From: an uncultured Kiloniellales bacterium
GTDB taxonomy: Bacteria > Pseudomonadota > Alphaproteobacteria > Kiloniellales > JAKSDN01
NCBI GenBank assembly: GCA_947258885.1
Contig: CAMYKD010000004.1
Location: 1-64,000, forward strand
Reading direction: 5' to 3'
Length of the DNA stretch: 64,000 nucleotides
Below are positions 1-64,000 of the stretch, piece by piece. The position numbers and the translations under genes were made by a program. The notes below the pieces were generated by a model. The model did not search any database, was not told the origin of the DNA, and saw only the letters and a list, made by a program, of their open reading frames with translations. Position 1 is the stretch's first letter, and each line of letters starts with the position of its first letter.

Positions 1-337
1 CATCGGCTTCGTCGGCCTGGCCCTGGCGACGGCGATCGCGGCCTGGCTCAACGCCGGCCTGCTCGGCTTGCTGCTGCACCGCAAGGGCTTCTTCGATCCC
101 GACGCCCGCCTAAGGGCCCGTCTGCCGCGCATCGCGATTGCGAGCCTCCTTATGGGGGCGGCTCTCTGGGCCGGCCAACGGCCCCTGGCCGGCTGGTTCG
201 ACGACGGCCTGTGGAGCGGGGTGGCGGGCCTGGCTCTGCTGGTCGGCGGCGGGCTCGTCGCCTACGGCCTGCTGGCCCCGACCCTGGGCGCGGTCGCGCC
301 GGCCGAGCTGAGGGCGCTGCTCTCCCGCCGGCCGTGA
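1..337 (+). CDS. murJ: MurJ lipid II flippase, C-terminal end (partial)
   Basis: The reading frame is open from base 2 of the window and ends at a TGA at 335-337, so only the last ~111 residues are present. They read as alternating hydrophobic segments with a short basic loop (LHRKGFF), which matches the last transmembrane helices of MurJ/MviN, the inner-membrane flippase that moves lipid II to the periplasmic face for peptidoglycan synthesis. The internal start used by the ORF track (68) is not a real start. The following gene is trpS, and murJ-trpS is a familiar alphaproteobacterial pair. The family call rests on this short end plus context. Confidence 0.8.
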   Translation, partial: IGFVGLALATAIAAWLNAGLLGLLLHRKGFFDPDARLRARLPRIAIASLLMGAALWAGQRPLAGWFDDGLWSGVAGLALLVGGGLVAYGLLAPTLGAVAPAELRALLSRRP

Positions 338-346
338 CCGGCCCAC

Positions 347-375
347 TTGACCCTGGGGGGCCGAGCGGCGATAAC
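347..375 (+). promoter_or_regulatory. Predicted sigma70-type promoter of trpS
   Basis: TTGACC (347-352) and GATAAC (370-375) are separated by exactly 17 bases in the gap between murJ and trpS. Transcription would start near 382, about 40 bases before the trpS ATG. This is a reading by eye and no experiment supports it. Confidence 0.45.
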
Positions 376-422
376 GCCGCGGCCTGATCGGCGGCAAGCT
401 AGGAATTCGGTAGACAGGGGCA

Positions 423-1436
423 ATGAAGCGCATCTTTTCGGGCGTCCAGCCCACCGGCAACCTGCATCTCGGCAATTACCTGGGGGCGATCCGCAACTTC
501 GTCACCCTGCAGGACGCGTACGACTGCATCTACTGCGTCGTCGATCTGCACGCGATTACCGTCTGGCAGGAGCCGGGCGAACTGCGCCGCGCCACCCGGG
601 AGGTGACCGCCGCCTATCTGGCCGCCGGCATCGATCCGCAGCGCTGCATCATCTTCAACCAGAGCCAGGTCCCGGAGCACGCCGAGCTGGCCTGGATCTT
701 CAACTGCGTGACGCGGCTCGGCTGGCTGAACCGCATGACCCAGTTCAAGGAGAAGGCGGGCAAGCACCGCGAGAACGCGAGCTCCGGGCTTTACGTCTAC
801 CCCAACCTCATGGCGGCGGACATCCTGGCCTACAAGGCGACCCACGTGCCGGTCGGCCTGGAGCTGACCCGCGATATCGCCCTAAAGTTCAACAACGACT
901 TCGGCGTCGAGTTCTTTCCGCTGACCGAGCCCTTGATTCTGGGCGCGGCGACAAGGGTCATGAGCCTGCGCGACGGATCCAAGAAGATGAGCAAGTCGGA
1001 GGCCTCCGACATGAGCCGGATCAACATGACCGACGGCGCCGACGCGATCCAGAAGAAGGTCCGCAGGGCCACGACCGACCCCGACCTGCTGCCCGGCCCC
1101 GAGGTTCTGGGCCCGCACCAGGAGCTGCCGGAGGAGACCCGCCGCGGTCGCCCGGAGGCTTACAACCTGCTGGGTATCTACGCGGCGCTCGCCGACAAAC
1201 CCCTTGCCGAGGTGCTGGCGGAGTTCGAGGGCGCCCAGTTCTCCCACTTCAAGGCGGTGTTCACCGATCTCGCGGTCGCCACGCTGGGCCCCATCGGCGC
1301 GGAGATGAAGCGCCTCATGGACGATCCGACCACGGTGGACCGGGTGCTGGCGGATGGGGCCGAGCGGGCCCGGGCCATCGCCGGGCCGATCCTGAGGGAG
1401 ACGCACGATATCGTTGGCTTCCTGCGCCCTGGCTAG
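423..1436 (+). CDS. trpS: Tryptophanyl-tRNA synthetase
   Basis: This 337-residue class I aminoacyl-tRNA synthetase charges tRNA-Trp with tryptophan in the cytoplasm. The N-terminus has [16 protein letters not shown], which contains the HIGH-type ATP-binding motif, and KKMSKSEA near residue 195 is the KMSKS loop. The length is usual for bacterial TrpS. The ATG at 423 follows a purine-rich AGGGG. The gene follows murJ in the same direction and probably has its own promoter. No anomalies are visible. Confidence 0.97.
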
Positions 1437-1630
1437 GCACTGCGGCGATTTCTTGAAAGAAGACCCAAGAATGTCCCTTCCAGGCCATTGGCGGATCGAT
1501 TGTCGCGCAGTAAGCTTCCACAAGACGTACGGCGTCGTTGCACTTGGCGCTCCGTTTGTTCCATCCCGGTCAATCCCCGGTCCGTCATGATCCTGACATC
1601 CGACACCGCGGCCCAGTGATCCGCTGAGCG

Positions 1631-2545
1631 ATGCAGATCTACCTGCCCATTGCCGAGCTCTCCGTGGACGTCTTCTTGCTGCTGGGCCTAGGCGGAGCGA
1701 TCGGATTTCTTTCCGGCCTCTTCGGGGTTGGCGGCGGCTTTCTGATGACTCCCATCCTGATCTTCATCGGCATCCCGCCGCCGGTCGCCGTCGGCACCGA
1801 GGCCAACCAGATCGTCGCCTCCTCGGTTTCGGGCGTGTTGGCGCACTGGCGGCGCGGCAATGTCGATTTCAAGATGGGCGGTATCCTGCTGCTCGGCGGC
1901 CTGCTCGGCTCGACCTTGGGGGTCTGGCTGTTTGCGGTCCTGCGGCAACTCGGCCAGATCGACCTGGTGATCAAGCTCTGCTACGTCACCTTCCTCGGGA
2001 TCATCGGCGGCCTGATGTTCGTCGAGAGCCTGCGCGCACTGGGTCGCCGCCGCCGCGCCACGGCGGCGCGCGACAAGATGCACAAGCACACCTGGATTCA
2101 CGGCCTGCCGCTCAAAATGCGCTTCCGCAGATCGAAGCTGTACATCTCGGCGCTGTTGCCGGCCGGCGTGGGCGTGCTGGTCGGGGTGCTCTCGGCGATC
2201 ATGGGCGTGGGCGGCGGCTTCATCATGGTCCCGGCGATGATCTATCTGCTCGGTATGCCGACCGCGGTGGTCGTCGGCACCTCGCTGTTCCAGATCATCT
2301 TCGTCACGGCCAACGTTACCTTCCTTCAGGCCTACGCCAACCAGACGGTGGACGTCGTGCTCGCGGTGATTCTGCTGACCGGCGCCGTCATCGGCGCCCA
2401 GTTCGGCGCCAGGGCCGGCGCCAAGCTGCGCGGCGAGCAACTGCGCATCCTGCTGGCGCTCATGGTGCTGGTCGTCTGCGGCAAGCTGCTCTACGACCTG
2501 ACCGTGACGCCGGCGGACCTCTATTCGATCGGGGGGGGCGAATGA
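1631..2545 (+). CDS. TauE/SafE-family membrane exporter
   Basis: The 304-residue protein has many hydrophobic helices and two copies of the family's glycine-rich signature (GLFGVGGGF near residue 30 and AIMGVGGGF near residue 193), the internal duplication typical of TauE/SafE (formerly DUF81) proteins. Members are proposed to export sulfite, sulfoacetate or similar organosulfur anions across the inner membrane. The substrate here is unknown. Its stop overlaps the ATG of the next gene by four bases, so the two are probably co-translated. The basic loop around residues 135-160 separates the two halves. Confidence 0.9.
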   Translation: MQIYLPIAELSVDVFLLLGLGGAIGFLSGLFGVGGGFLMTPILIFIGIPPPVAVGTEANQIVASSVSGVLAHWRRGNVDFKMGGILLLGGLLGSTLGVWLFAVLRQLGQIDLVIKLCYVTFLGIIGGLMFVESLRALGRRRRATAARDKMHKHTWIHGLPLKMRFRRSKLYISALLPAGVGVLVGVLSAIMGVGGGFIMVPAMIYLLGMPTAVVVGTSLFQIIFVTANVTFLQAYANQTVDVVLAVILLTGAVIGAQFGARAGAKLRGEQLRILLALMVLVVCGKLLYDLTVTPADLYSIGGGE

Positions 2546-3276
2546 TCCGTATCGCCGCCCTGCTGACCGTGCTGTTCGCCGCCGCGCCGCTGCGCGCGGC
2601 CCCCATCGTGGTCGACCTGTCCGAGCACTTGGTGGCGATCACCGCCGGTTTTGCCGGCGCCGAGGTGCTGTTGTTCGGGGCCGTCGACGAGCCGGGCGAC
2701 GTCGTCGTCATCGTGCGCGGCCCGACGCGGCCGATGATCATGTACCGCAAGAGCCGGCACTTCGGAATTTGGGTCAACGCCGATCATATGACCTTCGAGG
2801 ATGTGCCCGCCTACTACGCCATCGCGAGCACGCGGCCGCTGGAGGACATCGCGGCACCGACGGTACTGGCGCGCAACGAGATGGGGGTCGAAAACCTGCG
2901 GCTCGAGTTGCCGCGGGCCAAGGCTTCGCCGAACGTGGCGCAGGACTGGCGCGAAGCCCTGATACGCAACCAGCAGCGCGCCGGCCTCTACCCGGCGGAG
3001 GCGGGGCGGGTGGGGTTCCTCGGAGACCGCTTGTTCCGCACCCGCCTGACCTTGCCAGCCAATGTCCCGACCGGCGCCTACGAAGCCAAGGTCTACTACC
3101 TGCGCGAGGGCCAGATCGTGAGCGCGCAGACGACGCCGCTCTTCGTGAGCAAGGTCGGCGTGGAGGCGGAAATTTTCGACTTCGCCTACGAGCAGAGCGC
3201 CCTCTATGGCATCGTTGCGATACTCGTGGCACTGATGGCAGGATGGCTGGCCCACATTGCGTTCCGGAGAGCTTGA
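2542..3276 (+). CDS. TIGR02186-type periplasmic/membrane protein
   Basis: This 244-residue protein starts with a signal peptide (MIRIAALLTVLFAAAPLRAAP), continues with a predicted periplasmic beta-rich region (ITAGFAGAEVLLFGA, then VVIVRGP) and ends in one transmembrane helix (YGIVAILVALMAGWLAHIAF). This matches, from memory, the alphaproteobacterial family TIGR02186 / Alph_Pro_TM, which is usually next to a TauE/SafE gene as here. The function is unknown. The ATG overlaps the exporter stop (ATGA), suggesting that both proteins are made together and perhaps act together at the inner membrane. Confidence 0.8.
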   Translation: MIRIAALLTVLFAAAPLRAAPIVVDLSEHLVAITAGFAGAEVLLFGAVDEPGDVVVIVRGPTRPMIMYRKSRHFGIWVNADHMTFEDVPAYYAIASTRPLEDIAAPTVLARNEMGVENLRLELPRAKASPNVAQDWREALIRNQQRAGLYPAEAGRVGFLGDRLFRTRLTLPANVPTGAYEAKVYYLREGQIVSAQTTPLFVSKVGVEAEIFDFAYEQSALYGIVAILVALMAGWLAHIAFRRA

Positions 3277-3283
3277 CACTGCG

Positions 3284-3769
3284 ATGAACGACGGCCCCGG
3301 CAGTTCCGACGACCGCGTCTTCCTTGTCGTCGTCGACGACAGCGAGGAAATGGGCGTTGCGCTGCGCTTCGCATGTCGTCGGGCGAGCAACACCGGTGGA
3401 CGGGTGGCCCTGCTCTTCGTCGTCGAGCCCACGGATTTCCAGCACTGGATGGCGGTCGGCGACCTGATGCGCGAGGAGGCGCGCAACGAGGGCGAACAGC
3501 TGCTGCAGAGGCTGGCGGCGCGGGTCAACGAGCTGACCGGCACGCTGCCGGTGCTCTATGTACGCGAGGGCTCGCGCCGGGAGGAGTTGCTGAAGCTGAT
3601 CGACGAGGAGCCCAGCATCTCGATCCTGGTCCTGGGCGCCAGCGTCGACAAACGCGGCCCCGGGCCCCTGATCGAGGCGCTGACCGGCAAGTTCGTCGGC
3701 AAGCTCCGGGTGCCGGTGACCATCGTGCCGGGCAACCTCGACGAAGAAGACATCGACAGCATTTCCTGA
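3284..3769 (+). CDS. Universal stress protein (UspA fold)
   Basis: The 161-residue protein has the Usp pattern: VFLVVVDDSEEMGVALRFACRRA at the N-terminus and, near the C-terminus, VLGASVDKRGPG followed by a phosphate-loop-like GKF and VTIVPG. Universal stress proteins are small cytoplasmic nucleotide-binding proteins induced in stress. I chose the ATG at 3284 rather than the track start at 3257, because 3257 lies inside the preceding gene and the Usp domain begins soon after 3284. It is 7 bases downstream of the TIGR02186 gene and probably the third gene of that operon. Confidence 0.85.
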   Translation: MNDGPGSSDDRVFLVVVDDSEEMGVALRFACRRASNTGGRVALLFVVEPTDFQHWMAVGDLMREEARNEGEQLLQRLAARVNELTGTLPVLYVREGSRREELLKLIDEEPSISILVLGASVDKRGPGPLIEALTGKFVGKLRVPVTIVPGNLDEEDIDSIS

Positions 3770-3916
3770 TTTGGCGCCGGTCCCGGTGTGTCAGCGGCCC
3801 CGCGTGGCCCCTGCCGCCTCGGGCCCGAAGCCGATCGTTCGCCCGGAAGCTTGATCTTTGCCCTGTCCTGACCCACATTGAATGGACCTCAGGACAAGCC
3901 TGTCGGGAGAGGCAAG

Positions 3917-4474
3917 ATGTTCATACAGACCGAAGCGACGCCCAACCCCGCGACCCTCAAGTTTCTACCGGGCCGCGACGTCATGCAGAGCGGGACGGCG
4001 AATTTCCCGGATCGCGAATCGGCGGCGCGTTCGCCGCTCGCCGAGCGGCTATTCCAGGTCGACGGCCTCACCGGCGTATTCCTCGGCTCCGATTTCATCA
4101 CCGTGACCAAGGCCGACGACCGGGAGTGGCATCTCTTGAAGCCCGCCATCCTCGGCGTCATCATGGAGCACTTCACGGCCGGCCGGCCGGTCGTCCTGGG
4201 CGAAGAGCAACAGAGCGCGCAGGGGTCGGAGTCCGACGAGGACTCCGAGGTCGTCGCGCAGATCAAGGAGCTGATCAATACGCGGGTCCGACCGGCGGTT
4301 GCCCAGGACGGCGGGGACATCGTCTTCCACGGCTTCGAGAACGGGGTCGTGCTTTTGCATATGCAGGGAGCCTGCGCGGGCTGTCCCAGCTCGACCGCCA
4401 CGTTGAAGATGGGCATCGAGAACATGCTTCGTCATTACATTCCCGAAGTCGTCGAGGTGCGCGCCGTCTTCTAG
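3917..4474 (+). CDS. NifU-family Fe-S cluster scaffold/carrier (Nfu type)
   Basis: The 185-residue protein has the N-terminal Nfu domain (MFIQTEATPNPATLKFLPG) followed by the C-terminal NifU-like domain with the cluster-binding motif CAGCPSS (two Cys separated by two residues) near residue 155. Such proteins bind a bridging 4Fe-4S cluster and deliver it to target enzymes. The ATG at 3917 follows GGGAGAGG and begins at the conserved domain, so the longer track start at 3878 is unlikely. An acidic linker (ESDEDSEVV) joins the two domains. Confidence 0.92.
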   Translation: MFIQTEATPNPATLKFLPGRDVMQSGTANFPDRESAARSPLAERLFQVDGLTGVFLGSDFITVTKADDREWHLLKPAILGVIMEHFTAGRPVVLGEEQQSAQGSESDEDSEVVAQIKELINTRVRPAVAQDGGDIVFHGFENGVVLLHMQGACAGCPSSTATLKMGIENMLRHYIPEVVEVRAVF

Positions 4475-4553
4475 GATGTGATCCCCACAGCCGGCCGCGC
4501 CGCGCCGCGGGGGCGAGCGCGGACCAGGGGCCGGCCCGGGGCAGGCAGGGGGA

Positions 4554-5573
4554 ATGGGCCGAGATATCGAGTACTCGTTGGTGCCGCCAGCCGGCCGGGT
4601 GCTGTACGCGGCCATTGGCGGCGCCTGTGTCCTGACGGCCCTGGTCGCCGCCGGGGTGGCCGCGACGATCCCGAGCGCGGCGGATCTGGCGGCCATCGGT
4701 TCCGAAGCCGGAATTCCGACCCTGGTCGGGCCAGAGCGGATCCTGGTCGAGAGCTTGGTGCGCCCGGCGGACGCCGGACATCTGCAGTCGGTCTTCGAGA
4801 CCCTCGACTACAATCTGAAAGCGGTGCGCAGCGGCGGCGCCACGGTGCCGCGGGTCTATGTCACCGCTTTGCCCGAGGACTTGTCCCAGGTGGCGCCGAC
4901 CGAAAAGCGCAAGGCGCTCTTCCTGAGATCCGTGCTGCCCCTGGTGCTGACGGCGAACGAAGAGCTGCACAAGCTGCGCGCAAGGATCCAAAGGGTGTAT
5001 GAGCAGACGTGCCAGCCGGGCGGTCCGAGCGACGAGGACGAGGCGTGGCTCCGCCGGGTGAGCGTCCGGTACAATGTCTCTACGGACCAGGGTGTCGACG
5101 AGTTGCTGCGCCGCGTCGACGAGGTGCCCGTGAGTTTGGCGCTCGCGCAGTCGATAGAGGAAAGCGGGTGGGGCACGTCCCGCTTCGCGCGCGTCGGCAA
5201 CGCACTCTTCGGACAGCGCACCTGGGCAAGAAGGGTGGCAGGCGTAGTGCCGGCTGGGCGTGGCCGGGATCAGACCTTTCGAGTGCGCAGCTACATGAAC
5301 CTGATGGGTGCTGTACGCTCCTATATGCACAACCTGAACACGCACCCCGCCTACGCGCTCCTGCGCGCGGCGAGGGCCCGTCAGCGTGCGGCCGGGCAAC
5401 CGGTCGACGGCTATGCCTTGGCTGCAACGCTGCTCGGTTATTCGGAGCGGGGCGAAGCCTATGTCGATCAGTTGCGCGGTCTCATGCGCGTCAATGGCTT
5501 GGCCGCGTTGGAGCGGGCCCGCCTGTCGGCCGCAGCCAAGGCCCGGCGTGTCGCCGGGGCCGGCGAGGGCTGA
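4554..5573 (+). CDS. Bax-like glucosaminidase-domain protein
   Basis: The 339-residue protein has an N-terminal hydrophobic segment (residues ~15-40, signal anchor) and a glucosaminidase domain with SIEESGWGTSRFARVGNALFGQ. The ESGWGTSRFA / NALFGQ pattern is that of E. coli Bax and related peptidoglycan N-acetylglucosaminidases, with the Glu of ESGWG as presumed catalytic acid. It probably trims peptidoglycan in the periplasm. The end NTHPAYALLR is also typical. It stands alone and converges with the polysaccharide deacetylase gene. Confidence 0.82.
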   Translation: MGRDIEYSLVPPAGRVLYAAIGGACVLTALVAAGVAATIPSAADLAAIGSEAGIPTLVGPERILVESLVRPADAGHLQSVFETLDYNLKAVRSGGATVPRVYVTALPEDLSQVAPTEKRKALFLRSVLPLVLTANEELHKLRARIQRVYEQTCQPGGPSDEDEAWLRRVSVRYNVSTDQGVDELLRRVDEVPVSLALAQSIEESGWGTSRFARVGNALFGQRTWARRVAGVVPAGRGRDQTFRVRSYMNLMGAVRSYMHNLNTHPAYALLRAARARQRAAGQPVDGYALAATLLGYSERGEAYVDQLRGLMRVNGLAALERARLSAAAKARRVAGAGEG

Positions 5574-5585
5574 TGTCTGGGGGCC

Positions 5586-6647
5586 CTACCCCCCCGGCAC
5601 GTAGAATTGGCGTCCAAGCCAGCGCCAGCGGCCCTCCGGCCCCGGCAGGGTGCAGTTGATCCGATTGCGGCCCGGCTTGAAGGCTTCGGAGAGCCGTACC
5701 TCGACCCGCCGGCTGCCCAGCTGCTCGATGTTGAGCGTCTGGCCGATGGCATAGCAGGCGATCCTCTCCAGGTTGCCGAAGCCCTCAAGCACTGTAAATC
5801 CGTAGGGCGGCGGGTTGTTTGCGGCGGTCAGCAGCGGGTCAATCGGCGTGACGTCGACCGTGGGCATGGGCAGGGTGTTGGCCACCAGGCGAAAACGCTG
5901 AAGGTCGCCGTAAGACTCGTTGAGCGGAAAGCGCGGCAAGGCGTAGCGGTCTGTGGTTCGGGCAATGGCGCCGGAATGCTGCCCGAAAGCGGCCGCGAAG
6001 CCCAATTCCGCCACGAGGTCGCGTAAGGCCCGCCCATACTCGCCGAAAGGATAGGCGAAGAGCTCTGGAGCGACGCCGAGCTGCTCACGAATCCGCGCTC
6101 TGCCACGGGCGATTTCTTGACGGGTTTCCGCCATGGACCGTCCGAACATACTACGATGCGTGACGCCGTGGGCGGCGATCGTCACGCCGCCGCCGGCGAG
6201 CATCTCGCGCAGCTGGACCCAGTTCATATAGCCGGGATAATTGCGGTCGACCGGTTCTGTGGCGACGAACAGCGTGAAAGGCAGGCCCGCATTCCGCAGT
6301 CGAGGCCAAGCCTGGGTGTAGACCGACAGGAAGGCGTCGTCGATGGTAATCGCAAGGCTGCGCTCCGGCAGCTTGCGTCCGCCGGCGAGCGCGGCGACGA
6401 TCTCGGGCAGCGGCAGGACGTTGTAGCGCCCCGAACCGAGCTCTTCGATGTGGCCGTCGAACTGGTCGAGTCCGATATTCGTGGCGGCATAGCTGCCCTC
6501 CCCGAAGCGGTGGTACATGACCACAACAGCACCGTTGTCGGCCGCGGGCTCGGCGGCCGAGACAACGGCACCGGCCCCCGGCCAAATTTGAACGGCGACA
6601 AACAGGGCGGCGGCCCAGCGCCAGAGCGTGGCGATCGCGTTCTGCAT
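5586..6647 (-). CDS. Secreted polysaccharide deacetylase-family protein
   Basis: The 353-residue product starts with a hydrophobic signal segment (LWRWAAALFVAVQIWPGAGAV) and contains NodB-homology motifs: VMYHRF near the start of the domain, TIDDAF (metal/catalytic Asp pair) and HGVTHRS (H-x3-H metal ligand pair). These enzymes remove N- or O-acetyl groups from polysaccharides outside the cytoplasm. The last ~110 residues are not part of the NodB core. I use the ATG at 6647, which places the signal peptide at the N-terminus, instead of the track start at 6737. The substrate is unknown. Confidence 0.88.
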   Translation of the reverse strand: MQNAIATLWRWAAALFVAVQIWPGAGAVVSAAEPAADNGAVVVMYHRFGEGSYAATNIGLDQFDGHIEELGSGRYNVLPLPEIVAALAGGRKLPERSLAITIDDAFLSVYTQAWPRLRNAGLPFTLFVATEPVDRNYPGYMNWVQLREMLAGGGVTIAAHGVTHRSMFGRSMAETRQEIARGRARIREQLGVAPELFAYPFGEYGRALRDLVAELGFAAAFGQHSGAIARTTDRYALPRFPLNESYGDLQRFRLVANTLPMPTVDVTPIDPLLTAANNPPPYGFTVLEGFGNLERIACYAIGQTLNIEQLGSRRVEVRLSEAFKPGRNRINCTLPGPEGRWRWLGRQFYVPGG

Positions 6648-6836
6648 CCTTGCGGCGGTCCTGAAAAAGCTGGCGGTTGACCAAGCGCACTCTACCCTCG
6701 GCCGGACCGCGGGCTCAAGATGCGCGGCCCGTGGCACAAAGTTTCGCTAGGGGCTTGCCGGCCGCGACCGGGCGGTCCAATTTAGTATCGTGGCTGGACC
6801 TCGACGACCGGCCGCGCGCGACAGACGAGAGGAACA

Positions 6837-7433
6837 ATGGTGAGCAACATCCTGAGCGACGCGAGCTTGGATCAAATGTTCCGGAACGCCCGGACCCATA
6901 CGGCTTGGCTCGACCAGGGGGTCAGCGACGTGCTTCTGGAAGCGGTCTACGATTTGGCGAAAATGGGGCCGACCAGCGCCAACTGCAGTCCCATGCGTGT
7001 GGTCTACGTGCGTTCGCCGGAGGCGAAGGCGCGGCTCAAACCCGCGCTGGCCGAGGGCAACGTCGCCAAGACCATGGCCGCGCCGGCCACGGCGATCATC
7101 GCCCACGACCTGGAGTTCTTCGAACGTCTGCCCAAGCTGTTCCCGCACACCGACGCTCGCGCTTGGTTCGTGGGCAAGCCGCTGGAACACATCCGGGACA
7201 CGGCGTTCCGCAACGGCAGCCTGCAGGGCGCCTATTTCATCATGGCGGCGCGCGCACTCGGGCTCGACTGCGGGCCGATGTCGGGCTTCGACAACGAGGC
7301 CGTCGACCGGGAGTTCTTCCCGGATGGGAGAATCAAATCGAACTTCCTGTGCAACCTGGGGCATGGGGATCACGACGAGTTGCGTCCGCGTGCGCCACGC
7401 CTCGATTTCGACGAGGCTTGCCAGGTGGTGTAA
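6837..7433 (+). CDS. RutE/HadB-type nitroreductase (putative malonic semialdehyde reductase)
   Basis: The 198-residue flavoprotein begins with a segment very like RutE ([17 protein letters not shown], then [17 protein letters not shown]). Later [24 protein letters not shown] is the nitroreductase FMN/NADPH-binding stretch. RutE reduces toxic malonic semialdehyde to 3-hydroxypropionate in pyrimidine breakdown, but no other rut genes are nearby, so the in vivo substrate is uncertain. It is divergent from the polysaccharide deacetylase gene. Confidence 0.85.
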
Positions 7434-7540
7434 AGGTGGGTCGGAAATCGGGCCGGGACATCGAGACCCCCGAAGGGAAGGCGTAGCAGATGCACCAGGC
7501 CGACCGCCTGACGAAGGCGCACGGCTGAGGCCGCCGGCTC

Positions 7541-8239
7541 TTGGCAACGGCGCGCCGCCTCTTGGCACTCGATGCTGCTGGATCAGCCTGCTCGGCGGCT
7601 GTCTGGGCCGACGGCTATGTCCTGGCGCGGCGCTGCGAAGCCATGCGGCGCGGCCAATCCGAGCGGTTGGTCCCGATGATCCAGGCCGTCATGGTGGAGG
7701 CGGGGCTGGATTACGCGGCGCTCGAGGCCATCGCGGTGACCTTGGGACCGGGCGGATTTACCGGGGTACGCATCGGACTTGCCACGGCCCGCGGGCTGGC
7801 GCTGGCCTGCGGCCGCCCGGTTTTGGGAGTCAGCAGCTTTGCGGCGGTGGGCGCCGCCGTCACGGCGGAAGAGCGGCGCGGCCGTCGGCTGGCGGTGCTG
7901 CTCGACGCCAAGCGTGCCGATCTCTACGTGCAGGCTTTCGACGCGGACTTGGCGCCACTGTCCGAGCCCGCATCTCTGCCGCCCGAGGACTTGGCCGGCC
8001 GTCTGCCGGCCGGCCCGCTGGTGCTTGCCGGGGACGGGGTTGACCAGGCGTATCGCGAGCTGGCCGAAGCGCGGGGCAGCGACCTTCTGGTTTCTGCGGC
8101 TCCGGGGCACAGCGATGCGGCGCGGGTCGCCGAGCTGGCAGCGATCCTGCCCCTGCCCTTGCCGGACGCCCGGGCGCCCGAGCCGCTCTATTTGCGCCCG
8201 CCTGACGTGACCTTGCCCGCCGGTCCGCGCAGGTCATGA
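7541..8239 (+). CDS. tsaB: tRNA threonylcarbamoyladenosine biosynthesis protein TsaB
   Basis: The 232-residue protein has the ASKHA-fold TsaB signature: LALDAAGSACSAAV at the N-terminus and VTLGPGGFTGVRIGLATARGLALA near residue 70. TsaB pairs with TsaD and TsaE to make the t6A modification at position 37 of ANN-decoding tRNAs. The start appears to be the TTG at 7541, since no ATG or GTG is suitably placed. The stop overlaps the rimI start by four bases, a common tsaB-rimI arrangement. Confidence 0.93.
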   Translation: MATARRLLALDAAGSACSAAVWADGYVLARRCEAMRRGQSERLVPMIQAVMVEAGLDYAALEAIAVTLGPGGFTGVRIGLATARGLALACGRPVLGVSSFAAVGAAVTAEERRGRRLAVLLDAKRADLYVQAFDADLAPLSEPASLPPEDLAGRLPAGPLVLAGDGVDQAYRELAEARGSDLLVSAAPGHSDAARVAELAAILPLPLPDARAPEPLYLRPPDVTLPAGPRRS

Positions 8240-8700
8240 CCGGCGCCGCAACTGCGCTCCGGCCGGTGGGGCTGTTCGACGCGGCTGTGATTTCGCTGCT
8301 GCATGCCGAATGTTTCGATGAGGCGCGTTGGGACGAGCGTGCGGTCACCGAGATCCTTGCCCTGCCCGGAGCCTACGGGTTCATCGCCTTGGAACACGAG
8401 GCGCCCGGGGGGTTCGTGCTGGCGCGCGTGGCTGCGGACGAATGCGAGATTCTGTCTCTGGGCGTCCGGCGCGCCTCCCGGCAAGGCGGCCTGGGCCGCG
8501 AGCTGCTGCGGGCGGCTCTCCGCTTCGCGACTGCGTCCAGGGCGCGGGCCGTTCACCTCGAGGTGGCGGAGAACAACACGGCGGCTCGGCACCTCTATGC
8601 GGTCGAGGGATTCACTGTCACGGGCCGGCGGGGCGGCTACTACCGTCGTGCAGGATCCCCGGAAGTCGCGGCCCTGGTGCTCAGTCGCGACCTGCCCTGA
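8236..8700 (+). CDS. rimI: Ribosomal protein S18 alanine N-acetyltransferase RimI (GNAT)
   Basis: This 154-residue GNAT protein has EILSLGVRRASRQGGLGRELLRAAL (acetyl-CoA pyrophosphate loop, Q/RxxGxG/A) and ends with HLEVAENNTAARHLYAVEGF and RRGGYY, the RimI family pattern. RimI acetylates the N-terminal alanine of ribosomal protein S18. It overlaps the tsaB stop (ATGA), consistent with coupled translation. Strict substrate identity rests on family and the tsaB neighbour. Confidence 0.9.
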   Translation: MTGAATALRPVGLFDAAVISLLHAECFDEARWDERAVTEILALPGAYGFIALEHEAPGGFVLARVAADECEILSLGVRRASRQGGLGRELLRAALRFATASRARAVHLEVAENNTAARHLYAVEGFTVTGRRGGYYRRAGSPEVAALVLSRDLP

Positions 8701-8852
8701 ACCTCCGGCCGGTGGCATGGAGCGCCGGTGAGCCGGCCACGGCAAGCATTGCGGCCCGGGATTGGCGCTATCCTTGGCCTGGAGAGCCATGTGCAAAGCA
8801 GGCGCTAATAGACGCTGACGCACTGCGCCGACTAGCATTGCTGTTTATTTAT

Positions 8853-8882
8853 TTGTATTGTTCAGTTGTTTTTGGATATAAT
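8853..8882 (+). promoter_or_regulatory. Predicted mucR promoter inside an AT-rich island
   Basis: A perfect TATAAT (8877-8882) is preceded, 18 bases upstream, by TTGTAT (8853-8858). It lies in an AT-rich stretch (about 8838-8895) that contrasts sharply with the GC-rich surroundings. MucR/Ros proteins bind AT-rich DNA and commonly repress their own genes, so this island may also be the autoregulatory site. That last point is inference. Confidence 0.5.
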
Positions 8883-8928
8883 AAATCCCATATAGAGCCG
8901 AAGCAGTGAAATGGGGCGCTAGAGGGCT

Positions 8929-9345
8929 ATGACAGAACAGACAAAACCTGGCGAGATTCTATCTCTAACGACCAGTATCGTGGCGGCACATGTGTCAAAC
9001 CACTCGGTCCCGGTCACCGATCTTCCGCAACTCATTCGGGACGTCTATCAGACGTTGTCGACCGTCGAGGGTGGCGGCGACCGGGAGGCCGAGCGCCCGA
9101 CGCCGGCGGTTCCGGTGAAGAAATCGGTGACGCCGGATCACATTGTGTGTCTCGAGGACGGGAAAAAGCTGAAAATGCTGAAGCGCCACCTCAAGACGGC
9201 CTACAACATGACGCCGGAGGAGTACCGCGAGCGCTGGGGGTTGGCGCCGGATTACCCGATGGTGGCGCCGAACTATGCGAAGCAACGTTCGAAGCTCGCA
9301 AAGCAGATTGGCCTTGGCACACGGGCCCGGCGAAAGCGCGCCTGA
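8929..9345 (+). CDS. mucR: MucR/Ros-family zinc-finger transcriptional regulator
   Basis: The 138-residue protein has the N-terminal oligomerisation segment and the C-terminal prokaryotic zinc-finger region: VCLEDGKKLKMLKRHLKTAY then NMTPEEYRERWGLAPDYPMVAPNYA, the MucR hallmark. MucR proteins silence AT-rich promoters and control exopolysaccharide, motility and host-interaction genes in alphaproteobacteria. It sits between rimI and fur with its own AT-rich promoter. The family call is firm, but the target genes here are unknown. Confidence 0.93.
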   Translation: MTEQTKPGEILSLTTSIVAAHVSNHSVPVTDLPQLIRDVYQTLSTVEGGGDREAERPTPAVPVKKSVTPDHIVCLEDGKKLKMLKRHLKTAYNMTPEEYRERWGLAPDYPMVAPNYAKQRSKLAKQIGLGTRARRKRA

Positions 9346-9429
9346 CCCCTCGCAGCCGGAAAACCGGTGCCGGGCGGCGCACGCTCGGCTATGCTCGCAA
9401 GATTGGGCATATCTCTTTGCGACGGAGCG

Positions 9430-9891
9430 ATGACTTCGCGGATCGAACAACTCTGTGCCGAGAAGGGCCTCAAGATGACCGAACAGCGTCGGGTCATCGC
9501 GCGGGTTCTGTCGGAGGCCACCGACCATCCGGACGTGGAGCTGCTTTATCGGCGGGCGGCCGAGGTCGACTCGCGGATTTCTATCGCCACGGTCTATCGC
9601 ACAGTGAAGCTCTTCGAGGAGGCGAGCATTCTCGAGCGGCATGATTTCGGCGATGGGCGTGCACGCTATGAAAAAGCCTCCGAAGGCCACCACGACCACC
9701 TGATCGATGTGAATTCGGGCGAAGTCATCGAGTTTCGCAACGACGAAATCGAGAGTCTGCAGCACTTGGTGGCGAAGAAGCTCGGCTACCGGTTGGTCGG
9801 CCACCGTCTGGAGCTGTACGGCACAAAGATCGACCCGGAAACACCTGGGCGCGAATCCAGGCAAGACCGCCCCGGCAAACGAAAGGGATGA
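9430..9891 (+). CDS. fur: Fur-family iron-responsive repressor
   Basis: The 153-residue protein has the Fur winged helix (KMTEQRRVIARVL, then ISIATVYRTVKLFEEA) and the metal-binding stretch EGHHDHLIDVNSGEVIEF. The C-terminal CxxC pairs of E. coli Fur are absent, as in many alphaproteobacterial Fur/Mur proteins. It could respond to iron or, as Mur does in rhizobia, to manganese. I chose the ATG at 9430 because the track start (9367) adds 21 residues before the conserved helix. It lies just upstream of miaB. Confidence 0.88.
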   Translation: MTSRIEQLCAEKGLKMTEQRRVIARVLSEATDHPDVELLYRRAAEVDSRISIATVYRTVKLFEEASILERHDFGDGRARYEKASEGHHDHLIDVNSGEVIEFRNDEIESLQHLVAKKLGYRLVGHRLELYGTKIDPETPGRESRQDRPGKRKG

Positions 9892-10110
9892 CGGAATTTG
9901 CGTCCTCGTGCGGAGCACTCGAGAACTCAGCGCCGATCGTGGAGAGGCAGCGGGCAGGCAGAGCAGTCGAATGGGCTTGATCGAGGCTGCGGGCGGTCAA
10001 CCGGTCGAAGTCCGGGCCGAATGCCAGGATGTTGGACATGGCGCTGAAGCGACAGTGCAGATTCGGGACGAATTGGGACCGCCCGGCCACGGCCTGCCGC
10101 CACCGGTCCG

Positions 10111-11544
10111 GTGGTTTGTGAATCGGCTTTGACCAAGAAACTCTTCATCAAGACGTACGGCTGCCAGATGAACGTCTACGACTCCGCACGCATGGCGGAC
10201 GTCTTGGCGCCGCTCGGTTACAAGATCTCGGCCACGCCGCGGGACGCGGATCTGGTCATCCTGAATACCTGCCATATCCGCGAAAAGGCAGCGGAGAAGG
10301 TGTTCTCTGAACTGGGCCGTCTGAAGGGCTTCAAGGGCGAGAAGGAATCCGGCGGCGGCCGCATGCTCATCGCGGTCGCCGGCTGTGTGGGCCAAGCCGA
10401 AGGGGACGAGGTCCTGCGCCGTGCGCCGCAGGTCGACATCGTTCTCGGCCCGCAGACCTACCATCGCTTGCCCGAAATCGTGGCCCGGGCGCTTGGGGCT
10501 GTGCCCGGTTCGGGAATTCTTGAGACCGACTTTCCGATCGAATCAAAGTTCGACCACCTGCCCGAGGAAGCGGTCTCTCAGGGACCGGCCGCCTTTCTTT
10601 CGGTGCAGGAGGGCTGTGACAAGTTCTGCACGTTCTGTGTCGTGCCCTACACGCGCGGCACCGAATTCTCGCGCCCTGTGGGCGAGGTCGTGGCAGAGGC
10701 CGAACGCCTGGTAGCTGCGGGCGCGGTGGAGATCACGCTGCTCGGTCAGAACGTAAACGCCTACCATGGCTCGGCGCCCGACGGCCGCGGCAGCTATGGT
10801 CTCGGTCGGTTGATCCGACGTCTGGCCGAGGTCGATGGCCTCGAACGCCTGCGCTACACCACGTCGCACCCGCGCGATATGGATGACGAGCTGGTCGCTG
10901 CCCACGGTGACGTGGACAAGCTCATGCCTTACCTGCACCTGCCGATCCAGTCGGGATCGGACCGGATCCTGGAGGCCATGAACAGGCGCCATGCGGCCGA
11001 CGACTATCGCCGCGTCGTCGAACGGCTGCGCGCGGCCCGTCCGGACCTGGCGTTGTCGTCGGACTTCATCGTCGGGTTTCCAGGCGAGACAGACCGGGAT
11101 TTTGCCGAGACCCTGCGCGTTGTCACCGAGATCGGCTTCTCCCAGGCCTATTCGTTCAAGTACTCGCCGCGCCCGGGCACGCCGGCCGCGTCGGCCGAAG
11201 GGCAGGTGACGGACGCCGTGAAGAACGAACGCTTGGCCATGCTTCAAATCCTGTTGAACGAACAACAGGCCGCATTTAATCGGGCGAGCGAAGGGCACAC
11301 CATGGCGGTTCTTCTCGAGCGATCGGGACGCCGCGCCGGGCAACTCGTCGGGCGCAGCCCATACATGCAGGCGGTTCACCTCGCCGCGCCACCGAGACTG
11401 CTGGGCCGAATCGTGGAGGTGCGCATCGATGCCGGGCACCCGAACAGCCTGGCCGGCTGCCTGGTTGGCGACCGGTCCGGCGGACCCACGACCCGCCGCC
11501 CCGCCGCGGAGCCAGGCGACGGCCTTTGGGAAGCCACGATATGA
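10111..11544 (+). CDS. miaB: tRNA 2-methylthio-N6-isopentenyladenosine-37 synthase MiaB
   Basis: This radical-SAM methylthiotransferase of up to 477 residues thiomethylates i6A37 in tRNAs. The N-terminal MTTase domain has [19 protein letters not shown]. The radical-SAM cluster motif is [15 protein letters not shown] (CxxxCxxC), and a TRAM domain follows at the end. The start is GTG 10111 or TTG 10129; the latter gives [10 protein letters not shown] directly and may be the true one. The stop overlaps the phoH start (ATGA), opening a phoH-ybeY-corC-lnt run. Confidence 0.95.
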
Positions 11545-12575
11545 CAGCCGCGCCGCCGCCTCCGGACACCGCGCAGCCCGAGGTTCTCAAGTTCGACGAC
11601 AACAGCTTGCTGCCCTTGCTTTATGGCGAGCACGACCAGAATCTCGCACGTATCGAAAGCCAGTTGGGCGTGTCCGTGGCGTCACGCGGCAACCGACTGG
11701 CCGTCTCGGGGCCTGCCGACGCGGTCAAGAGCGCCAATATCGCGCTCGAAGCGCTATACGCGCGGTTGAAGAAGGGCCTGCAGGTGGGCGACGCCGAAGT
11801 GGACGCGGCGGTGCGCATGGCGCAGAGCGCACCCGACCCGGCGGCCGGCGCGACCGCGGCCAAGGCGATCCACGCCGATCACCTGGCGATCCGCACCCGC
11901 AAGCGGCATGTCTCGCCGCGCTCGCCGGGCCAGGCGGCCTACATCGATGCGCTCGCCACCCACGAGTTGGTCTTCGGATTGGGCCCGGCAGGGACCGGGA
12001 AGACCTATCTGGCAGTGGCCATGGCGGTTTCGCTCTTGATGGGCGGAAAGGTCGAGCGGATAATTGTTTCCAGGCCAGCGGTCGAAGCCGGAGAGCGCCT
12101 CGGCTTTCTGCCCGGAGATCTGCGCGAGAAGGTCGACCCGTATTTGCGGCCGCTCTACGACGCGCTTTTCGAGATGCTGCCCGCCGAGCAGGTCATGAGC
12201 CGATTGGCCAACGGGGAGATCGAGGTCGCGCCACTGGCCTTTATGCGCGGGCGCACGCTCAGCAACGCGTTTGTCATTCTCGACGAGGCGCAGAACACGA
12301 CGCCGGTGCAGATGAAGATGTTCTTAACCCGTTTCGGCGAAAACAGCCGGATGGCCGTGACCGGCGACCCCTCCCAGATCGATCTGCCCAAGGGGCAACC
12401 ATCGGGGCTGCGCGACGCGGTCGCGCTCTTGACCGGTATGAACGGCGTTGCTTTCATCGAGTTCACCGATGCCGATGTGGTCCGTCACTCCCTAGTGACC
12501 CGCATCGTGCGTGCCTACGAGGCGCGGGATGCGGCGGAGGGCCCGGGCGAAGCCGAAAGATTGGACGGCAAATGA
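11541..12575 (+). CDS. phoH: PhoH-family ATPase (PhoH/YbeZ)
   Basis: The 344-residue protein has the Walker [17 protein letters not shown] and Walker B VILDEAQN motifs of PhoH/YbeZ, with an N-terminal region typical of the family. YbeZ is an ATPase that works with the endonuclease YbeY in rRNA processing and ribosome quality control. The ATG at 11541 overlaps the miaB stop, so I prefer it to the track start at 11526. ybeY follows 45 bases later. Confidence 0.93.
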
Positions 12576-12620
12576 ACGGGCCCGCCAAGGGGCAGTGGCA
12601 CTCCGTTTTCATGCACTGAG

Positions 12621-13208
12621 ATGAGCGAAGAACCTCCAAGTCCCGGCATAGAAATTGCCATTGTGGCCCAGGATCCGACTTGGCGCGAGATATTGGAAGA
12701 GCCCGAGGAGGTGGCCGGTCGGGCTGCCCGGGCTGCGTTGCGGCATCGAGGTGTGGCGGATTTCGCCCTCGCGAGCCGGAAATCACGGCAAAGCGGGGGC
12801 GGGCTCGGGCCGGTAGAGCTTGCGGTTGTGCTGGCCGACGATCGGCTGGTTCGAAGCCTAAACCGTGAATACCGGGGGCGGGACACAGCGACCAACGTCT
12901 TGTCTTTTGCCGGCCTGGACGGGCCGGGCGAGCCCGCGGCGCCATACCTGCTCGGAGACGTCGTGTTGGCGCGCGAGACCGTGGTTCGCGAAGCGTGCGA
13001 GCAGGGCAAGGCCCCCGCCGACCATCTTGCGCATCTGGTGGTGCATGGGGTGCTTCATCTCCTCGGCTACGATCACCAGACCACCGCGCAGGCCGAGACG
13101 ATGGAAGACCTGGAGCGTGCGGTATTGGCCGGGCTGGGAGTCGCCGACCCCTATCTGAACCCCGAGCCGGCAGGCCCTTCGAGCCCGTCCCGCGAGGCCT
13201 TGCCATGA
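12621..13208 (+). CDS. ybeY: Endoribonuclease YbeY
   Basis: The 195-residue protein carries the UPF0054 signature HLVVHGVLHLLGYDH (H-x3-H-x5-H zinc site) near residue 140 and RDTATNVLSFAG upstream. YbeY is a metal-dependent RNase that matures the 16S rRNA 3' end and degrades defective 70S ribosomes. It is somewhat longer than the usual 150-170 residues, with extra length at the N-terminus and a Pro/Ser-rich tail. The stop overlaps the start of the next gene (ATGA). Confidence 0.94.
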   Translation: MSEEPPSPGIEIAIVAQDPTWREILEEPEEVAGRAARAALRHRGVADFALASRKSRQSGGGLGPVELAVVLADDRLVRSLNREYRGRDTATNVLSFAGLDGPGEPAAPYLLGDVVLARETVVREACEQGKAPADHLAHLVVHGVLHLLGYDHQTTAQAETMEDLERAVLAGLGVADPYLNPEPAGPSSPSREALP

Positions 13209-14146
13209 CCGATCTTTCCGGCAGCAGGACCACGCGGAGCAGTGGACAGGGCGCCGAGACCGGCAGGCTGAGTCGCATCTGGCATTGGCTGCGCGGCCTG
13301 TTGCGCGGCAGGAACGGCGATTCGGTTCTGCGCGATACGATCGAGGAAATCATAGAGGAGATCGAGGAGACCGAGAGCGAAGAGGCGAGCGCGACGCCGA
13401 TCTCCGACGACGAGAGAATCATGCTCGCCAACCTTCTCAAACAGCGTCACCGAACGACTTACGACGTCATGGTGCCGCGGGCCGATATTGTCGCCGTTGA
13501 GGTCGGCACCAGCCTGCAAAAGCTGTTGAAGGTGATGGGTAAGGTCGGGCACTCGCGTCTACCGGTTTATCGAGGCACGCTGGACGATGTCGTCGGCCTG
13601 GTCCACATCAAGGATGTCCTGCCCCGTACCGCAAAGTCCGAGCGCTTCAACCTCGAATCCATCACCCGCCGGGTGTTGTTTGCCGCGCCCTCCATGCGCG
13701 TGCTCGATCTCCTGCTTGAAATGCGCGAATCGCGCGTCCACATGGCTCTCGTGGTTGACGAGTTCGGCGGCATAGACGGGCTGATCACGATCGAGGACCT
13801 GGTCGAGGAGATCGTCGGCGAAATCGAGGACGAGCACGACGTGGACGAAGGGCCCAAGCTGACCGCGCGGGCCGATGGGTCGCTGGTAGCCGACGGGCGG
13901 ACGACGGTCGAGGAGTTTGAGGAGCGGGTCGGCCCGGTCCTCTCCGACGAAGAGCGCGACGAGGACATCGACACGCTGGGAGGCCTGGTGGCCGCATTGG
14001 CGGGACGCGTGCCGACGCGCGGAGAGTTGTTGGTCCATTCGCCGTCGGGAATATCCTTCGAGGTGATTCAAGCCGACCCAAGGCGGGTCAAGCGCTTGCG
14101 GGTCCGCAACCTGCCACCGCAAGCAGGGATCGCGCCAGGTGGGTGA
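13205..14146 (+). CDS. CorC/HlyC-family CBS-domain protein
   Basis: The 313-residue protein has paired CBS domains (HRTTYDVMVPRADIVAVEV ... LPVYRGTLDDVVGLVHIKDVL ... LVVDEFGGIDGLITIEDLVEEIVG) followed by a CorC_HlyC transporter-associated domain. It is related to CorC/YbeX, linked to Mg/Co efflux or ribosome-related functions. There is no obvious transmembrane DUF21 domain, so it is a soluble type. The ATG at 13205 overlaps the ybeY stop; the track start at 12995 lies inside ybeY and is rejected. Confidence 0.92.
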   Translation: MTDLSGSRTTRSSGQGAETGRLSRIWHWLRGLLRGRNGDSVLRDTIEEIIEEIEETESEEASATPISDDERIMLANLLKQRHRTTYDVMVPRADIVAVEVGTSLQKLLKVMGKVGHSRLPVYRGTLDDVVGLVHIKDVLPRTAKSERFNLESITRRVLFAAPSMRVLDLLLEMRESRVHMALVVDEFGGIDGLITIEDLVEEIVGEIEDEHDVDEGPKLTARADGSLVADGRTTVEEFEERVGPVLSDEERDEDIDTLGGLVAALAGRVPTRGELLVHSPSGISFEVIQADPRRVKRLRVRNLPPQAGIAPGG

Positions 14147-14193
14147 ACGGACGCGCACGCAGGTTCCGGCTGAATCGATGAACATGGGCGGCG

Positions 14194-15789
14194 ATGACTG
14201 ACTCTCCTGTAATGGCGGCGTCCACCCAACATTTCTTCGCCCGCGCCTCCGGGATGCTTGCTCGGCTCACCGGCTGGCGGCGCTATCTTGCGGCTGGGAT
14301 GCTCGGTGCGGTGGCCAGCGCGGCCCTACCGCCGGCCCATCTCGTGCCCGTGCTTTGGCCCGCGTTTGTTGGCCTGCTATGGCTGCTCGACGGCACCGAA
14401 CGGCCGCACGGAGCGTTCTTGATCGGCTGGGCGTTCGGGACCGGGCACTTCCTCGCAGGACTTTATTGGGTCGGGATAGCCTTCCTGGTGGACGCCGAGC
14501 AGTTCGCCGCGCTGATTCCCTTGGCCGTGGGAGCGCTTGCCGCTGGGGTGGGCCTGTTCCCGGGCTTCGCCGCCCTGGCGGTTTGGGCCAGCCGTTGCCG
14601 CGGCCTGGGCCGGGTGCTGCTCTTGGCGGCGGCTTGGCTCGCCACGGAATGGGTGCGATCCTGGCTCTTCACCGGCTTTCCATGGAACCTGATCGGCAGT
14701 GTCTGGGTGTTCTCCGACGCCATGCTTCAACTCGGGGCGCTCACCGGCGTCTGGGGCCTCTCGCTGGTCACGGTGCTGGCCTCGGCGGCGCCTTCGACCT
14801 TGGGCGACGCCGCCGCGCGCCCGTTGAAGCGGTGGGTGCCGACCTGTGTCAGCCTGTTGGCCCTGGCGCTGGTGTGGTCCGGGGGCGCGTTGCGTTTGGC
14901 CGCGGCACCCGTTCCCGGCAGCAACACGGTGCCCGGTGTCATGTTGCGGCTGGTACAGCCCGGCATCGATCAGTCGAGCAAGTGGAAGGCCCAGCTGCGC
15001 AGCCAAAACATAGCTGACCAAATGACCATGAGCGCCCGTAAGACCACGGACGACATCACCCATATCGTCTGGTCGGAAACGGCGATCACGTATAGCTTGG
15101 CGGGCGACCCGGACCTGAGGCGCGTGCTCGCCCAGATCGTGCCGCGCGGCGGTCTGTTGCTGTCGGGTGCGGTGCGCCGTTCGGCGAGCGCCGGCCGGTT
15201 GCGCCTGTGGAACTCGTTGCACGCTCTCGACTCCTCGGGCGAGATCCGCGGCACCTACGACAAGTTCCACTTGGTTCCGTTCGGCGAGTACATACCGTAC
15301 AGATCGTTGTTCGGGTTCGCCAAGCTGACCCAGGGCCGCATCGATTTCAGTCCCGGACCGGGTCCGCGGACGCTCGAGTTGCCGGGCTTGCCGCCGGTCG
15401 GCCCGCTGATCTGCTATGAGGTGATCTTTCCCGGGCAGGTAACCGAGCCCGGCAGACGGCCGGCCTGGCTGCTCAACGTGACCAACGATGCCTGGTTCGG
15501 CACCAGTTCGGGCCCCTATCAGCACTTTGCGAGCGTCCGGTTGCGCGCCGTCGAGGAGGGTCTGCCCGCCGTGCGGGTCGCCAATACGGGGATCTCGGCG
15601 GTTGTCGACAGCTATGGACGCGTGCTCCATCGCCTTGGGCTCAACCGTGTTGGCGTGATCGATTCGCCCCTGCCCCGCCCGACCGGCGCTAGGACGCTTT
15701 ATTCGCGGGTCGGCAATTGGATGGTTCTAATTCTCATTGCGATTTTCACGGTACCGGCCTTTGTATTGCGATTATTTTACAATTCCTGA
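14194..15789 (+). CDS. lnt: Apolipoprotein N-acyltransferase
   Basis: The 531-residue inner-membrane enzyme has ~6 N-terminal transmembrane helices and a periplasmic nitrilase-like domain. The catalytic residues are visible as the Glu in VWSETAITY, the Lys in YDKFHLVPFGEYIPY and the Cys in LICYEVIFP. It adds the third acyl chain to lipoproteins. It is the last gene of the ybeY-corC-lnt run. Confidence 0.96.
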   Translation: MTDSPVMAASTQHFFARASGMLARLTGWRRYLAAGMLGAVASAALPPAHLVPVLWPAFVGLLWLLDGTERPHGAFLIGWAFGTGHFLAGLYWVGIAFLVDAEQFAALIPLAVGALAAGVGLFPGFAALAVWASRCRGLGRVLLLAAAWLATEWVRSWLFTGFPWNLIGSVWVFSDAMLQLGALTGVWGLSLVTVLASAAPSTLGDAAARPLKRWVPTCVSLLALALVWSGGALRLAAAPVPGSNTVPGVMLRLVQPGIDQSSKWKAQLRSQNIADQMTMSARKTTDDITHIVWSETAITYSLAGDPDLRRVLAQIVPRGGLLLSGAVRRSASAGRLRLWNSLHALDSSGEIRGTYDKFHLVPFGEYIPYRSLFGFAKLTQGRIDFSPGPGPRTLELPGLPPVGPLICYEVIFPGQVTEPGRRPAWLLNVTNDAWFGTSSGPYQHFASVRLRAVEEGLPAVRVANTGISAVVDSYGRVLHRLGLNRVGVIDSPLPRPTGARTLYSRVGNWMVLILIAIFTVPAFVLRLFYNS

Positions 15790-15831
15790 CAATATTTCTT
15801 GGCGGATTTGGGCTCGCAACGCTTTACGCTA

Positions 15832-15861
15832 TTGACCGGAATACCATGGTATGCCTAGAAC
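15832..15861 (+). promoter_or_regulatory. Predicted promoter with an internal palindrome (operator) before the XRE gene
   Basis: TTGACC (15832-15837) and TAGAAC (15856-15861) are 18 bases apart. The spacer contains the perfect 12-base palindrome ATACCATGGTAT (15841-15852), placed where a repressor would block RNA polymerase. The downstream gene encodes a helix-turn-helix regulator, so autoregulation is likely but untested. Confidence 0.5.
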
Positions 15862-15903
15862 CAAGCGATCTGTTCCAGGATTGTAGCCAAGGAGCCTATC
15901 CAG

Positions 15904-16356
15904 ATGGTGAGAGGGGGGGAGAACGGTGTGGGCCGCGGAACCGGCGTGCCAAACCCAGTCGATGTGCATGTCGGCCGGCGGTTGCGTCTGCGCCGTACAC
16001 TATTGGGCCTGAGTCAGGAGAAGCTGGGAGCGGCGATCGGCCTGACTTTTCAACAGGTCCAGAAATACGAGCGCGGCTCCAACCGAATAGGGGCCAGCCG
16101 TTTGTTCGATCTTTCGCGGGTGCTCGATGTGCCCGTGGGGTTCTTTTTCGATGACATGTCGGAAGAGGTTGCGGCTCGATCGCCCGGGCAGTCGCGCGGC
16201 CGGATGGGGCCGGTGGATGTCGAGCCGAGTCCCATGGCCAAGCGCGAGACGCTGGAGCTGGTGCGAGCCTATTACAAGATCCATAATCCGGCCGTGCGCA
16301 AGCGCCTGTTCGAGATGGTCAAGGCCCTCGCAGCGGGCGAAGCCGGCAAAGAGTAG
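15904..16356 (+). CDS. XRE-family helix-turn-helix regulator
   Basis: This 150-residue protein has a Cro/C1-type HTH at residues ~25-80 (VGRRLRLRRTLLGLSQEKLG, then FQQVQKYERGSNRIGASRLF) with VPVGFFFDDM after it, as in SinR/PraR-like alphaproteobacterial regulators. The C-terminal part (KRETLELVRAYYKI ... RLFEMVKALA) is helical and presumably dimerises. It is placed between lnt and metK, a position I recall for this family in other alphaproteobacteria. Targets are unknown. Confidence 0.88.
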   Translation: MVRGGENGVGRGTGVPNPVDVHVGRRLRLRRTLLGLSQEKLGAAIGLTFQQVQKYERGSNRIGASRLFDLSRVLDVPVGFFFDDMSEEVAARSPGQSRGRMGPVDVEPSPMAKRETLELVRAYYKIHNPAVRKRLFEMVKALAAGEAGKE

Positions 16357-16440
16357 AGGCGCCCGCCGGGCTGGCCGCCTCCGAGGTCGCCGGCCTGTAG
16401 CAGGGTTCCTATCGATCCGGGTCGCCGCCAGCGAATGTGC

Positions 16441-16470
16441 TTGACGGGAATTTTCCCAAGACGGCAACAT
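16441..16470 (+). promoter_or_regulatory. Possible metK promoter region with palindrome
   Basis: TTGACG at 16441-16446 is followed 18 bases later by a weak CAACAT. Between them is GGGAATTTTCCC (16446-16457), an inverted repeat of GGGAA. The -10 is poor, so this is a low-confidence promoter/operator candidate in the 253-base gap before metK. I could not recognise a SAM riboswitch there. Confidence 0.25.
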
Positions 16471-16609
16471 GCCGTGCGGCTGGAACGTACTCGGTCGCCG
16501 ACACTTATGACCCCGGGGCGGACGAACAACGGCGCGGGGCTGTCTCGAGAATGGGCGCCCTGTTCCGGGGCGGCCGAACTGCGGCAGCGCGATGGAGTAG
16601 GGCGTGCGT

Positions 16610-17776
16610 ATGGGGAAGTTTCTGTTTACCAGCGAATCTGTCGCAGAAGGTCATCCGGATAAGGTTTGCGACCGGATCTCGGATGCCATTGTCGATAGCT
16701 ATCTTACCCAAGACCCACACGCTCGCGTGGCGGTGGAAACTATGGCCACGACGAACCGCATCGTCCTGGGGGGCGAGGTGCGCGGGCCGGCCGCGGTGAC
16801 CGCGGAGCTCATCGAAGAGGTGGCCCGCCACGCCGTGAAGGATATCGGTTACGAGCAGGTCGGTTTTCACTGGCGCAATGCCCTCGTCGAGAACCACATT
16901 CACGAACAGTCCACCGATATCGCCTTGGGAGTGGACGCGTCCGGCAATAAGGATGAGGGTGCGGGCGATCAGGGGATCATGTTCGGCTACGCGTGCCGCG
17001 AGACCGAACAGTTGATGCCGGCGCCGATCCACCTGTCACACAGCATCCTGCGATCGCTCGCTGAGGCGCGCCACTCGGGCGCTGAACCGGGACTCGGACC
17101 CGATGCCAAGAGCCAAGTCACGCTTGAGTATCTGGACGGCAAGCCGATACGGGCCAGTTCGATCGTGGTGTCGACCCAGCACAGCGATACGCTCGATCAG
17201 GCAGAGGTTCGCGAGATCGTTCGCCCCCACGTGATCAACGTGTTGCCCGAGGGGTGGATGTGCCCGGAGGAGGAGTTCTACGTGAATCCGACCGGGCGAT
17301 TCGTGATCGGCGGGCCGGACGGCGATTGCGGCCTGACCGGGCGCAAGATCATAGTCGACACCTATGGGGGTGCGGCGCCCCACGGCGGCGGTGCCTTTTC
17401 CGGAAAGGATCCCACCAAGGTCGACCGCTCGGCCGCTTACGCGGCGCGTTATCTGGCCAAGAATGTGGTCGCGGCGGATTTGGCGGAGCGCTGTACCATC
17501 CAGCTGTCCTATGCGATCGGCGTTTCCAGGCCCCTTTCGGTCTATGTCAACACCCACCGGACCGGTCAGGTCGATGAAGACAGGTTGTCCGCCACGCTTC
17601 AGGAGATGGTGGACCTCTCGCCGCGCGGTATCCGCGAGTGCTTGACCCTCAGCCGGCCGGTATACGCGCGCACTGCGGCTTATGGGCATTTCGGCCGGGC
17701 GCCGGATCCCGACGGCGGCTTTTCCTGGGAGGCCCTGGACTTGGTCGAGGATCTGAGGTCCGCCTTCGGCGCGTAG
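16610..17776 (+). CDS. metK: S-adenosylmethionine synthetase
   Basis: The 388-residue enzyme makes SAM from methionine and ATP. Signature sequences are [18 protein letters not shown] at the start, [12 protein letters not shown] near residue 120 and [19 protein letters not shown] near residue 260. The ATG at 16610 begins [11 protein letters not shown]; the track start is a GTG two codons upstream. It is followed 14 bases later by trmB, a SAM-dependent methyltransferase, so the two are likely co-transcribed. Confidence 0.97.
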
Positions 17777-17790
17777 AGGTCGCCGGTGTC

Positions 17791-18534
17791 ATGACCGGCG
17801 GGCGTGGCGGGTCCGGCGCGTCGTCAGGGCGATCGGGATCTCCGCGGCGCAATAGCCACGGCCGCCGTCGTGGCCGCCCTCTGCGCCGGGGGATGAAGAC
17901 CTTACTGGAGACTCTGCTGCCCCGCTTGCAGGTCACGCTACCGGCCTCCGGCGGGCCGCTCGACCCGGCGGAGCTCTTCGGCGGCATACGGGGCCAGGTC
18001 TGGCTCGAGATCGGCTTTGGGGCCGGCGAACACCTGGCTTGGCAGGCCGCCCAACATCCGGAGGTCGCGATTCTCGGTGCCGAGGTCTTCGTCAACGGGA
18101 TCGCTGCACTGCTCAGGCGGATTGATGCGCTGCAATTGGCCAATGTTCGCGTTTTTCAGGGTGACGGGCGGGACCTACTCGATGTCCTGCCCGAGAATTC
18201 ACTGTCCCGGGTCTTCATTCTCTTTCCCGACCCCTGGCCCAAGCAGCGCCACCACAAGCGCCGCATCGTTCAGGCCGCGTTGCTGGACCGCTTGGCGAGC
18301 GTCATGAAGGACGGCGCGGAATTACGCATGGCGACGGACCACGCAGACTATCTGCGTTGGATGCTCGAGGTGGCGACAGTGCACCCGGCGTTCCGGTGGC
18401 TGGCCTCTGGGCCGGGGGATTGGCGCGAGCGACCCGCGGACTGGGCGGCCTCTCGCTACGAATTGAAGGCACTTGGCGAAGGCTTGGCGCCTACCTATCT
18501 AAGGTTTGTCCGCCGGCGGCGTGGCGCGGCCTAG
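17791..18534 (+). CDS. trmB: tRNA (guanine-N7)-methyltransferase
   Basis: The 247-residue protein has the SAM-binding motif LEIGFGAGEHLAWQA and the TrmB signature FPDPWPKQRHHKRRI, plus EGLAPTYLRF at the end. It methylates G46 of tRNAs. The first ~35 residues are a basic, Ser/Arg-rich extension (SGRSGSPRRNSHGRRRGR) that may help tRNA binding. The start is the ATG at 17791, 14 bases after metK; the longer track start lies inside metK. Confidence 0.94.
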   Translation: MTGGRGGSGASSGRSGSPRRNSHGRRRGRPLRRGMKTLLETLLPRLQVTLPASGGPLDPAELFGGIRGQVWLEIGFGAGEHLAWQAAQHPEVAILGAEVFVNGIAALLRRIDALQLANVRVFQGDGRDLLDVLPENSLSRVFILFPDPWPKQRHHKRRIVQAALLDRLASVMKDGAELRMATDHADYLRWMLEVATVHPAFRWLASGPGDWRERPADWAASRYELKALGEGLAPTYLRFVRRRRGAA

Positions 18535-18570
18535 CACCTTGGGGCCGAGCGGCGCCCGGAGAGAAAATCC

Positions 18571-18599
18571 TTGCGGGACGGCAAGGTTAAGCGTAGATT
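18571..18599 (+). promoter_or_regulatory. Predicted promoter of the rimP-nusA-infB operon
   Basis: TTGCGG (18571-18576) and TAGATT (18594-18599) have the ideal 17-base spacing. Transcription would start near 18606, giving a leader of about 110 bases before the rimP GTG. That leader contains the intrinsic terminator at 18663-18687. Confidence 0.55.
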
Positions 18600-18662
18600 G
18601 CCGCCGACCATAAGGGTTGGCGTGGCGATCGACGATGATGCCATGTCGGGCTCTCACGAACG

Positions 18663-18687
18663 GTGGGCCAGCGGCCCACTTTTTTTT
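18663..18687 (+). terminator. Intrinsic terminator inside the rimP leader (attenuator candidate)
   Basis: GTGGGCC and GGCCCAC form a perfect 7-bp stem around an AGC loop, followed directly by eight T residues. It lies after the predicted operon promoter and 27 bases before the rimP start, so it would terminate transcripts before the first gene unless read through. This is the layout of a transcription attenuator. It could alternatively stop readthrough from trmB. Confidence 0.75.
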
Positions 18688-18714
18688 ACGCTACACTGGG
18701 GAGGGAGACGTCGC

Positions 18715-19254
18715 GTGTCCGAGGCCTTCCCGGCAGGTGGGCCGGTCCTCGCCAGAACCAGCGAGGGCAAGGCGGCGGAGGTCGAACGCTTGATCGCCCC
18801 GTCGCTCGCCGAGATGGGTTACGATATTGTGCGGGTTCAGCTATCCGGCGAGCGGCGCGCCAAGCTGCAGGTCATGGTAGAGCGCCACGACGGTGGCGGC
18901 ATGACCGCCGATGACTGTGCCGGCGTGAGCCGCGCGGTCGAGGCGATTCTCGATGTGGCCGATCCGATTGCCGGGACCTACGTGCTCGAGGCGAGCTCAC
19001 CCGGCATCGACCGGCCGCTGACGCGCCGCGGCGACTTCGAGCGGTTTGCCGGCTTCGCCGCCCGCATAGAGATGCGCATGCCGATCGAGGGCCGCCGGCG
19101 CTTCAACGGCCGTCTTCTCGGGCTGGATGGCGACTTGGTGCGCCTCGCGACCGAGAGCGGCGATTTTGCCCTGCCGTTCGCTGACATGGCGAAGGCGAAA
19201 CTGGTGCTCACCGATGATCTGCTCGCGGCCAGTCAGGCGCAGAGCAAGGACTGA
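18715..19254 (+). CDS. rimP: Ribosome maturation factor RimP
   Basis: The 179-residue protein assists 30S subunit maturation. It shows the RimP pattern: LIAPSLAEMGYDIVRVQL, DDCAGVSRAVEAILDV and YVLEASSPGIDRPLTRRGDFERF. I chose the GTG at 18715, which follows a strong GGGAGGGAG ribosome-binding site and lies after the leader terminator. The track start at 18571 would run through the terminator and is not credible. It is the first gene of the rimP-nusA-ylxR-infB-rbfA-truB-rpsO-pnp run. Confidence 0.93.
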   Translation: MSEAFPAGGPVLARTSEGKAAEVERLIAPSLAEMGYDIVRVQLSGERRAKLQVMVERHDGGGMTADDCAGVSRAVEAILDVADPIAGTYVLEASSPGIDRPLTRRGDFERFAGFAARIEMRMPIEGRRRFNGRLLGLDGDLVRLATESGDFALPFADMAKAKLVLTDDLLAASQAQSKD

Positions 19255-19290
19255 GCCGAAAGAGAACAAACGGGGATCCGGATAGCAGCA

Positions 19291-20886
19291 ATGGACACAA
19301 CCGCCCTTTCCAGAACCGAACTTCTGCAGGTCGCCGATGCGGTCGCCCGCGAGAAGAGCATCGAGCGCGACGAGGTGCTCGAAGCCATGGAGCAGGCAAT
19401 CAGCAAGGCCGGCCGCGCGAAGTACGGTCACGAACACGACATTCGCGCCGAGATCGATCGCAAGACCGGCGAGATCGGGTTGCGCCGATTCCGCGAGGTC
19501 GTCGAGGAGGTCGAGAGCGAGTTCACCCAGCTTAGCCTGGCCGAAGCGGAAATGCGCGAGCCCGGGATCCAGTTGGGGGAGTTCATCGTCGAGGAGCTGC
19601 CGCCCATCGATTTGGGCCGTATCGCTGCCCAGACCGCCAAGCAGGTCATCGTCCAGAAGGTACGCGAGGCCGAACGCGCGCGGCAGTACGAGGAATACAA
19701 GGACAGGGTGGGCGAGATCGTCAACGGCATCGTCAAGCGCAACGAGTTCGGCAACGTCACAGTCGACCTCGGTCGGGCCGAGGGCTTGATGCGCCGCGAC
19801 GAATCGCTGCCGCGAGAGTCCTTCAGGACCGGTGACCGCGTGCGCGCCTATATATACGACGTGCGCGAGGAGGCCCGCGGACCGCAGATCTTTCTGTCCC
19901 GCTCGCATCCGCAGTTCATGGCGAAGCTGTTCGCCCAGGAGGTTCCGGAGATCTACGACAGCATTATAGAGATCAAGGCGGTCGCCCGCGACCCGGGCAG
20001 TCGGGCCAAGATCGCGGTGATCTCGCACGATTCGGCGATCGATCCGGTCGGCGCCTGTGTCGGCATGCGCGGCAGCCGCGTTCAGGCGGTGGTTAGCGAG
20101 TTGCAGGGCGAGAAGATCGACATCATCCCGTGGTCGCCGGATACGGCTACCTTCGTGGTCAACGCCCTGGCGCCGGCGGAGGTGACCAAGGTGGTGCTCG
20201 ACGAGGAGCAGGGCCGGATTGAAGTCGTCGTTCCCGACGATCAGCTGTCTCTCGCGATCGGCAGGCGTGGACAGAACGTACGTCTCGCTTCGCAACTGTC
20301 GGGATGGGAAATCGACATTCTGACAGAGGAGGAGGAGTCGCGTCGTCGCCAGGAGGAGATTCGCGCACGCTCACAGATGTTCATAGACGCCCTTGACGTG
20401 GACGATGTCATCGCCCATCTGCTGTTGGCGGAAGGCTTTGTCAGTCTTGAGCAAGTTGCCTTCGTCCCGCTTCAGGAACTGGCCGAAATCGAGGGATTCG
20501 ACGAGGAGGTCGCCGAAGAGCTGCGCATGCGCGCCCGGACCTTCCTCGAAGAGCAGGACCGCAAGTTCGACGAGGAGCGCCGTGCCTTCGGCGTGACGGA
20601 CGAGTTGGCCGCGCTCGAGGGCGTGAATGCGGCTATGTCGGCCACGCTCGGCAAGAACGAGATCAGAACCCTCGACGACCTGGGGGACCTGGCCAGCGAC
20701 GAGCTGATCGAAATACTCGGCGAACAGGCGCCCGGAGTGGAGGAAGCCAACGCGATCATCATGGCCGCACGCGCCCATTGGTTCGACGACGAGCCCGTGG
20801 TCGAGGGCGAACCGGCGGGCGATGGCGGGGGTTCGGCGACGACGGAGCCGGCCGAAGGCGACCTCGCCGAGGCCAAGCAGGACTGA
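19291..20886 (+). CDS. nusA: Transcription termination/antitermination factor NusA
   Basis: The 531-residue protein has the NusA N-terminal domain, an S1 domain (residues ~135-200), KH domains (GACVGMRGSRVQAVVSELQGEKIDI and IGRRGQNVRLASQLSGWEIDI) and C-terminal helix-hairpin-helix acidic repeats. It binds RNA polymerase and nascent RNA and controls pausing, termination and antitermination. In several bacteria NusA regulates its own operon, which makes the leader terminator upstream of rimP relevant. Confidence 0.97.
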   Translation: MDTTALSRTELLQVADAVAREKSIERDEVLEAMEQAISKAGRAKYGHEHDIRAEIDRKTGEIGLRRFREVVEEVESEFTQLSLAEAEMREPGIQLGEFIVEELPPIDLGRIAAQTAKQVIVQKVREAERARQYEEYKDRVGEIVNGIVKRNEFGNVTVDLGRAEGLMRRDESLPRESFRTGDRVRAYIYDVREEARGPQIFLSRSHPQFMAKLFAQEVPEIYDSIIEIKAVARDPGSRAKIAVISHDSAIDPVGACVGMRGSRVQAVVSELQGEKIDIIPWSPDTATFVVNALAPAEVTKVVLDEEQGRIEVVVPDDQLSLAIGRRGQNVRLASQLSGWEIDILTEEEESRRRQEEIRARSQMFIDALDVDDVIAHLLLAEGFVSLEQVAFVPLQELAEIEGFDEEVAEELRMRARTFLEEQDRKFDEERRAFGVTDELAALEGVNAAMSATLGKNEIRTLDDLGDLASDELIEILGEQAPGVEEANAIIMAARAHWFDDEPVVEGEPAGDGGGSATTEPAEGDLAEAKQD

Positions 20887-20897
20887 GCGGAGGAGCC

Positions 20898-21560
20898 ATG
20901 ACGGCGACCTTGACCCGGCGGCCAAGTGCTCCGCAGCCCGCAGAAGCCGGCGCGGATGGAGGGCGAGCTTCGACCAGACGCTGTATCGCCAGCGGAGAGC
21001 TTCGCGATATGCGCGACCTGCTGCGGTTTGTCGTGGCTCCCGATGGCGGCGTGGTGCTGGATCTCGCCGGCAAGTTGCCGGGCCGTGGTTTGTGGTGTTT
21101 GCCGCGACGCGATATGATAGACAGAGCCTGTGGGCGCAACCTTTTCGCCCGCGCGGCAAGAGCGTCGGTCAGCGTGCCGGGCGACTTGGCCGAGCAGGTG
21201 GCCGGGGCATTGCGTCAGCGCTGCCTCGATCTGATCGGTCTGGCGCGGCGGGGAGGGTTGGTGACCGCCGGCTACGAGAGGGTCAGGTCAAGGCTGGCTG
21301 CCGGACGGGCCGCGGCCTTGATTCAGGCGGTTGATGCGGCCCCGGGCGGACGGCAGAAGATGTCCGCCTTAGCCCAATCGGCAATGCCGGGCCTACCGGT
21401 CGTGGAGGTTTTTACTGCTGGGGAGTTGGGCCGGGTTCTCGGGCGGGACGCGGCGGTGCATGTGGTCTTGGCGCCCGGCACCCTGGCGGACCGCTTCATC
21501 TCGGAAGTGGCGCGGTCGAGCGCGGCTGCCGGCATTGAAAACACCGATATCAAGGCGTGA
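20898..21560 (+). CDS. YlxR (DUF448) - L7Ae fusion RNA-binding protein
   Basis: The 220-residue protein fuses an N-terminal YlxR domain ([35 protein letters not shown]) to a C-terminal L7Ae/YlxQ-type domain ([19 protein letters not shown]). In many bacteria these are two separate genes between nusA and infB; the fused form is usual in alphaproteobacteria. The function is probably nucleic-acid binding linked to transcription or translation. The ATG at 20898 follows GGAGGAG; the track start lies inside nusA. Confidence 0.9.
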
Positions 21561-21573
21561 GCGCTTGAGTGAT

Positions 21574-24138
21574 ATGACGACAAGCAAAGAGAAAAAACCC
21601 TTGAAGCTGAACCGGCCAGGCCGGCTCGAGCTCAAGAAGACCGTCGAGACGGGGCAGGTCCGGCAAAGCTTCAGTCATGGGCGCTCAAAAACGGTCATGG
21701 TCGAGGTTAAGCGCAAGCGCACCTTCGCGCCCGGGGCCGAAGGCCGCATGACCGAAGTTGTTGCCCCGCCCGCCGGAGTGGACCAGGCAGCCGGCACGAC
21801 CGCGGTCGAAACGCTGGAAAGGAACTTCGAGGCCGCGGCGGAGGCGGTGCGCCATCTGACCGAACACGAGCGCGCGGCGCGACTGCACGCCTTGGAGAGC
21901 GCAAAGCTGGAGGAGGAGCAGCGTCGGGTGCAGGAGGCGGCCGAGGCCGCCCGCCTTGCCGAGGAGGAGGCCAAGCGCCAGGCCGAGGAAGCCGCCAAGC
22001 GCGAGGCCGAAGCCAAGGCCGAAGCGGTCGTCTCTCCAGAGGCGGCGGCGGCCCCCCCGACCCCAGAGACTGTGGCCGCGGAGATTGTTGTCCCCGAACC
22101 GGCCCGCGAGCCCACACCCCGGCCCGCCGCCGAAGCGAAGCCCGTCGGCAAATCCGACCTCGAAGAGGAGTTGGGCGGCCGCGTCAAACGCAAGTCGGCG
22201 GCACCCAAGCCGAGTCCGACGCGGCGCGGTCAGCAGCGCCGGCGCCACGGCAAGCTCACCATTACCCAAGCGCTGGACGGGGGAGAGCGAGAGCGCGTGC
22301 GTTCGCTGGCCTCGGTCCGTCGGCGCCAGGAGAAGCTCCGCGCCGCGCAGGAACGACAGGCGCACCAGTTGCCGCACAAGGTCATTCGTGACGTGGTCGT
22401 GCCCGAGACGATCACGGTGCAGGAACTGGCCAATCGCATGGCCGAGCGCAGCACCGAGGTGATCAAGGCGCTGATGAAGATGGATGTGATGGCGACGATC
22501 AACCAACTGGTCGATGCCGATACCGCCGAGCTGGTGGTCGAGGAGTTCGGCCATCGATTCAAGCGTGTTGCCGCGTCGGATGTGGAACTGGGTTTGAAGG
22601 GAGCGCCGGACGAGGCAGGTAAACTGGCGCCGCGGCCGCCGGTCGTGACCATCATGGGCCATGTCGACCACGGCAAAACCTCGCTGCTGGACGCATTGCG
22701 CGAGACCGACGTTGCCGCGCACGAAGCCGGCGGCATCACCCAGCACATCGGTGCCTATCAGGTGATGCTCGGCTCCGGTGACAAGATTACCTTCATCGAC
22801 ACCCCGGGCCATGCCGCCTTTACCGAGATGCGTTCGCGCGGTGCCAACGTGACCGACATCGTCGTCTTGGTCGTGGCCGCCGACGACGGGATCAAGGACC
22901 AGACGATCGAGGCCATCAACCACGCCAAGGCCGCCAAGGTGCCGATCATCGTGGCGATCAACAAGATCGACAGGCCGGAGGCCGATTCCGACCGGGTCAA
23001 GCAGGGCCTGCTGCAGCACGACCTGGTGGTCGAGGACCTGGGCGGCGAGGTCCTGGCGATCGAGGTCTCGGCCAAGGAAAAGCAGAACCTGGACAAGCTG
23101 CAGGAAGCCATCCTTTTGCAGGCCGAACTACTCGAGCTGACGGCGAACCCGATACGCAGCGCCGAGGGCATCGTCATCGAGGCCAAGGTCGAGCGCGGCC
23201 GCGGGTCCGTGGCCACGGTCCTGGTGCAGCGCGGGACGCTCAAGGTGGGCGACATCTTCGTGACCGGCAGCGAATGGGGCCGGGTGCGCGCACTGGTCAA
23301 CGAGCGCGGGGAGAGCCTGGAAGAGGCGGGTCCCGCGGTGCCGGTCGAAGTTCTGGGCTTGAACGGCACGCCCTTCGCCGGCGACGATTTCGTGGTCGTC
23401 GAGAACGAAAGCCGCGCCCGCGAGATCGCCTCGTTCCGGGCCGGTGCCAAGCGCGACACCTCGATCGCAGCCCAGGGGCGCGGCAGCCTCGAGCAGATGT
23501 TGTCGAGGATCAAGGAGGGCGAAGTCAAGGAACTGCCCGTGGTCGTAAAATCCGACGTGCACGGCTCGCTCGAGGCGATCAACAGCAGCCTGGAGAAGAT
23601 GGGCAACGAGGAAGTCAAGATCCGAGTGCTGCACGCCGCAGTCGGCGGTATCAACGAGTCGGACGTCACCCTGGCGAACGCAACCGGCGCGACGGTTATC
23701 GGTTTCAACGTGCGGGCCAACCCGCAGGCGCGGGACATGGCGCGCCGGGACAACGTGGATATCCGCTACTATTCGATCATCTACAATGTTCTGGATGACC
23801 TGAAGGCGGCGCTGTCCGGCCTGCTCGCACCGCAGCAGCGCGAGAAGTTCCTCGGGTACGCCGAGATCCGCGAGGTCTTCAATATTACCAAAGTCGGCAA
23901 GGTCGCCGGCTGCATGGTGACCGAGGGGCTGGTCAAGCGGGGCGCCAAGGTGCGCCTCCTGCGCGACGACGTGGTCATTCACGACGGTACGCTGAAAACC
24001 CTGCGCCGCTTCAAGGACGAGGTCAAGGAAGTCAAGGAAGGCTATGAGTGCGGCATGGCCTTCGAGAATTATCACGACATCCAGGCCGGCGACCGGATCG
24101 AATGCTACGAGGTCGAAGAGGTGGCCCGGGCCCTCTAG
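21574..24138 (+). CDS. infB: Translation initiation factor IF-2
   Basis: The 854-residue GTPase places initiator tRNA on the 30S subunit. A long charged, Ala/Glu-rich region (residues ~90-200) precedes the IF2_N domain. The G domain carries [22 protein letters not shown] and NKID, and domains II-IV follow. The ATG at 21574 starts [21 protein letters not shown], typical of alphaproteobacterial IF-2; a TTG three codons upstream is possible. rbfA follows after 43 bases. Confidence 0.97.
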
Positions 24139-24181
24139 GCTGGCCCGTTGGTGGCGATCGAACTTCAGTCGGAGACGGAAT

Positions 24182-24598
24182 ATGGTTCGGAGCCGGGGCG
24201 CGACCCCGAGCCTGCGTCAGTTGCGCGTCGGAGAGGAGCTGCGCCACGCTTTGGTGCGCGTCCTGGGCCGCGGTTGCCTGGGCGATCCGGCCGTGGCCGA
24301 GGCCAACATAACGGTAACTGAAGTCAAGGTGAGCCCCGACCTGCGGAACGCCACGGTCTTCGTTACCCCGCTGGGAGGTGTGGATCTGCAGACGACCGTC
24401 AACACGCTGAACCGGGCGTCGCGCTTCCTGCGCGGCGAACTCGGCCGCGAAATCTCGTTACGCCATACGCCGCGTCTGACGTTCGCAGCGGATCTCTCAT
24501 TCGATCACGCTGCGCGGATGGAGGGTCTTCTGGCGACCGCCCGGGTGCGCCGTGACGTGCCGCCCCCGGGCGATGAGGATGGGGGTCATGACGCGTAG
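24182..24598 (+). CDS. rbfA: Ribosome-binding factor A
   Basis: The 138-residue KH-fold protein assists late 30S maturation and cold adaptation. The RbfA pattern is visible as SLRQLRVGEELRHALVRVL, ITVTEVKVSPDLRNATVFV and LRGELGREISLRHTPRLTF. The ATG at 24182 is the natural start; the track start lies inside infB. It overlaps truB by 11 bases. Confidence 0.94.
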   Translation: MVRSRGATPSLRQLRVGEELRHALVRVLGRGCLGDPAVAEANITVTEVKVSPDLRNATVFVTPLGGVDLQTTVNTLNRASRFLRGELGREISLRHTPRLTFAADLSFDHAARMEGLLATARVRRDVPPPGDEDGGHDA

Positions 24599-25514
24599 AC
24601 GCCGCGGTAAATCGGTTAATGGCTGGATCGTCATCGACAAGCCGGCCGGCTTGACCTCCACCCGGGTCGTCGGCAGGGTCCGCCGGGCCCTCGACGCGAA
24701 GAAGGCCGGGCACGGCGGCACGCTGGACCCCCTTGCCACAGGCCTGCTGCCCATCGCGCTGGGCGAGGCGACCAAGACCGTCGCCTATGTCATGGAGGGC
24801 AAGAAAGCCTACCGCTTCACGCTGCGCTGGGGCCAGGCCACGAGCACGGACGATGCCGAGGGCGAGGTGATCGAGGAGGGCAACCGGCGTCCGGACGCCG
24901 CCGAGATCGAGGAGGTGCTGCCTGGATATCTGGGAGTCATAGACCAGGTGCCGCCGACCTACTCGGCGGTCAAGATTGCCGGTCGGCGCGCCTACGACCT
25001 GGCCCGGACGGAGGCCGACTTCGAGCTTGGACCACGTCGAGTGCTGATCGAGCGTCTCGAGCTGGTATCGCTGGACGACGCCGACCATGCGACTTTCGAG
25101 GTCCGCTGCGGAAAAGGGGCTTACATGAGGTCGCTGGCACGCGATATCGGGAGGTCGCTGGACAGCCCAGCGCATATCGTCGTGCTGCGCCGGACAGCGG
25201 TCGGGCCCTTTTCCGAGCGCGATGCGATTTCGCTGGAATCTCTCGATGCCCTGGGGCATAGTGCCGCCGCTTCTGAGCATCTGCTCCCGGTCGAGGCCGC
25301 GCTGGACGACATCCCGGCGTTGGACTTGACGGAAACCGAGGCGAATTGCCTGCGTCGCGGCCAAGCAGTGTCTTTCATGGCGCGCGCTCACCGCGAGCGG
25401 GTCCGCGATCTCACAAGCGGGGCCACGATCTGCGCCATGTCGGCGGGCAGGCCGGTGGCGTTGGCCCGTTTCGAGGGCGGCGGAATTCGTCCGGTGCGGG
25501 TCTTGAATCTTTAA
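24588..25514 (+). CDS. truB: tRNA pseudouridine-55 synthase
   Basis: The 308-residue enzyme converts U55 of the tRNA T-loop to pseudouridine. The catalytic Asp lies in GHGGTLDPLATGLLPIALG near residue 45, after the KPAGLTS motif, and QVPPTYSAVKIAGRRAYDLAR is also conserved. The ATG at 24588 overlaps the end of rbfA, consistent with coupled translation. rpsO follows after 18 bases. Confidence 0.96.
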   Translation: MTRRRRGKSVNGWIVIDKPAGLTSTRVVGRVRRALDAKKAGHGGTLDPLATGLLPIALGEATKTVAYVMEGKKAYRFTLRWGQATSTDDAEGEVIEEGNRRPDAAEIEEVLPGYLGVIDQVPPTYSAVKIAGRRAYDLARTEADFELGPRRVLIERLELVSLDDADHATFEVRCGKGAYMRSLARDIGRSLDSPAHIVVLRRTAVGPFSERDAISLESLDALGHSAAASEHLLPVEAALDDIPALDLTETEANCLRRGQAVSFMARAHRERVRDLTSGATICAMSAGRPVALARFEGGGIRPVRVLNL

Positions 25515-25532
25515 CGTTAGGGAACGATCACG

Positions 25533-25802
25533 ATGTCGATCACCGCTGAGCGGAAAAACGAGGTTATTAACGAATTTGCGACCCACGTAGGCGATACCGG
25601 GTCGCCCGAAGTCCAGGTGGCGATCCTGACCGAACGGATCACAAACCTGACCGAACACCTGAAGACGCACAAAAAAGATTTTCACTCACGCCGCGGCCTG
25701 TTGATCATGGTCGGGCAGCGCCGGCGAATGCTGGACTACCTGAAGCGCAAGGAGAAGCCGCGTTACGACGTCTTGATCCAACGCTTGGGCCTGCGTCGAT
25801 AA
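25533..25802 (+). CDS. rpsO: 30S ribosomal protein S15
   Basis: The 89-residue protein matches S15 throughout ([20 protein letters not shown], then [20 protein letters not shown] and RLGLRR at the end). It binds 16S rRNA early in 30S assembly. The rpsO-pnp order is conserved widely. In E. coli S15 represses its own translation; I did not identify the required pseudoknot here. Confidence 0.97.
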
Positions 25803-26058
25803 CGAGAGGCGCTGCACGTGTCCGGGACCAGCCAGCGCTGGACCGCCGGGCGCGGCCAAGAGCAGGTGTGGGTGATCTCCATCGAAACGCGAAATCAAGG
25901 ACCCGATTGCGTACAGGCCGGTGCGATCGGGCGAGACGGCCGGGCCGACGAAAGGGGCGCGGCGGCCGGGGAACTGTGTTTTCCCGAGCGCCGCGACCGC
26001 GCCTTTTTCGCGGGTCCGGCTATGGCAAGACGGCCGAGGTTGGAAGGACCAAAACGGT

Positions 26059-28173
26059 ATGTTTAATATCTATCGCAAGGAAATCGACTGGGGCGGGCGC
26101 CCGTTGGTGCTCGAGTCCGGACGAATTGCCCGGCAGGCCGATGGCGCGGTCGTCGTCACCTATGGCGATACGGTGGTGCTCTGCACCGCTGTCGGCGCCA
26201 AAGAACCGCGGGAGGGCATCGACTTCTTCCCGCTCACCGTGAACTACCAGGAGAAGACGTTTGCCGCCGGCAAGATTCCGGGCGGCTTTTTCAAGCGCGA
26301 GGGCCGGCCGTCAGAGAAGGAGACCCTGACCTCCCGGCTCATCGACCGTCCGATCCGGCCGCTTTTCGCCAAGGGCTATCGGAATGAAACCCAGGTCATC
26401 TGCACCGTGCTCAGCCACGACCTGGAGAACAATCCCGACATTGCGGCCATGGTCGGTACTTCGGCGGCCCTGACCCTTTCAGGCCTGCCGTTCCTCGGGC
26501 CGATCGGCGGTTGCCGGGTCGGGTACAAGGACGGCGAATATCTGCTCAATCCGCGACAGGACGAGCTCCCATCCACCCAACTGGATCTGATTGTGGCCGG
26601 CACCCGCGAGGGTGTGCTGATGGTCGAGTCCGAGGCTCAGGAACTCTCCGAAGAGGTCATGCTGGGCGCGGTCACGTTCGGCCACGAACAGATGCAGCCG
26701 GTGATCGACCTCATCATCAGCCTGGCCGAGGACTGCGCCAAGGAGCCTTTGGATGTCCCCGCGCCGGCGCCCGAGATCGAGGCCGTGCGCGAAAGGCTGA
26801 GCCGGGGGATCGCCGCACAGCTCGCCGAGGCCTATCAGGAGCCTGACAAGATGCTGCGCCACGAGAAAGTCGGGGCAGCCAAGGAAGCCGGGTTTGAATT
26901 GCTGGGCGACGACGCGGCCGCGGTCGCGGTTGCGCCCGGCGTCCTCAAGGCCCTGGAAAGCGAGATCGTCCGCGGGAACATCCTCAAGACCCGCAAGCGT
27001 ATCGATGGCCGCACGACCGCGGACGTGCGCCCGATCGTCTGCGAGGTCGGCGTGCTGCCGCGTACCCACGGGTCGGCGTTGTTCACCCGCGGCGAGACAC
27101 AGGCTCTGGTCACCACCACGCTGGGCACCGGTCAGGACGAACAGATCATCGATGCCTTGGAAGGCGACTACCGGGAATACTTCATGCTGCACTACAACTT
27201 TCCGCCCTATTCCGTCGGTGAGGCCAAGCGCATGATCCCGCCGGGACGGCGCGAGGTGGGTCATGGCAAGCTGGCGTGGCGCGCAGTGCGGCCGGTGTTG
27301 CCGAACAAGGAGGACTTTCCCTACACCATCCGCGTGGTCTCCGAGATTACCGAGTCCAACGGCTCCTCCTCCATGGCCACGGTCTGCGGGTCGTCGCTGG
27401 CGCTGATGGATGCCGGTGTGCCCTTGTCCCGGCCGATCGCCGGCATCGCCATGGGCCTGATCAAGGAAGACGACGACTTTGCCGTGCTGTCCGACATTCT
27501 GGGCGACGAGGACCACCTGGGAGACATGGACTTCAAGGTGGCCGGTACGGACCAAGGGGTGACCTCGCTGCAGATGGATATCAAGATCACCTCGATCACC
27601 GCCGAAATCATGCAAATCGCCCTGAACCAAGCCCGCGAGGGTCGCCTTCACATCCTGAACGAGATGGCCAAGGCACTCACCAGTGCGCGCGAGGGTGTCT
27701 CGGAGAACGCGCCGCGTATCACCGTGATCTCCATCCCACGCGAGAAGATTCGCGAGGTGATCGGCACGGGCGGCAAGGTGATCCGCGAGATCACCGAGAC
27801 CACGGGCGCCAAGATCGACATTGAGGACGACGGGACGATCAAGGTGGCGGCCGTGGACCAGGATCAGGCTCAGCAGGCGATCGACTGGATCAAATCGATC
27901 ACCGCCGAACCGGAGGTGGGCGAGATCTATTCCGGCAAGGTAGTCAAGGTCGTGGACTTCGGCGCCTTCGTGAACTTCCTGGGACCTCGCGACGGCTTGG
28001 TGCATATCAGCGAATTGGCGCCCCACAGGGTCAAGACGGTCGGCGAGATCGTCCAGGAAGGTGATACGGTGAAGGTGAAATGCATCGGCATCGACGATCG
28101 CGGCAAGGTCAAGCTGTCCATGAAGGCAGTCGACCAGGCGACCGGGCAGGATCTGCAGGCGGCGGCCGGCTAG
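26059..28173 (+). CDS. pnp: Polyribonucleotide nucleotidyltransferase (PNPase)
   Basis: The 704-residue phosphorolytic 3'-5' exoribonuclease is a core part of the RNA degradosome. It has two RNase PH domains (first from residue ~10, with [20 protein letters not shown]; second from ~310), a KH domain ([20 protein letters not shown]) and an S1 domain ([20 protein letters not shown]). The ATG at 26059 begins [14 protein letters not shown]. The 256-base gap after rpsO is where RNase III processing and PNPase autoregulation occur in E. coli. Confidence 0.97.
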
Positions 28174-28225
28174 GCCACCGCTCGGCCCTTGCTTGACCAC
28201 GGCAGGGCGCACTGATCCGCTTCCG

Positions 28226-28256
28226 CCGGGCGGCCACAAAGCGGGCCGCCCGGTTT
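28226..28256 (+). terminator. Likely terminator of the rimP-...-pnp run
   Basis: CCGGGCGGCC (28226-28235) and GGCCGCCCGG (28244-28253) form a perfect 10-bp stem with an 8-base loop, 53 bases after the pnp stop. Only three T residues follow, so it may be a weak intrinsic terminator or a 3'-end-stabilising hairpin. Confidence 0.55.
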
Positions 28257-28299
28257 CACGAGTCCCGGCCCGGCGGACCGTCTCGTCCTTGGAGGTGGC

Positions 28300-29088
28300 A
28301 TGTACCTTGAACTGCCGCGCGTGATGGGCCATCGCGGCGCGGCCGCCTGGGCGCCGGAGAACACGCTCGCCTCGATCCAGAAGGCCGCCGACCTGGGGGC
28401 CACCTGGGTCGAGTTCGACGTCATGCTGACCGGCGACGGCCGGCCGGTCCTGTTCCACGATGACAACTTGAAACGGCTGACCGGCGTGGACGCCCTGATG
28501 GCCCGGACGCCCTACAGCCGGGTCAAGGGGCTCGATGCCGGCCGCTGGTTCTCGCCGGATTTCGCCGGCGAGCCCGTGCCCACCCTCGATGCGGCGCTGG
28601 ATCTCGTGTGGGACCTGGGCCTCGGCGCCAATATCGAGATAAAATCGACGCCGGGGCGCGATGTGGAGACCGCCAAGGCCACACTGGATGTGGTCGCCGC
28701 CGGACTCGGCCGGAGACGGCGGCCGCCGATGATCAGCAGCTTCAGCCGGATGAGCCTGGCCGTGGCGCGAGTGTTGCGGCCGGACTGGCCACGTGCGCTC
28801 ATCGCTTTCAAGGTCCCGTCCGATTGGCAGACGGCGCTCGAGGCCCTTGGCTGCGCCTCGTTTCATCTCAGCAGCAAGGTTCTGAACCCGCCGTTCGTGG
28901 CCGAGATCAAGCGTGCCGGCTACCGGGTGGCGGCCTTCACGGTCAACCAGAAGCGGCGCGCGCGCGAACTGATCGCATGCGAGGTCGATTGCCTGATTAG
29001 CGATGCCCCGGACAGGATTGCATCGGCGATCATCCCCCTCGACGGAGAAAACGGTCCGGTCTCAGCCGTCCGCCAGGCGGGCCGGTGA
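28300..29088 (+). CDS. Glycerophosphodiester phosphodiesterase-family protein
   Basis: The 262-residue TIM-barrel protein has the GDPD signature: MGHRGAAAWAPENT at the N-terminus (catalytic HR and EN), WVEFDVMLTGDGRPVLFHDD (metal-binding ExD and catalytic His) and ANIEIKS. It hydrolyses glycerophosphodiesters to glycerol 3-phosphate and an alcohol. There is no signal peptide, so it is cytoplasmic (UgpQ-like). Its 3' end overlaps the convergent fabI by 27 bases. Confidence 0.92.
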   Translation: MYLELPRVMGHRGAAAWAPENTLASIQKAADLGATWVEFDVMLTGDGRPVLFHDDNLKRLTGVDALMARTPYSRVKGLDAGRWFSPDFAGEPVPTLDAALDLVWDLGLGANIEIKSTPGRDVETAKATLDVVAAGLGRRRRPPMISSFSRMSLAVARVLRPDWPRALIAFKVPSDWQTALEALGCASFHLSSKVLNPPFVAEIKRAGYRVAAFTVNQKRRARELIACEVDCLISDAPDRIASAIIPLDGENGPVSAVRQAGR

Positions 29089-29868
29089 CGGGATGCCGAT
29101 CACGTTGTAGCCGGCATCGACGTGATGCACCTCGCCCGTTACGCCGAGCGACAGGTCCGACAGCAGATAGAGCCCGGCCGCGCCGACCTCGGTCAGCAGC
29201 ACGTTGCGCCTCAGTGGCGCGTGGTCCTGGTTCCAGCGGTACACGAAGCGGGCGTCGGCGATCGCCGAACCGGCGAGCGTGCGCATGGGGCCGGCCGAGA
29301 TCGCATTGACCCTGACACCCTGGGCGCCCAGGTCGGCCGCCAGGTAGCGCACGCTGGCCTCGAGCGCCGCCTTGGCCACGCCCATGACGTTGTAGTTCGG
29401 CGTGACCCGCTCGGCGCCAAGATACGACAGGGTGACCAGACTGCCGCCCTCGGCCATTAGCGGCTGGGCGCGCCGGGCCAGCGCCGTAAACGAAAAGCAG
29501 GAGATCGCGAGCGTGCGGGCGAAATTGCCGCGGGTCGTGTTCAGATAGCGGCCCTTCAACTCCTCCTTGTCCGAGTAGGCGATGGCGTGCACCAAGAAGT
29601 CCAGTTTGCCCCAGGCCTTGTCGATCTCCTCGAAGACCCGGTCGATCGTATCGTCGTCCTCGACGTCGCAAGGCAGGACTAGGTTCGACCCGACCGAGCC
29701 GGCCAGGGGTCGAACACGTTTTCCGAAGGCTTCGCCCTGATAGGTGAACGCCAGCTCGGCCCCTTCGGCACGGAGCGCGGTCGCAATGCCCCATGCGATC
29801 GAATGGTCGTTCGCAACTCCCATGACGAGCCCGCGTTTGCCCGCCATCAATGCCGAATTGACGCTCAC
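29062..29868 (-). CDS. fabI: Enoyl-[acyl-carrier-protein] reductase (NADH) FabI
   Basis: The ~268-residue SDR-type enzyme performs the last reduction of each fatty-acid elongation cycle. It shows KRGLVMGVANDHSIAWGIA (NAD-binding), the Tyr-x6-Lys catalytic pair in YNVMGVAKAALE and SAGPMRTLAGSAI. The track start (30066) lies inside fabB. I prefer the GTG at 29868, which gives MSVNSALMAGKRG and has AAGGATGG upstream; an ATG at 29847 is the alternative. It is the third gene of the fabA-fabB-fabI block. Confidence 0.95.
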   Translation of the reverse strand: MSVNSALMAGKRGLVMGVANDHSIAWGIATALRAEGAELAFTYQGEAFGKRVRPLAGSVGSNLVLPCDVEDDDTIDRVFEEIDKAWGKLDFLVHAIAYSDKEELKGRYLNTTRGNFARTLAISCFSFTALARRAQPLMAEGGSLVTLSYLGAERVTPNYNVMGVAKAALEASVRYLAADLGAQGVRVNAISAGPMRTLAGSAIADARFVYRWNQDHAPLRRNVLLTEVGAAGLYLLSDLSLGVTGEVHHVDAGYNVIGIPSPARLADG

Positions 29869-29980
29869 GTCAGCGTTCCATCCTTTATCTCTTGCGCCAG
29901 GACTCGTCGCCCGGTCCGGGTCGACGGCCAAGTGCTCCGGGTGCCCACGGCCGCTGCGTGTCTCATTGACCCCTCCCGGT

Positions 29981-31201
29981 TCACGGTTCGTAGCGCTTGA
30001 GGGCCAGCGAAGCGTTGGTGCCGCCGAAGCCGAAGCTATTGGAAACGGCACAGTTGAGTTCGACATCGTCCTCGCGCTCGCGCACGATCGGCATGCCTTC
30101 GCCCTCCGGATCCAACTCGTCGATATTGGCGGAGGCGGCGATAAATCTGTGCTCCATCATGAGCAGGGAATAGATCGCCTCGTTGACGCCCGCGGCGCCC
30201 AAGGCGTGGCCGGTCAGGGACTTGGTCGAATTGATCTTTGGCAGGTCCGCCCCAAAGACCTCCTTGATCGCCTTGAGTTCGACGGTGTCGCCGATCGGGG
30301 TCGAGGTGCCATGGGTATTGATGTAGTCGACCGGCGTGTTGCCGAGCGACTGGATGGCCATCTTCATGCAGCGCACGGCCCCTTCACCCGATGGCTGGAC
30401 CATATCGTAGCCGTCGGACGTGGCGCCGTAACCGACCAGCTCGGCATAGATCTTGGCGCCGCGCGCCAACGCGTGGTCCAGTTCCTCGAGCACGACCACG
30501 CCGCCACCGCCCGAAATGACGAAGCCGTCGCGCCCGACGTCGAATGCGCGCGAGGCCCGGGTCGGCGAATCGTTGTAGCCTGAAGACAGCGCCGGCATTG
30601 CGTCGAAAAGGACCGACGCGGTCCAATACAGCTCCTCGCCACCGCCAGCAAAGACGATGTCCTGCTTGCCCAGCTGAATCAGCTCCATGCCGTTGCCGAT
30701 GCAATGGGTGCTGGTGGCGCAGGCCGAGGTGATGGAATAGTTGACGCCCTTGATCCTGAAGGGGACCGCGAGTGTCGCCGAGTTGGTGTTCGACATGACG
30801 CGCGGCACCATGAAGGGGCCGACCCTGCGCGGCCCCTTTTCCCGCGCCGTCGCGAAGGCGTGGGACAAGTCCTTGGTCGAATTGCCGCCCGATCCCATGA
30901 TGAGGCCGGTCCGCTCGTTCGAGACCTCGGAGCTCTCCAGGCCGGCGTCGCCGATCGCCTCATTCATGGCGATGTAGTTGAAGGCTGCGCCGTCACCCAT
31001 GAAGCGACGCAATTTGCGGTCCAAGACGGACTCGATGTCGAGCTTGATCGACCCGTGGACGTGGCTGCGGAAGCCGAGTTCGGCATACTCCTCCGCACGC
31101 TCGATTCCCGATCGGCCGGCCTTCAGCGAGTCCAGCACCTCGTGCTTGTTGTTGCCGATGCTCGACACGATGCCGACACCCGTGACGACCACGCGTCGCA
31201 T
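29981..31201 (-). CDS. fabB: 3-oxoacyl-[acyl-carrier-protein] synthase I (FabB)
   Basis: The 406-residue condensing enzyme elongates acyl-ACP and is essential for unsaturated fatty acids together with FabA. The catalytic Cys-His-His triad is visible in [12 protein letters not shown] (Cys near 161), [11 protein letters not shown] and [11 protein letters not shown]. It lies 10 bases downstream of fabA on the minus strand, certainly in one operon. Confidence 0.97.
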
Positions 31202-31211
31202 GGGCGATTCC

Positions 31212-31730
31212 CTAAGCCGCTTCCGGCGGGGTGAACAGGCCGACCTTCAAGTCCTTCGCCTGGTAGACGGTCTCCCCGTCCACCTTTATGATACCGTCGG
31301 CGATGCCGAGCACGAGTTTGCGCATGATCACGCGTTTCAGGTTGACTTGGTAAATCGCCTTCTTGGCCGTCGGAAAAATCTGGCCCATCAGCTTGACCTC
31401 GCCGACCCCCAAGGCGCGGCCCCGTCCGGGCGCCCCAAGCCAACCCAGGAAGAAGCCGAGCAGTTGCCACAGGGCGTCCAGGCCCAGACAACCCGGCATC
31501 ACCGGATCGTTCTCGAAGTGCCCTTCGAAGAACCAGAGATCGGGCTTGATATCGAGCTCGGCAACGATTTCGCCCTTGCCGTGCTCGCCACCCTCGGCGC
31601 TGACCCTGGTGATGCGATCGACCATTAGCATGGGGGGCAGCGGCAACTGGGCATTGCCCGGACCAAAGAGCTCGCCATGGGCGCACTGCAACAGGTCCTC
31701 GTAGCTAAAGCTGCCTTTTCGTATTGTCAC
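31212..31730 (-). CDS. fabA: 3-hydroxydecanoyl-ACP dehydratase/isomerase FabA
   Basis: The 172-residue hot-dog enzyme dehydrates 3-hydroxydecanoyl-ACP and isomerises the product, starting unsaturated fatty-acid synthesis. Active-site sequences are [24 protein letters not shown] (His and downstream Asp) and [10 protein letters not shown] use the GTG at 31730, preceded by CGGGGAT, which gives [14 protein letters not shown]; the track start would add 18 unrelated residues. It is the first gene of fabA-fabB-fabI and divergent from irr. Confidence 0.95.
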
Positions 31731-31808
31731 GGATCCCCGCTTCACCGCCCAGGTGGAGTCACAGCATACCGCAGCGCAGGACATCCATCCGGCACCGTCC
31801 CTGACCGG

Positions 31809-31836
31809 ACTATAGCATCAGGTGCTGGCTGTGCAA
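31809..31836 (-). promoter_or_regulatory. Predicted fabA promoter
   Basis: On the minus strand TTGCAC (31836-31831) and TATAGT (31814-31809) are separated by 16 bases, about 80 bases upstream of the fabA start. It is a good sigma70-like match for the fabA-fabB-fabI operon. Confidence 0.5.
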
Positions 31837-31965
31837 GCAACGGCGAAGTCGAGGAAGACACACGAAACGCACATGGCGGGCTGATCTCCCCCTCTGTGCT
31901 TTAAACAAGTTCCAAGAAAATCCCCAAGAGGCTGTTTTAGCCCTTCTATCCGCACCGTAATTGAC

Positions 31966-31971
31966 TATATT
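31966..31971 (+). promoter_or_regulatory. -10 element of irr, close to the start codon
   Basis: TATATT lies only six bases before the irr ATG at 31978 and no ribosome-binding site is visible. If this is the -10 box, the transcript would begin at or next to the ATG (a leaderless mRNA). No convincing -35 is present at 17 bases. Confidence 0.35.
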
Positions 31972-31977
31972 GGCATC

Positions 31978-32406
31978 ATGGCAAGCGACCGTCCCTACAG
32001 CTCGATCATCGAACGTCTGAAGAACGCCGGTCTGCGCCCGACGCGCCAACGTCTGGCGCTGGCCAAGCTGTTGTTCGAAAAGGGAAACCGGCACCTTACC
32101 GCCGAGCATCTGCATGGCGAGGCGAGCGCCGCCAACGTGCGCATTTCGCTGGCCACGGTGTACAACGCCCTGCACCAGTTCACGGCCGCTGGCCTGCTGC
32201 GCGAGGTCGTGGTCGAGCCGGGCCGCTCCTACTTCGACACCAATGTTGAGGAGCACCACCACTTCTATCGCGAAGACACGTGCGGGCTCGAAGACATTCC
32301 GGGCGAACACCTCCAAGTCGGCGACCTGCCCGCGCCGCCCGCGGGCACCAGCGTGACCCGCGTCGACGTGGTTATCAGGGTCAAGTCGGATCAGGGTAGC
32401 ACGTAA
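31978..32406 (+). CDS. irr: Iron response regulator Irr (Fur family)
   Basis: The 142-residue Fur-family protein has the winged helix (RPTRQRLALAKLLFEKGNRHLTAEHLH, then SLATVYNALHQFTAAGLL) and the heme-sensing HHH motif in VEEHHHFYRED that marks Irr. It lacks the N-terminal Cys-Pro heme regulatory motif of Bradyrhizobium Irr. Irr accumulates under iron limitation and controls heme, Fe-S and iron-storage genes. Its position beside fabA is a familiar alphaproteobacterial arrangement, and an Irr-box-like repeat occurs just downstream. Confidence 0.95.
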   Translation: MASDRPYSSIIERLKNAGLRPTRQRLALAKLLFEKGNRHLTAEHLHGEASAANVRISLATVYNALHQFTAAGLLREVVVEPGRSYFDTNVEEHHHFYREDTCGLEDIPGEHLQVGDLPAPPAGTSVTRVDVVIRVKSDQGST

Positions 32407-32428
32407 ACTCAGGGCATTATGTTATTTT

Positions 32429-32444
32429 CTAGAATCGTTCTAAG
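32429..32444. promoter_or_regulatory. Irr-box (ICE)-like inverted repeat
   Basis: CTAGAATCGTTCTAAG contains the perfect 5-3-5 inverted repeat TAGAA-N3-TTCTA in an AT-rich setting. It resembles the iron control element bound by Irr in rhizobia, as I recall it (TTTAGAA-N3-TTCTAAA type). It ends four bases before the -35 box of the rubrerythrin promoter and follows the irr gene directly. Confidence 0.6.
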
Positions 32445-32447
32445 CTA

Positions 32448-32476
32448 TTGACAGCGGTCGTGGCTTAGGCTATCTA
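32448..32476 (+). promoter_or_regulatory. Predicted promoter of the rubrerythrin operon
   Basis: A perfect TTGACA (32448-32453) is followed after 17 bases by TATCTA (32471-32476). The start of transcription would be near 32483, leaving an ~85-base leader. The Irr-box-like repeat sits just upstream, a position more suited to activation or partial occlusion than to simple blocking of the -10. Confidence 0.55.
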
Positions 32477-32566
32477 TCATTATCGAGGGGACGGAACCGC
32501 CGTCCCGCGGCAGGATTTCTGCCATCATTCGCAAACGAGCCTCAAAGACATTAGGGAGAAAGAGCG

Positions 32567-32989
32567 ATGCCCGCGTTAAAGGGGAGCAAGACCGAACAGA
32601 ACTTGAAGGACGCATTTTCTGGCGAGAGCCAAGCCAACCGGCGTTACCTGTATTTCGCCCAAAAGGCGGACGTCGAGGGCTACAACGACATCGCCGCCGT
32701 GTTCCGCTCCACCGCTGAGGGCGAGACCGGTCATGCCCACGGCCACCTGCAGTACCTCGAAGAGGTCGGCGATCCGGCGACCGGCGAGCCGATCGGCGCG
32801 ACCGATGCCAACTTGAAGGCGTCGATTGCCGGTGAGACGCACGAATATACCGATATGTACCCAGGCATGGCGCGCAGCGCCCGCGAGGAGGGCTTCGACG
32901 AGATCGCCGACTGGTTCGAGACCTTGGCCAAGGCCGAGAAGAGCCACGCCGGGCGCTTCCAGAAGGCCCTGGAGACCATGAACGACTGA
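32567..32989 (+). CDS. Rubrerythrin-family diiron protein without rubredoxin domain
   Basis: The 140-residue four-helix-bundle protein has the ferritin-like ligand pattern: [42 protein letters not shown] and [14 protein letters not shown] (Glu and ExxH ligands). The C-terminal CxxC rubredoxin domain of classical rubrerythrin is absent. Such proteins reduce hydrogen peroxide, so an external electron donor is needed; the Fe-S gene immediately downstream is a candidate source. It has a good ribosome-binding site (GGGAGAAAG) and its own promoter with an Irr-box-like element. Confidence 0.92.
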
Positions 32990-33039
32990 CCGGGTCAGAC
33001 CGAACTCTCGAGGTTCGCTCGATCCGAAAATGCGGGTCA

Positions 33040-33065
33040 GGCCAGGGCATTGCTTCGCCCTGGCC
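33040..33065 (+). other. Intercistronic hairpin between rubrerythrin and the Fe-S gene
   Basis: GGCCAGGGC (33040-33048) and GCCCTGGCC (33057-33065) form a perfect 9-bp stem with an 8-base loop. There is no T-run, so it is unlikely to be an efficient intrinsic terminator. It could protect the 3' end of a processed rubrerythrin mRNA and so raise its level above that of the downstream genes. Confidence 0.5.
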
Positions 33066-33113
33066 GCGCGCCCGGTTCGTTTGTCCCTTTCTCAAAAGTC
33101 AGAGGAAAAAGCC

Positions 33114-34460
33114 ATGCGCGAAGGCAGCCTGGATGCGCCAACGCGGCATCCGATCGGCTGGACCGATCCTGATTTCACAAATGCAGCGAAGATCGACCAG
33201 GAACTGCGACGGGTTTTCGATATCTGCCACGGGTGCCGCCGCTGCTTCAACCTGTGCGATTCCTTTCCCCGGCTGTTCGACCTGATCGACGAGTCGGACA
33301 CCGGCGAACTAGATTCCGTCGCCTCTTCGGACTTCAAGCCCGTCGTGGACGCCTGCACGCTCTGCGACCTGTGCTTCATGACCAAGTGCCCCTATGTGCC
33401 ACCACACGAGTTCGATCTCGACTTTCCGCACTTGATGCTGCGCTATCGTGCCGCAGAGCACGCCCGGGGCGAGACCAGCGCCGTACACCGGCAATTCACC
33501 AAGACCGACCGCAATGGCCGGCTGGCTCGGCTGGCGCCCGGCGTCGTGAACTGGGCCAGCGGGACCTCGAACCGGGTCACCCGGCCGGTCCTGGAGAAGG
33601 CCGCCGACGTTCATCGCGAAGCGGCCCTTCCGAAATTCCACGGCAAGACCTTCACCCTGCGGGACAAGACCGAGGCCGTCGAGGTCAACGCGGCGGCTCC
33701 GGCCTACGGACGCAAGGCCGTGCTCTACGCGACCTGTTTCGTCAACTACAACAATCCGGCCATAGGCATGGCCGCGCGTGCCGTGCTGGCGCGCAACGGG
33801 GTCGACACCGAGGTCGTCTACCCGTCGTGCTGTGGCATGCCTCAGCTCGAGCAGGGCGATCTCGCCAAGGTGGCCGGGAGCGCCAGGCGGATCGCGGCCG
33901 AGATGAAGCCCTGGATCGACAAGGGTTACGACATTATCGCCCTGGTGCCGTCTTGCGCGCTTATGCTCAAGTTCGAATGGCCGCTGATCCTGCCCGAAGA
34001 CGAAGACATCAAACAGCTGTCGCGGGCGACCTTCGACATCAGCGAGTACGTCGTCGCCATCGCCAAGAAGGAGGGCTTGGCCGAGGGTCTCGGGCCCTTG
34101 CCGGGCGGGGTCGCGCTGCACATCGCCTGTCATGCGCGGGCCCAGAACATGGGCCAGAAGGCGGCCGAAATGCTGCGCCTCGCCCCCGAGGCAGATGTCG
34201 CGGTCATCGAACGCTGCTCGGGTCATGGGGGATCCTGGGGCGTATTGAAGGAGAACTTCGAAGTGGCGCTCAAGGTAGGCCGACCGGTGGCGCGCCAGGC
34301 GGCCGAAGCCGGCAAGGCCTTTCTCGCTTCGGAATGCCCACTGGCGGGCGAGCACGTCCTACAGGGCATCGATCGCCTCGAGGTCCAGGGTAAGCCGGAG
34401 GTCGACCGCGCGCGGCATCCGATCGAACTTTTCGCCCAGGCCTATGGACTCGCGCTCTGA
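33114..34460 (+). CDS. CCG-domain (heterodisulfide reductase-related) iron-sulfur protein
   Basis: The 448-residue soluble protein has two ferredoxin-like cluster motifs, CHGCRRCFNLC (residues 38-48) and CTLCDLCFMTKCP (81-93; four instead of three residues before the last Cys). Two CCG-type modules follow: one with YPSCCGMPQLEQGD and one in which CCG reads CSG (IERCSGHGGSWG). The architecture is that of GlpC/HdrD-like electron carriers, which pass electrons between a dehydrogenase and a membrane or disulfide acceptor. Placement between a rubrerythrin and a DUF3501 gene suggests an electron path to rubrerythrin; this is inference. The start is the ATG at 33114 after AGAGGAAAAA. Confidence 0.85.
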   Translation: MREGSLDAPTRHPIGWTDPDFTNAAKIDQELRRVFDICHGCRRCFNLCDSFPRLFDLIDESDTGELDSVASSDFKPVVDACTLCDLCFMTKCPYVPPHEFDLDFPHLMLRYRAAEHARGETSAVHRQFTKTDRNGRLARLAPGVVNWASGTSNRVTRPVLEKAADVHREAALPKFHGKTFTLRDKTEAVEVNAAAPAYGRKAVLYATCFVNYNNPAIGMAARAVLARNGVDTEVVYPSCCGMPQLEQGDLAKVAGSARRIAAEMKPWIDKGYDIIALVPSCALMLKFEWPLILPEDEDIKQLSRATFDISEYVVAIAKKEGLAEGLGPLPGGVALHIACHARAQNMGQKAAEMLRLAPEADVAVIERCSGHGGSWGVLKENFEVALKVGRPVARQAAEAGKAFLASECPLAGEHVLQGIDRLEVQGKPEVDRARHPIELFAQAYGLAL

Positions 34461-34488
34461 CGGATTTCGAAAGTTGGAGGATGACGGA

Positions 34489-35082
34489 ATGATGGCCATG
34501 AAGCACGAGATCACCCGCGACGACATTCTGCCGATGGACCGCTATGCCGGTGAACGCAAGGAACGCCGGACCAAGCTTGTCGAGGTCAAGAAGCACCGGC
34601 GCATGCCGGTCGGACCGGACTGCACCTTCTACTTCGAGAACTACGAGACCATGTGGCATCAGGTCCACGAGATGCTGTTTATCGAAAAGGGCGGCGAGGA
34701 GCAGATCCCCGATGAACTGGCAGCCTATAACCCCTTGATCCCGAAGGGCCGGGAGCTGGTTGCCACGGTCATGTTCGAGATCGACGACCCAGCGCGACGC
34801 CAAGCCGTGCTGGCCAAGCTGGGCGGTGTGGAGGAGACGGCCTTCCTGCGGTTCGGCGGCGAAACGATTACCGGGTTGCCGGAGGAGGACGTCGATCGCA
34901 CGAGCGCCGCCGGCAAGGCCTCGTCGGTGCAGTTCATCCATTTTCCCATGACCGCCGAACAAGCCGCGGGCTTCAAGGCCCCGGACACCGAGGTCGTGCT
35001 CGGTTTCCGCCACCCGAGCTACAGCCACATGGCGGTCCTGCCCGAGGCGACCCGCGCCGCTCTCGCCGAAGACCTGGATTAG
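34489..35082 (+). CDS. DUF3501-family protein
   Basis: The 197-residue protein matches, as I recall, DUF3501: ITRDDILPMDRYAGERKERR at the N-terminus and CTFYFENYETMWHQVHEMLF near residue 50. There is no signal peptide, membrane segment or Cys cluster, so it is a soluble protein of unknown function. I use the ATG at 34489, eight bases after a GGAGG; the track start overlaps the previous gene. It is 28 bases downstream of the Fe-S gene and clearly in the same operon as the rubrerythrin. Confidence 0.82.
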   Translation: MMAMKHEITRDDILPMDRYAGERKERRTKLVEVKKHRRMPVGPDCTFYFENYETMWHQVHEMLFIEKGGEEQIPDELAAYNPLIPKGRELVATVMFEIDDPARRQAVLAKLGGVEETAFLRFGGETITGLPEEDVDRTSAAGKASSVQFIHFPMTAEQAAGFKAPDTEVVLGFRHPSYSHMAVLPEATRAALAEDLD

Positions 35083-35147
35083 GCCTCCAACCGGACGTTT
35101 CGCAAGCGCCGAGCCGGAGGCCCTGGACTCTCGCATCCAAGCATGTT

Positions 35148-35167
35148 ATATGAACATTTGTTCAAAT
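35148..35167. promoter_or_regulatory. SmtB/ArsR-type operator
   Basis: TGAACATTTGTTCA (35151-35164) is a perfect 6-2-6 inverted repeat, flanked by A/T bases. It closely resembles the operator half-sites used by zinc/cobalt/nickel-sensing SmtB-type repressors. It lies directly upstream of the ArsR gene, so autoregulation of the ArsR-CDF pair is expected. Confidence 0.7.
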
Positions 35168-35169
35168 GA

Positions 35170-35514
35170 ATGAACGTTTTATTAATGAACTCGACCAGCC
35201 AGGATGAAACGCGTATCGACGATTTGGCGGAGGTGTTCCGCGTTATGGGCGACGCCAACCGTCTGCGCATTCTCGTGCTCGTGCTGGACCGGCCGCGGCC
35301 GGTCGCAGACATCGCGGCGGCCGCCGGCCTGTCGCAGTCGCTGGTCAGCCACAATCTTGGCCGTCTGCGGGCCAGCCGGCTGGTGAGCGCCGAACGGCGC
35401 GGCAAGCAGGTCTTCTATGTGGCGGCCGACCAGCATGTGCGGACGGTGCTGAGGGACATGCTGGAGCATATCGGCGAGGTCGACCGGCCGGGCCCACCCT
35501 TGGGGCAGGCGTGA
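35170..35514 (+). CDS. ArsR/SmtB-family metal-sensing repressor
   Basis: The 114-residue (or 109 from ATG 35185) winged-helix protein has VFRVMGDANRLRILVLVLDR and LSQSLVSHNLGRLRASRLV (recognition helix). The last helix reads DQHVRTVLRDMLEHIGE, that is D-x-H-x10-H-x2-E, exactly the alpha-5 metal site of SmtB/CzrA-type Zn sensors. There is no N-terminal Cys metal site. It should release its operator when zinc, cobalt or nickel is in excess and so derepress the CDF gene that starts two bases after its stop. Confidence 0.9.
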   Translation: MNVLLMNSTSQDETRIDDLAEVFRVMGDANRLRILVLVLDRPRPVADIAAAAGLSQSLVSHNLGRLRASRLVSAERRGKQVFYVAADQHVRTVLRDMLEHIGEVDRPGPPLGQA

Positions 35515-35515
35515 C

Positions 35516-36145
35516 ATGGCGGGCGGCTGCTGTGGTGACAGCTGTGCCGCGCCGGCGCTTGGCGTCCAGCGGCGGATGCTCGGGGTGGTGCTGGCCGTCA
35601 ACGTGACGATGTTCCTGATCGAGGCGGGCGCCGGCTGGGGTGCCCAGTCGGTAGCGCTGCAGGCCGACGCCCTCGACTTCTTCGGCGATTCGCTCAACTA
35701 CGCCACGGCGCTCTACGTCCTGTCCAAGCCGCTCTCCTGGCGGGCCGGCGCGGCCCTGATCAAGGGCCTTGCGATGCTGGCATTCGGGCTCTTCGTGCTC
35801 GGCTCCAGCGTGCACAATGCGGTCCTGGGCGCCAACCCCGAAGCGCCGGTGATGGGTGTCATCGGCCTGCTGGCGCTTTGCGCCAACCTGGGCTGTGCGC
35901 TGCTGCTATTCCGCTTCCGCGGGGGCGATGCCAACCTGCGCGCCGTCTGGCTGTGCAGCCGCAACGATGCCATCGGCAACCTCGCGGTCCTGGCGGCGGC
36001 CGGGGGCGTCGCCGTGACCGGTGCCCATTGGCCGGATCTGTTCGTCGGCCTGGTCATCGCCTCGCTCGCGGCCTGGGCCGGGCAATCGGTCTTGCGCCAG
36101 GCATGGGGGGAACTGGCGGGACGCGGCGTCGCCGCCGCAGAGTAA
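35516..36145 (+). CDS. Cation diffusion facilitator (CDF) without cytoplasmic domain
   Basis: The 209-residue protein has about six transmembrane helices. The N-terminus is Cys-rich (GGCCGDSCA), helix II has DALDFFGDSLNY (DxxxD metal site) and helix V has SRNDAIGNLAVL (DxxxN). It ends right after helix VI (SVLRQAWGEL), so the usual cytoplasmic metal-binding domain of YiiP-type CDFs is missing. It probably exports zinc or a similar divalent cation. It starts two bases after the ArsR stop, forming a repressor-pump operon. Confidence 0.85.
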   Translation: MAGGCCGDSCAAPALGVQRRMLGVVLAVNVTMFLIEAGAGWGAQSVALQADALDFFGDSLNYATALYVLSKPLSWRAGAALIKGLAMLAFGLFVLGSSVHNAVLGANPEAPVMGVIGLLALCANLGCALLLFRFRGGDANLRAVWLCSRNDAIGNLAVLAAAGGVAVTGAHWPDLFVGLVIASLAAWAGQSVLRQAWGELAGRGVAAAE

Positions 36146-36300
36146 CGGCGCGCCTCCAAGGGAGGCGAGGCCGGAGTCTCCTGCGGCACCCGCCATGGCG
36201 CCGATACCACGGATTTTCTTTAAATTTAACACAGTCGTGACCGCTGTCACATTGGCAAGCTGTTCTCGGACCTATCTCCACAACAAGGGAAGAGGTTCAA

Positions 36301-36470
36301 TTGCAGGGCACGCCGAAAATGGTCAAGTATCGCCATAGCGTTTTTGCCGATCTGCCGCTGACCGTATTTTGCGCTTTACTATCCGGTATCGTCGGTCTGC
36401 TGGAAAAACGCCCTCGCTCTGTCCACTCGTTTCATGGCCTCCGACGATCGGGGCTGGGAGGGCGGGTCCT

Positions 36471-36474
<4 letters not shown>
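36301..36474 (+). CDS. Small membrane ORF coupled to the sensor kinase (too short for the ORF track)
   Basis: A 57-codon frame opens at TTG 36301, eight bases after AAGGGAAGAGG, or at ATG 36319 (51 codons). It ends in a TGA that overlaps the histidine-kinase ATG (ATGA at 36471-36474). The product contains one hydrophobic helix (LPLTVFCALLSGIVGLL) followed by a basic tail (EKRPRSVHSF). I do not recognise the family. The coupling to the kinase start suggests it is translated; codon usage is less GC3-rich than its neighbours, so it may instead be only a leader peptide or spurious. Confidence 0.4.
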
Positions 36475-37862
<1,388 letters not shown>

Positions 37863-37865
37863 CGG

Positions 37866-38405
37866 CTAGGGAACTTTTTCGCCTGGATAGAGACCGAATA
37901 CCTCGCCGCGCCGCAGCCAGCCGCCGAAGCGCTCCACGGTGACGCGGCACCAGTTTCCCTCGCAACCTTCCAGATGGGCGATGACTCCTGCTTCCAGGTG
38001 GGCGACGCCGGGCGCGCCAGTCTCCGGCGTGCGTCTGAGCAGCCGGGCCTCGCCGGTCACCATTACGCTGCGCCGGCCGTCCAGCATGGACTGGTGCACC
38101 CAACCCGTGGTCCCTTCGTGATCGCGTATGCGCCGCCAGGTCTCGAACTCGTCGATCACCTCGACCGGCAGACCGCGCCTTAGGTAGACCCAGTCGATCG
38201 GATAGCGGACGCCCGGACCGGTCCTCAGGTTGACTTCGGCGGCGCGCAGCGAGACAAACCGTGGCAGCGGCAAGCCGGTGCGCCCCGGCCGCTCGACCTG
38301 GCGGTTGCCCGTCGGCCCGGCGGCGTCCTGGGCCGAGCCGGTGCCGGCCCAGACGGCAGGCAGGATCGCCAGACAAAAGACCAAGACGCCACGGTGGTTC
38401 AACAC
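37866..38405 (-). CDS. Secreted SH3-domain protein
   Basis: The 179-residue protein begins (GTG) with a signal peptide (VLVFCLAILPAVWAGTGSAQ) and holds two bacterial SH3-like units: EVNLRTGPGVRYPIDWVYLRRGLPVEV with TTGWVHQSML, and a second ending WCRVTVERFGGWLRRGEVFG. Such SH3b proteins usually bind peptidoglycan or cell-wall components in the periplasm. It is divergent from the hydroxyacid dehydrogenase. The precise role is unknown. Confidence 0.85.
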   Translation of the reverse strand: MLNHRGVLVFCLAILPAVWAGTGSAQDAAGPTGNRQVERPGRTGLPLPRFVSLRAAEVNLRTGPGVRYPIDWVYLRRGLPVEVIDEFETWRRIRDHEGTTGWVHQSMLDGRRSVMVTGEARLLRRTPETGAPGVAHLEAGVIAHLEGCEGNWCRVTVERFGGWLRRGEVFGLYPGEKVP

Positions 38406-38587
38406 GGACCTCCAACAACTTCTATACGTGAGAATTTCGGCATCCAGCAGGCGGCCGAGCGTTCTCCTACCCGCGCCGACCGCCCGCGGTCAAGCCGTCG
38501 GGGCGGAGCCGGAGCGCGCGCTCTGGACAAGGGACCGGCGCACCTGCTATGGCAAGCCGAAAAGTCATGCGTTGCCGGGAGAGGTTC

Positions 38588-39574
38588 ATGCCCCAGAAGA
38601 AACCGCTGGTCATTGTCACGCGCCGGCTTCCCGACGCCATCGAGACGCGCATGATGGAGTTGTTCGACGCTCGCCTGAACATCGAAGATAAGCCGATGAG
38701 TCAGGCAGAGTTGATCGAGGCGGCTGCGGAGGCCGACGTGTTGGTACCGACGGTGACCGACCGGATCGACCTCGGCGTGCTCTCCCAGGCCGGGCCGAAC
38801 CTCAAGCTGATCGCCTCTTTCGGCACCGGTGTCGACCACATCGACCTGAAGACAGCGCGCCAGCGCGGCATCAACGTCACCAACACGCCGGGGGTCCTGA
38901 CCGAGGACACTGCCGACATGACCATGGCCCTGATCCTCGCGGTGCCGCGCCGCCTCGCGGAAGGCGAACGCTTGGTGCGCGCGGGCGAGTGGCGGGGCTG
39001 GAGCCCGACCTCCATGTTGGGCCACCGGATCTGGGGCAAGCGGCTCGGCATCATCGGCATGGGCCGGATCGGCCAGGCGGTGGCGCGGCGCGCCCGGGGC
39101 TTCGGGCTCTCGGTCCACTACCACAACCGTCGCCGCGTGCACCCGGACATCGAGGCGGAACTCGAGGCAACTTACTGGGAGAGCCTCGACCAGATGCTCT
39201 CTCGCATGGATATCATTTCGGTCAACTGCCCGCACACCCCTGCGACTTATCACCTGCTTTCGGCCCGGCGGCTCAAGCTGTTGCAGCCCCACGCCGTCAT
39301 CGTCAACACCAGCCGCGGCGAGGTGATCGACGAGAACGCGCTGACCCGCATGTTGCAGGGCGCCGAGGTCGCCGGCGCCGGGCTCGACGTCTTCGAGCAT
39401 GAGCCGGCGATCAACCCCAAGCTGCTCCAGCTCGACAACGTGGTCCTGCTGCCGCACATGGGCTCGGCCACCTTCGAGGGCCGCATCGCCATGGGCGAGA
39501 AGGTGATCATCAACATCAAGACCTTCGCCGACGGCCATACCCCGCCCGACCGGGTGCTCGAGGCCATGTTCTGA
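38588..39574 (+). CDS. D-2-hydroxyacid dehydrogenase (glyoxylate/hydroxypyruvate reductase type)
   Basis: The 328-residue NAD(P)-dependent enzyme has the Rossmann motif GKRLGIIGMGRIGQAVARRA, a catalytic Arg in VIVNTSRGEVIDENAL, Glu in DVFEHEPAI and His in LLPHMGSAT. The sequence ASFGTGVDHIDLKTARQRGINVTNTPGVLTEDTAD is like D-glycerate dehydrogenases/glyoxylate reductases. The start is the ATG at 38588 after GAGAGGTTC; the track start is 39 bases upstream. The substrate is assigned by resemblance only. Confidence 0.9.
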   Translation: MPQKKPLVIVTRRLPDAIETRMMELFDARLNIEDKPMSQAELIEAAAEADVLVPTVTDRIDLGVLSQAGPNLKLIASFGTGVDHIDLKTARQRGINVTNTPGVLTEDTADMTMALILAVPRRLAEGERLVRAGEWRGWSPTSMLGHRIWGKRLGIIGMGRIGQAVARRARGFGLSVHYHNRRRVHPDIEAELEATYWESLDQMLSRMDIISVNCPHTPATYHLLSARRLKLLQPHAVIVNTSRGEVIDENALTRMLQGAEVAGAGLDVFEHEPAINPKLLQLDNVVLLPHMGSATFEGRIAMGEKVIINIKTFADGHTPPDRVLEAMF

Positions 39575-39596
39575 GATACTGGGCCGGCGTTACCCG

Positions 39597-41036
39597 CTAC
39601 CGAGGGGATATGCCTGCCTCTTGTTCGATCAGGTGCGCGATCGAGTTGGCGTAGTATGTCAGCAGGTTGCGCTTGCCGGCCACGACGACGAAGCCACCGG
39701 CCTCTCTCTCGATAAGGTCGCGCCGGACCAGGGTGCGCAGACCGGTCTTGAGGGCGCTCGACAAGTCGTCGCCGGGCAGCTGCAGCCTCGCCCCGGCAGC
39801 GCGCAGGCGGGCGGCCAGCGCGTCGATGGCGACGGCCAGCTCCTCCCCGGTCTGGTAGTCTTCGGGACTCTGAGCGAAGAGGCTGGCCACGAGAGGTATG
39901 GGTGGAACCGGCACGACTCGGCCGATCTCGTGGATCAGGTGGCGGCCGAGCGCCTCGACGGCGACGAAACGCGCGTTCCGGTCCAGCGTGCCGGGCACGA
40001 TGCCGCGCTCGCCCAGGTAGGCGCGGAGCGAGACCGGCCGGCCGAAATTCACGCAGGCATAGCCGAAGCGGGTGCGCTCGCGCCTTTTCATCAGGAAAAG
40101 GTTGCGCAGCAGGAAGCGGATCCCGGTTCCGAGCGCCCGCCGTGTGCCGCGGCGCGTGGCACGCGGACCGGTCATGCCCAGCAAGCTGTCCTCCTCGAGC
40201 ACCCGGTCGTAATTGATGCCGACCGGCACGAAGACGATGTCGCGGCCTTCGTTCGGCAGGAAACCACGGAGCATGTAGTCGAGGATGCCCAGCTTGGGCT
40301 CGCGCAGGCGCCCGTCGCGGCTCAAACCTCCTTCGGGAAACACGGCCTGGGTCACGCCGCCCGCGGTGGCCATCTGGATATAGCGCTGCAGCACCCGGCG
40401 GTACAGCAGGTTGCCGGAGTCCCGGCGCACGAAATAGGCGCCCATGGCGCGCACCAGGCCCTGCAGGGGCCAGACCCGGGCCCACTCCCCGGCGGCAAAG
40501 CTGAGCGCGGCGCGCTGGGCGGCCAGGAAGGCGAGCAGGACGTAGTCCATGTTGGAGCGGTGATTCATCACGAAGACCACTGCCGCATCTTCGCCGATCT
40601 CCCCGAGCGCGGCGTCGTCGGCCTGGGCCAGGCGCACCCGGTAGAGGTTGCGGGCCAGGCGCCGGGCCAGCCAGACACCGAGGCGGAAGTAGAGGTAGGC
40701 GTTGAAGGCCGGCACGATTTCGCGGGCATAGCGGCCGGCCCGCTCGATCAGCACGTCGTGCGGCAAGTTCTCCGCGCGGGCCAGCTGCTCCACGGCGGCC
40801 AGCACCTGGGGGTCGTAGGTCAGGTTGCCGACCAACACGCGCCGCCGAGTCAGCGTGAAGGGCCGGATATGAAAGTGCAGCCGGGCGTTCAGCTTCTCGA
40901 TCGCGCGGTTGAGCCGGCGGTGCAGGAACCAGCGCGCGCTGGGCATCAGCAGGCGGTCGAGCAGAGCCAGCGCGGCGAGCAGGCAGGTAAGGAGCACCAG
41001 CCAGAGCGGCAGGGCGACGGTCTGCTCGAAGAACAC
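39597..41036 (-). CDS. PlsB-like glycerol-3-phosphate O-acyltransferase
   Basis: The 479-residue protein has an N-terminal membrane helix (LWLVLLTCLLAALALLDRLL) and the four acyltransferase blocks: NHRSNMDYVLLAF (H-x4-D), GAYFVRRDSGNLLYRRVL, FPEGGLSRDGRLREPKLG and VFVPVGINYDRVLE. Blocks II and III resemble PlsB glycerol-3-phosphate acyltransferases rather than PlsC. It is much shorter than the ~800-residue E. coli PlsB. It would acylate glycerol 3-phosphate or a related acceptor at the inner membrane. The start is a GTG. Confidence 0.82.
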   Translation of the reverse strand: MFFEQTVALPLWLVLLTCLLAALALLDRLLMPSARWFLHRRLNRAIEKLNARLHFHIRPFTLTRRRVLVGNLTYDPQVLAAVEQLARAENLPHDVLIERAGRYAREIVPAFNAYLYFRLGVWLARRLARNLYRVRLAQADDAALGEIGEDAAVVFVMNHRSNMDYVLLAFLAAQRAALSFAAGEWARVWPLQGLVRAMGAYFVRRDSGNLLYRRVLQRYIQMATAGGVTQAVFPEGGLSRDGRLREPKLGILDYMLRGFLPNEGRDIVFVPVGINYDRVLEEDSLLGMTGPRATRRGTRRALGTGIRFLLRNLFLMKRRERTRFGYACVNFGRPVSLRAYLGERGIVPGTLDRNARFVAVEALGRHLIHEIGRVVPVPPIPLVASLFAQSPEDYQTGEELAVAIDALAARLRAAGARLQLPGDDLSSALKTGLRTLVRRDLIEREAGGFVVVAGKRNLLTYYANSIAHLIEQEAGISPR

Positions 41037-41057
41037 TCCCCGGCCGCCCTGCCACCC

Positions 41058-41882
41058 TCAGGCGGCGCAGTAGGGCTCGGACTCCCTGTAGGAGACCGTC
41101 TCGAGGTCGCGGATGCTTGCCTGCGGGCCGCACAGCGGACAGGCCGGGTCCGACTTGAGCTTGACCGTGTGAAAGCTCGTGCCCAGGGAATCGTAGAGCA
41201 GCAAGCGGCCGGCCAGGCTCTCGCCGATGCCGAGCAGTTCCTTGATCACCTCGGTCGCCTGCAGCGCACCCAGCGTGCCGGCCAGGGCGCCGAGGACGCC
41301 GACGTCGGCGCAGCTCTGCTTCGGATCCCCCGGCTGCGCGCCAAAGATGCAGCGGTAGCAGGGCTGCGCGCCGCCTTCATAGGCCTTGTAGGTCGAGAGC
41401 TGCCCGTCAAAGCGCATGATCGCGGCCGCGACCAGCGTCTTGCGCGCGAGGTGGCAGGCGTCGTTTACCAGGTAGCGGGTCGGGAAATTGTCCGAGCCAT
41501 CGGCCACCAGATCGTATTGGCCGATCAGCTCCAGGGCGTTGCCGGGCACGAGGCGCTCCTTGTGCGCCACCACCCGGACCTCTGGGTTGATCTCGGCCAA
41601 GCGCGCCGTGGCGCTATCCACCTTGTCGAGGCCGACGTTGGAGGTGTCGTGGACGATCTGGCGCTGCAAGTTGGACAGGTCGACCTGATCGTCGTCGACC
41701 ACGCCGAGGGTGCCGACCCCGGCGGCGGCCAGATAGAGCAGGAGCGGCGAGCCCAGGCCGCCCGCGCCGACCACCAGGACCCGCGAAGCCAGGAGGCGCG
41801 CCTGGCCCTCTTCGCCCACCTCGGGAAGCACCAAGTGGCGCGCATAACGCTCGATCTGCGGATCGGTCAGTTCAAGGTCCAT
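41058..41882 (-). CDS. moeB: MoeB/ThiF/HesA-family adenylyltransferase
   Basis: The 274-residue E1-like enzyme has RYARHLVLPEVGEEGQARLL and the ATP-binding VLVVGAGGLGSPLLLYLAAAGVG. Two Cys pairs for zinc are visible (CYRCIFG and CPLCG). It adenylates the C-terminal Gly-Gly of a small sulfur carrier such as MoaD or ThiS. There is no rhodanese domain. It follows cysK with a 13-base gap on the minus strand. MoeB is preferred to ThiF by length and sequence, but a dual role is possible. Confidence 0.88.
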   Translation of the reverse strand: MDLELTDPQIERYARHLVLPEVGEEGQARLLASRVLVVGAGGLGSPLLLYLAAAGVGTLGVVDDDQVDLSNLQRQIVHDTSNVGLDKVDSATARLAEINPEVRVVAHKERLVPGNALELIGQYDLVADGSDNFPTRYLVNDACHLARKTLVAAAIMRFDGQLSTYKAYEGGAQPCYRCIFGAQPGDPKQSCADVGVLGALAGTLGALQATEVIKELLGIGESLAGRLLLYDSLGTSFHTVKLKSDPACPLCGPQASIRDLETVSYRESEPYCAA

Positions 41883-41895
41883 GGCTTTCGGGTCC

Positions 41896-42864
<969 letters not shown>

Positions 42865-42976
42865 CGAAGTGCCTCCCTTGGATCCAGTCAAACAAGACGA
42901 TCAACGCGATCCCAACAAGGGTCGGCTGCCGGCCGGGTGAGGGATCAACCGGCGCCGCCGCGCGCCGCCCCGGCCG

Positions 42977-43432
42977 TCAGATGCTGAAGTCGGGCACCCC
43001 CGCGAGCTTTCGGGGCACCTTCTGCTCGCGCGCCCTCTCGCAGAGGTCCTCTATGGTGAGGGAATCGAGGCGCGCCATCATCTCGCGCTGCATCTCGATC
43101 CAGATCGGCCGCACGACCTTGATGCCGATCTCCGAGCCGTCGGGTTCGCCGGCCGGATCGCTCGCGCCCTCCACGTTGCGCACGACGCGTATGATTTCGC
43201 CGACCGTGATGCGCCGGCGTTCCCGGGCCAGGCGGTAGCCGCCGCGCGGGCCACGTTGCCCGGACAAGATGCCCCGGTGCACGAGCTGTTGGAGCACCTG
43301 TTCGAGGTAGCGCCGCGGGATGCCCTGGCGGCGCGAGATCTCGGTGGAGCGCACCGGCGAGGGCCCGGCGTTGTAAGCGATGTCGACCACCGCCTCGATG
43401 GCGAACAGAAGCTTTCTCGACAGCCTCAGCAT
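42977..43432 (-). CDS. Rrf2-family regulator without cluster cysteines
   Basis: The 151-residue protein has the Rrf2 pattern LSRKLLFAIEAVVDIAYNAG, STEISRRQGIPRRYLEQVLQQLVHRGILSGQRGPRGGYRLAR. The three conserved Cys that hold the 2Fe-2S cluster in IscR are absent; the only Cys (DLCERA) is near the C-terminus. It precedes cysK on the same strand. In Gram-positives the cluster-free Rrf2 protein CymR works with CysK, so a role in cysteine metabolism is plausible but inferred. Confidence 0.88.
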   Translation of the reverse strand: MLRLSRKLLFAIEAVVDIAYNAGPSPVRSTEISRRQGIPRRYLEQVLQQLVHRGILSGQRGPRGGYRLARERRRITVGEIIRVVRNVEGASDPAGEPDGSEIGIKVVRPIWIEMQREMMARLDSLTIEDLCERAREQKVPRKLAGVPDFSI

Positions 43433-43439
43433 GGCCCGG

Positions 43440-43928
43440 CTACTCCGCCGCGCCCTTTGCCGCGCCGATGCGCGTGTCGCCCAGCCCCGTCGAGCCGAAC
43501 CCCCCGGTGTCCCGCACGCTTTGCTCCAGGGCCTCGACCGGCCGCCAGACCGCCCGGCCGACGGCGGCCACGACCAGTTGGGCGATCCGGCAACCGCGGG
43601 TCACGACGAAGGGATCCTGGCCGAGGTTGATCAGGATGACCCCGACCTCGCCACGATAGTCGGCGTCGACCGTTCCCGGCGCGTTGAGGACCGTCACGCC
43701 GTGCTTGAGCGCGAGGCCGGAGCGCGGTCGGACCTGCGCCTCATAGCCGGCCGGCAGCGCGATGGCCAGGCCGCTCGGGACCAGCCGCCGTTCGCCGGGC
43801 TGCAGCACGACCTCGGCCTCGACCGCCGCCAGCAGGTCCATCCCTGCGCTCTCCGGCGTCGCATAGGCCGGCAAGTCCAGGTCCACGGCGTGCGGCAGGC
43901 GCCGGACGGCGACCTCGATCGATGTCAT
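43440..43928 (-). CDS. dut: Deoxyuridine 5'-triphosphate nucleotidohydrolase
   Basis: The 162-residue trimeric dUTPase hydrolyses dUTP to dUMP and PPi. The motifs are visible: AGMDLLAA (I), [32 protein letters not shown] (II-III), RIAQLVV (IV) and the C-terminal arm GGFGSTGLG (V). The ATG at 43928 overlaps the coaBC stop by four bases, the same coaBC-dut order as in E. coli. The longer track ORF through coaBC is a shadow. Confidence 0.96.
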
Positions 43929-45166
43929 GCTCCGCCACCTCCGGGCGCCGCGTCCAGGGAGCCGGCGATCCGCCGGGCTAGACGTTCGGCGACTTCCTGC
44001 TTGGTCATACGCGGCCAGTCCTCGACCCCCGACCCGTCGATCAGGTGGATCAGATTGTCCGCGCCGCCGAAGGTTCCGGTGCCGGGCGAGACATCGTTGG
44101 CCAGGATCCAGTCGCAGCCCTTGGACTTCAGCTTTGCCTTGGCGTGCGCGACGACGTTCTCGGTCTCCGCCGCGAAGCCGACCACCAGGCGCGGCCTTTG
44201 GTTGCCGGCAGCCGACAGGCTCGCCAGGATGTCCGGATTGACCGCCAGCTCGATCTGCGGCGGCGCGCCGCCGTTCTTCTTGAGCTTCTGCCCGCTTTGC
44301 GTCTTGACCCGCCAGTCGGAGACCGCCGCGGCGCAGACCGCCACCTCGACCGGCAGCGCCGCCTGGCATGCGGCCAGCATCTCCTCGGCCGACTCGACGG
44401 CGACCACCTGGACGCCCGGCGGGTCGCCGAGGCGCGTCGGTCCGGAAACCAGCGTGGTCGCGGCCCCCAGGCGGGCGAGCGCCTGGGCGATCGCGTGGCC
44501 CTGCCGGCCGGAGGAGCGGTTGGCTAGGTAGCGCACCGGGTCGATCGCCTCGACCGTGGGGCCGCTGGTGACCAGCGCACGGCGCCCGCTGAGCGGCGCG
44601 TCGATCCCGAAGTACGCCTCGATGGCGGTCAGGATCTCGGCCGCCTCGGCCATGCGCCCAAGGCCGTACTCGCCGCAGGCCATTTCGCCCTCGTTGGGGC
44701 CGACAGTCATCACGCCGCGTTCGACCAGGAGCGCCATGTTCGCCTTGGTCGCCGCGTGTTCCCACATGCGCACGTTCATGGCCGGCGCCACCAGGACCGG
44801 CTTGTCGGTCGCGAGCAGCGCGGTCGAGGCCAGGTCGTCGGCTCGGCCGGTCGCCATCCTGGCCAGGAGGTCGGCGGTGGCCGGCGCCACCACCAGTAAG
44901 TCGGCATCGCGCGACAGCTGGATGTGACCCATCTCGGCCTCGTCGGTCAGCGAGAAGAGCTCGCCGTAGACCTTATCCTCGCTGAGCGCGGAAACCGACA
45001 GCGGCGTGACGAACTGGGCGCCGGCCTTGGTCACGATGCAGCGCACCGCGGCGCCCCTCTCGCGCAGCCGGCGGATCAGCTCGAGGCATTTGTAGGCCGC
45101 GATGCCGCCCGAGATGATGAGGAGTATGCGTTTTCCCGCCAACATAGGTAAAATACGCGATTTCAC
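43925..45166 (-). CDS. coaBC: Bifunctional phosphopantothenoylcysteine decarboxylase/synthetase
   Basis: The 413-residue enzyme carries out two steps of coenzyme A synthesis. The N-terminal flavin CoaC half has [24 protein letters not shown], the catalytic His in [20 protein letters not shown] and Cys in [14 protein letters not shown]. The CoaB half has [27 protein letters not shown] and ANDVSPG. The ATG may be at 45166 or, internally, 45145 (MLAGKRILL). It is coupled to dut. Confidence 0.95.
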
Positions 45167-45234
45167 GTTCCCACACCGTAGATAACCTAAGACGGTGGCC
45201 TTGCCGTGGCAAGCGCTGCGCGTCGGTCACGGTA

Positions 45235-46815
45235 TTACAGGACGGCGGCGACGGCCACGGCGAGCGCCGCCAGGGCGATCCAAAGCGCCCAACGTGAAAC
45301 GCCGTCGCCGTTGCGCTCCGTGCCGAAGGCCTTGATCGTCTCCGGGTGCAGCTTGATGCCGGCCGTTGCCAGGTCGGCGGCGGCCCGCTCCAGGTCGGCC
45401 AGCGTCCCCGGCAGGCGCTCGAGCGTGCGTGCGAGGTCCTGGGTCGCGTCGCGCAGACGGGCCTCCGGGCCGCGGTTCTCGCGCATCCAATCTTCGATCA
45501 GCGGTTGGGCGAGCAACCAGATGTTGAGCGTGGGGTCGAGCCGTCGGCTCACGCCCTCGGCCATCAGCATGTTCTTTTGCAGCAGCAGGAGCTGGGGCTG
45601 CACCGGCATGTTGAAGGATTCGGTGAGCTGCAGCAGCTGGGCCAGCAGGCGCGCGAAGGAGATGTCGTTGAGCGCCCGCCCGAAGATCGGCTCGCAGACC
45701 GAGCGCAGCGCCTGGGCGAAGGTGTCGAGCGCCTCGCCCGGCGGCAGGTAGCCAGCCTCGACGTGCACCTCGGCCAGGCGCCGGTAGTCGCGCGCCAGCG
45801 TGGCCAGCAGCATGTCGGCCAGATAGCAGCGCGTCCTGCGGTCGAGCCGGCCCATGATGCCGAAGTCCACGGCGACGATGTTGCCCTCGCGGTCGACCGA
45901 CATGTTGCCGGGGTGCTGGTCGCCGTGAAAGAAGCCGTCGCGAAACACCTGCTTGAAGAAGATCGTCGCCGCCTTGGTGAGGACGTCCTCGAGGTCGTGG
46001 CCGGCGGCGAGCAGGGCGTCGCGGTCGTCGAGCGGAATGCCGGTGAGCTGGCCTGCGGTCAACACCCGGCGCGACGAGCGCTGCCAGTCGACCTGCGGCA
46101 CCCAGTAGCTGGGATCGCCGGCGAAGTTCTCGGCCAGCTCGGAGGCCGCCGCCGCCTCCATGCGCAGGTCCATCTCGATCCGGACCGTGGCCTCGAAGAC
46201 GCCGACCACCTCGACCGGCTTGAATCGACGCAGCTTGGGCTGGGCATGCTCGGCCAAGGCCGCCAGGGCGTAGAACAGCTCCAGGTCGCGGGCGAAGGCG
46301 CGCTCGATACCCGGCCGCAGTACCTTGACCGCGACGTCCTCGCTTGCCTGACCCTCGGTCGCCGGGGTTACCGCGAAGTGTACCTGGGCGATCGAGGCTG
46401 CGGAGACCGGCGTGTCGTCGAAGCTGGAGAAGAGCTCGTCGACCGGGCGTCCGAGCTCCGCTTCGATGGTGCGCCGCGCCTGCGCGCTGGGAAAGGGCGG
46501 CAGACGGTCCTGCAACTCCGAGAGGTCGGCGGCCAACTGCTCGCCCAGCAGGTCGGCCCGGGTCGACAGGAATTGGCCCAGCTTGATGAAGCTCGGACCG
46601 AGCTCGGTCAGCGCCCGGGCCACCTTCTGGCCCGGGCGGCCTTCGGCCCGGGAGCGCGAAACCAGGCGGGCCAGCCAGACCACGCCCGGTGCGATTCCGG
46701 CTTCCTCCAGGGGCGCCAGGGCGTCGTGGCGCGCCAGGCTGCGCGCGATCGCCAGCAGGCGCCAAGCCAGGCGCAGCGGGCGCAGCAGGCCCGGAGCCAA
46801 TCCGGCGCGCTCCAT
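45235..46815 (-). CDS. ubiB: UbiB-type ABC1 atypical kinase (ubiquinone biosynthesis)
   Basis: The 526-residue protein has the KxGQ motif (SFIKLGQFLSTRADLL), VAVKVLRPGIE, GFFHGDQHPGNM and VDFGIMGRLD, all ABC1/UbiB hallmarks, and two hydrophobic helices at the C-terminus (WALWIALAALAVAVAAVL). UbiB supports coenzyme Q synthesis in a membrane complex. The ATG at 46815 overlaps the ubiE stop. The 838-residue track ORF simply reads on through ubiE in another frame. Confidence 0.95.
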   Translation of the reverse strand: MERAGLAPGLLRPLRLAWRLLAIARSLARHDALAPLEEAGIAPGVVWLARLVSRSRAEGRPGQKVARALTELGPSFIKLGQFLSTRADLLGEQLAADLSELQDRLPPFPSAQARRTIEAELGRPVDELFSSFDDTPVSAASIAQVHFAVTPATEGQASEDVAVKVLRPGIERAFARDLELFYALAALAEHAQPKLRRFKPVEVVGVFEATVRIEMDLRMEAAAASELAENFAGDPSYWVPQVDWQRSSRRVLTAGQLTGIPLDDRDALLAAGHDLEDVLTKAATIFFKQVFRDGFFHGDQHPGNMSVDREGNIVAVDFGIMGRLDRRTRCYLADMLLATLARDYRRLAEVHVEAGYLPPGEALDTFAQALRSVCEPIFGRALNDISFARLLAQLLQLTESFNMPVQPQLLLLQKNMLMAEGVSRRLDPTLNIWLLAQPLIEDWMRENRGPEARLRDATQDLARTLERLPGTLADLERAAADLATAGIKLHPETIKAFGTERNGDGVSRWALWIALAALAVAVAAVL

Positions 46816-47624
46816 CAAAGGCGCCAGGCCGAATGCAGGGCGGCCACGCCGCCGGTCAGGTTGCGGTAGCGCACTTGCTCGAGGCCGGCCGCCCACATCA
46901 TCGCGGCCAACTCGTCCTGGGCCGGAAACCGGCGAATGCTCTCGACCAAATAGCGGTAAGCGTCGCGGTCGCCCGTAACCAGCTCGCCCATGGCCGGCAG
47001 CACGTTGAAGGAGTAGAGGTCGTAAAGCCGTGCCAAGACCGGCAGCACGACGCGACTGAACTCCAGGCAGAGAAAGCGGCCGCCGGGCCGGAGCACCCGG
47101 CGCGCCTCGGCGAGCGCCGGCTCGATCCGGGTCACGTTCCTCAGCCCGAAGGCGATGGTATAGGCGTCCGTGCAGTGGTCCGGCAGGGGCAGGGCTTCGG
47201 CGTTGCCACAGACCCAGTGGATGCCGCTCAGAACGCCCCGGTCGAGCGCCCGGTCGCGGCCGAGTGCCAGCATGTCGGGCGTCAGGTCGCAGACCACGAC
47301 CGGCCCGCAGCGCTCCGGGCCGAGCCGCTCGATCACGCGCAGCGCGATGTCCCCGGTGCCGCCGGCCACGTCGAGCAAGGACAGCGCCGGGCGCGGGGCG
47401 AGCCAGTCGATCATGGCCGCCTTCCACAACCGGTGCACGCCGCCCGACATCAGGTCGTTCATGAGATCGTAGCGGTTGGAGACGCTCTCGAAGACGCCGC
47501 GCACACGGGGCGCCTTGTCCCTTTCCGCGATCTCCTCGAAGCCGAAATGCGTGGTGCCGGCCCGCTCCGGCCGGGCGGCGGAATCGTCGGGCGGCGGGGT
47601 GTCGCGGGAGGTCCTGGAGGTCAT
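46815..47624 (-). CDS. ubiE: Ubiquinone/menaquinone C-methyltransferase UbiE
   Basis: The 269-residue SAM-dependent enzyme methylates the quinone ring. The SAM motif is [15 protein letters not shown] and UbiE signatures are [42 protein letters not shown] and [15 protein letters not shown]. The ATG at 47624 is used; the track start adds 69 unrelated residues. It is divergent from mutM, with an inverted repeat between them, and coupled to ubiB. Confidence 0.96.
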
Positions 47625-47633
47625 GCCCGGACC

Positions 47634-47660
47634 ATAGCGCGCGCCCCCGGCTCGCGCTAT
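47634..47660. repeat. Inverted repeat between ubiE and mutM
   Basis: ATAGCGCG (47634-47641) and CGCGCTAT (47653-47660) form an 8-bp inverted repeat with an 11-base spacer in the 77-base divergent gap. The right arm merges with a TATACT (47658-47663) that could be the mutM -10 box, and the left arm mirrors it for ubiE. Confidence 0.45.
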
Positions 47661-47701
47661 ACTGTCTCCCGCTTCTTTCCCGGATTTTTGCCCCGATATC
47701 C

Positions 47702-48544
47702 ATGCCCGAGCTGCCCGAAGTCGAGACCGTTGTGCGCGGCCTGCGCCCCAAGCTGGAGGGGCGCGTGCTGGCCGAGGTCGATCAGCGCTGCGAGCGCTTG
47801 CGCTTTCCTTTGCCGGCCGACTTCGCCGCACGCCTGCGGGGGCGCCGGGTGCTGTCCATCGCCCGGCGCGCCAAGTACATTCTGGTGCATCTCGAGGGCG
47901 GCGAGGTGCTGCTCTGCCACCTCGGCATGTCCGGGCGCATGGTGCTGGCCAACGGCCCGGACCGGCCGCTCGAGCGGCACGATCACGTCGTCTTCACCAC
48001 CGAGGCGGGCGACCAGATCCGGTTCAACGACGCGCGCCGCTTCGGTGTCATGGATCTGGTCGAGGAAGGGCGCCTATGGCAGCACAGCCTGCTCCGCGAC
48101 CTGGGCCCCGAGCCGCTGGGCAACGCCTTCAACGGTCCGGCGCTGGCTGCCGCGCTCGACGGCAGGCGGACGCCGATCAAGGCGGCGCTGCTCGACCAGA
48201 GGGTGGTGGCCGGCCTCGGCAACATCTATGCCTGCGAGGCGCTCTACTTCGCCGGGCTGTCGCCCCGGCGCCTGGCCCGTACGGTGCGGGGCGGACGGGT
48301 CGAACGCCTGGTCGCGGCCATCCGCGATGTGCTGAACCGGGCGATCGCGGCCGGCGGATCGAGCCTGCGCGACTATGTGCAGGCGGATGGCGAGCTGGGC
48401 TACTTCCAGCACCACTGGGCGGTCTACGGCCATGCAGGGGAGGCCTGTCCGGACTGCGACTGCGATCCGGCCGAAAGTGGCGGCATCCGCCGGCTGGTCC
48501 AGTCGAACCGCTCGACTTTCTATTGTCCGAGGCGCCAGCGGTGA
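47702..48544 (+). CDS. mutM: Formamidopyrimidine-DNA glycosylase MutM (Fpg)
   Basis: The 280-residue DNA repair enzyme removes 8-oxoguanine. The catalytic N-terminus is [14 protein letters not shown] (Pro2 nucleophile), and the helix-two-turn-helix follows. The C-terminal zinc finger reads CPDCDC ... [10 protein letters not shown]: the fourth expected Cys is an Arg. Fpg enzymes need this finger for DNA binding, although some eukaryotic relatives are zincless. The neighbours ubiE (divergent) and the downstream small ORF are as in other alphaproteobacteria. Confidence 0.95.
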
Positions 48545-48559
48545 GGTAGGTAGAGCCGT

Positions 48560-48943
48560 ATGCCGACCGGAAGACACCGCACATTCCTGTTCGCTGCCCT
48601 GATCGCCGCGCTGGCCCTGGCCGGTCCCGCCGCGCCGGGGCCGCGCGCCCAGGCCCAGGGCTACGTCGCCGAGGTCGAGGACCTGCCCTTGATGCCCGGC
48701 TTGGCCGAGGTCGAGGGCGCCGGCGTCGTATTCGACAAGCCGGACGGGCGCATCGTCGAGGCCTATGCCCAGGGCCGGGTTACGCGCGAGGCGGTGTTGG
48801 CCTTCTATCGTCAGGCGTTGCCGCAGCTCGGCTGGCGGGCGGCCGGCGGCGCGGCGTTCCGGCGCGAGGGCGAAACCCTGTCCCTGGATTTCCTGGACGG
48901 CGGCGGTGCGCTCGTCGTGCGCTTCACCCTGGTACCGCGATAG
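48560..48943 (+). CDS. Small secreted protein of unknown function
   Basis: The 127-residue product has a clear signal peptide ([26 protein letters not shown]) and a mature domain of about 95 residues ([24 protein letters not shown], then [14 protein letters not shown], ending in TLVPR). The [12 protein letters not shown] segment resembles the domain found in many small exported proteins that handle envelope stress or lipoprotein-type functions, but I cannot name the family. It lies between mutM and an enoyl-CoA hydratase. Confidence 0.7.
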
Positions 48944-48987
48944 CGGCACGGGGTACATCAAATCGACATTTGGAGGACCGACGGCAC

Positions 48988-49764
48988 ATGACGTACGAGA
49001 ACATCCTGGTTGAAACCCGCGACGGGGTCGGCGTGATCACGCTCGACCGGCCGCAGGCGCTCAACGCGCTCTGTGCCGCACTGATCGACGAGCTGGCTCA
49101 GGCGCTCGACGCCTTCGAGGCCGACGACGGCATCGGCTGCATCCTGCTGACCGGCTCGGACAAGGCCTTTGCCGCCGGCGCCGACATCAAGGAGATGCAG
49201 GATAAGACCTTCATGCAGGTCTACCTCCAGGACTTTATCACCAAGGGCTGGGAGCGCCTGGCCGAGACGCGCAAGCCGGTGATTGCCGCGGTGGCCGGTT
49301 ACGCGCTGGGCGGCGGCTGCGAGATTGCCATGATGTGCGACATGATCATCGCCGCCGACAACGCCATGTTCGGCCAACCGGAGATCACGCTCGGAACCAT
49401 ACCGGGCTCGGGCGGTACCCAGCGGCTGACCCGTTCCGTCGGCAAGGCCAAGGCCATGGACCTCTGTCTCACCGGGCGCATGATGGATGCCGAGGAGGCC
49501 GAACGCGCCGGACTGGTCGCGCGGGTCGTACCGGCGGCCAAGCTGATGGACGAGGCCATGAAGGCGGCTGCCAAGGTGGCCTCGCTGTCGCGGCCGGCGG
49601 TCTTGATGGCCAAGGAAGCGGTCAACCGGGCCTACGAAACGACCCTGGCCGAGGGCATCAGGTTCGAGCGCCGGATGTTCCACGCTTCTTTCGCAATGGA
49701 AGACCGCAAGGAGGGCATGGAGGCCTTTGTCGAGAAGCGCAAGCCGGCGTGGAAGAATCGCTGA
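48988..49764 (+). CDS. Enoyl-CoA hydratase
   Basis: The 258-residue crotonase-fold enzyme hydrates 2-enoyl-CoA in fatty-acid oxidation. It has [11 protein letters not shown] (oxyanion region), [26 protein letters not shown] and [18 protein letters not shown], which holds both catalytic Glu residues of short-chain enoyl-CoA hydratases. The ATG at 48988 follows TGGAGGACC; the track start is six codons upstream. Confidence 0.94.
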
Positions 49765-49881
49765 AAAGAGGCCGGTTCCGGGGCCGCCGGGCGGTGCGTT
49801 CGCACCGCTTGACGGCACCCCGCCCCGGGGCTATAACCCCGGCCTTCCGTATGACAATTCTCATAGAGCAGGTCGACAAAC

Positions 49882-50145
49882 ATGGCGCACCATAAATCCG
49901 CTAAAAAGCGGATCCGGCGGAATGAACGCCGCGCCGAGATCAACCGGTCGAGGATCAGCCGGATCCGCACCTTCGTGAAGAAGGTCGAAGTGGCGATCTC
50001 GGGCGGCGACAAGACGGCGGCCGAGACCGCGTTGCGCGCGGCGCAGCCTGAGATGCACCGTGGCGTCTCCAAGGGCGTGCTCCACCGCAACACCGTTGGT
50101 CGGAAACTCTCGCGCCTTTCCGCCCGGATCAAGGCGATCGGCTGA
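49882..50145 (+). CDS. rpsT: 30S ribosomal protein S20
   Basis: The 87-residue basic protein matches S20 ([21 protein letters not shown], then [25 protein letters not shown]). It binds 16S rRNA. It is followed by a terminator and then dnaA, a common alphaproteobacterial order. Confidence 0.97.
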
Positions 50146-50188
50146 TCGGCCTTCGTGCCGCCGCCTCGCTGCCGCAATATCGTTACGC

Positions 50189-50215
50189 ATCGCGCTCCGG
50201 TCGGGGCGCGATTTT
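50189..50215 (+). terminator. rpsT intrinsic terminator
   Basis: ATCGCGC and GCGCGAT form a 7-bp perfect stem extended by three more pairs (one G-T) around GGTC, followed by TTTT. It lies 44 bases after the rpsT stop. Confidence 0.75.
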
Positions 50216-50720
50216 GCGTGGGCCGGTCGCGCGGTGCCGCCGCCGCGCCTGGCGGGCCGAAAAACCCGAGAAAAATTCTGCGTTCCCCTTTCGGACCCAT
50301 TGCCAAGGGAGGCCCCGAAAGGTACATTAACCACGTCGGCGCGCGGGGCAGATGACAAGTAAAGCCCTATATACAAAAAGAAAACCAGAAGAAAACCCCC
50401 CATTCGGACGCACGGCAACTTAATCGTCATTTAATGTTCGTCTGGAGGCAAACAGGAGGGTAGCAACTTCCATTATAATTTGCTATGCTAATTTCGAAGT
50501 GTTCGATCCGGGGGGCGCTCGAATACTTTAAGCCGTCGAAGACGGGGTCCTTGTTTTAGAGAGGTTGCGTTCCGTGAGCCATGCCTGTAATTGCGCAGTG
50601 TCCGAAAGGGTTTGTCGGGGCGCGGACAGGGGGCAAGCAGTTCGTACGACATCGTGTCGCTTGCGCGCAGCGATCTTTTCCGGCGTCCGTATCTGCCGTT
50701 TCTGGTGAGAGTTTAAGGGC
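50216..50720. other. dnaA upstream regulatory region
   Basis: This 505-base gap holds no credible gene. Its middle (about 50350-50500) is unusually AT-rich. A perfect TATAAT (50474-50479) is present but has no good -35 at 17 bases. I looked for DnaA boxes (TTATNCACA) and found none; the closest is TTAACCACG with two differences. It is probably the dnaA promoter region and not clearly an origin. Confidence 0.4.
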
Positions 50721-52151
50721 ATGCAAATCGGGCATCTCGATTCCTACACGAGCGAACAGTGGGCGCGGGTACGCGGTCGGTTGCGGACCGAAGTCGGCGA
50801 AGCTGCCTTCCGCAGCTGGCTGAAGCCGCTCACCTTGGTGGGCGCCAAGGATGGCGTCGTTCGCATGGCGGTGCCGACGCGCTTCATGCGCGACTGGGTG
50901 CGCAGCAATTACGCGGAGCGAATCTTCGCTCTTTGGGGCGACGAGAACGACGTGGTCAGCAAGGTCGAGATCGTGGTTCAGCCGCCGATCCGGCCCGATC
51001 CGAAGCCGGGATCGGACGGCGAGGCCTGTGTCGAGGCCGGCCCGCGCGCCAGGAGGGTCGCCAGGGCCCCGTCCAAATCCGGCGACGACGGCTTGTACGA
51101 CGGCAAGGCCTCGGATGGGCGGCGCGAAATCAGCGCGCCACTCGATCCAAGGTTCACCTTCGAGAATTTCGTTGTCGGCAAGCCGAACGAGCTGGCCTAC
51201 GCCGCGGCCAGACGGATCGCGGAGGCCAAGACCGTGCCCTTCAATCCGCTGTTCCTCTACGGCGGGGTCGGGCTCGGCAAGACCCATCTCATGCACGCGA
51301 TCGCCTGGAACATCAGGAAGCGCACGCCCGAGCGCCGGATCATCTACCTTTCGGCCGAGAAGTTCATGTACCAGTTCGTCCGGGCGCTTAGAACCAAGGA
51401 CACCATGGCCTTCAAGGAGCAGTTCCGCTCGGTCGATGTGCTGATGATCGACGACGTGCAGTTCATCGGCGGGCGGGAGGCGACCCAGGAAGAGTTCTTC
51501 CACACCTTCAATGCCCTGGTCGACCAGAACCGCCAAGTGGTCATTTCGGCCGACAAGAGCCCGACGGACCTCGAGGGGGTCGAGGAGCGCATGCGTTCGC
51601 GCCTCGGCTGGGGTCTTGTTGCGGACATACACCCCACCACCTACGAGTTGCGCCTCGGCATCCTGCAGGCCAAGGCGGAACAGATGGCCGCCGAAATTCC
51701 CGGCAAAGTCCTTGAGTTTCTGGCCCACAAGATCACGTCCAACGTGCGCGAGCTGGAGGGTGCGCTCAACCGCATCGTGGCTCACGGCACCCTGGTCGGC
51801 CGTTCGATCACCCTCGAGACGACCCAGGAGGTGCTGCACGATCTGCTGCGCGCCAACGACCGGCGGGTCACCATCGAGGAGATCCAAAAGCGCGTCGCCG
51901 AGCACTACAACGTGCGCGTCGCCGACATGCATTCGGCCCGGCGCGCGCGCGCCGTGGCCCGGCCGCGTCAGGTGGCGATGTACCTCTCCAAGCAGTTGAC
52001 CACGCGGTCCCTGCCCGAGATCGGACGGAAGTTCGGCGGCCGCGACCACACGACCGTGATGCACGCGGTGCGCAGGATCGAGGAGCTAAAGGCGACCGAC
52101 AACGGGTTTGCCGAGGACGTCGAGCTACTGCGCCGCATGCTTGAGGGTTGA
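50721..52151 (+). CDS. dnaA: Chromosomal replication initiator DnaA
   Basis: The 476-residue AAA+ protein binds oriC and opens the duplex. Domain I is at the N-terminus ([21 protein letters not shown]), the linker is polar, and domain III has [16 protein letters not shown] (Walker A) and [11 protein letters not shown] (Walker B). [10 protein letters not shown] and domain [20 protein letters not shown] are conserved DNA-binding elements. It starts the dnaA-dnaN-recF-gyrB block. Confidence 0.97.
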
Positions 52152-52174
52152 ACCGCGGCGGTCCGCCGGCCGAA

Positions 52175-52191
52175 GGCCCCTAAAAGGGGCC
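52175..52191 (+). other. Hairpin after dnaA
   Basis: GGCCCCT and AGGGGCC form a 7-bp stem around AAA, 24 bases after the dnaA stop. No T-run follows, so it is either a weak terminator or an mRNA-end structure. Confidence 0.35.
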
Positions 52192-52233
52192 CATAAGGCG
52201 GCCTTGAACGGTCGCGCGGGGCGGCTTTAAAGC

Positions 52234-52262
52234 TTACCTTCCGCGGGGACGGCTGCTATACT
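52234..52262 (+). promoter_or_regulatory. Predicted dnaN promoter
   Basis: TATACT (52257-52262) is preceded 17 bases upstream by TTACCT (52234-52239), a moderate sigma70 match. The transcript would have a leader of about 140 bases before dnaN. Confidence 0.4.
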
Positions 52263-52408
52263 GCGCAACCGTGTCGCGGAGCCTCGATTCGCGTGATTCT
52301 CCTGGCGGTGCGGTGGTTGTCGAATGGCCCGATTCACGGGCGCTTTTCGGCCGTAAATCGGTCGGTTGTCGATGGACTGCACATACCCGAAATTAGCCCC
52401 AGAGAATC

Positions 52409-53527
52409 ATGAAGCTGACGATTGAACGCGCGGCGCTCCTCAAGTCACTGGCCCACGTGCAGAGCGTTGTGGAACGCCGCAACACCATACCGATCCTGGC
52501 CAACGTTCTGGTCGAGGCGGGTGACGGTCGGCTCGAGCTGACCGCGACCGACATGGACCTCACCATCGTCGAGCAGGCGACTGCCGAGGTGGCTGCGCCG
52601 GGCGCGACGACAGCACCGGCGCACACGCTTTACGATATCGTGCGCAAGCTGCCCGACGGCGCCCAGGTCCAGCTTGCGGCGAGCGGCGAAGCCGGTCAGT
52701 TGAAGCTGAGCTCCGGCCGTTCGACCTTCACGCTGGCTACGTTGCCGAAGGAGGATTTTCCGACGTCCGGCGCGGAGGACTTGCCGCAGAGCTTTGCCTT
52801 GGCGGCCGGCGAGATCAAGAACCTGATCGATCGCACGCGCTTTGCGATTTCGACCGAGGAGACGCGCTATTACTTGAACGGCATCTATCTGCACGGCGCC
52901 GAGGACGGGGCGCCGCCGCTGCTGCGCGCCGTGGCGACCGACGGCCACAGGCTGGCCCGTTTCGAGATGCCGCTGCCGGAAGGGGCCCAGGGTATGCCGG
53001 GCGTCATCGTGCCGCGCAAGACCGTGGGCGAGTTGCGCAAGTTGATCGAGGAGAGCGACCAGGGCGTGCAGGTTTCGCTGTCGGATACCAAGGTTCGTTT
53101 CGCCTTCGATTCCACAGAGCTCACGTCCAAGCTGATCGACGGCACCTTCCCGGACTACGAGCGCGTCATCCCCGCGGGCAACGACAAGATCATGGGGGTC
53201 GATCGCCGAACCTTCTCCGCCGCCGTGGACCGGGTGTCGACTATTTCGACCGAGAAGAGCCGGGCGGTCAAGCTGTCGCTTGGCGACGGCAGCCTGACCT
53301 TGTCGGCGACCAGTCCGGAGAGCGGCAGCGCCGTCGAGGAGATCGAGGTCAACTATGGCGGCGAGCCGTTGGAAATCGGTTTCAACTCGCGCTACCTGCT
53401 GGACATCGCCCAACAGATCGAGGGCGACAAGGCCGAGTTTGCGTTGTCCGACGCGGCCTCGCCGACGATCGTGCGCGACGTCGAAGATGCGAGCGCGCTC
53501 TACGTGCTCATGCCCATGCGGGTATGA
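52409..53527 (+). CDS. dnaN: DNA polymerase III sliding clamp (beta subunit)
   Basis: The 372-residue clamp tethers polymerase III to DNA. It shows the three-domain beta pattern: LLKSLAHVQSVVERRNTIPILANVLVEA at the start, YYLNGIYLH and ATDGHRLAR in the middle, and IEVNYGGEPLEIGFNSRYLLD with the C-terminal YVLMPMRV. It lies between dnaA and recF. Confidence 0.97.
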   Translation: MKLTIERAALLKSLAHVQSVVERRNTIPILANVLVEAGDGRLELTATDMDLTIVEQATAEVAAPGATTAPAHTLYDIVRKLPDGAQVQLAASGEAGQLKLSSGRSTFTLATLPKEDFPTSGAEDLPQSFALAAGEIKNLIDRTRFAISTEETRYYLNGIYLHGAEDGAPPLLRAVATDGHRLARFEMPLPEGAQGMPGVIVPRKTVGELRKLIEESDQGVQVSLSDTKVRFAFDSTELTSKLIDGTFPDYERVIPAGNDKIMGVDRRTFSAAVDRVSTISTEKSRAVKLSLGDGSLTLSATSPESGSAVEEIEVNYGGEPLEIGFNSRYLLDIAQQIEGDKAEFALSDAASPTIVRDVEDASALYVLMPMRV

Positions 53528-53549
53528 GTCAGCTTGAGTCGCCTGACGA

Positions 53550-57768
<4,219 letters not shown>

Positions 57769-57875
57769 GGGCGCATTAACTAAGCCAAGGCCCGGCCCCG
57801 GCGCAACCGCTCAGAATTCGCCGAGGCCGCCGGGAAACATGGCAAGCGGGCGTCAGACCGCCTAAATAGAGTTGC

Positions 57876-59840
57876 ATGCTGCGCCGCAATCGAAAAGCCA
57901 AGATCCGCTGGAAATCGACCTCCGCCAGGCCCCTCGAGAAGCGGGGCTGGCTCTGGCGCTTGGCGAACTGGAGCCTAGTCGCGGCGATCTGGGGCGGGGT
58001 GGCCCTGGCGCTCGCCGTGGGCTGGTACGCCTACGATCTGCCCGAAGTCACCAGCATTGCCAAGACCGGCCGGCAGCCCAGCATCACGATGATCGCCGCC
58101 GACGGCAGCCAGATCGCCGCGGTCGGTGACGTGCACGGCAAGACGATCGGCCTGCACGAGGTGCCGCCGGCCCTGAGGCAGGCGCTGATCGCCGTCGAGG
58201 ACCGGCGGTTCTACGAGCACCTCGGGGTCGACCCGAGAGGCCTGGCCCGGGCGATGCTGGCCAACCTGCGCGCCGGACGGATCGTTCAGGGCGGCTCCAC
58301 GATCACCCAGCAGCTCGCCAAGAACCTGTTCCTGAACCCCGACCGCACGATCCGGCGCAAGGTCCAGGAGCTGCTGCTCGCCTTCTGGCTCGAGCGCAAG
58401 TTCACCAAGGACCAGATCCTGACCCTCTACCTGAACCGGGTCTATTTCGGGGCCGGCAACTACGGCGTCGACGCCGCCGCGCGGCGCTATTTCAGCAAGC
58501 CCGTCCAGGACCTGAGCCTCTACGAGTCGGCGCTGCTCGCCGGGCTGCTCAAGGCCCCCTCGCGCTACAATCCGGCGCGCAATTCCGGCGGCGCAGATCT
58601 GCGCACGCAGCTGGTGCTGGGCGCCATGGTGGACGCGGGCTTCATTTCGACCGCCGAGGCCGAGGCGGCGCTGAAGGAGAAGAGCAGCAGCCGAGTGCTC
58701 GCCATCGGGCAGGCACGCTACTTTACCGACTGGGTGCTCAACCAAGTGACCGGCTACGTGGGCCAGACCGCCCGGGACCTGGTCATCGTGACCACGCTCG
58801 ATCCCCGCCTGCAGCAGATCGCGGAGAAGGAGCTGGTCGGTTTGCTCGACGGTCCCGGAAGCGAGCTCGGGGCGGGCCAGGCCGCCTTCGTGGCCCTCAC
58901 CCCCGGCGGGGCCGTGCGCGCCATGGTCGGCGGTCGCGATTACGGCGAAAGCCAGTTCAACCGGGCGGTCCAGGCGTTACGCCAGCCGGGCTCCGCCTTC
59001 AAGGCCTTCACCTACCTGGCGGCTTTCGAGAAGGGCCTGGACCCGAAGGACCGCTTGGTCGATTCGCCGGTCGAGGTCGATGGATGGGCGCCCAGGAACT
59101 ACAACGACCGCTATTACGGCGAGGTCACGCTGCGCGAGGCTTTCGCCCGCTCGCTCAACTCGGTCGCCGTGAAAGTGCTGCAGAAGGTCGGGCCCGAGAC
59201 GGTTGCGGCCACCGCCCGACGCCTCGGCATCACTTCGGAACTCGAGGCCACGCCCAGCATTGCCCTCGGCACGTCCGAGGTGACGCTCCTGGAGCTGACC
59301 GCGGCTTACGCCGTATTTGCCAATCGGGGCTCGGGCGTCTGGCCCCATGCGATCTCGGAAATCCGCGAGGCCTCCGGCCGCGTCCTCTACCGGCGATCCG
59401 GCGACGGTCCCGGCCAAGTGGTCGCGCCCGAGGCGGTCGACCAGATGGCCGATCTCATGAGCGCGACGGTCGAATGGGGCAGCGGCAAGGCCGCCCGGCA
59501 GAAGAGGCCCGCGGCCGGCAAGACCGGAACCAGCCAGGAATTCCGCGATGCCTGGTTCGTCGGCTATACTGCCGACCTGGTGGCCGGTGCCTGGTTCGGC
59601 AACGACGACGAGACGCCGATGAACAACGTGACCGGCGGCAACCTCCCGGCGCGGCTGTGGGGCCGGGTCATGGCCCGGGGCTTGGCGGGCGTGCCGGCCA
59701 GCCCGCTGCCCGGCGGCGACGTGGTGGTCGCCGAGAACGAAGGCGGCCTCATCTCCCGCATTCTGCGCCGCCTGGGCGGCGGCACGGAGACGCAAGGAAC
59801 CCGGCCCTGGGACAGGCGCAACCGCGTCGACGATCGCTAG
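57876..59840 (+). CDS. Class A penicillin-binding protein (PBP1A type)
   Basis: The 654-residue bifunctional peptidoglycan synthase has a short cytoplasmic tail and one membrane helix (WSLVAAIWGGVALALAVGWY). The glycosyltransferase domain has EDRRFYEHLGVDPRG, GGSTITQQLAKN and RKVQELLLAFWLER. The transpeptidase domain has the SxxK Ser in QPGSAFKAFTY, SLNSVAV (SxN) and GKTGTSQEFRDAWFVG (KTG). It polymerises and cross-links peptidoglycan in the periplasm. The length is a little below the E. coli PBP1a form. Confidence 0.95.
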   Translation: MLRRNRKAKIRWKSTSARPLEKRGWLWRLANWSLVAAIWGGVALALAVGWYAYDLPEVTSIAKTGRQPSITMIAADGSQIAAVGDVHGKTIGLHEVPPALRQALIAVEDRRFYEHLGVDPRGLARAMLANLRAGRIVQGGSTITQQLAKNLFLNPDRTIRRKVQELLLAFWLERKFTKDQILTLYLNRVYFGAGNYGVDAAARRYFSKPVQDLSLYESALLAGLLKAPSRYNPARNSGGADLRTQLVLGAMVDAGFISTAEAEAALKEKSSSRVLAIGQARYFTDWVLNQVTGYVGQTARDLVIVTTLDPRLQQIAEKELVGLLDGPGSELGAGQAAFVALTPGGAVRAMVGGRDYGESQFNRAVQALRQPGSAFKAFTYLAAFEKGLDPKDRLVDSPVEVDGWAPRNYNDRYYGEVTLREAFARSLNSVAVKVLQKVGPETVAATARRLGITSELEATPSIALGTSEVTLLELTAAYAVFANRGSGVWPHAISEIREASGRVLYRRSGDGPGQVVAPEAVDQMADLMSATVEWGSGKAARQKRPAAGKTGTSQEFRDAWFVGYTADLVAGAWFGNDDETPMNNVTGGNLPARLWGRVMARGLAGVPASPLPGGDVVVAENEGGLISRILRRLGGGTETQGTRPWDRRNRVDDR

Positions 59841-59843
59841 GCC

Positions 59844-61043
59844 CTAGACGCCGCGCACCGCTTGCCCATCCCGGCGGACCAGCAGAAGGTAGGAGGCCAG
59901 GGCCCCCGCCGCGACGGCCGCGGTCGCACCGAACATGCCGCGCGCCGTGCCGTCGTGCAGGTGACCTACGGCGATGCCGACGCAGGCGGCCAGGCCCATT
60001 TGCACCACGCCCAGGAAGGCGGAGGCCGTGCCCGCCATAGTCGGGTAGGGGCCGATCGCACCGGCAATGGCGTTGGGCAGCATCAGGCCCGCGCCGATCA
60101 GGTACAGGAAGGTCGGGGCCACGACCGCGGCGACCCCGAGCACGCCGGACAGCGCCAGGCCCAGCGCCACGATGCCGCCGGCAAGCCCGACCAGGGTGCC
60201 GGTCAGGATTAGGCGGTCCAGGCCCACGGCCAGCGACAGGCGGCCCGAGGCGAAGGTGCCGATCATGTAGCCGACCACGACCGCGCCGAAGCACAGGCCG
60301 TAGCGGTCGGGAGACAGCCCGAGCACATCGATCAGCACGAAGGACGACCCGGAGATGAAGGCGAAGATGCCGCCGTAGGCGAAGGCGCCGACCAGGACGT
60401 AGCCGAGGTAGGCCGGGTCCCTCGCCAGGGTCAGGTAGTTGCGCAGCATCTGTGCCCCGCGGGCCGCGGCGGCATCGCGCGACGGGTTGGTCTCCGGCAG
60501 CAGCAGGAAAACGGCCAGAAGGCAGCCTGCGCCGAAGCCGGCGAGCACCAGGAAGTTGGCGCGCCAGCCGAACCAGACCTGAAGGTATCCGCCGAGAATC
60601 GGCCCCAGCGCGGGCGCGAGCGCCATCGCCATGCTCATGTAAGAGAGCGCCTTGGCCGCCCGCTCGCGGCCGTAGACGTCGCGCACCACGGCCCGGCCGA
60701 GAACGACCCCGGCGCAGGCGCCCAGGGCCTGGAGAAACCGCGCGGCAATCAGGAAGCCGATATCGGGCGCCGCCATGCAGGCGAGGCTGGCGCCGACGTA
60801 AAGCCCGAGGCCCGCGATCAAGACCGGGCGCCGGCCGTAACGGTCGGACAACGGCCCATAGACCACCTGGCTGGCGGCGAATCCCGCCAGGAAGACCGAC
60901 AGGGTCAGCTGGACCTCGGCGGTGTCGCTCGCGAAGGCTCGGGCGATCGCCGGCAGGGACGGCAGGTAGAGGTCGGTCGAGATGGCGCCGAAGGCGACCA
61001 GCGCGGTCAGCAGGAGGGCGACGGCCAGATTATCGGGACGCAC
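59844..61043 (-). CDS. Bcr/CflA-type MFS drug efflux transporter
   Basis: The 399-residue protein has 12 hydrophobic segments and the DHA1 motifs of the Bcr/CflA group: DLYLPSLPAIARAF in helix 1, GPLSDRYGRRPVLIAGLGLYV (motif A) and RFLQALGACAGVVLGRAVVRDV (motif C region). It exports drugs or small metabolites by proton antiport. It converges with the PBP gene (3-base gap) and is divergent from the VOC gene. Confidence 0.93.
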   Translation of the reverse strand: MRPDNLAVALLLTALVAFGAISTDLYLPSLPAIARAFASDTAEVQLTLSVFLAGFAASQVVYGPLSDRYGRRPVLIAGLGLYVGASLACMAAPDIGFLIAARFLQALGACAGVVLGRAVVRDVYGRERAAKALSYMSMAMALAPALGPILGGYLQVWFGWRANFLVLAGFGAGCLLAVFLLLPETNPSRDAAAARGAQMLRNYLTLARDPAYLGYVLVGAFAYGGIFAFISGSSFVLIDVLGLSPDRYGLCFGAVVVGYMIGTFASGRLSLAVGLDRLILTGTLVGLAGGIVALGLALSGVLGVAAVVAPTFLYLIGAGLMLPNAIAGAIGPYPTMAGTASAFLGVVQMGLAACVGIAVGHLHDGTARGMFGATAAVAAGALASYLLLVRRDGQAVRGV

Positions 61044-61133
61044 GATGGACCCCTGCCGCTGTTGGAAAGTGGCCCTTTACGTCCGGCCGCGAAGACCGGT
61101 TATAGTCGGGCCGGAGAACGGCGCCAAGGAGCC

Positions 61134-61165
61134 ATACCAATGGTCGCTGATAATGACTCATTTCA
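61134..61165. repeat. Left terminal inverted repeat
   Basis: This 32-base arm pairs with 61282-61313 in inverted orientation; the single difference is T versus G within GACTCATTTCA. Confidence 0.8.
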
Positions 61166-61281
61166 TGGGAGCGGATCGGGTCGCCCGGGTAGGCGCGGTG
61201 CGCAGCGCGATGCGTGCATCGGGCAAGCGCCGCAACGCCCCCGCGCAGCGCGCGCCTTGCTGGCGGCCAAAATCGCCTCGG

Positions 61282-61313
61282 TGAAATGCGTCATTATCAG
61301 CGACCATTGGTAT
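61282..61313. repeat. Right terminal inverted repeat
   Basis: This 32-base arm is the inverted partner of 61134-61165. It ends five bases before the first possible ATG of the VOC gene. Confidence 0.8.
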
Positions 61314-61345
61314 CAGCCATGAAAAAGCGGTCCGGCGAGCCCTTC

Positions 61346-61756
61346 ATGCCCGCCCCCGACTACGGGCGTTCGTTGCGCGGATTCGGCGTCAACCTGTTGG
61401 TCAGCGATGTCGCCCGCGCCGTCGCCTTCCAGACCGAGGTCCTGGGGGTCGAGCTGGTCTATCAGGACCCGGATTTCGCCGTGCTCGCCCACGGCGGGGC
61501 CCAGTGGATGCTGCACGCCGACCATAGCTATAGCGGCCATCCGCTGCTGGCGCTGACCGGCGACGGCGCGATCCGCGGCGCGGGGGCGGAACTCAGGCTC
61601 TACGGCATCGACCCGGACGCCGCCGAGGCCCGGGCGCGGGCCCGGGGCGATCCGGTGCTGGCCGCCTCGGCGGACAAGCCGCACGGCCTGCGCGAATGCT
61701 TCCTGGCCGATCCGGACGGCTACGTCTGGGTGCCGGGCACCGGGATCTCAGAATAG
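61346..61756 (+). CDS. VOC-family (glyoxalase-like) protein
   Basis: The 136-residue protein has one vicinal-oxygen-chelate fold: GVNLLVSDVARAVAFQTEVLGVELVYQDPDFAVL, then ECFLADPDGYVWVPG at the end. Such proteins bind a metal ion and act on varied substrates or as resistance proteins; the function here is unknown. I prefer ATG 61346 (MPAPDYGRSL). The ATG at 61319 lies five bases from the MITE-like element, and the track start is within that element, so the original promoter/start region may have been changed by the insertion. Confidence 0.78.
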   Translation: MPAPDYGRSLRGFGVNLLVSDVARAVAFQTEVLGVELVYQDPDFAVLAHGGAQWMLHADHSYSGHPLLALTGDGAIRGAGAELRLYGIDPDAAEARARARGDPVLAASADKPHGLRECFLADPDGYVWVPGTGISE

Positions 61757-61759
61757 TCT

Positions 61760-62467
61760 TCAGCCGTAGCGCAGCAGGGCACCGCCGTTCTCGCGGAGCC
61801 AGCGCCGGGACCCGGCGACCTCGGCGGTCAGGGTGGCGGCCAGGGCCCAGAATTGCGGCCCGTGGTTCAGGTGGACCAGATGCGCCACTTCATGCGCCAC
61901 CACGTAGTCGAGCACCGCTTCCGGGGCCAGGATCAGGCGCCAGGAGAAGTTGAGCTCGCCGTCGCTCGAGCAGCTGCCCCAGCGGCTGCGGGTGTCGCGG
62001 ATGCTGATCCGGGACACTTGGCGTCCGATGCCGGCCGCTTTGTCGCGGGCGCGCCCGGAAAGCTCGCGCCGCGCCTCGCCCTTGAGGAAGTCGGTGGCCC
62101 GCCGCGCCAGGTGCTCGGCGAAGCCGGAGACCCAGATCGTCCCGGCCTCCCGCCACACGCCGCGGCGCGCGTCCGGGGCGTGCCGGATCACATGGGCATC
62201 GCCGAGATAGGGGACCTGCGCCCCGGCGGTAAAGGTCACGCGGGGCGGCAAGGTTTCGAGCTGGGCCAGGATCCAGTCCGAACGGCTGCGGGCAAAATCC
62301 AGACCCTCGGCCAGCGCCACGCCGCGGGGCAGCGCCAGGTGCACCCCGCCGCTCGCCTGGTCGAGCCGCAGCGTCAGGTGCCGGGCACGCGGGCTACGGC
62401 GCACGGTCAGCGGCAGGTCCAAGCCCTCCAGCTTCAATATGTTGAGGTTCGAACGCTCCCTTACCAT
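61760..62467 (-). CDS. SprT/YgjP-like M48-type metallopeptidase
   Basis: The 235-residue protein has the zinc motif VVAHEVAHLVHLNHGPQFW (HExxH plus downstream His) and SISIRDTRSRWGSCSSDGELNFSWRL-like sequence upstream (RISIRDTRSRWGSCSS), the DUF45/YgjP pattern. It is a soluble putative metalloprotease. It is only three bases from the VOC stop and convergent with it. Substrates are unknown. Confidence 0.9.
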   Translation of the reverse strand: MVRERSNLNILKLEGLDLPLTVRRSPRARHLTLRLDQASGGVHLALPRGVALAEGLDFARSRSDWILAQLETLPPRVTFTAGAQVPYLGDAHVIRHAPDARRGVWREAGTIWVSGFAEHLARRATDFLKGEARRELSGRARDKAAGIGRQVSRISIRDTRSRWGSCSSDGELNFSWRLILAPEAVLDYVVAHEVAHLVHLNHGPQFWALAATLTAEVAGSRRWLRENGGALLRYG

Positions 62468-62516
62468 GCATGTTGTATAGCTTGGGGGAGAAATCCGGAC
62501 AAGACCGGAGCGTCAA

Positions 62517-63392
62517 CTACTTGTTGGCGCGGCCGGCCTCCGTGGCGATCAGGGTCTCCTTGCGCCGGACGCCCCAGCGGTAGCCGCCGAGCGCGCCGTC
62601 CTGGCGCAGCACCCGATGGCAGGGCACGATCAGCGGCACCGGGTTGGTGGCGCAGGCCCGAGCCACCGCGCGCTGTCCCCGGGGCAGGCCGAGCCGTTTC
62701 GCGATCTCGGAATAGCTGCGGGTCTCGCCGTAGGGGATCGCGATCAGCTCCTGCCAGACCCGGCGTTGGAATGCGGTTGCCCGGACGTCGAGCGGTAGGT
62801 CGAGGTGCGGCGTCTCGCCCGCCAGATAGGCGACCAGAAGCTCCAGCGCTGGGCCGATGGTCACGCTGTCGCGGACGACCGACCGGGCGGCCGGAAACTC
62901 GGCCTGGAGGGCCCGGACCAGCGGCTCCTCCCGCTCGCCCAGGCACACGAAGCATACGCCTTGCGCCGTGGCGGCGACCAGAAGCCGGCCGAGCGGGGCG
63001 GCGACGACGTCGTAGACGATCTCCGCCCCCTTGCCGCCCTTGGCGTAGGAGGCCGGCGTCATGCCGAGCTGCCGGCGGGCACCTTCGTAGACCCGGCTGG
63101 ACGAGCCGTAGCCGGCCTCGTAGGTCGCGCCGGCGATGGACTCGCCGCGCTTCAGCCCGGCGCGGAAGCGCGCCGCCCGCCTGGCGTCGCCATAGTCGCG
63201 CGGGCTGACCCCGGTGGCCTTCTTGAACAGGCGCTGCAGGTGCCAGGGGCTGACCTCCAGGTGGCCGGCCAGCTCGGCCAGGGTCACCGGCTCGCCGTCC
63301 TGCCCGTCGATGTAGGCACAGGCCCGGCGGACCAGGTCCACGTGGTGTGCGGGGGCCGTGTTCCTGGCTGCCATGGCGCTCTCCGGGGTCAT
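62517..63392 (-). CDS. Ada-type AraC / methylated-DNA cysteine methyltransferase (short form)
   Basis: The 291-residue protein combines an AraC-type HTH region (VTLAELAGHLEVSPWHLQRLFKKATGVSPRDYGDARR) with a methyltransferase domain carrying the acceptor Cys in VPCHRVLRQDGALGGYRWG. The N-terminal zinc/phosphotriester domain of E. coli Ada (with Cys38) is missing. It should repair O6-methylguanine in DNA and may also activate alkylation-response genes, though without the usual methylation switch. The ATG at 63392 follows TGGAGGAAC. Confidence 0.93.
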   Translation of the reverse strand: MTPESAMAARNTAPAHHVDLVRRACAYIDGQDGEPVTLAELAGHLEVSPWHLQRLFKKATGVSPRDYGDARRAARFRAGLKRGESIAGATYEAGYGSSSRVYEGARRQLGMTPASYAKGGKGAEIVYDVVAAPLGRLLVAATAQGVCFVCLGEREEPLVRALQAEFPAARSVVRDSVTIGPALELLVAYLAGETPHLDLPLDVRATAFQRRVWQELIAIPYGETRSYSEIAKRLGLPRGQRAVARACATNPVPLIVPCHRVLRQDGALGGYRWGVRRKETLIATEAGRANK

Positions 63393-63515
63393 CGTCGCGT
63401 TCCTCCATCTCATTGTGACCGGTATTCATGTAGCGGGGAAGGCGCGATCCCTCTATCCGAAGCTTGCGCGCCGGACGTGAAAGGTCGAATTCGGTCGGGT
63501 CGGTATGGCTTGGGG

Positions 63516-63530
63516 TGACAGGGCCTGTCA
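63516..63530. promoter_or_regulatory. Palindrome in the ada-ugpB divergent region
   Basis: TGACAGGGCCTGTCA is a perfect 7-1-7 palindrome lying between the divergent Ada-type gene and ugpB, 97 bases before the ugpB ATG. It contains CTGTCAT, which resembles a Pho-box half-site, but no second half at 11 bases. It could be an operator for either gene. Confidence 0.35.
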
Positions 63531-63626
63531 TAAGGGCTTAACATTCCCGCAACGAAGCGAGCGTGGTCGACCCCTATGGTGGGGGCCGGGGCAGGTAACG
63601 CCCGTTGCCAAAGAGGGAGGAGTCCA

Positions 63627-64000
63627 ATGACACAAAGAAGCAGTTTAGTCGCCGCCGCCGTGGCGCTGGCCATCGCGGGCGGAGCCGGCACGGCCTCCGC
63701 GCAGACCGAGATCCAGTGGTGGCACGCCATGGGCGGTGCGCTCGGTGAGCGCGTCGTAGAAATCGCCGACAATTTCAACCGGTCGCAATCCGAGTACAAG
63801 CTGGTGCCGGTGAACAAGGGCAATTACACGGAAACCGTGACCGCGGGCATCGCCGCGTTCCGGGCCGGCAAGCCGCCCCACATCCTGCAGGTCTTCGAGG
63901 TCGGTACAGCGACCATGATGGGGGCCAAGGGGGCGATCAAGCCGGTCTACGAATTGATGGCCGAGACCGGCGCGCCTTTCGATCCCAGCGACTACCTGGG
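63627..64000 (+). CDS. ugpB: sn-glycerol-3-phosphate ABC transporter substrate-binding protein (partial)
   Basis: The frame opens at the ATG at 63627 after GAGGGAGGAG and runs off the window. It is absent from the ORF track because no stop is reached. A signal peptide (LVAAAVALAIAGGAGTASAQ) precedes EIQWWHAMGGALGERV, NKGNYTETVTAGIAAFRAGK and HILQVFEVGTATMMGAKGAIKPVYELM, which match UgpB closely. UgpB captures glycerol 3-phosphate or glycerophosphodiesters in the periplasm for the UgpAEC transporter, presumably encoded next. Confidence 0.93.
   Translation, partial: MTQRSSLVAAAVALAIAGGAGTASAQTEIQWWHAMGGALGERVVEIADNFNRSQSEYKLVPVNKGNYTETVTAGIAAFRAGKPPHILQVFEVGTATMMGAKGAIKPVYELMAETGAPFDPSDYL

Follow-up and report, generated by a model that had tools for sequence, protein, structure and literature searches.

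Bacterial MITEs are usually regarded as what deletion has left of insertion sequences, their interiors carrying no meaning, and REP/BIME repeats are tied to the REP-associated tyrosine transposase and have no target duplication. Correia/NEMIS, ERIC, RUP and RU are bacterial MITEs for which reviews are available (PMC2229807, PMC10969869). The nearest described repeats of the Alphaproteobacteria, here compared by description only, are the Caulobacter CcrM-associated intergenic repeats, CIR, and the Rhizobium-specific intergenic mosaic elements, RIME. As outlined in PMC2229807, CIR (Chen and Shapiro 2003) is ~110 bp long and consists of two arms with a linker, has no terminal inverted repeats and carries GANTC at the hairpin loop. 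RIME (Osteras 1995) are presented in PMC1273637 as intergenic palindromic repeats of Alphaproteobacteria. Among insertion sequences, the IS1031 group of the IS5 family uses a TNA target with an exclusive 3-bp duplication, an example of its ends being GAACCTGTC (PMC12016507). In IStrons, an RNA module is tied to insertion-sequence ends and renders insertions harmless (PMC4227781).

We analysed a 64,000-nucleotide stretch (the window) from the draft genome of an uncultured Kiloniellales bacterium. An earlier note on this DNA had described a MITE-like element at 61134-61313 with 32-bp inverted ends and one mismatch, and these ends are present, the single mismatch falling at base 25. Comparison with other copies set the exact borders of the palindrome at 61135-61312 (TACC...GGTA, 178 bp, + strand). 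The outer A and T of 61134-61313 are part of the flanking 3-bp target copies, CCA at 61132-61134 and TCA at 61313-61315 (both + strand). The long hairpin that the note had foreseen was borne out by the folding energy of the window strand, which was -116.6 kcal/mol compared to -77.6 +/- 4.2 kcal/mol for shuffles (z = -9.3; 0/200 shuffles equally good). The palindrome is therefore genuine and far above chance. As the note had also observed, the element has a GC-rich core without a transposase, and it contains no genes.

The earlier note had anticipated a multi-copy repeat. The draft genome (4.9 Mb, 236 contigs) yielded 83 matching pieces that resolve into ~40 places, many of them cut by contig ends. 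The common full-length form is 262 bp, as in L007:1502-1763, and the terminal repeats measure 23-32 bp. Aligned by BLAST with this full-length copy, the window copy comprises bases 1-109 and 193-262, with ~83 bases gone from the middle. Judging from this alignment, the window copy is an internal-deletion derivative of a ~262-bp element made up of a terminal repeat, a core, an inverted core and a second terminal repeat. On the + strand, the left terminal inverted repeat (TACCAATGGTCGCTGATAATGACTCATTTCA, 61135-61166) comes first. The first core arm (P2) follows with its 5' half, which bears the loop motif GCGCAGCGCGATGC..GCATCGGGCAAG (61171-61243, model R1); the second core arm (P3) contributes its 3' half, joined to P2 by the internal deletion (61244-61280); and the right terminal inverted repeat completes the element (61281-61312). 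The fused remnant still forms one hairpin because its two arms are inverted homologues. The earlier note had overlooked this origin from a two-armed element whose folded core is widely conserved.

Two same-genus sister genomes are empty at the window site, in agreement with the mobility expected earlier. One of them, G002, reads GGAG-TCA-GCC, compared to GGAG-CCA-(178 bp)-TCA-GCC in the window; measured against this empty site and the TNA rule from 20 copies, the right target copy is TCA and the left one, CCA, is mutated from TCA. A second locus likewise has an empty site, with TGA, again a 3-bp target. Among 20 intact copies, the 3-bp flanks were identical in 12, compared to 3.9 after random re-pairing of the flanks. 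TNA was present in 35 of the 40 flanks, and in no copy did the two flanks share a fourth base. The element is thus short and gene-less, has terminal inverted repeats, many copies and a target duplication, and its sites are empty in relatives. Together, these results show that a non-autonomous transposable element (MITE) was inserted here in this genome's lineage, duplicating a 3-bp TNA target, and the insertion is recent. The 3-bp duplication argues against membership of REP/BIME. The element resembles the IS1031 group in its TNA target and 3-bp direct repeat, but it ends in TACC rather than in the GAACCTGTC of the example, and our searches revealed no transposase of this group flanked by TACC ends.

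The same data bear on two other readings of the locus. The earlier note had proposed a TA target duplication and mobilisation by an IS630/Tc1-type transposase. Although TA does stand at each end of the palindrome, it belongs to the end itself; beyond it the copies carry the 3-bp TNA repeats described above, and the target was 3 bp at both empty-site loci. We regard a Tc1/IS630-type MITE as highly improbable. The other reading is a fixed regulatory hairpin or terminator of the intergenic region, which would suit the strong fold and its place in the leader of a glyoxalase-family gene. The orthologous site is, however, empty in both sister genomes, so the element is mobile rather than a fixed regulatory hairpin; it has ~40 copies elsewhere, where a single copy conserved at this locus would have spoken for a fixed hairpin; and no terminator or promoter pattern was found at the window element. 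The terminator role suggested by the note found no backing, as no intrinsic terminator (a GC-rich hairpin followed by a T-run) occurs in 60950-61450. A fixed hairpin or terminator is hardly credible here, although the element may have been domesticated after insertion.

The TNA target often lies at, or a few bases from, the stop codon of an open frame entering the element (L004, L010, L014, L019, L021 and others), and the TNA duplication would preserve the stop of a predicted open frame running into it. Two copies in this genome, L033:482-744 and L035:367-628, have other ends (TACCGAGGAGCG) and are flanked on both sides by CTAG, not TNA.

The terminal repeats and the 3-bp duplication led us to infer mobilisation in trans by a DDE-type insertion-sequence transposase. 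The full insertion sequence with the same ends that the earlier note had suggested looking for did not turn up: this genome and its near relatives yielded none with TACC/TNA ends, although draft assemblies may miss one. The search for a TACC-end partner covered DDE_Tnp_1 loci in this genome and eight relatives, DUF4096 loci in three genomes and an end-pair search of the retrieved loci, and 0 of the DDE_Tnp_1 or DUF4096 loci had TACC ends. One candidate for an autonomous partner, in L151, proved to be a MITE with a lone end nearby. Plasmid and phage collections gave one partial plasmid match and no phage match; a plasmid search with the short ends returned intergenic copies only, and a second element had no match among the plasmids. 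In contrast to the TACC type of the window, another terminal type of core-bearing MITEs, TAGCCCG(C/G)AT(A/T)TCTCAC, does share its ends with insertion sequences, as is asked of a MITE: it is identical to the TAGCCCGGAT(A/T)TCTCAC ends of the IS1380-family elements L201 and L228 (this genome and G001). No core was reported in the IS1380-family element itself. A further terminal type more weakly matches the ends of ~850-bp DDE_Tnp_1 elements (L218, L225).

The inner part of the element is more widespread than its ends, as determined by BLAST against 60 relatives. A motif scan found the core motif in at least 117 stretches of named genomes. Among the matches listed, nearly all named records were from Alphaproteobacteria or unplaced Proteobacteria, and they included Rhodospirillales, Hyphomicrobiales, Rhizobiaceae, Kiloniellales, Inquilinus, Roseibium, Neorhizobium and others. 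Pattern matches in a Planctomycetota MAG and a Saprospiraceae MAG were discarded as chance (~15 bits). R1, a covariance model of one core arm whose E-values are rough, matched 36 of 289 sampled Alphaproteobacteria genomes, and 33 of 219 genera; it also matched in other classes of the phylum (putative Gammaproteobacteria), there with other termini. Core elements are mostly 260-310 bp long and have several unrelated terminal types (TAGAGC.., TACC.., TAGCCCG.., CTAGTGGC..). Together with the compensatory changes and the strand bias given below, these comparisons support the view that the core is a conserved folded module combined with different transposon ends. Two elements depart from the usual plan: in L151:793-1158 the second arm holds a further ~100-bp insertion with inverted repeats inside, and in L245:1501-1652 a segment, CATCCGATGCGGCGG, is tandemly repeated in the core hairpin.

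The element shares with Correia/NEMIS, ERIC, RUP and RU a short, gene-less form with terminal inverted repeats, a target duplication, many intergenic copies and a transcript that can fold into stems. In contrast to these families, the interior rather than the terminus is conserved across genera and classes here, as two inverted folded arms joined to several terminal types. RIME, by description only and as far as PMC1273637 presents them, are likewise intergenic palindromic alphaproteobacterial repeats and are 'mosaic' by name. Searching the literature text for the sequences and for previous accounts returned nothing naming this core family, which may have been described earlier under another name. 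The element is of a known kind, a MITE, and its family, which extends beyond the Alphaproteobacteria to other classes of the phylum, is little described. Its significance lies in the interior: in place of a meaningless remnant of a deleted insertion sequence, the conserved part is a strand-polarised fold found across at least two classes and on several transposon ends, one of them of IS1380 type.

Most complete elements have two R1 matches on opposite strands that abut each other, giving the order terminal repeat, core arm reading inward, core arm reading inward from the other side, terminal repeat. Across classes the hairpin sequence varies, while GCAG..CAAG in the loop and AGGCG..CGCAACGC in the flanks are kept. 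That the core motif is exactly invariant in alignments A1 and A2 comes partly from pattern selection, and independent support is provided by the copies found by BLAST and the matches in other classes. Double compensatory changes were present in 21 of the 30 core pairs. To avoid favouring wobble, we aligned the arms by Watson-Crick pairing alone and then counted GT and AC mismatches on the + strand, with the terminal repeats serving as internal control. In 33 non-redundant elements, the GT:AC counts were 35:9 for P2, 6:33 for P3 and 21:20 for the terminal repeats; in a second class they were 24:9, 7:35 and 33:40, respectively. The p-values for these counts are optimistic, as elements within one genome are related. 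The short inner stem of P2 runs against the G-T trend (GT:AC 2:10), perhaps from counting a conserved mismatch beside the CAA bulge. In each arm, G-T thus exceeds A-C on the strand that reads inward, and it is on that strand that the arm is constrained. The strand bias and the compensation point to single-strand folding, most likely as RNA.

A bias of this kind could also arise in a core under no selection, if perfect palindromes decay and strand-biased mutation together with hairpin template switching yields complementary arms and a G-T/A-C asymmetry. The terminal arms do agree at 22.2/23 bases within a copy compared to 20.0/23 between copies, as expected from arm-to-arm correction. Such correction should, however, erase conserved unpaired loop motifs, yet these persist across classes; the bias is absent from the terminal repeats and reversed between the arms, and the stems differ widely but remain paired. 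An unselected core therefore seems quite unlikely. In 15 of 20 copies the two terminal repeats agreed perfectly over 23 bp, and the 20 intact copies of this genome (G000) had 14 distinct left ends; from this comparison the terminal repeats apparently evolve jointly inside each copy.

Alternatively, the mobile element would be the same but its core would be selected as single-stranded DNA, each arm being extruded on one strand during replication or transposition and recognised by a protein of the host or the transposon, in the way that RAYT enzymes recognise REP hairpins. The strand polarity with inverted arms fits DNA as well as RNA, and DNA hairpins, too, tolerate G-T pairs. On the other hand, the terminal repeats and the 3-bp duplication indicate DDE transposition rather than the REP/RAYT route, and core-less palindromes with the same ends occur. 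We consider a single-stranded DNA core rather unlikely, though less so than an unselected one. The core-less palindromes are ~31 bp long, carry the same TACCAAAGGTC ends and in some cases lie between TAA and TAA (L066, L069, L070, L073, L076, L078); they are apparently minimal elements. As they share the ends, the core would not be needed for mobility, and the notion that the core is required for transposition is weakened.

We therefore favour, as a probable explanation of the whole, a MITE with a conserved, inward-polarised folded core that is mobilised in trans and whose core acts as RNA. The core would act in any transcript entering the element. Because the arms face each other, each reading in from its own end, transcription from either side would first meet a core in the right orientation, no matter which way round the element is inserted. 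The facing arms may thus suit an orientation-independent RNA role in folding out, antitermination or processing. As the likeliest benefit, the host transcript would tolerate the insertion, or the insertion would fold out of it. A broader proposal, that in at least two classes unrelated insertion sequences carry inverted pairs of folded RNA modules on their ends, and that these modules soften insertions independently of orientation in the transcripts that enter them, so that the host tolerates the insertion, is put forward tentatively, and we think it somewhat doubtful. IStrons offer an analogy for how such a core might act; the element has no group I intron, self-splicing is not indicated and there is no Rfam match. 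Rfam 15 gave 0 matches at the gathering threshold in four loci and only below-threshold microRNA/IRES matches in 12 diverse loci, and assignment to a known RNA family was dismissed on this basis. If the fold acts as RNA, it would represent a mobile RNA module that Rfam lacks.

The genes around the insertion are divergent, as noted earlier: an MFS transporter gene (PF07690) lies at 59844-61043 on the - strand and a glyoxalase/VOC-family gene (PF00903) at 61319-61756 on the + strand, both assigned by Pfam, the insertion being in the leader of the latter. The element separates the Shine-Dalgarno sequence AAGGAG (61126-61131, + strand, read directly and by comparison with G002), now upstream of the insertion, from the ATG at 61319, a split that the earlier note had missed. 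In the empty allele of G002, 6 nt separate AAGGAG from the start codon. This start codon is backed by the sister genomes G001 and G002 and by one more distant genus, in which the protein likewise starts MKK and GTGGAGG lies immediately upstream. With the hairpin folded out, the Shine-Dalgarno sequence would return to 9 nt from the start codon, compared to 6 nt in the empty allele, and this might rescue translation of the glyoxalase-family gene. The window copy is a natural test, with a ribosome-binding site split from its start codon and sister genomes that keep the empty site. A GTG-started frame (61214-61756) starts within the element and continues in frame into the glyoxalase-family gene; the element could give this gene an alternative N-terminus.

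The single arm mismatch of the window copy falls on GACTC (61155-61159, + strand), a GANTC (CcrM-type) site absent from the other arm. GANTC was present in one terminal arm in 14 of 21 copies and in both arms in one. In 67 elements of other genomes (L080-L196 among the loci), 26 had it in one arm and none in both. The element thus resembles CIR, as that repeat is outlined in PMC2229807, in being an alphaproteobacterial repeat with two structured arms and a conserved GANTC tied to one arm. By the same outline, and by description only, it differs from CIR in its length of ~262 bp, in having terminal repeats and in carrying GANTC in one terminal arm.
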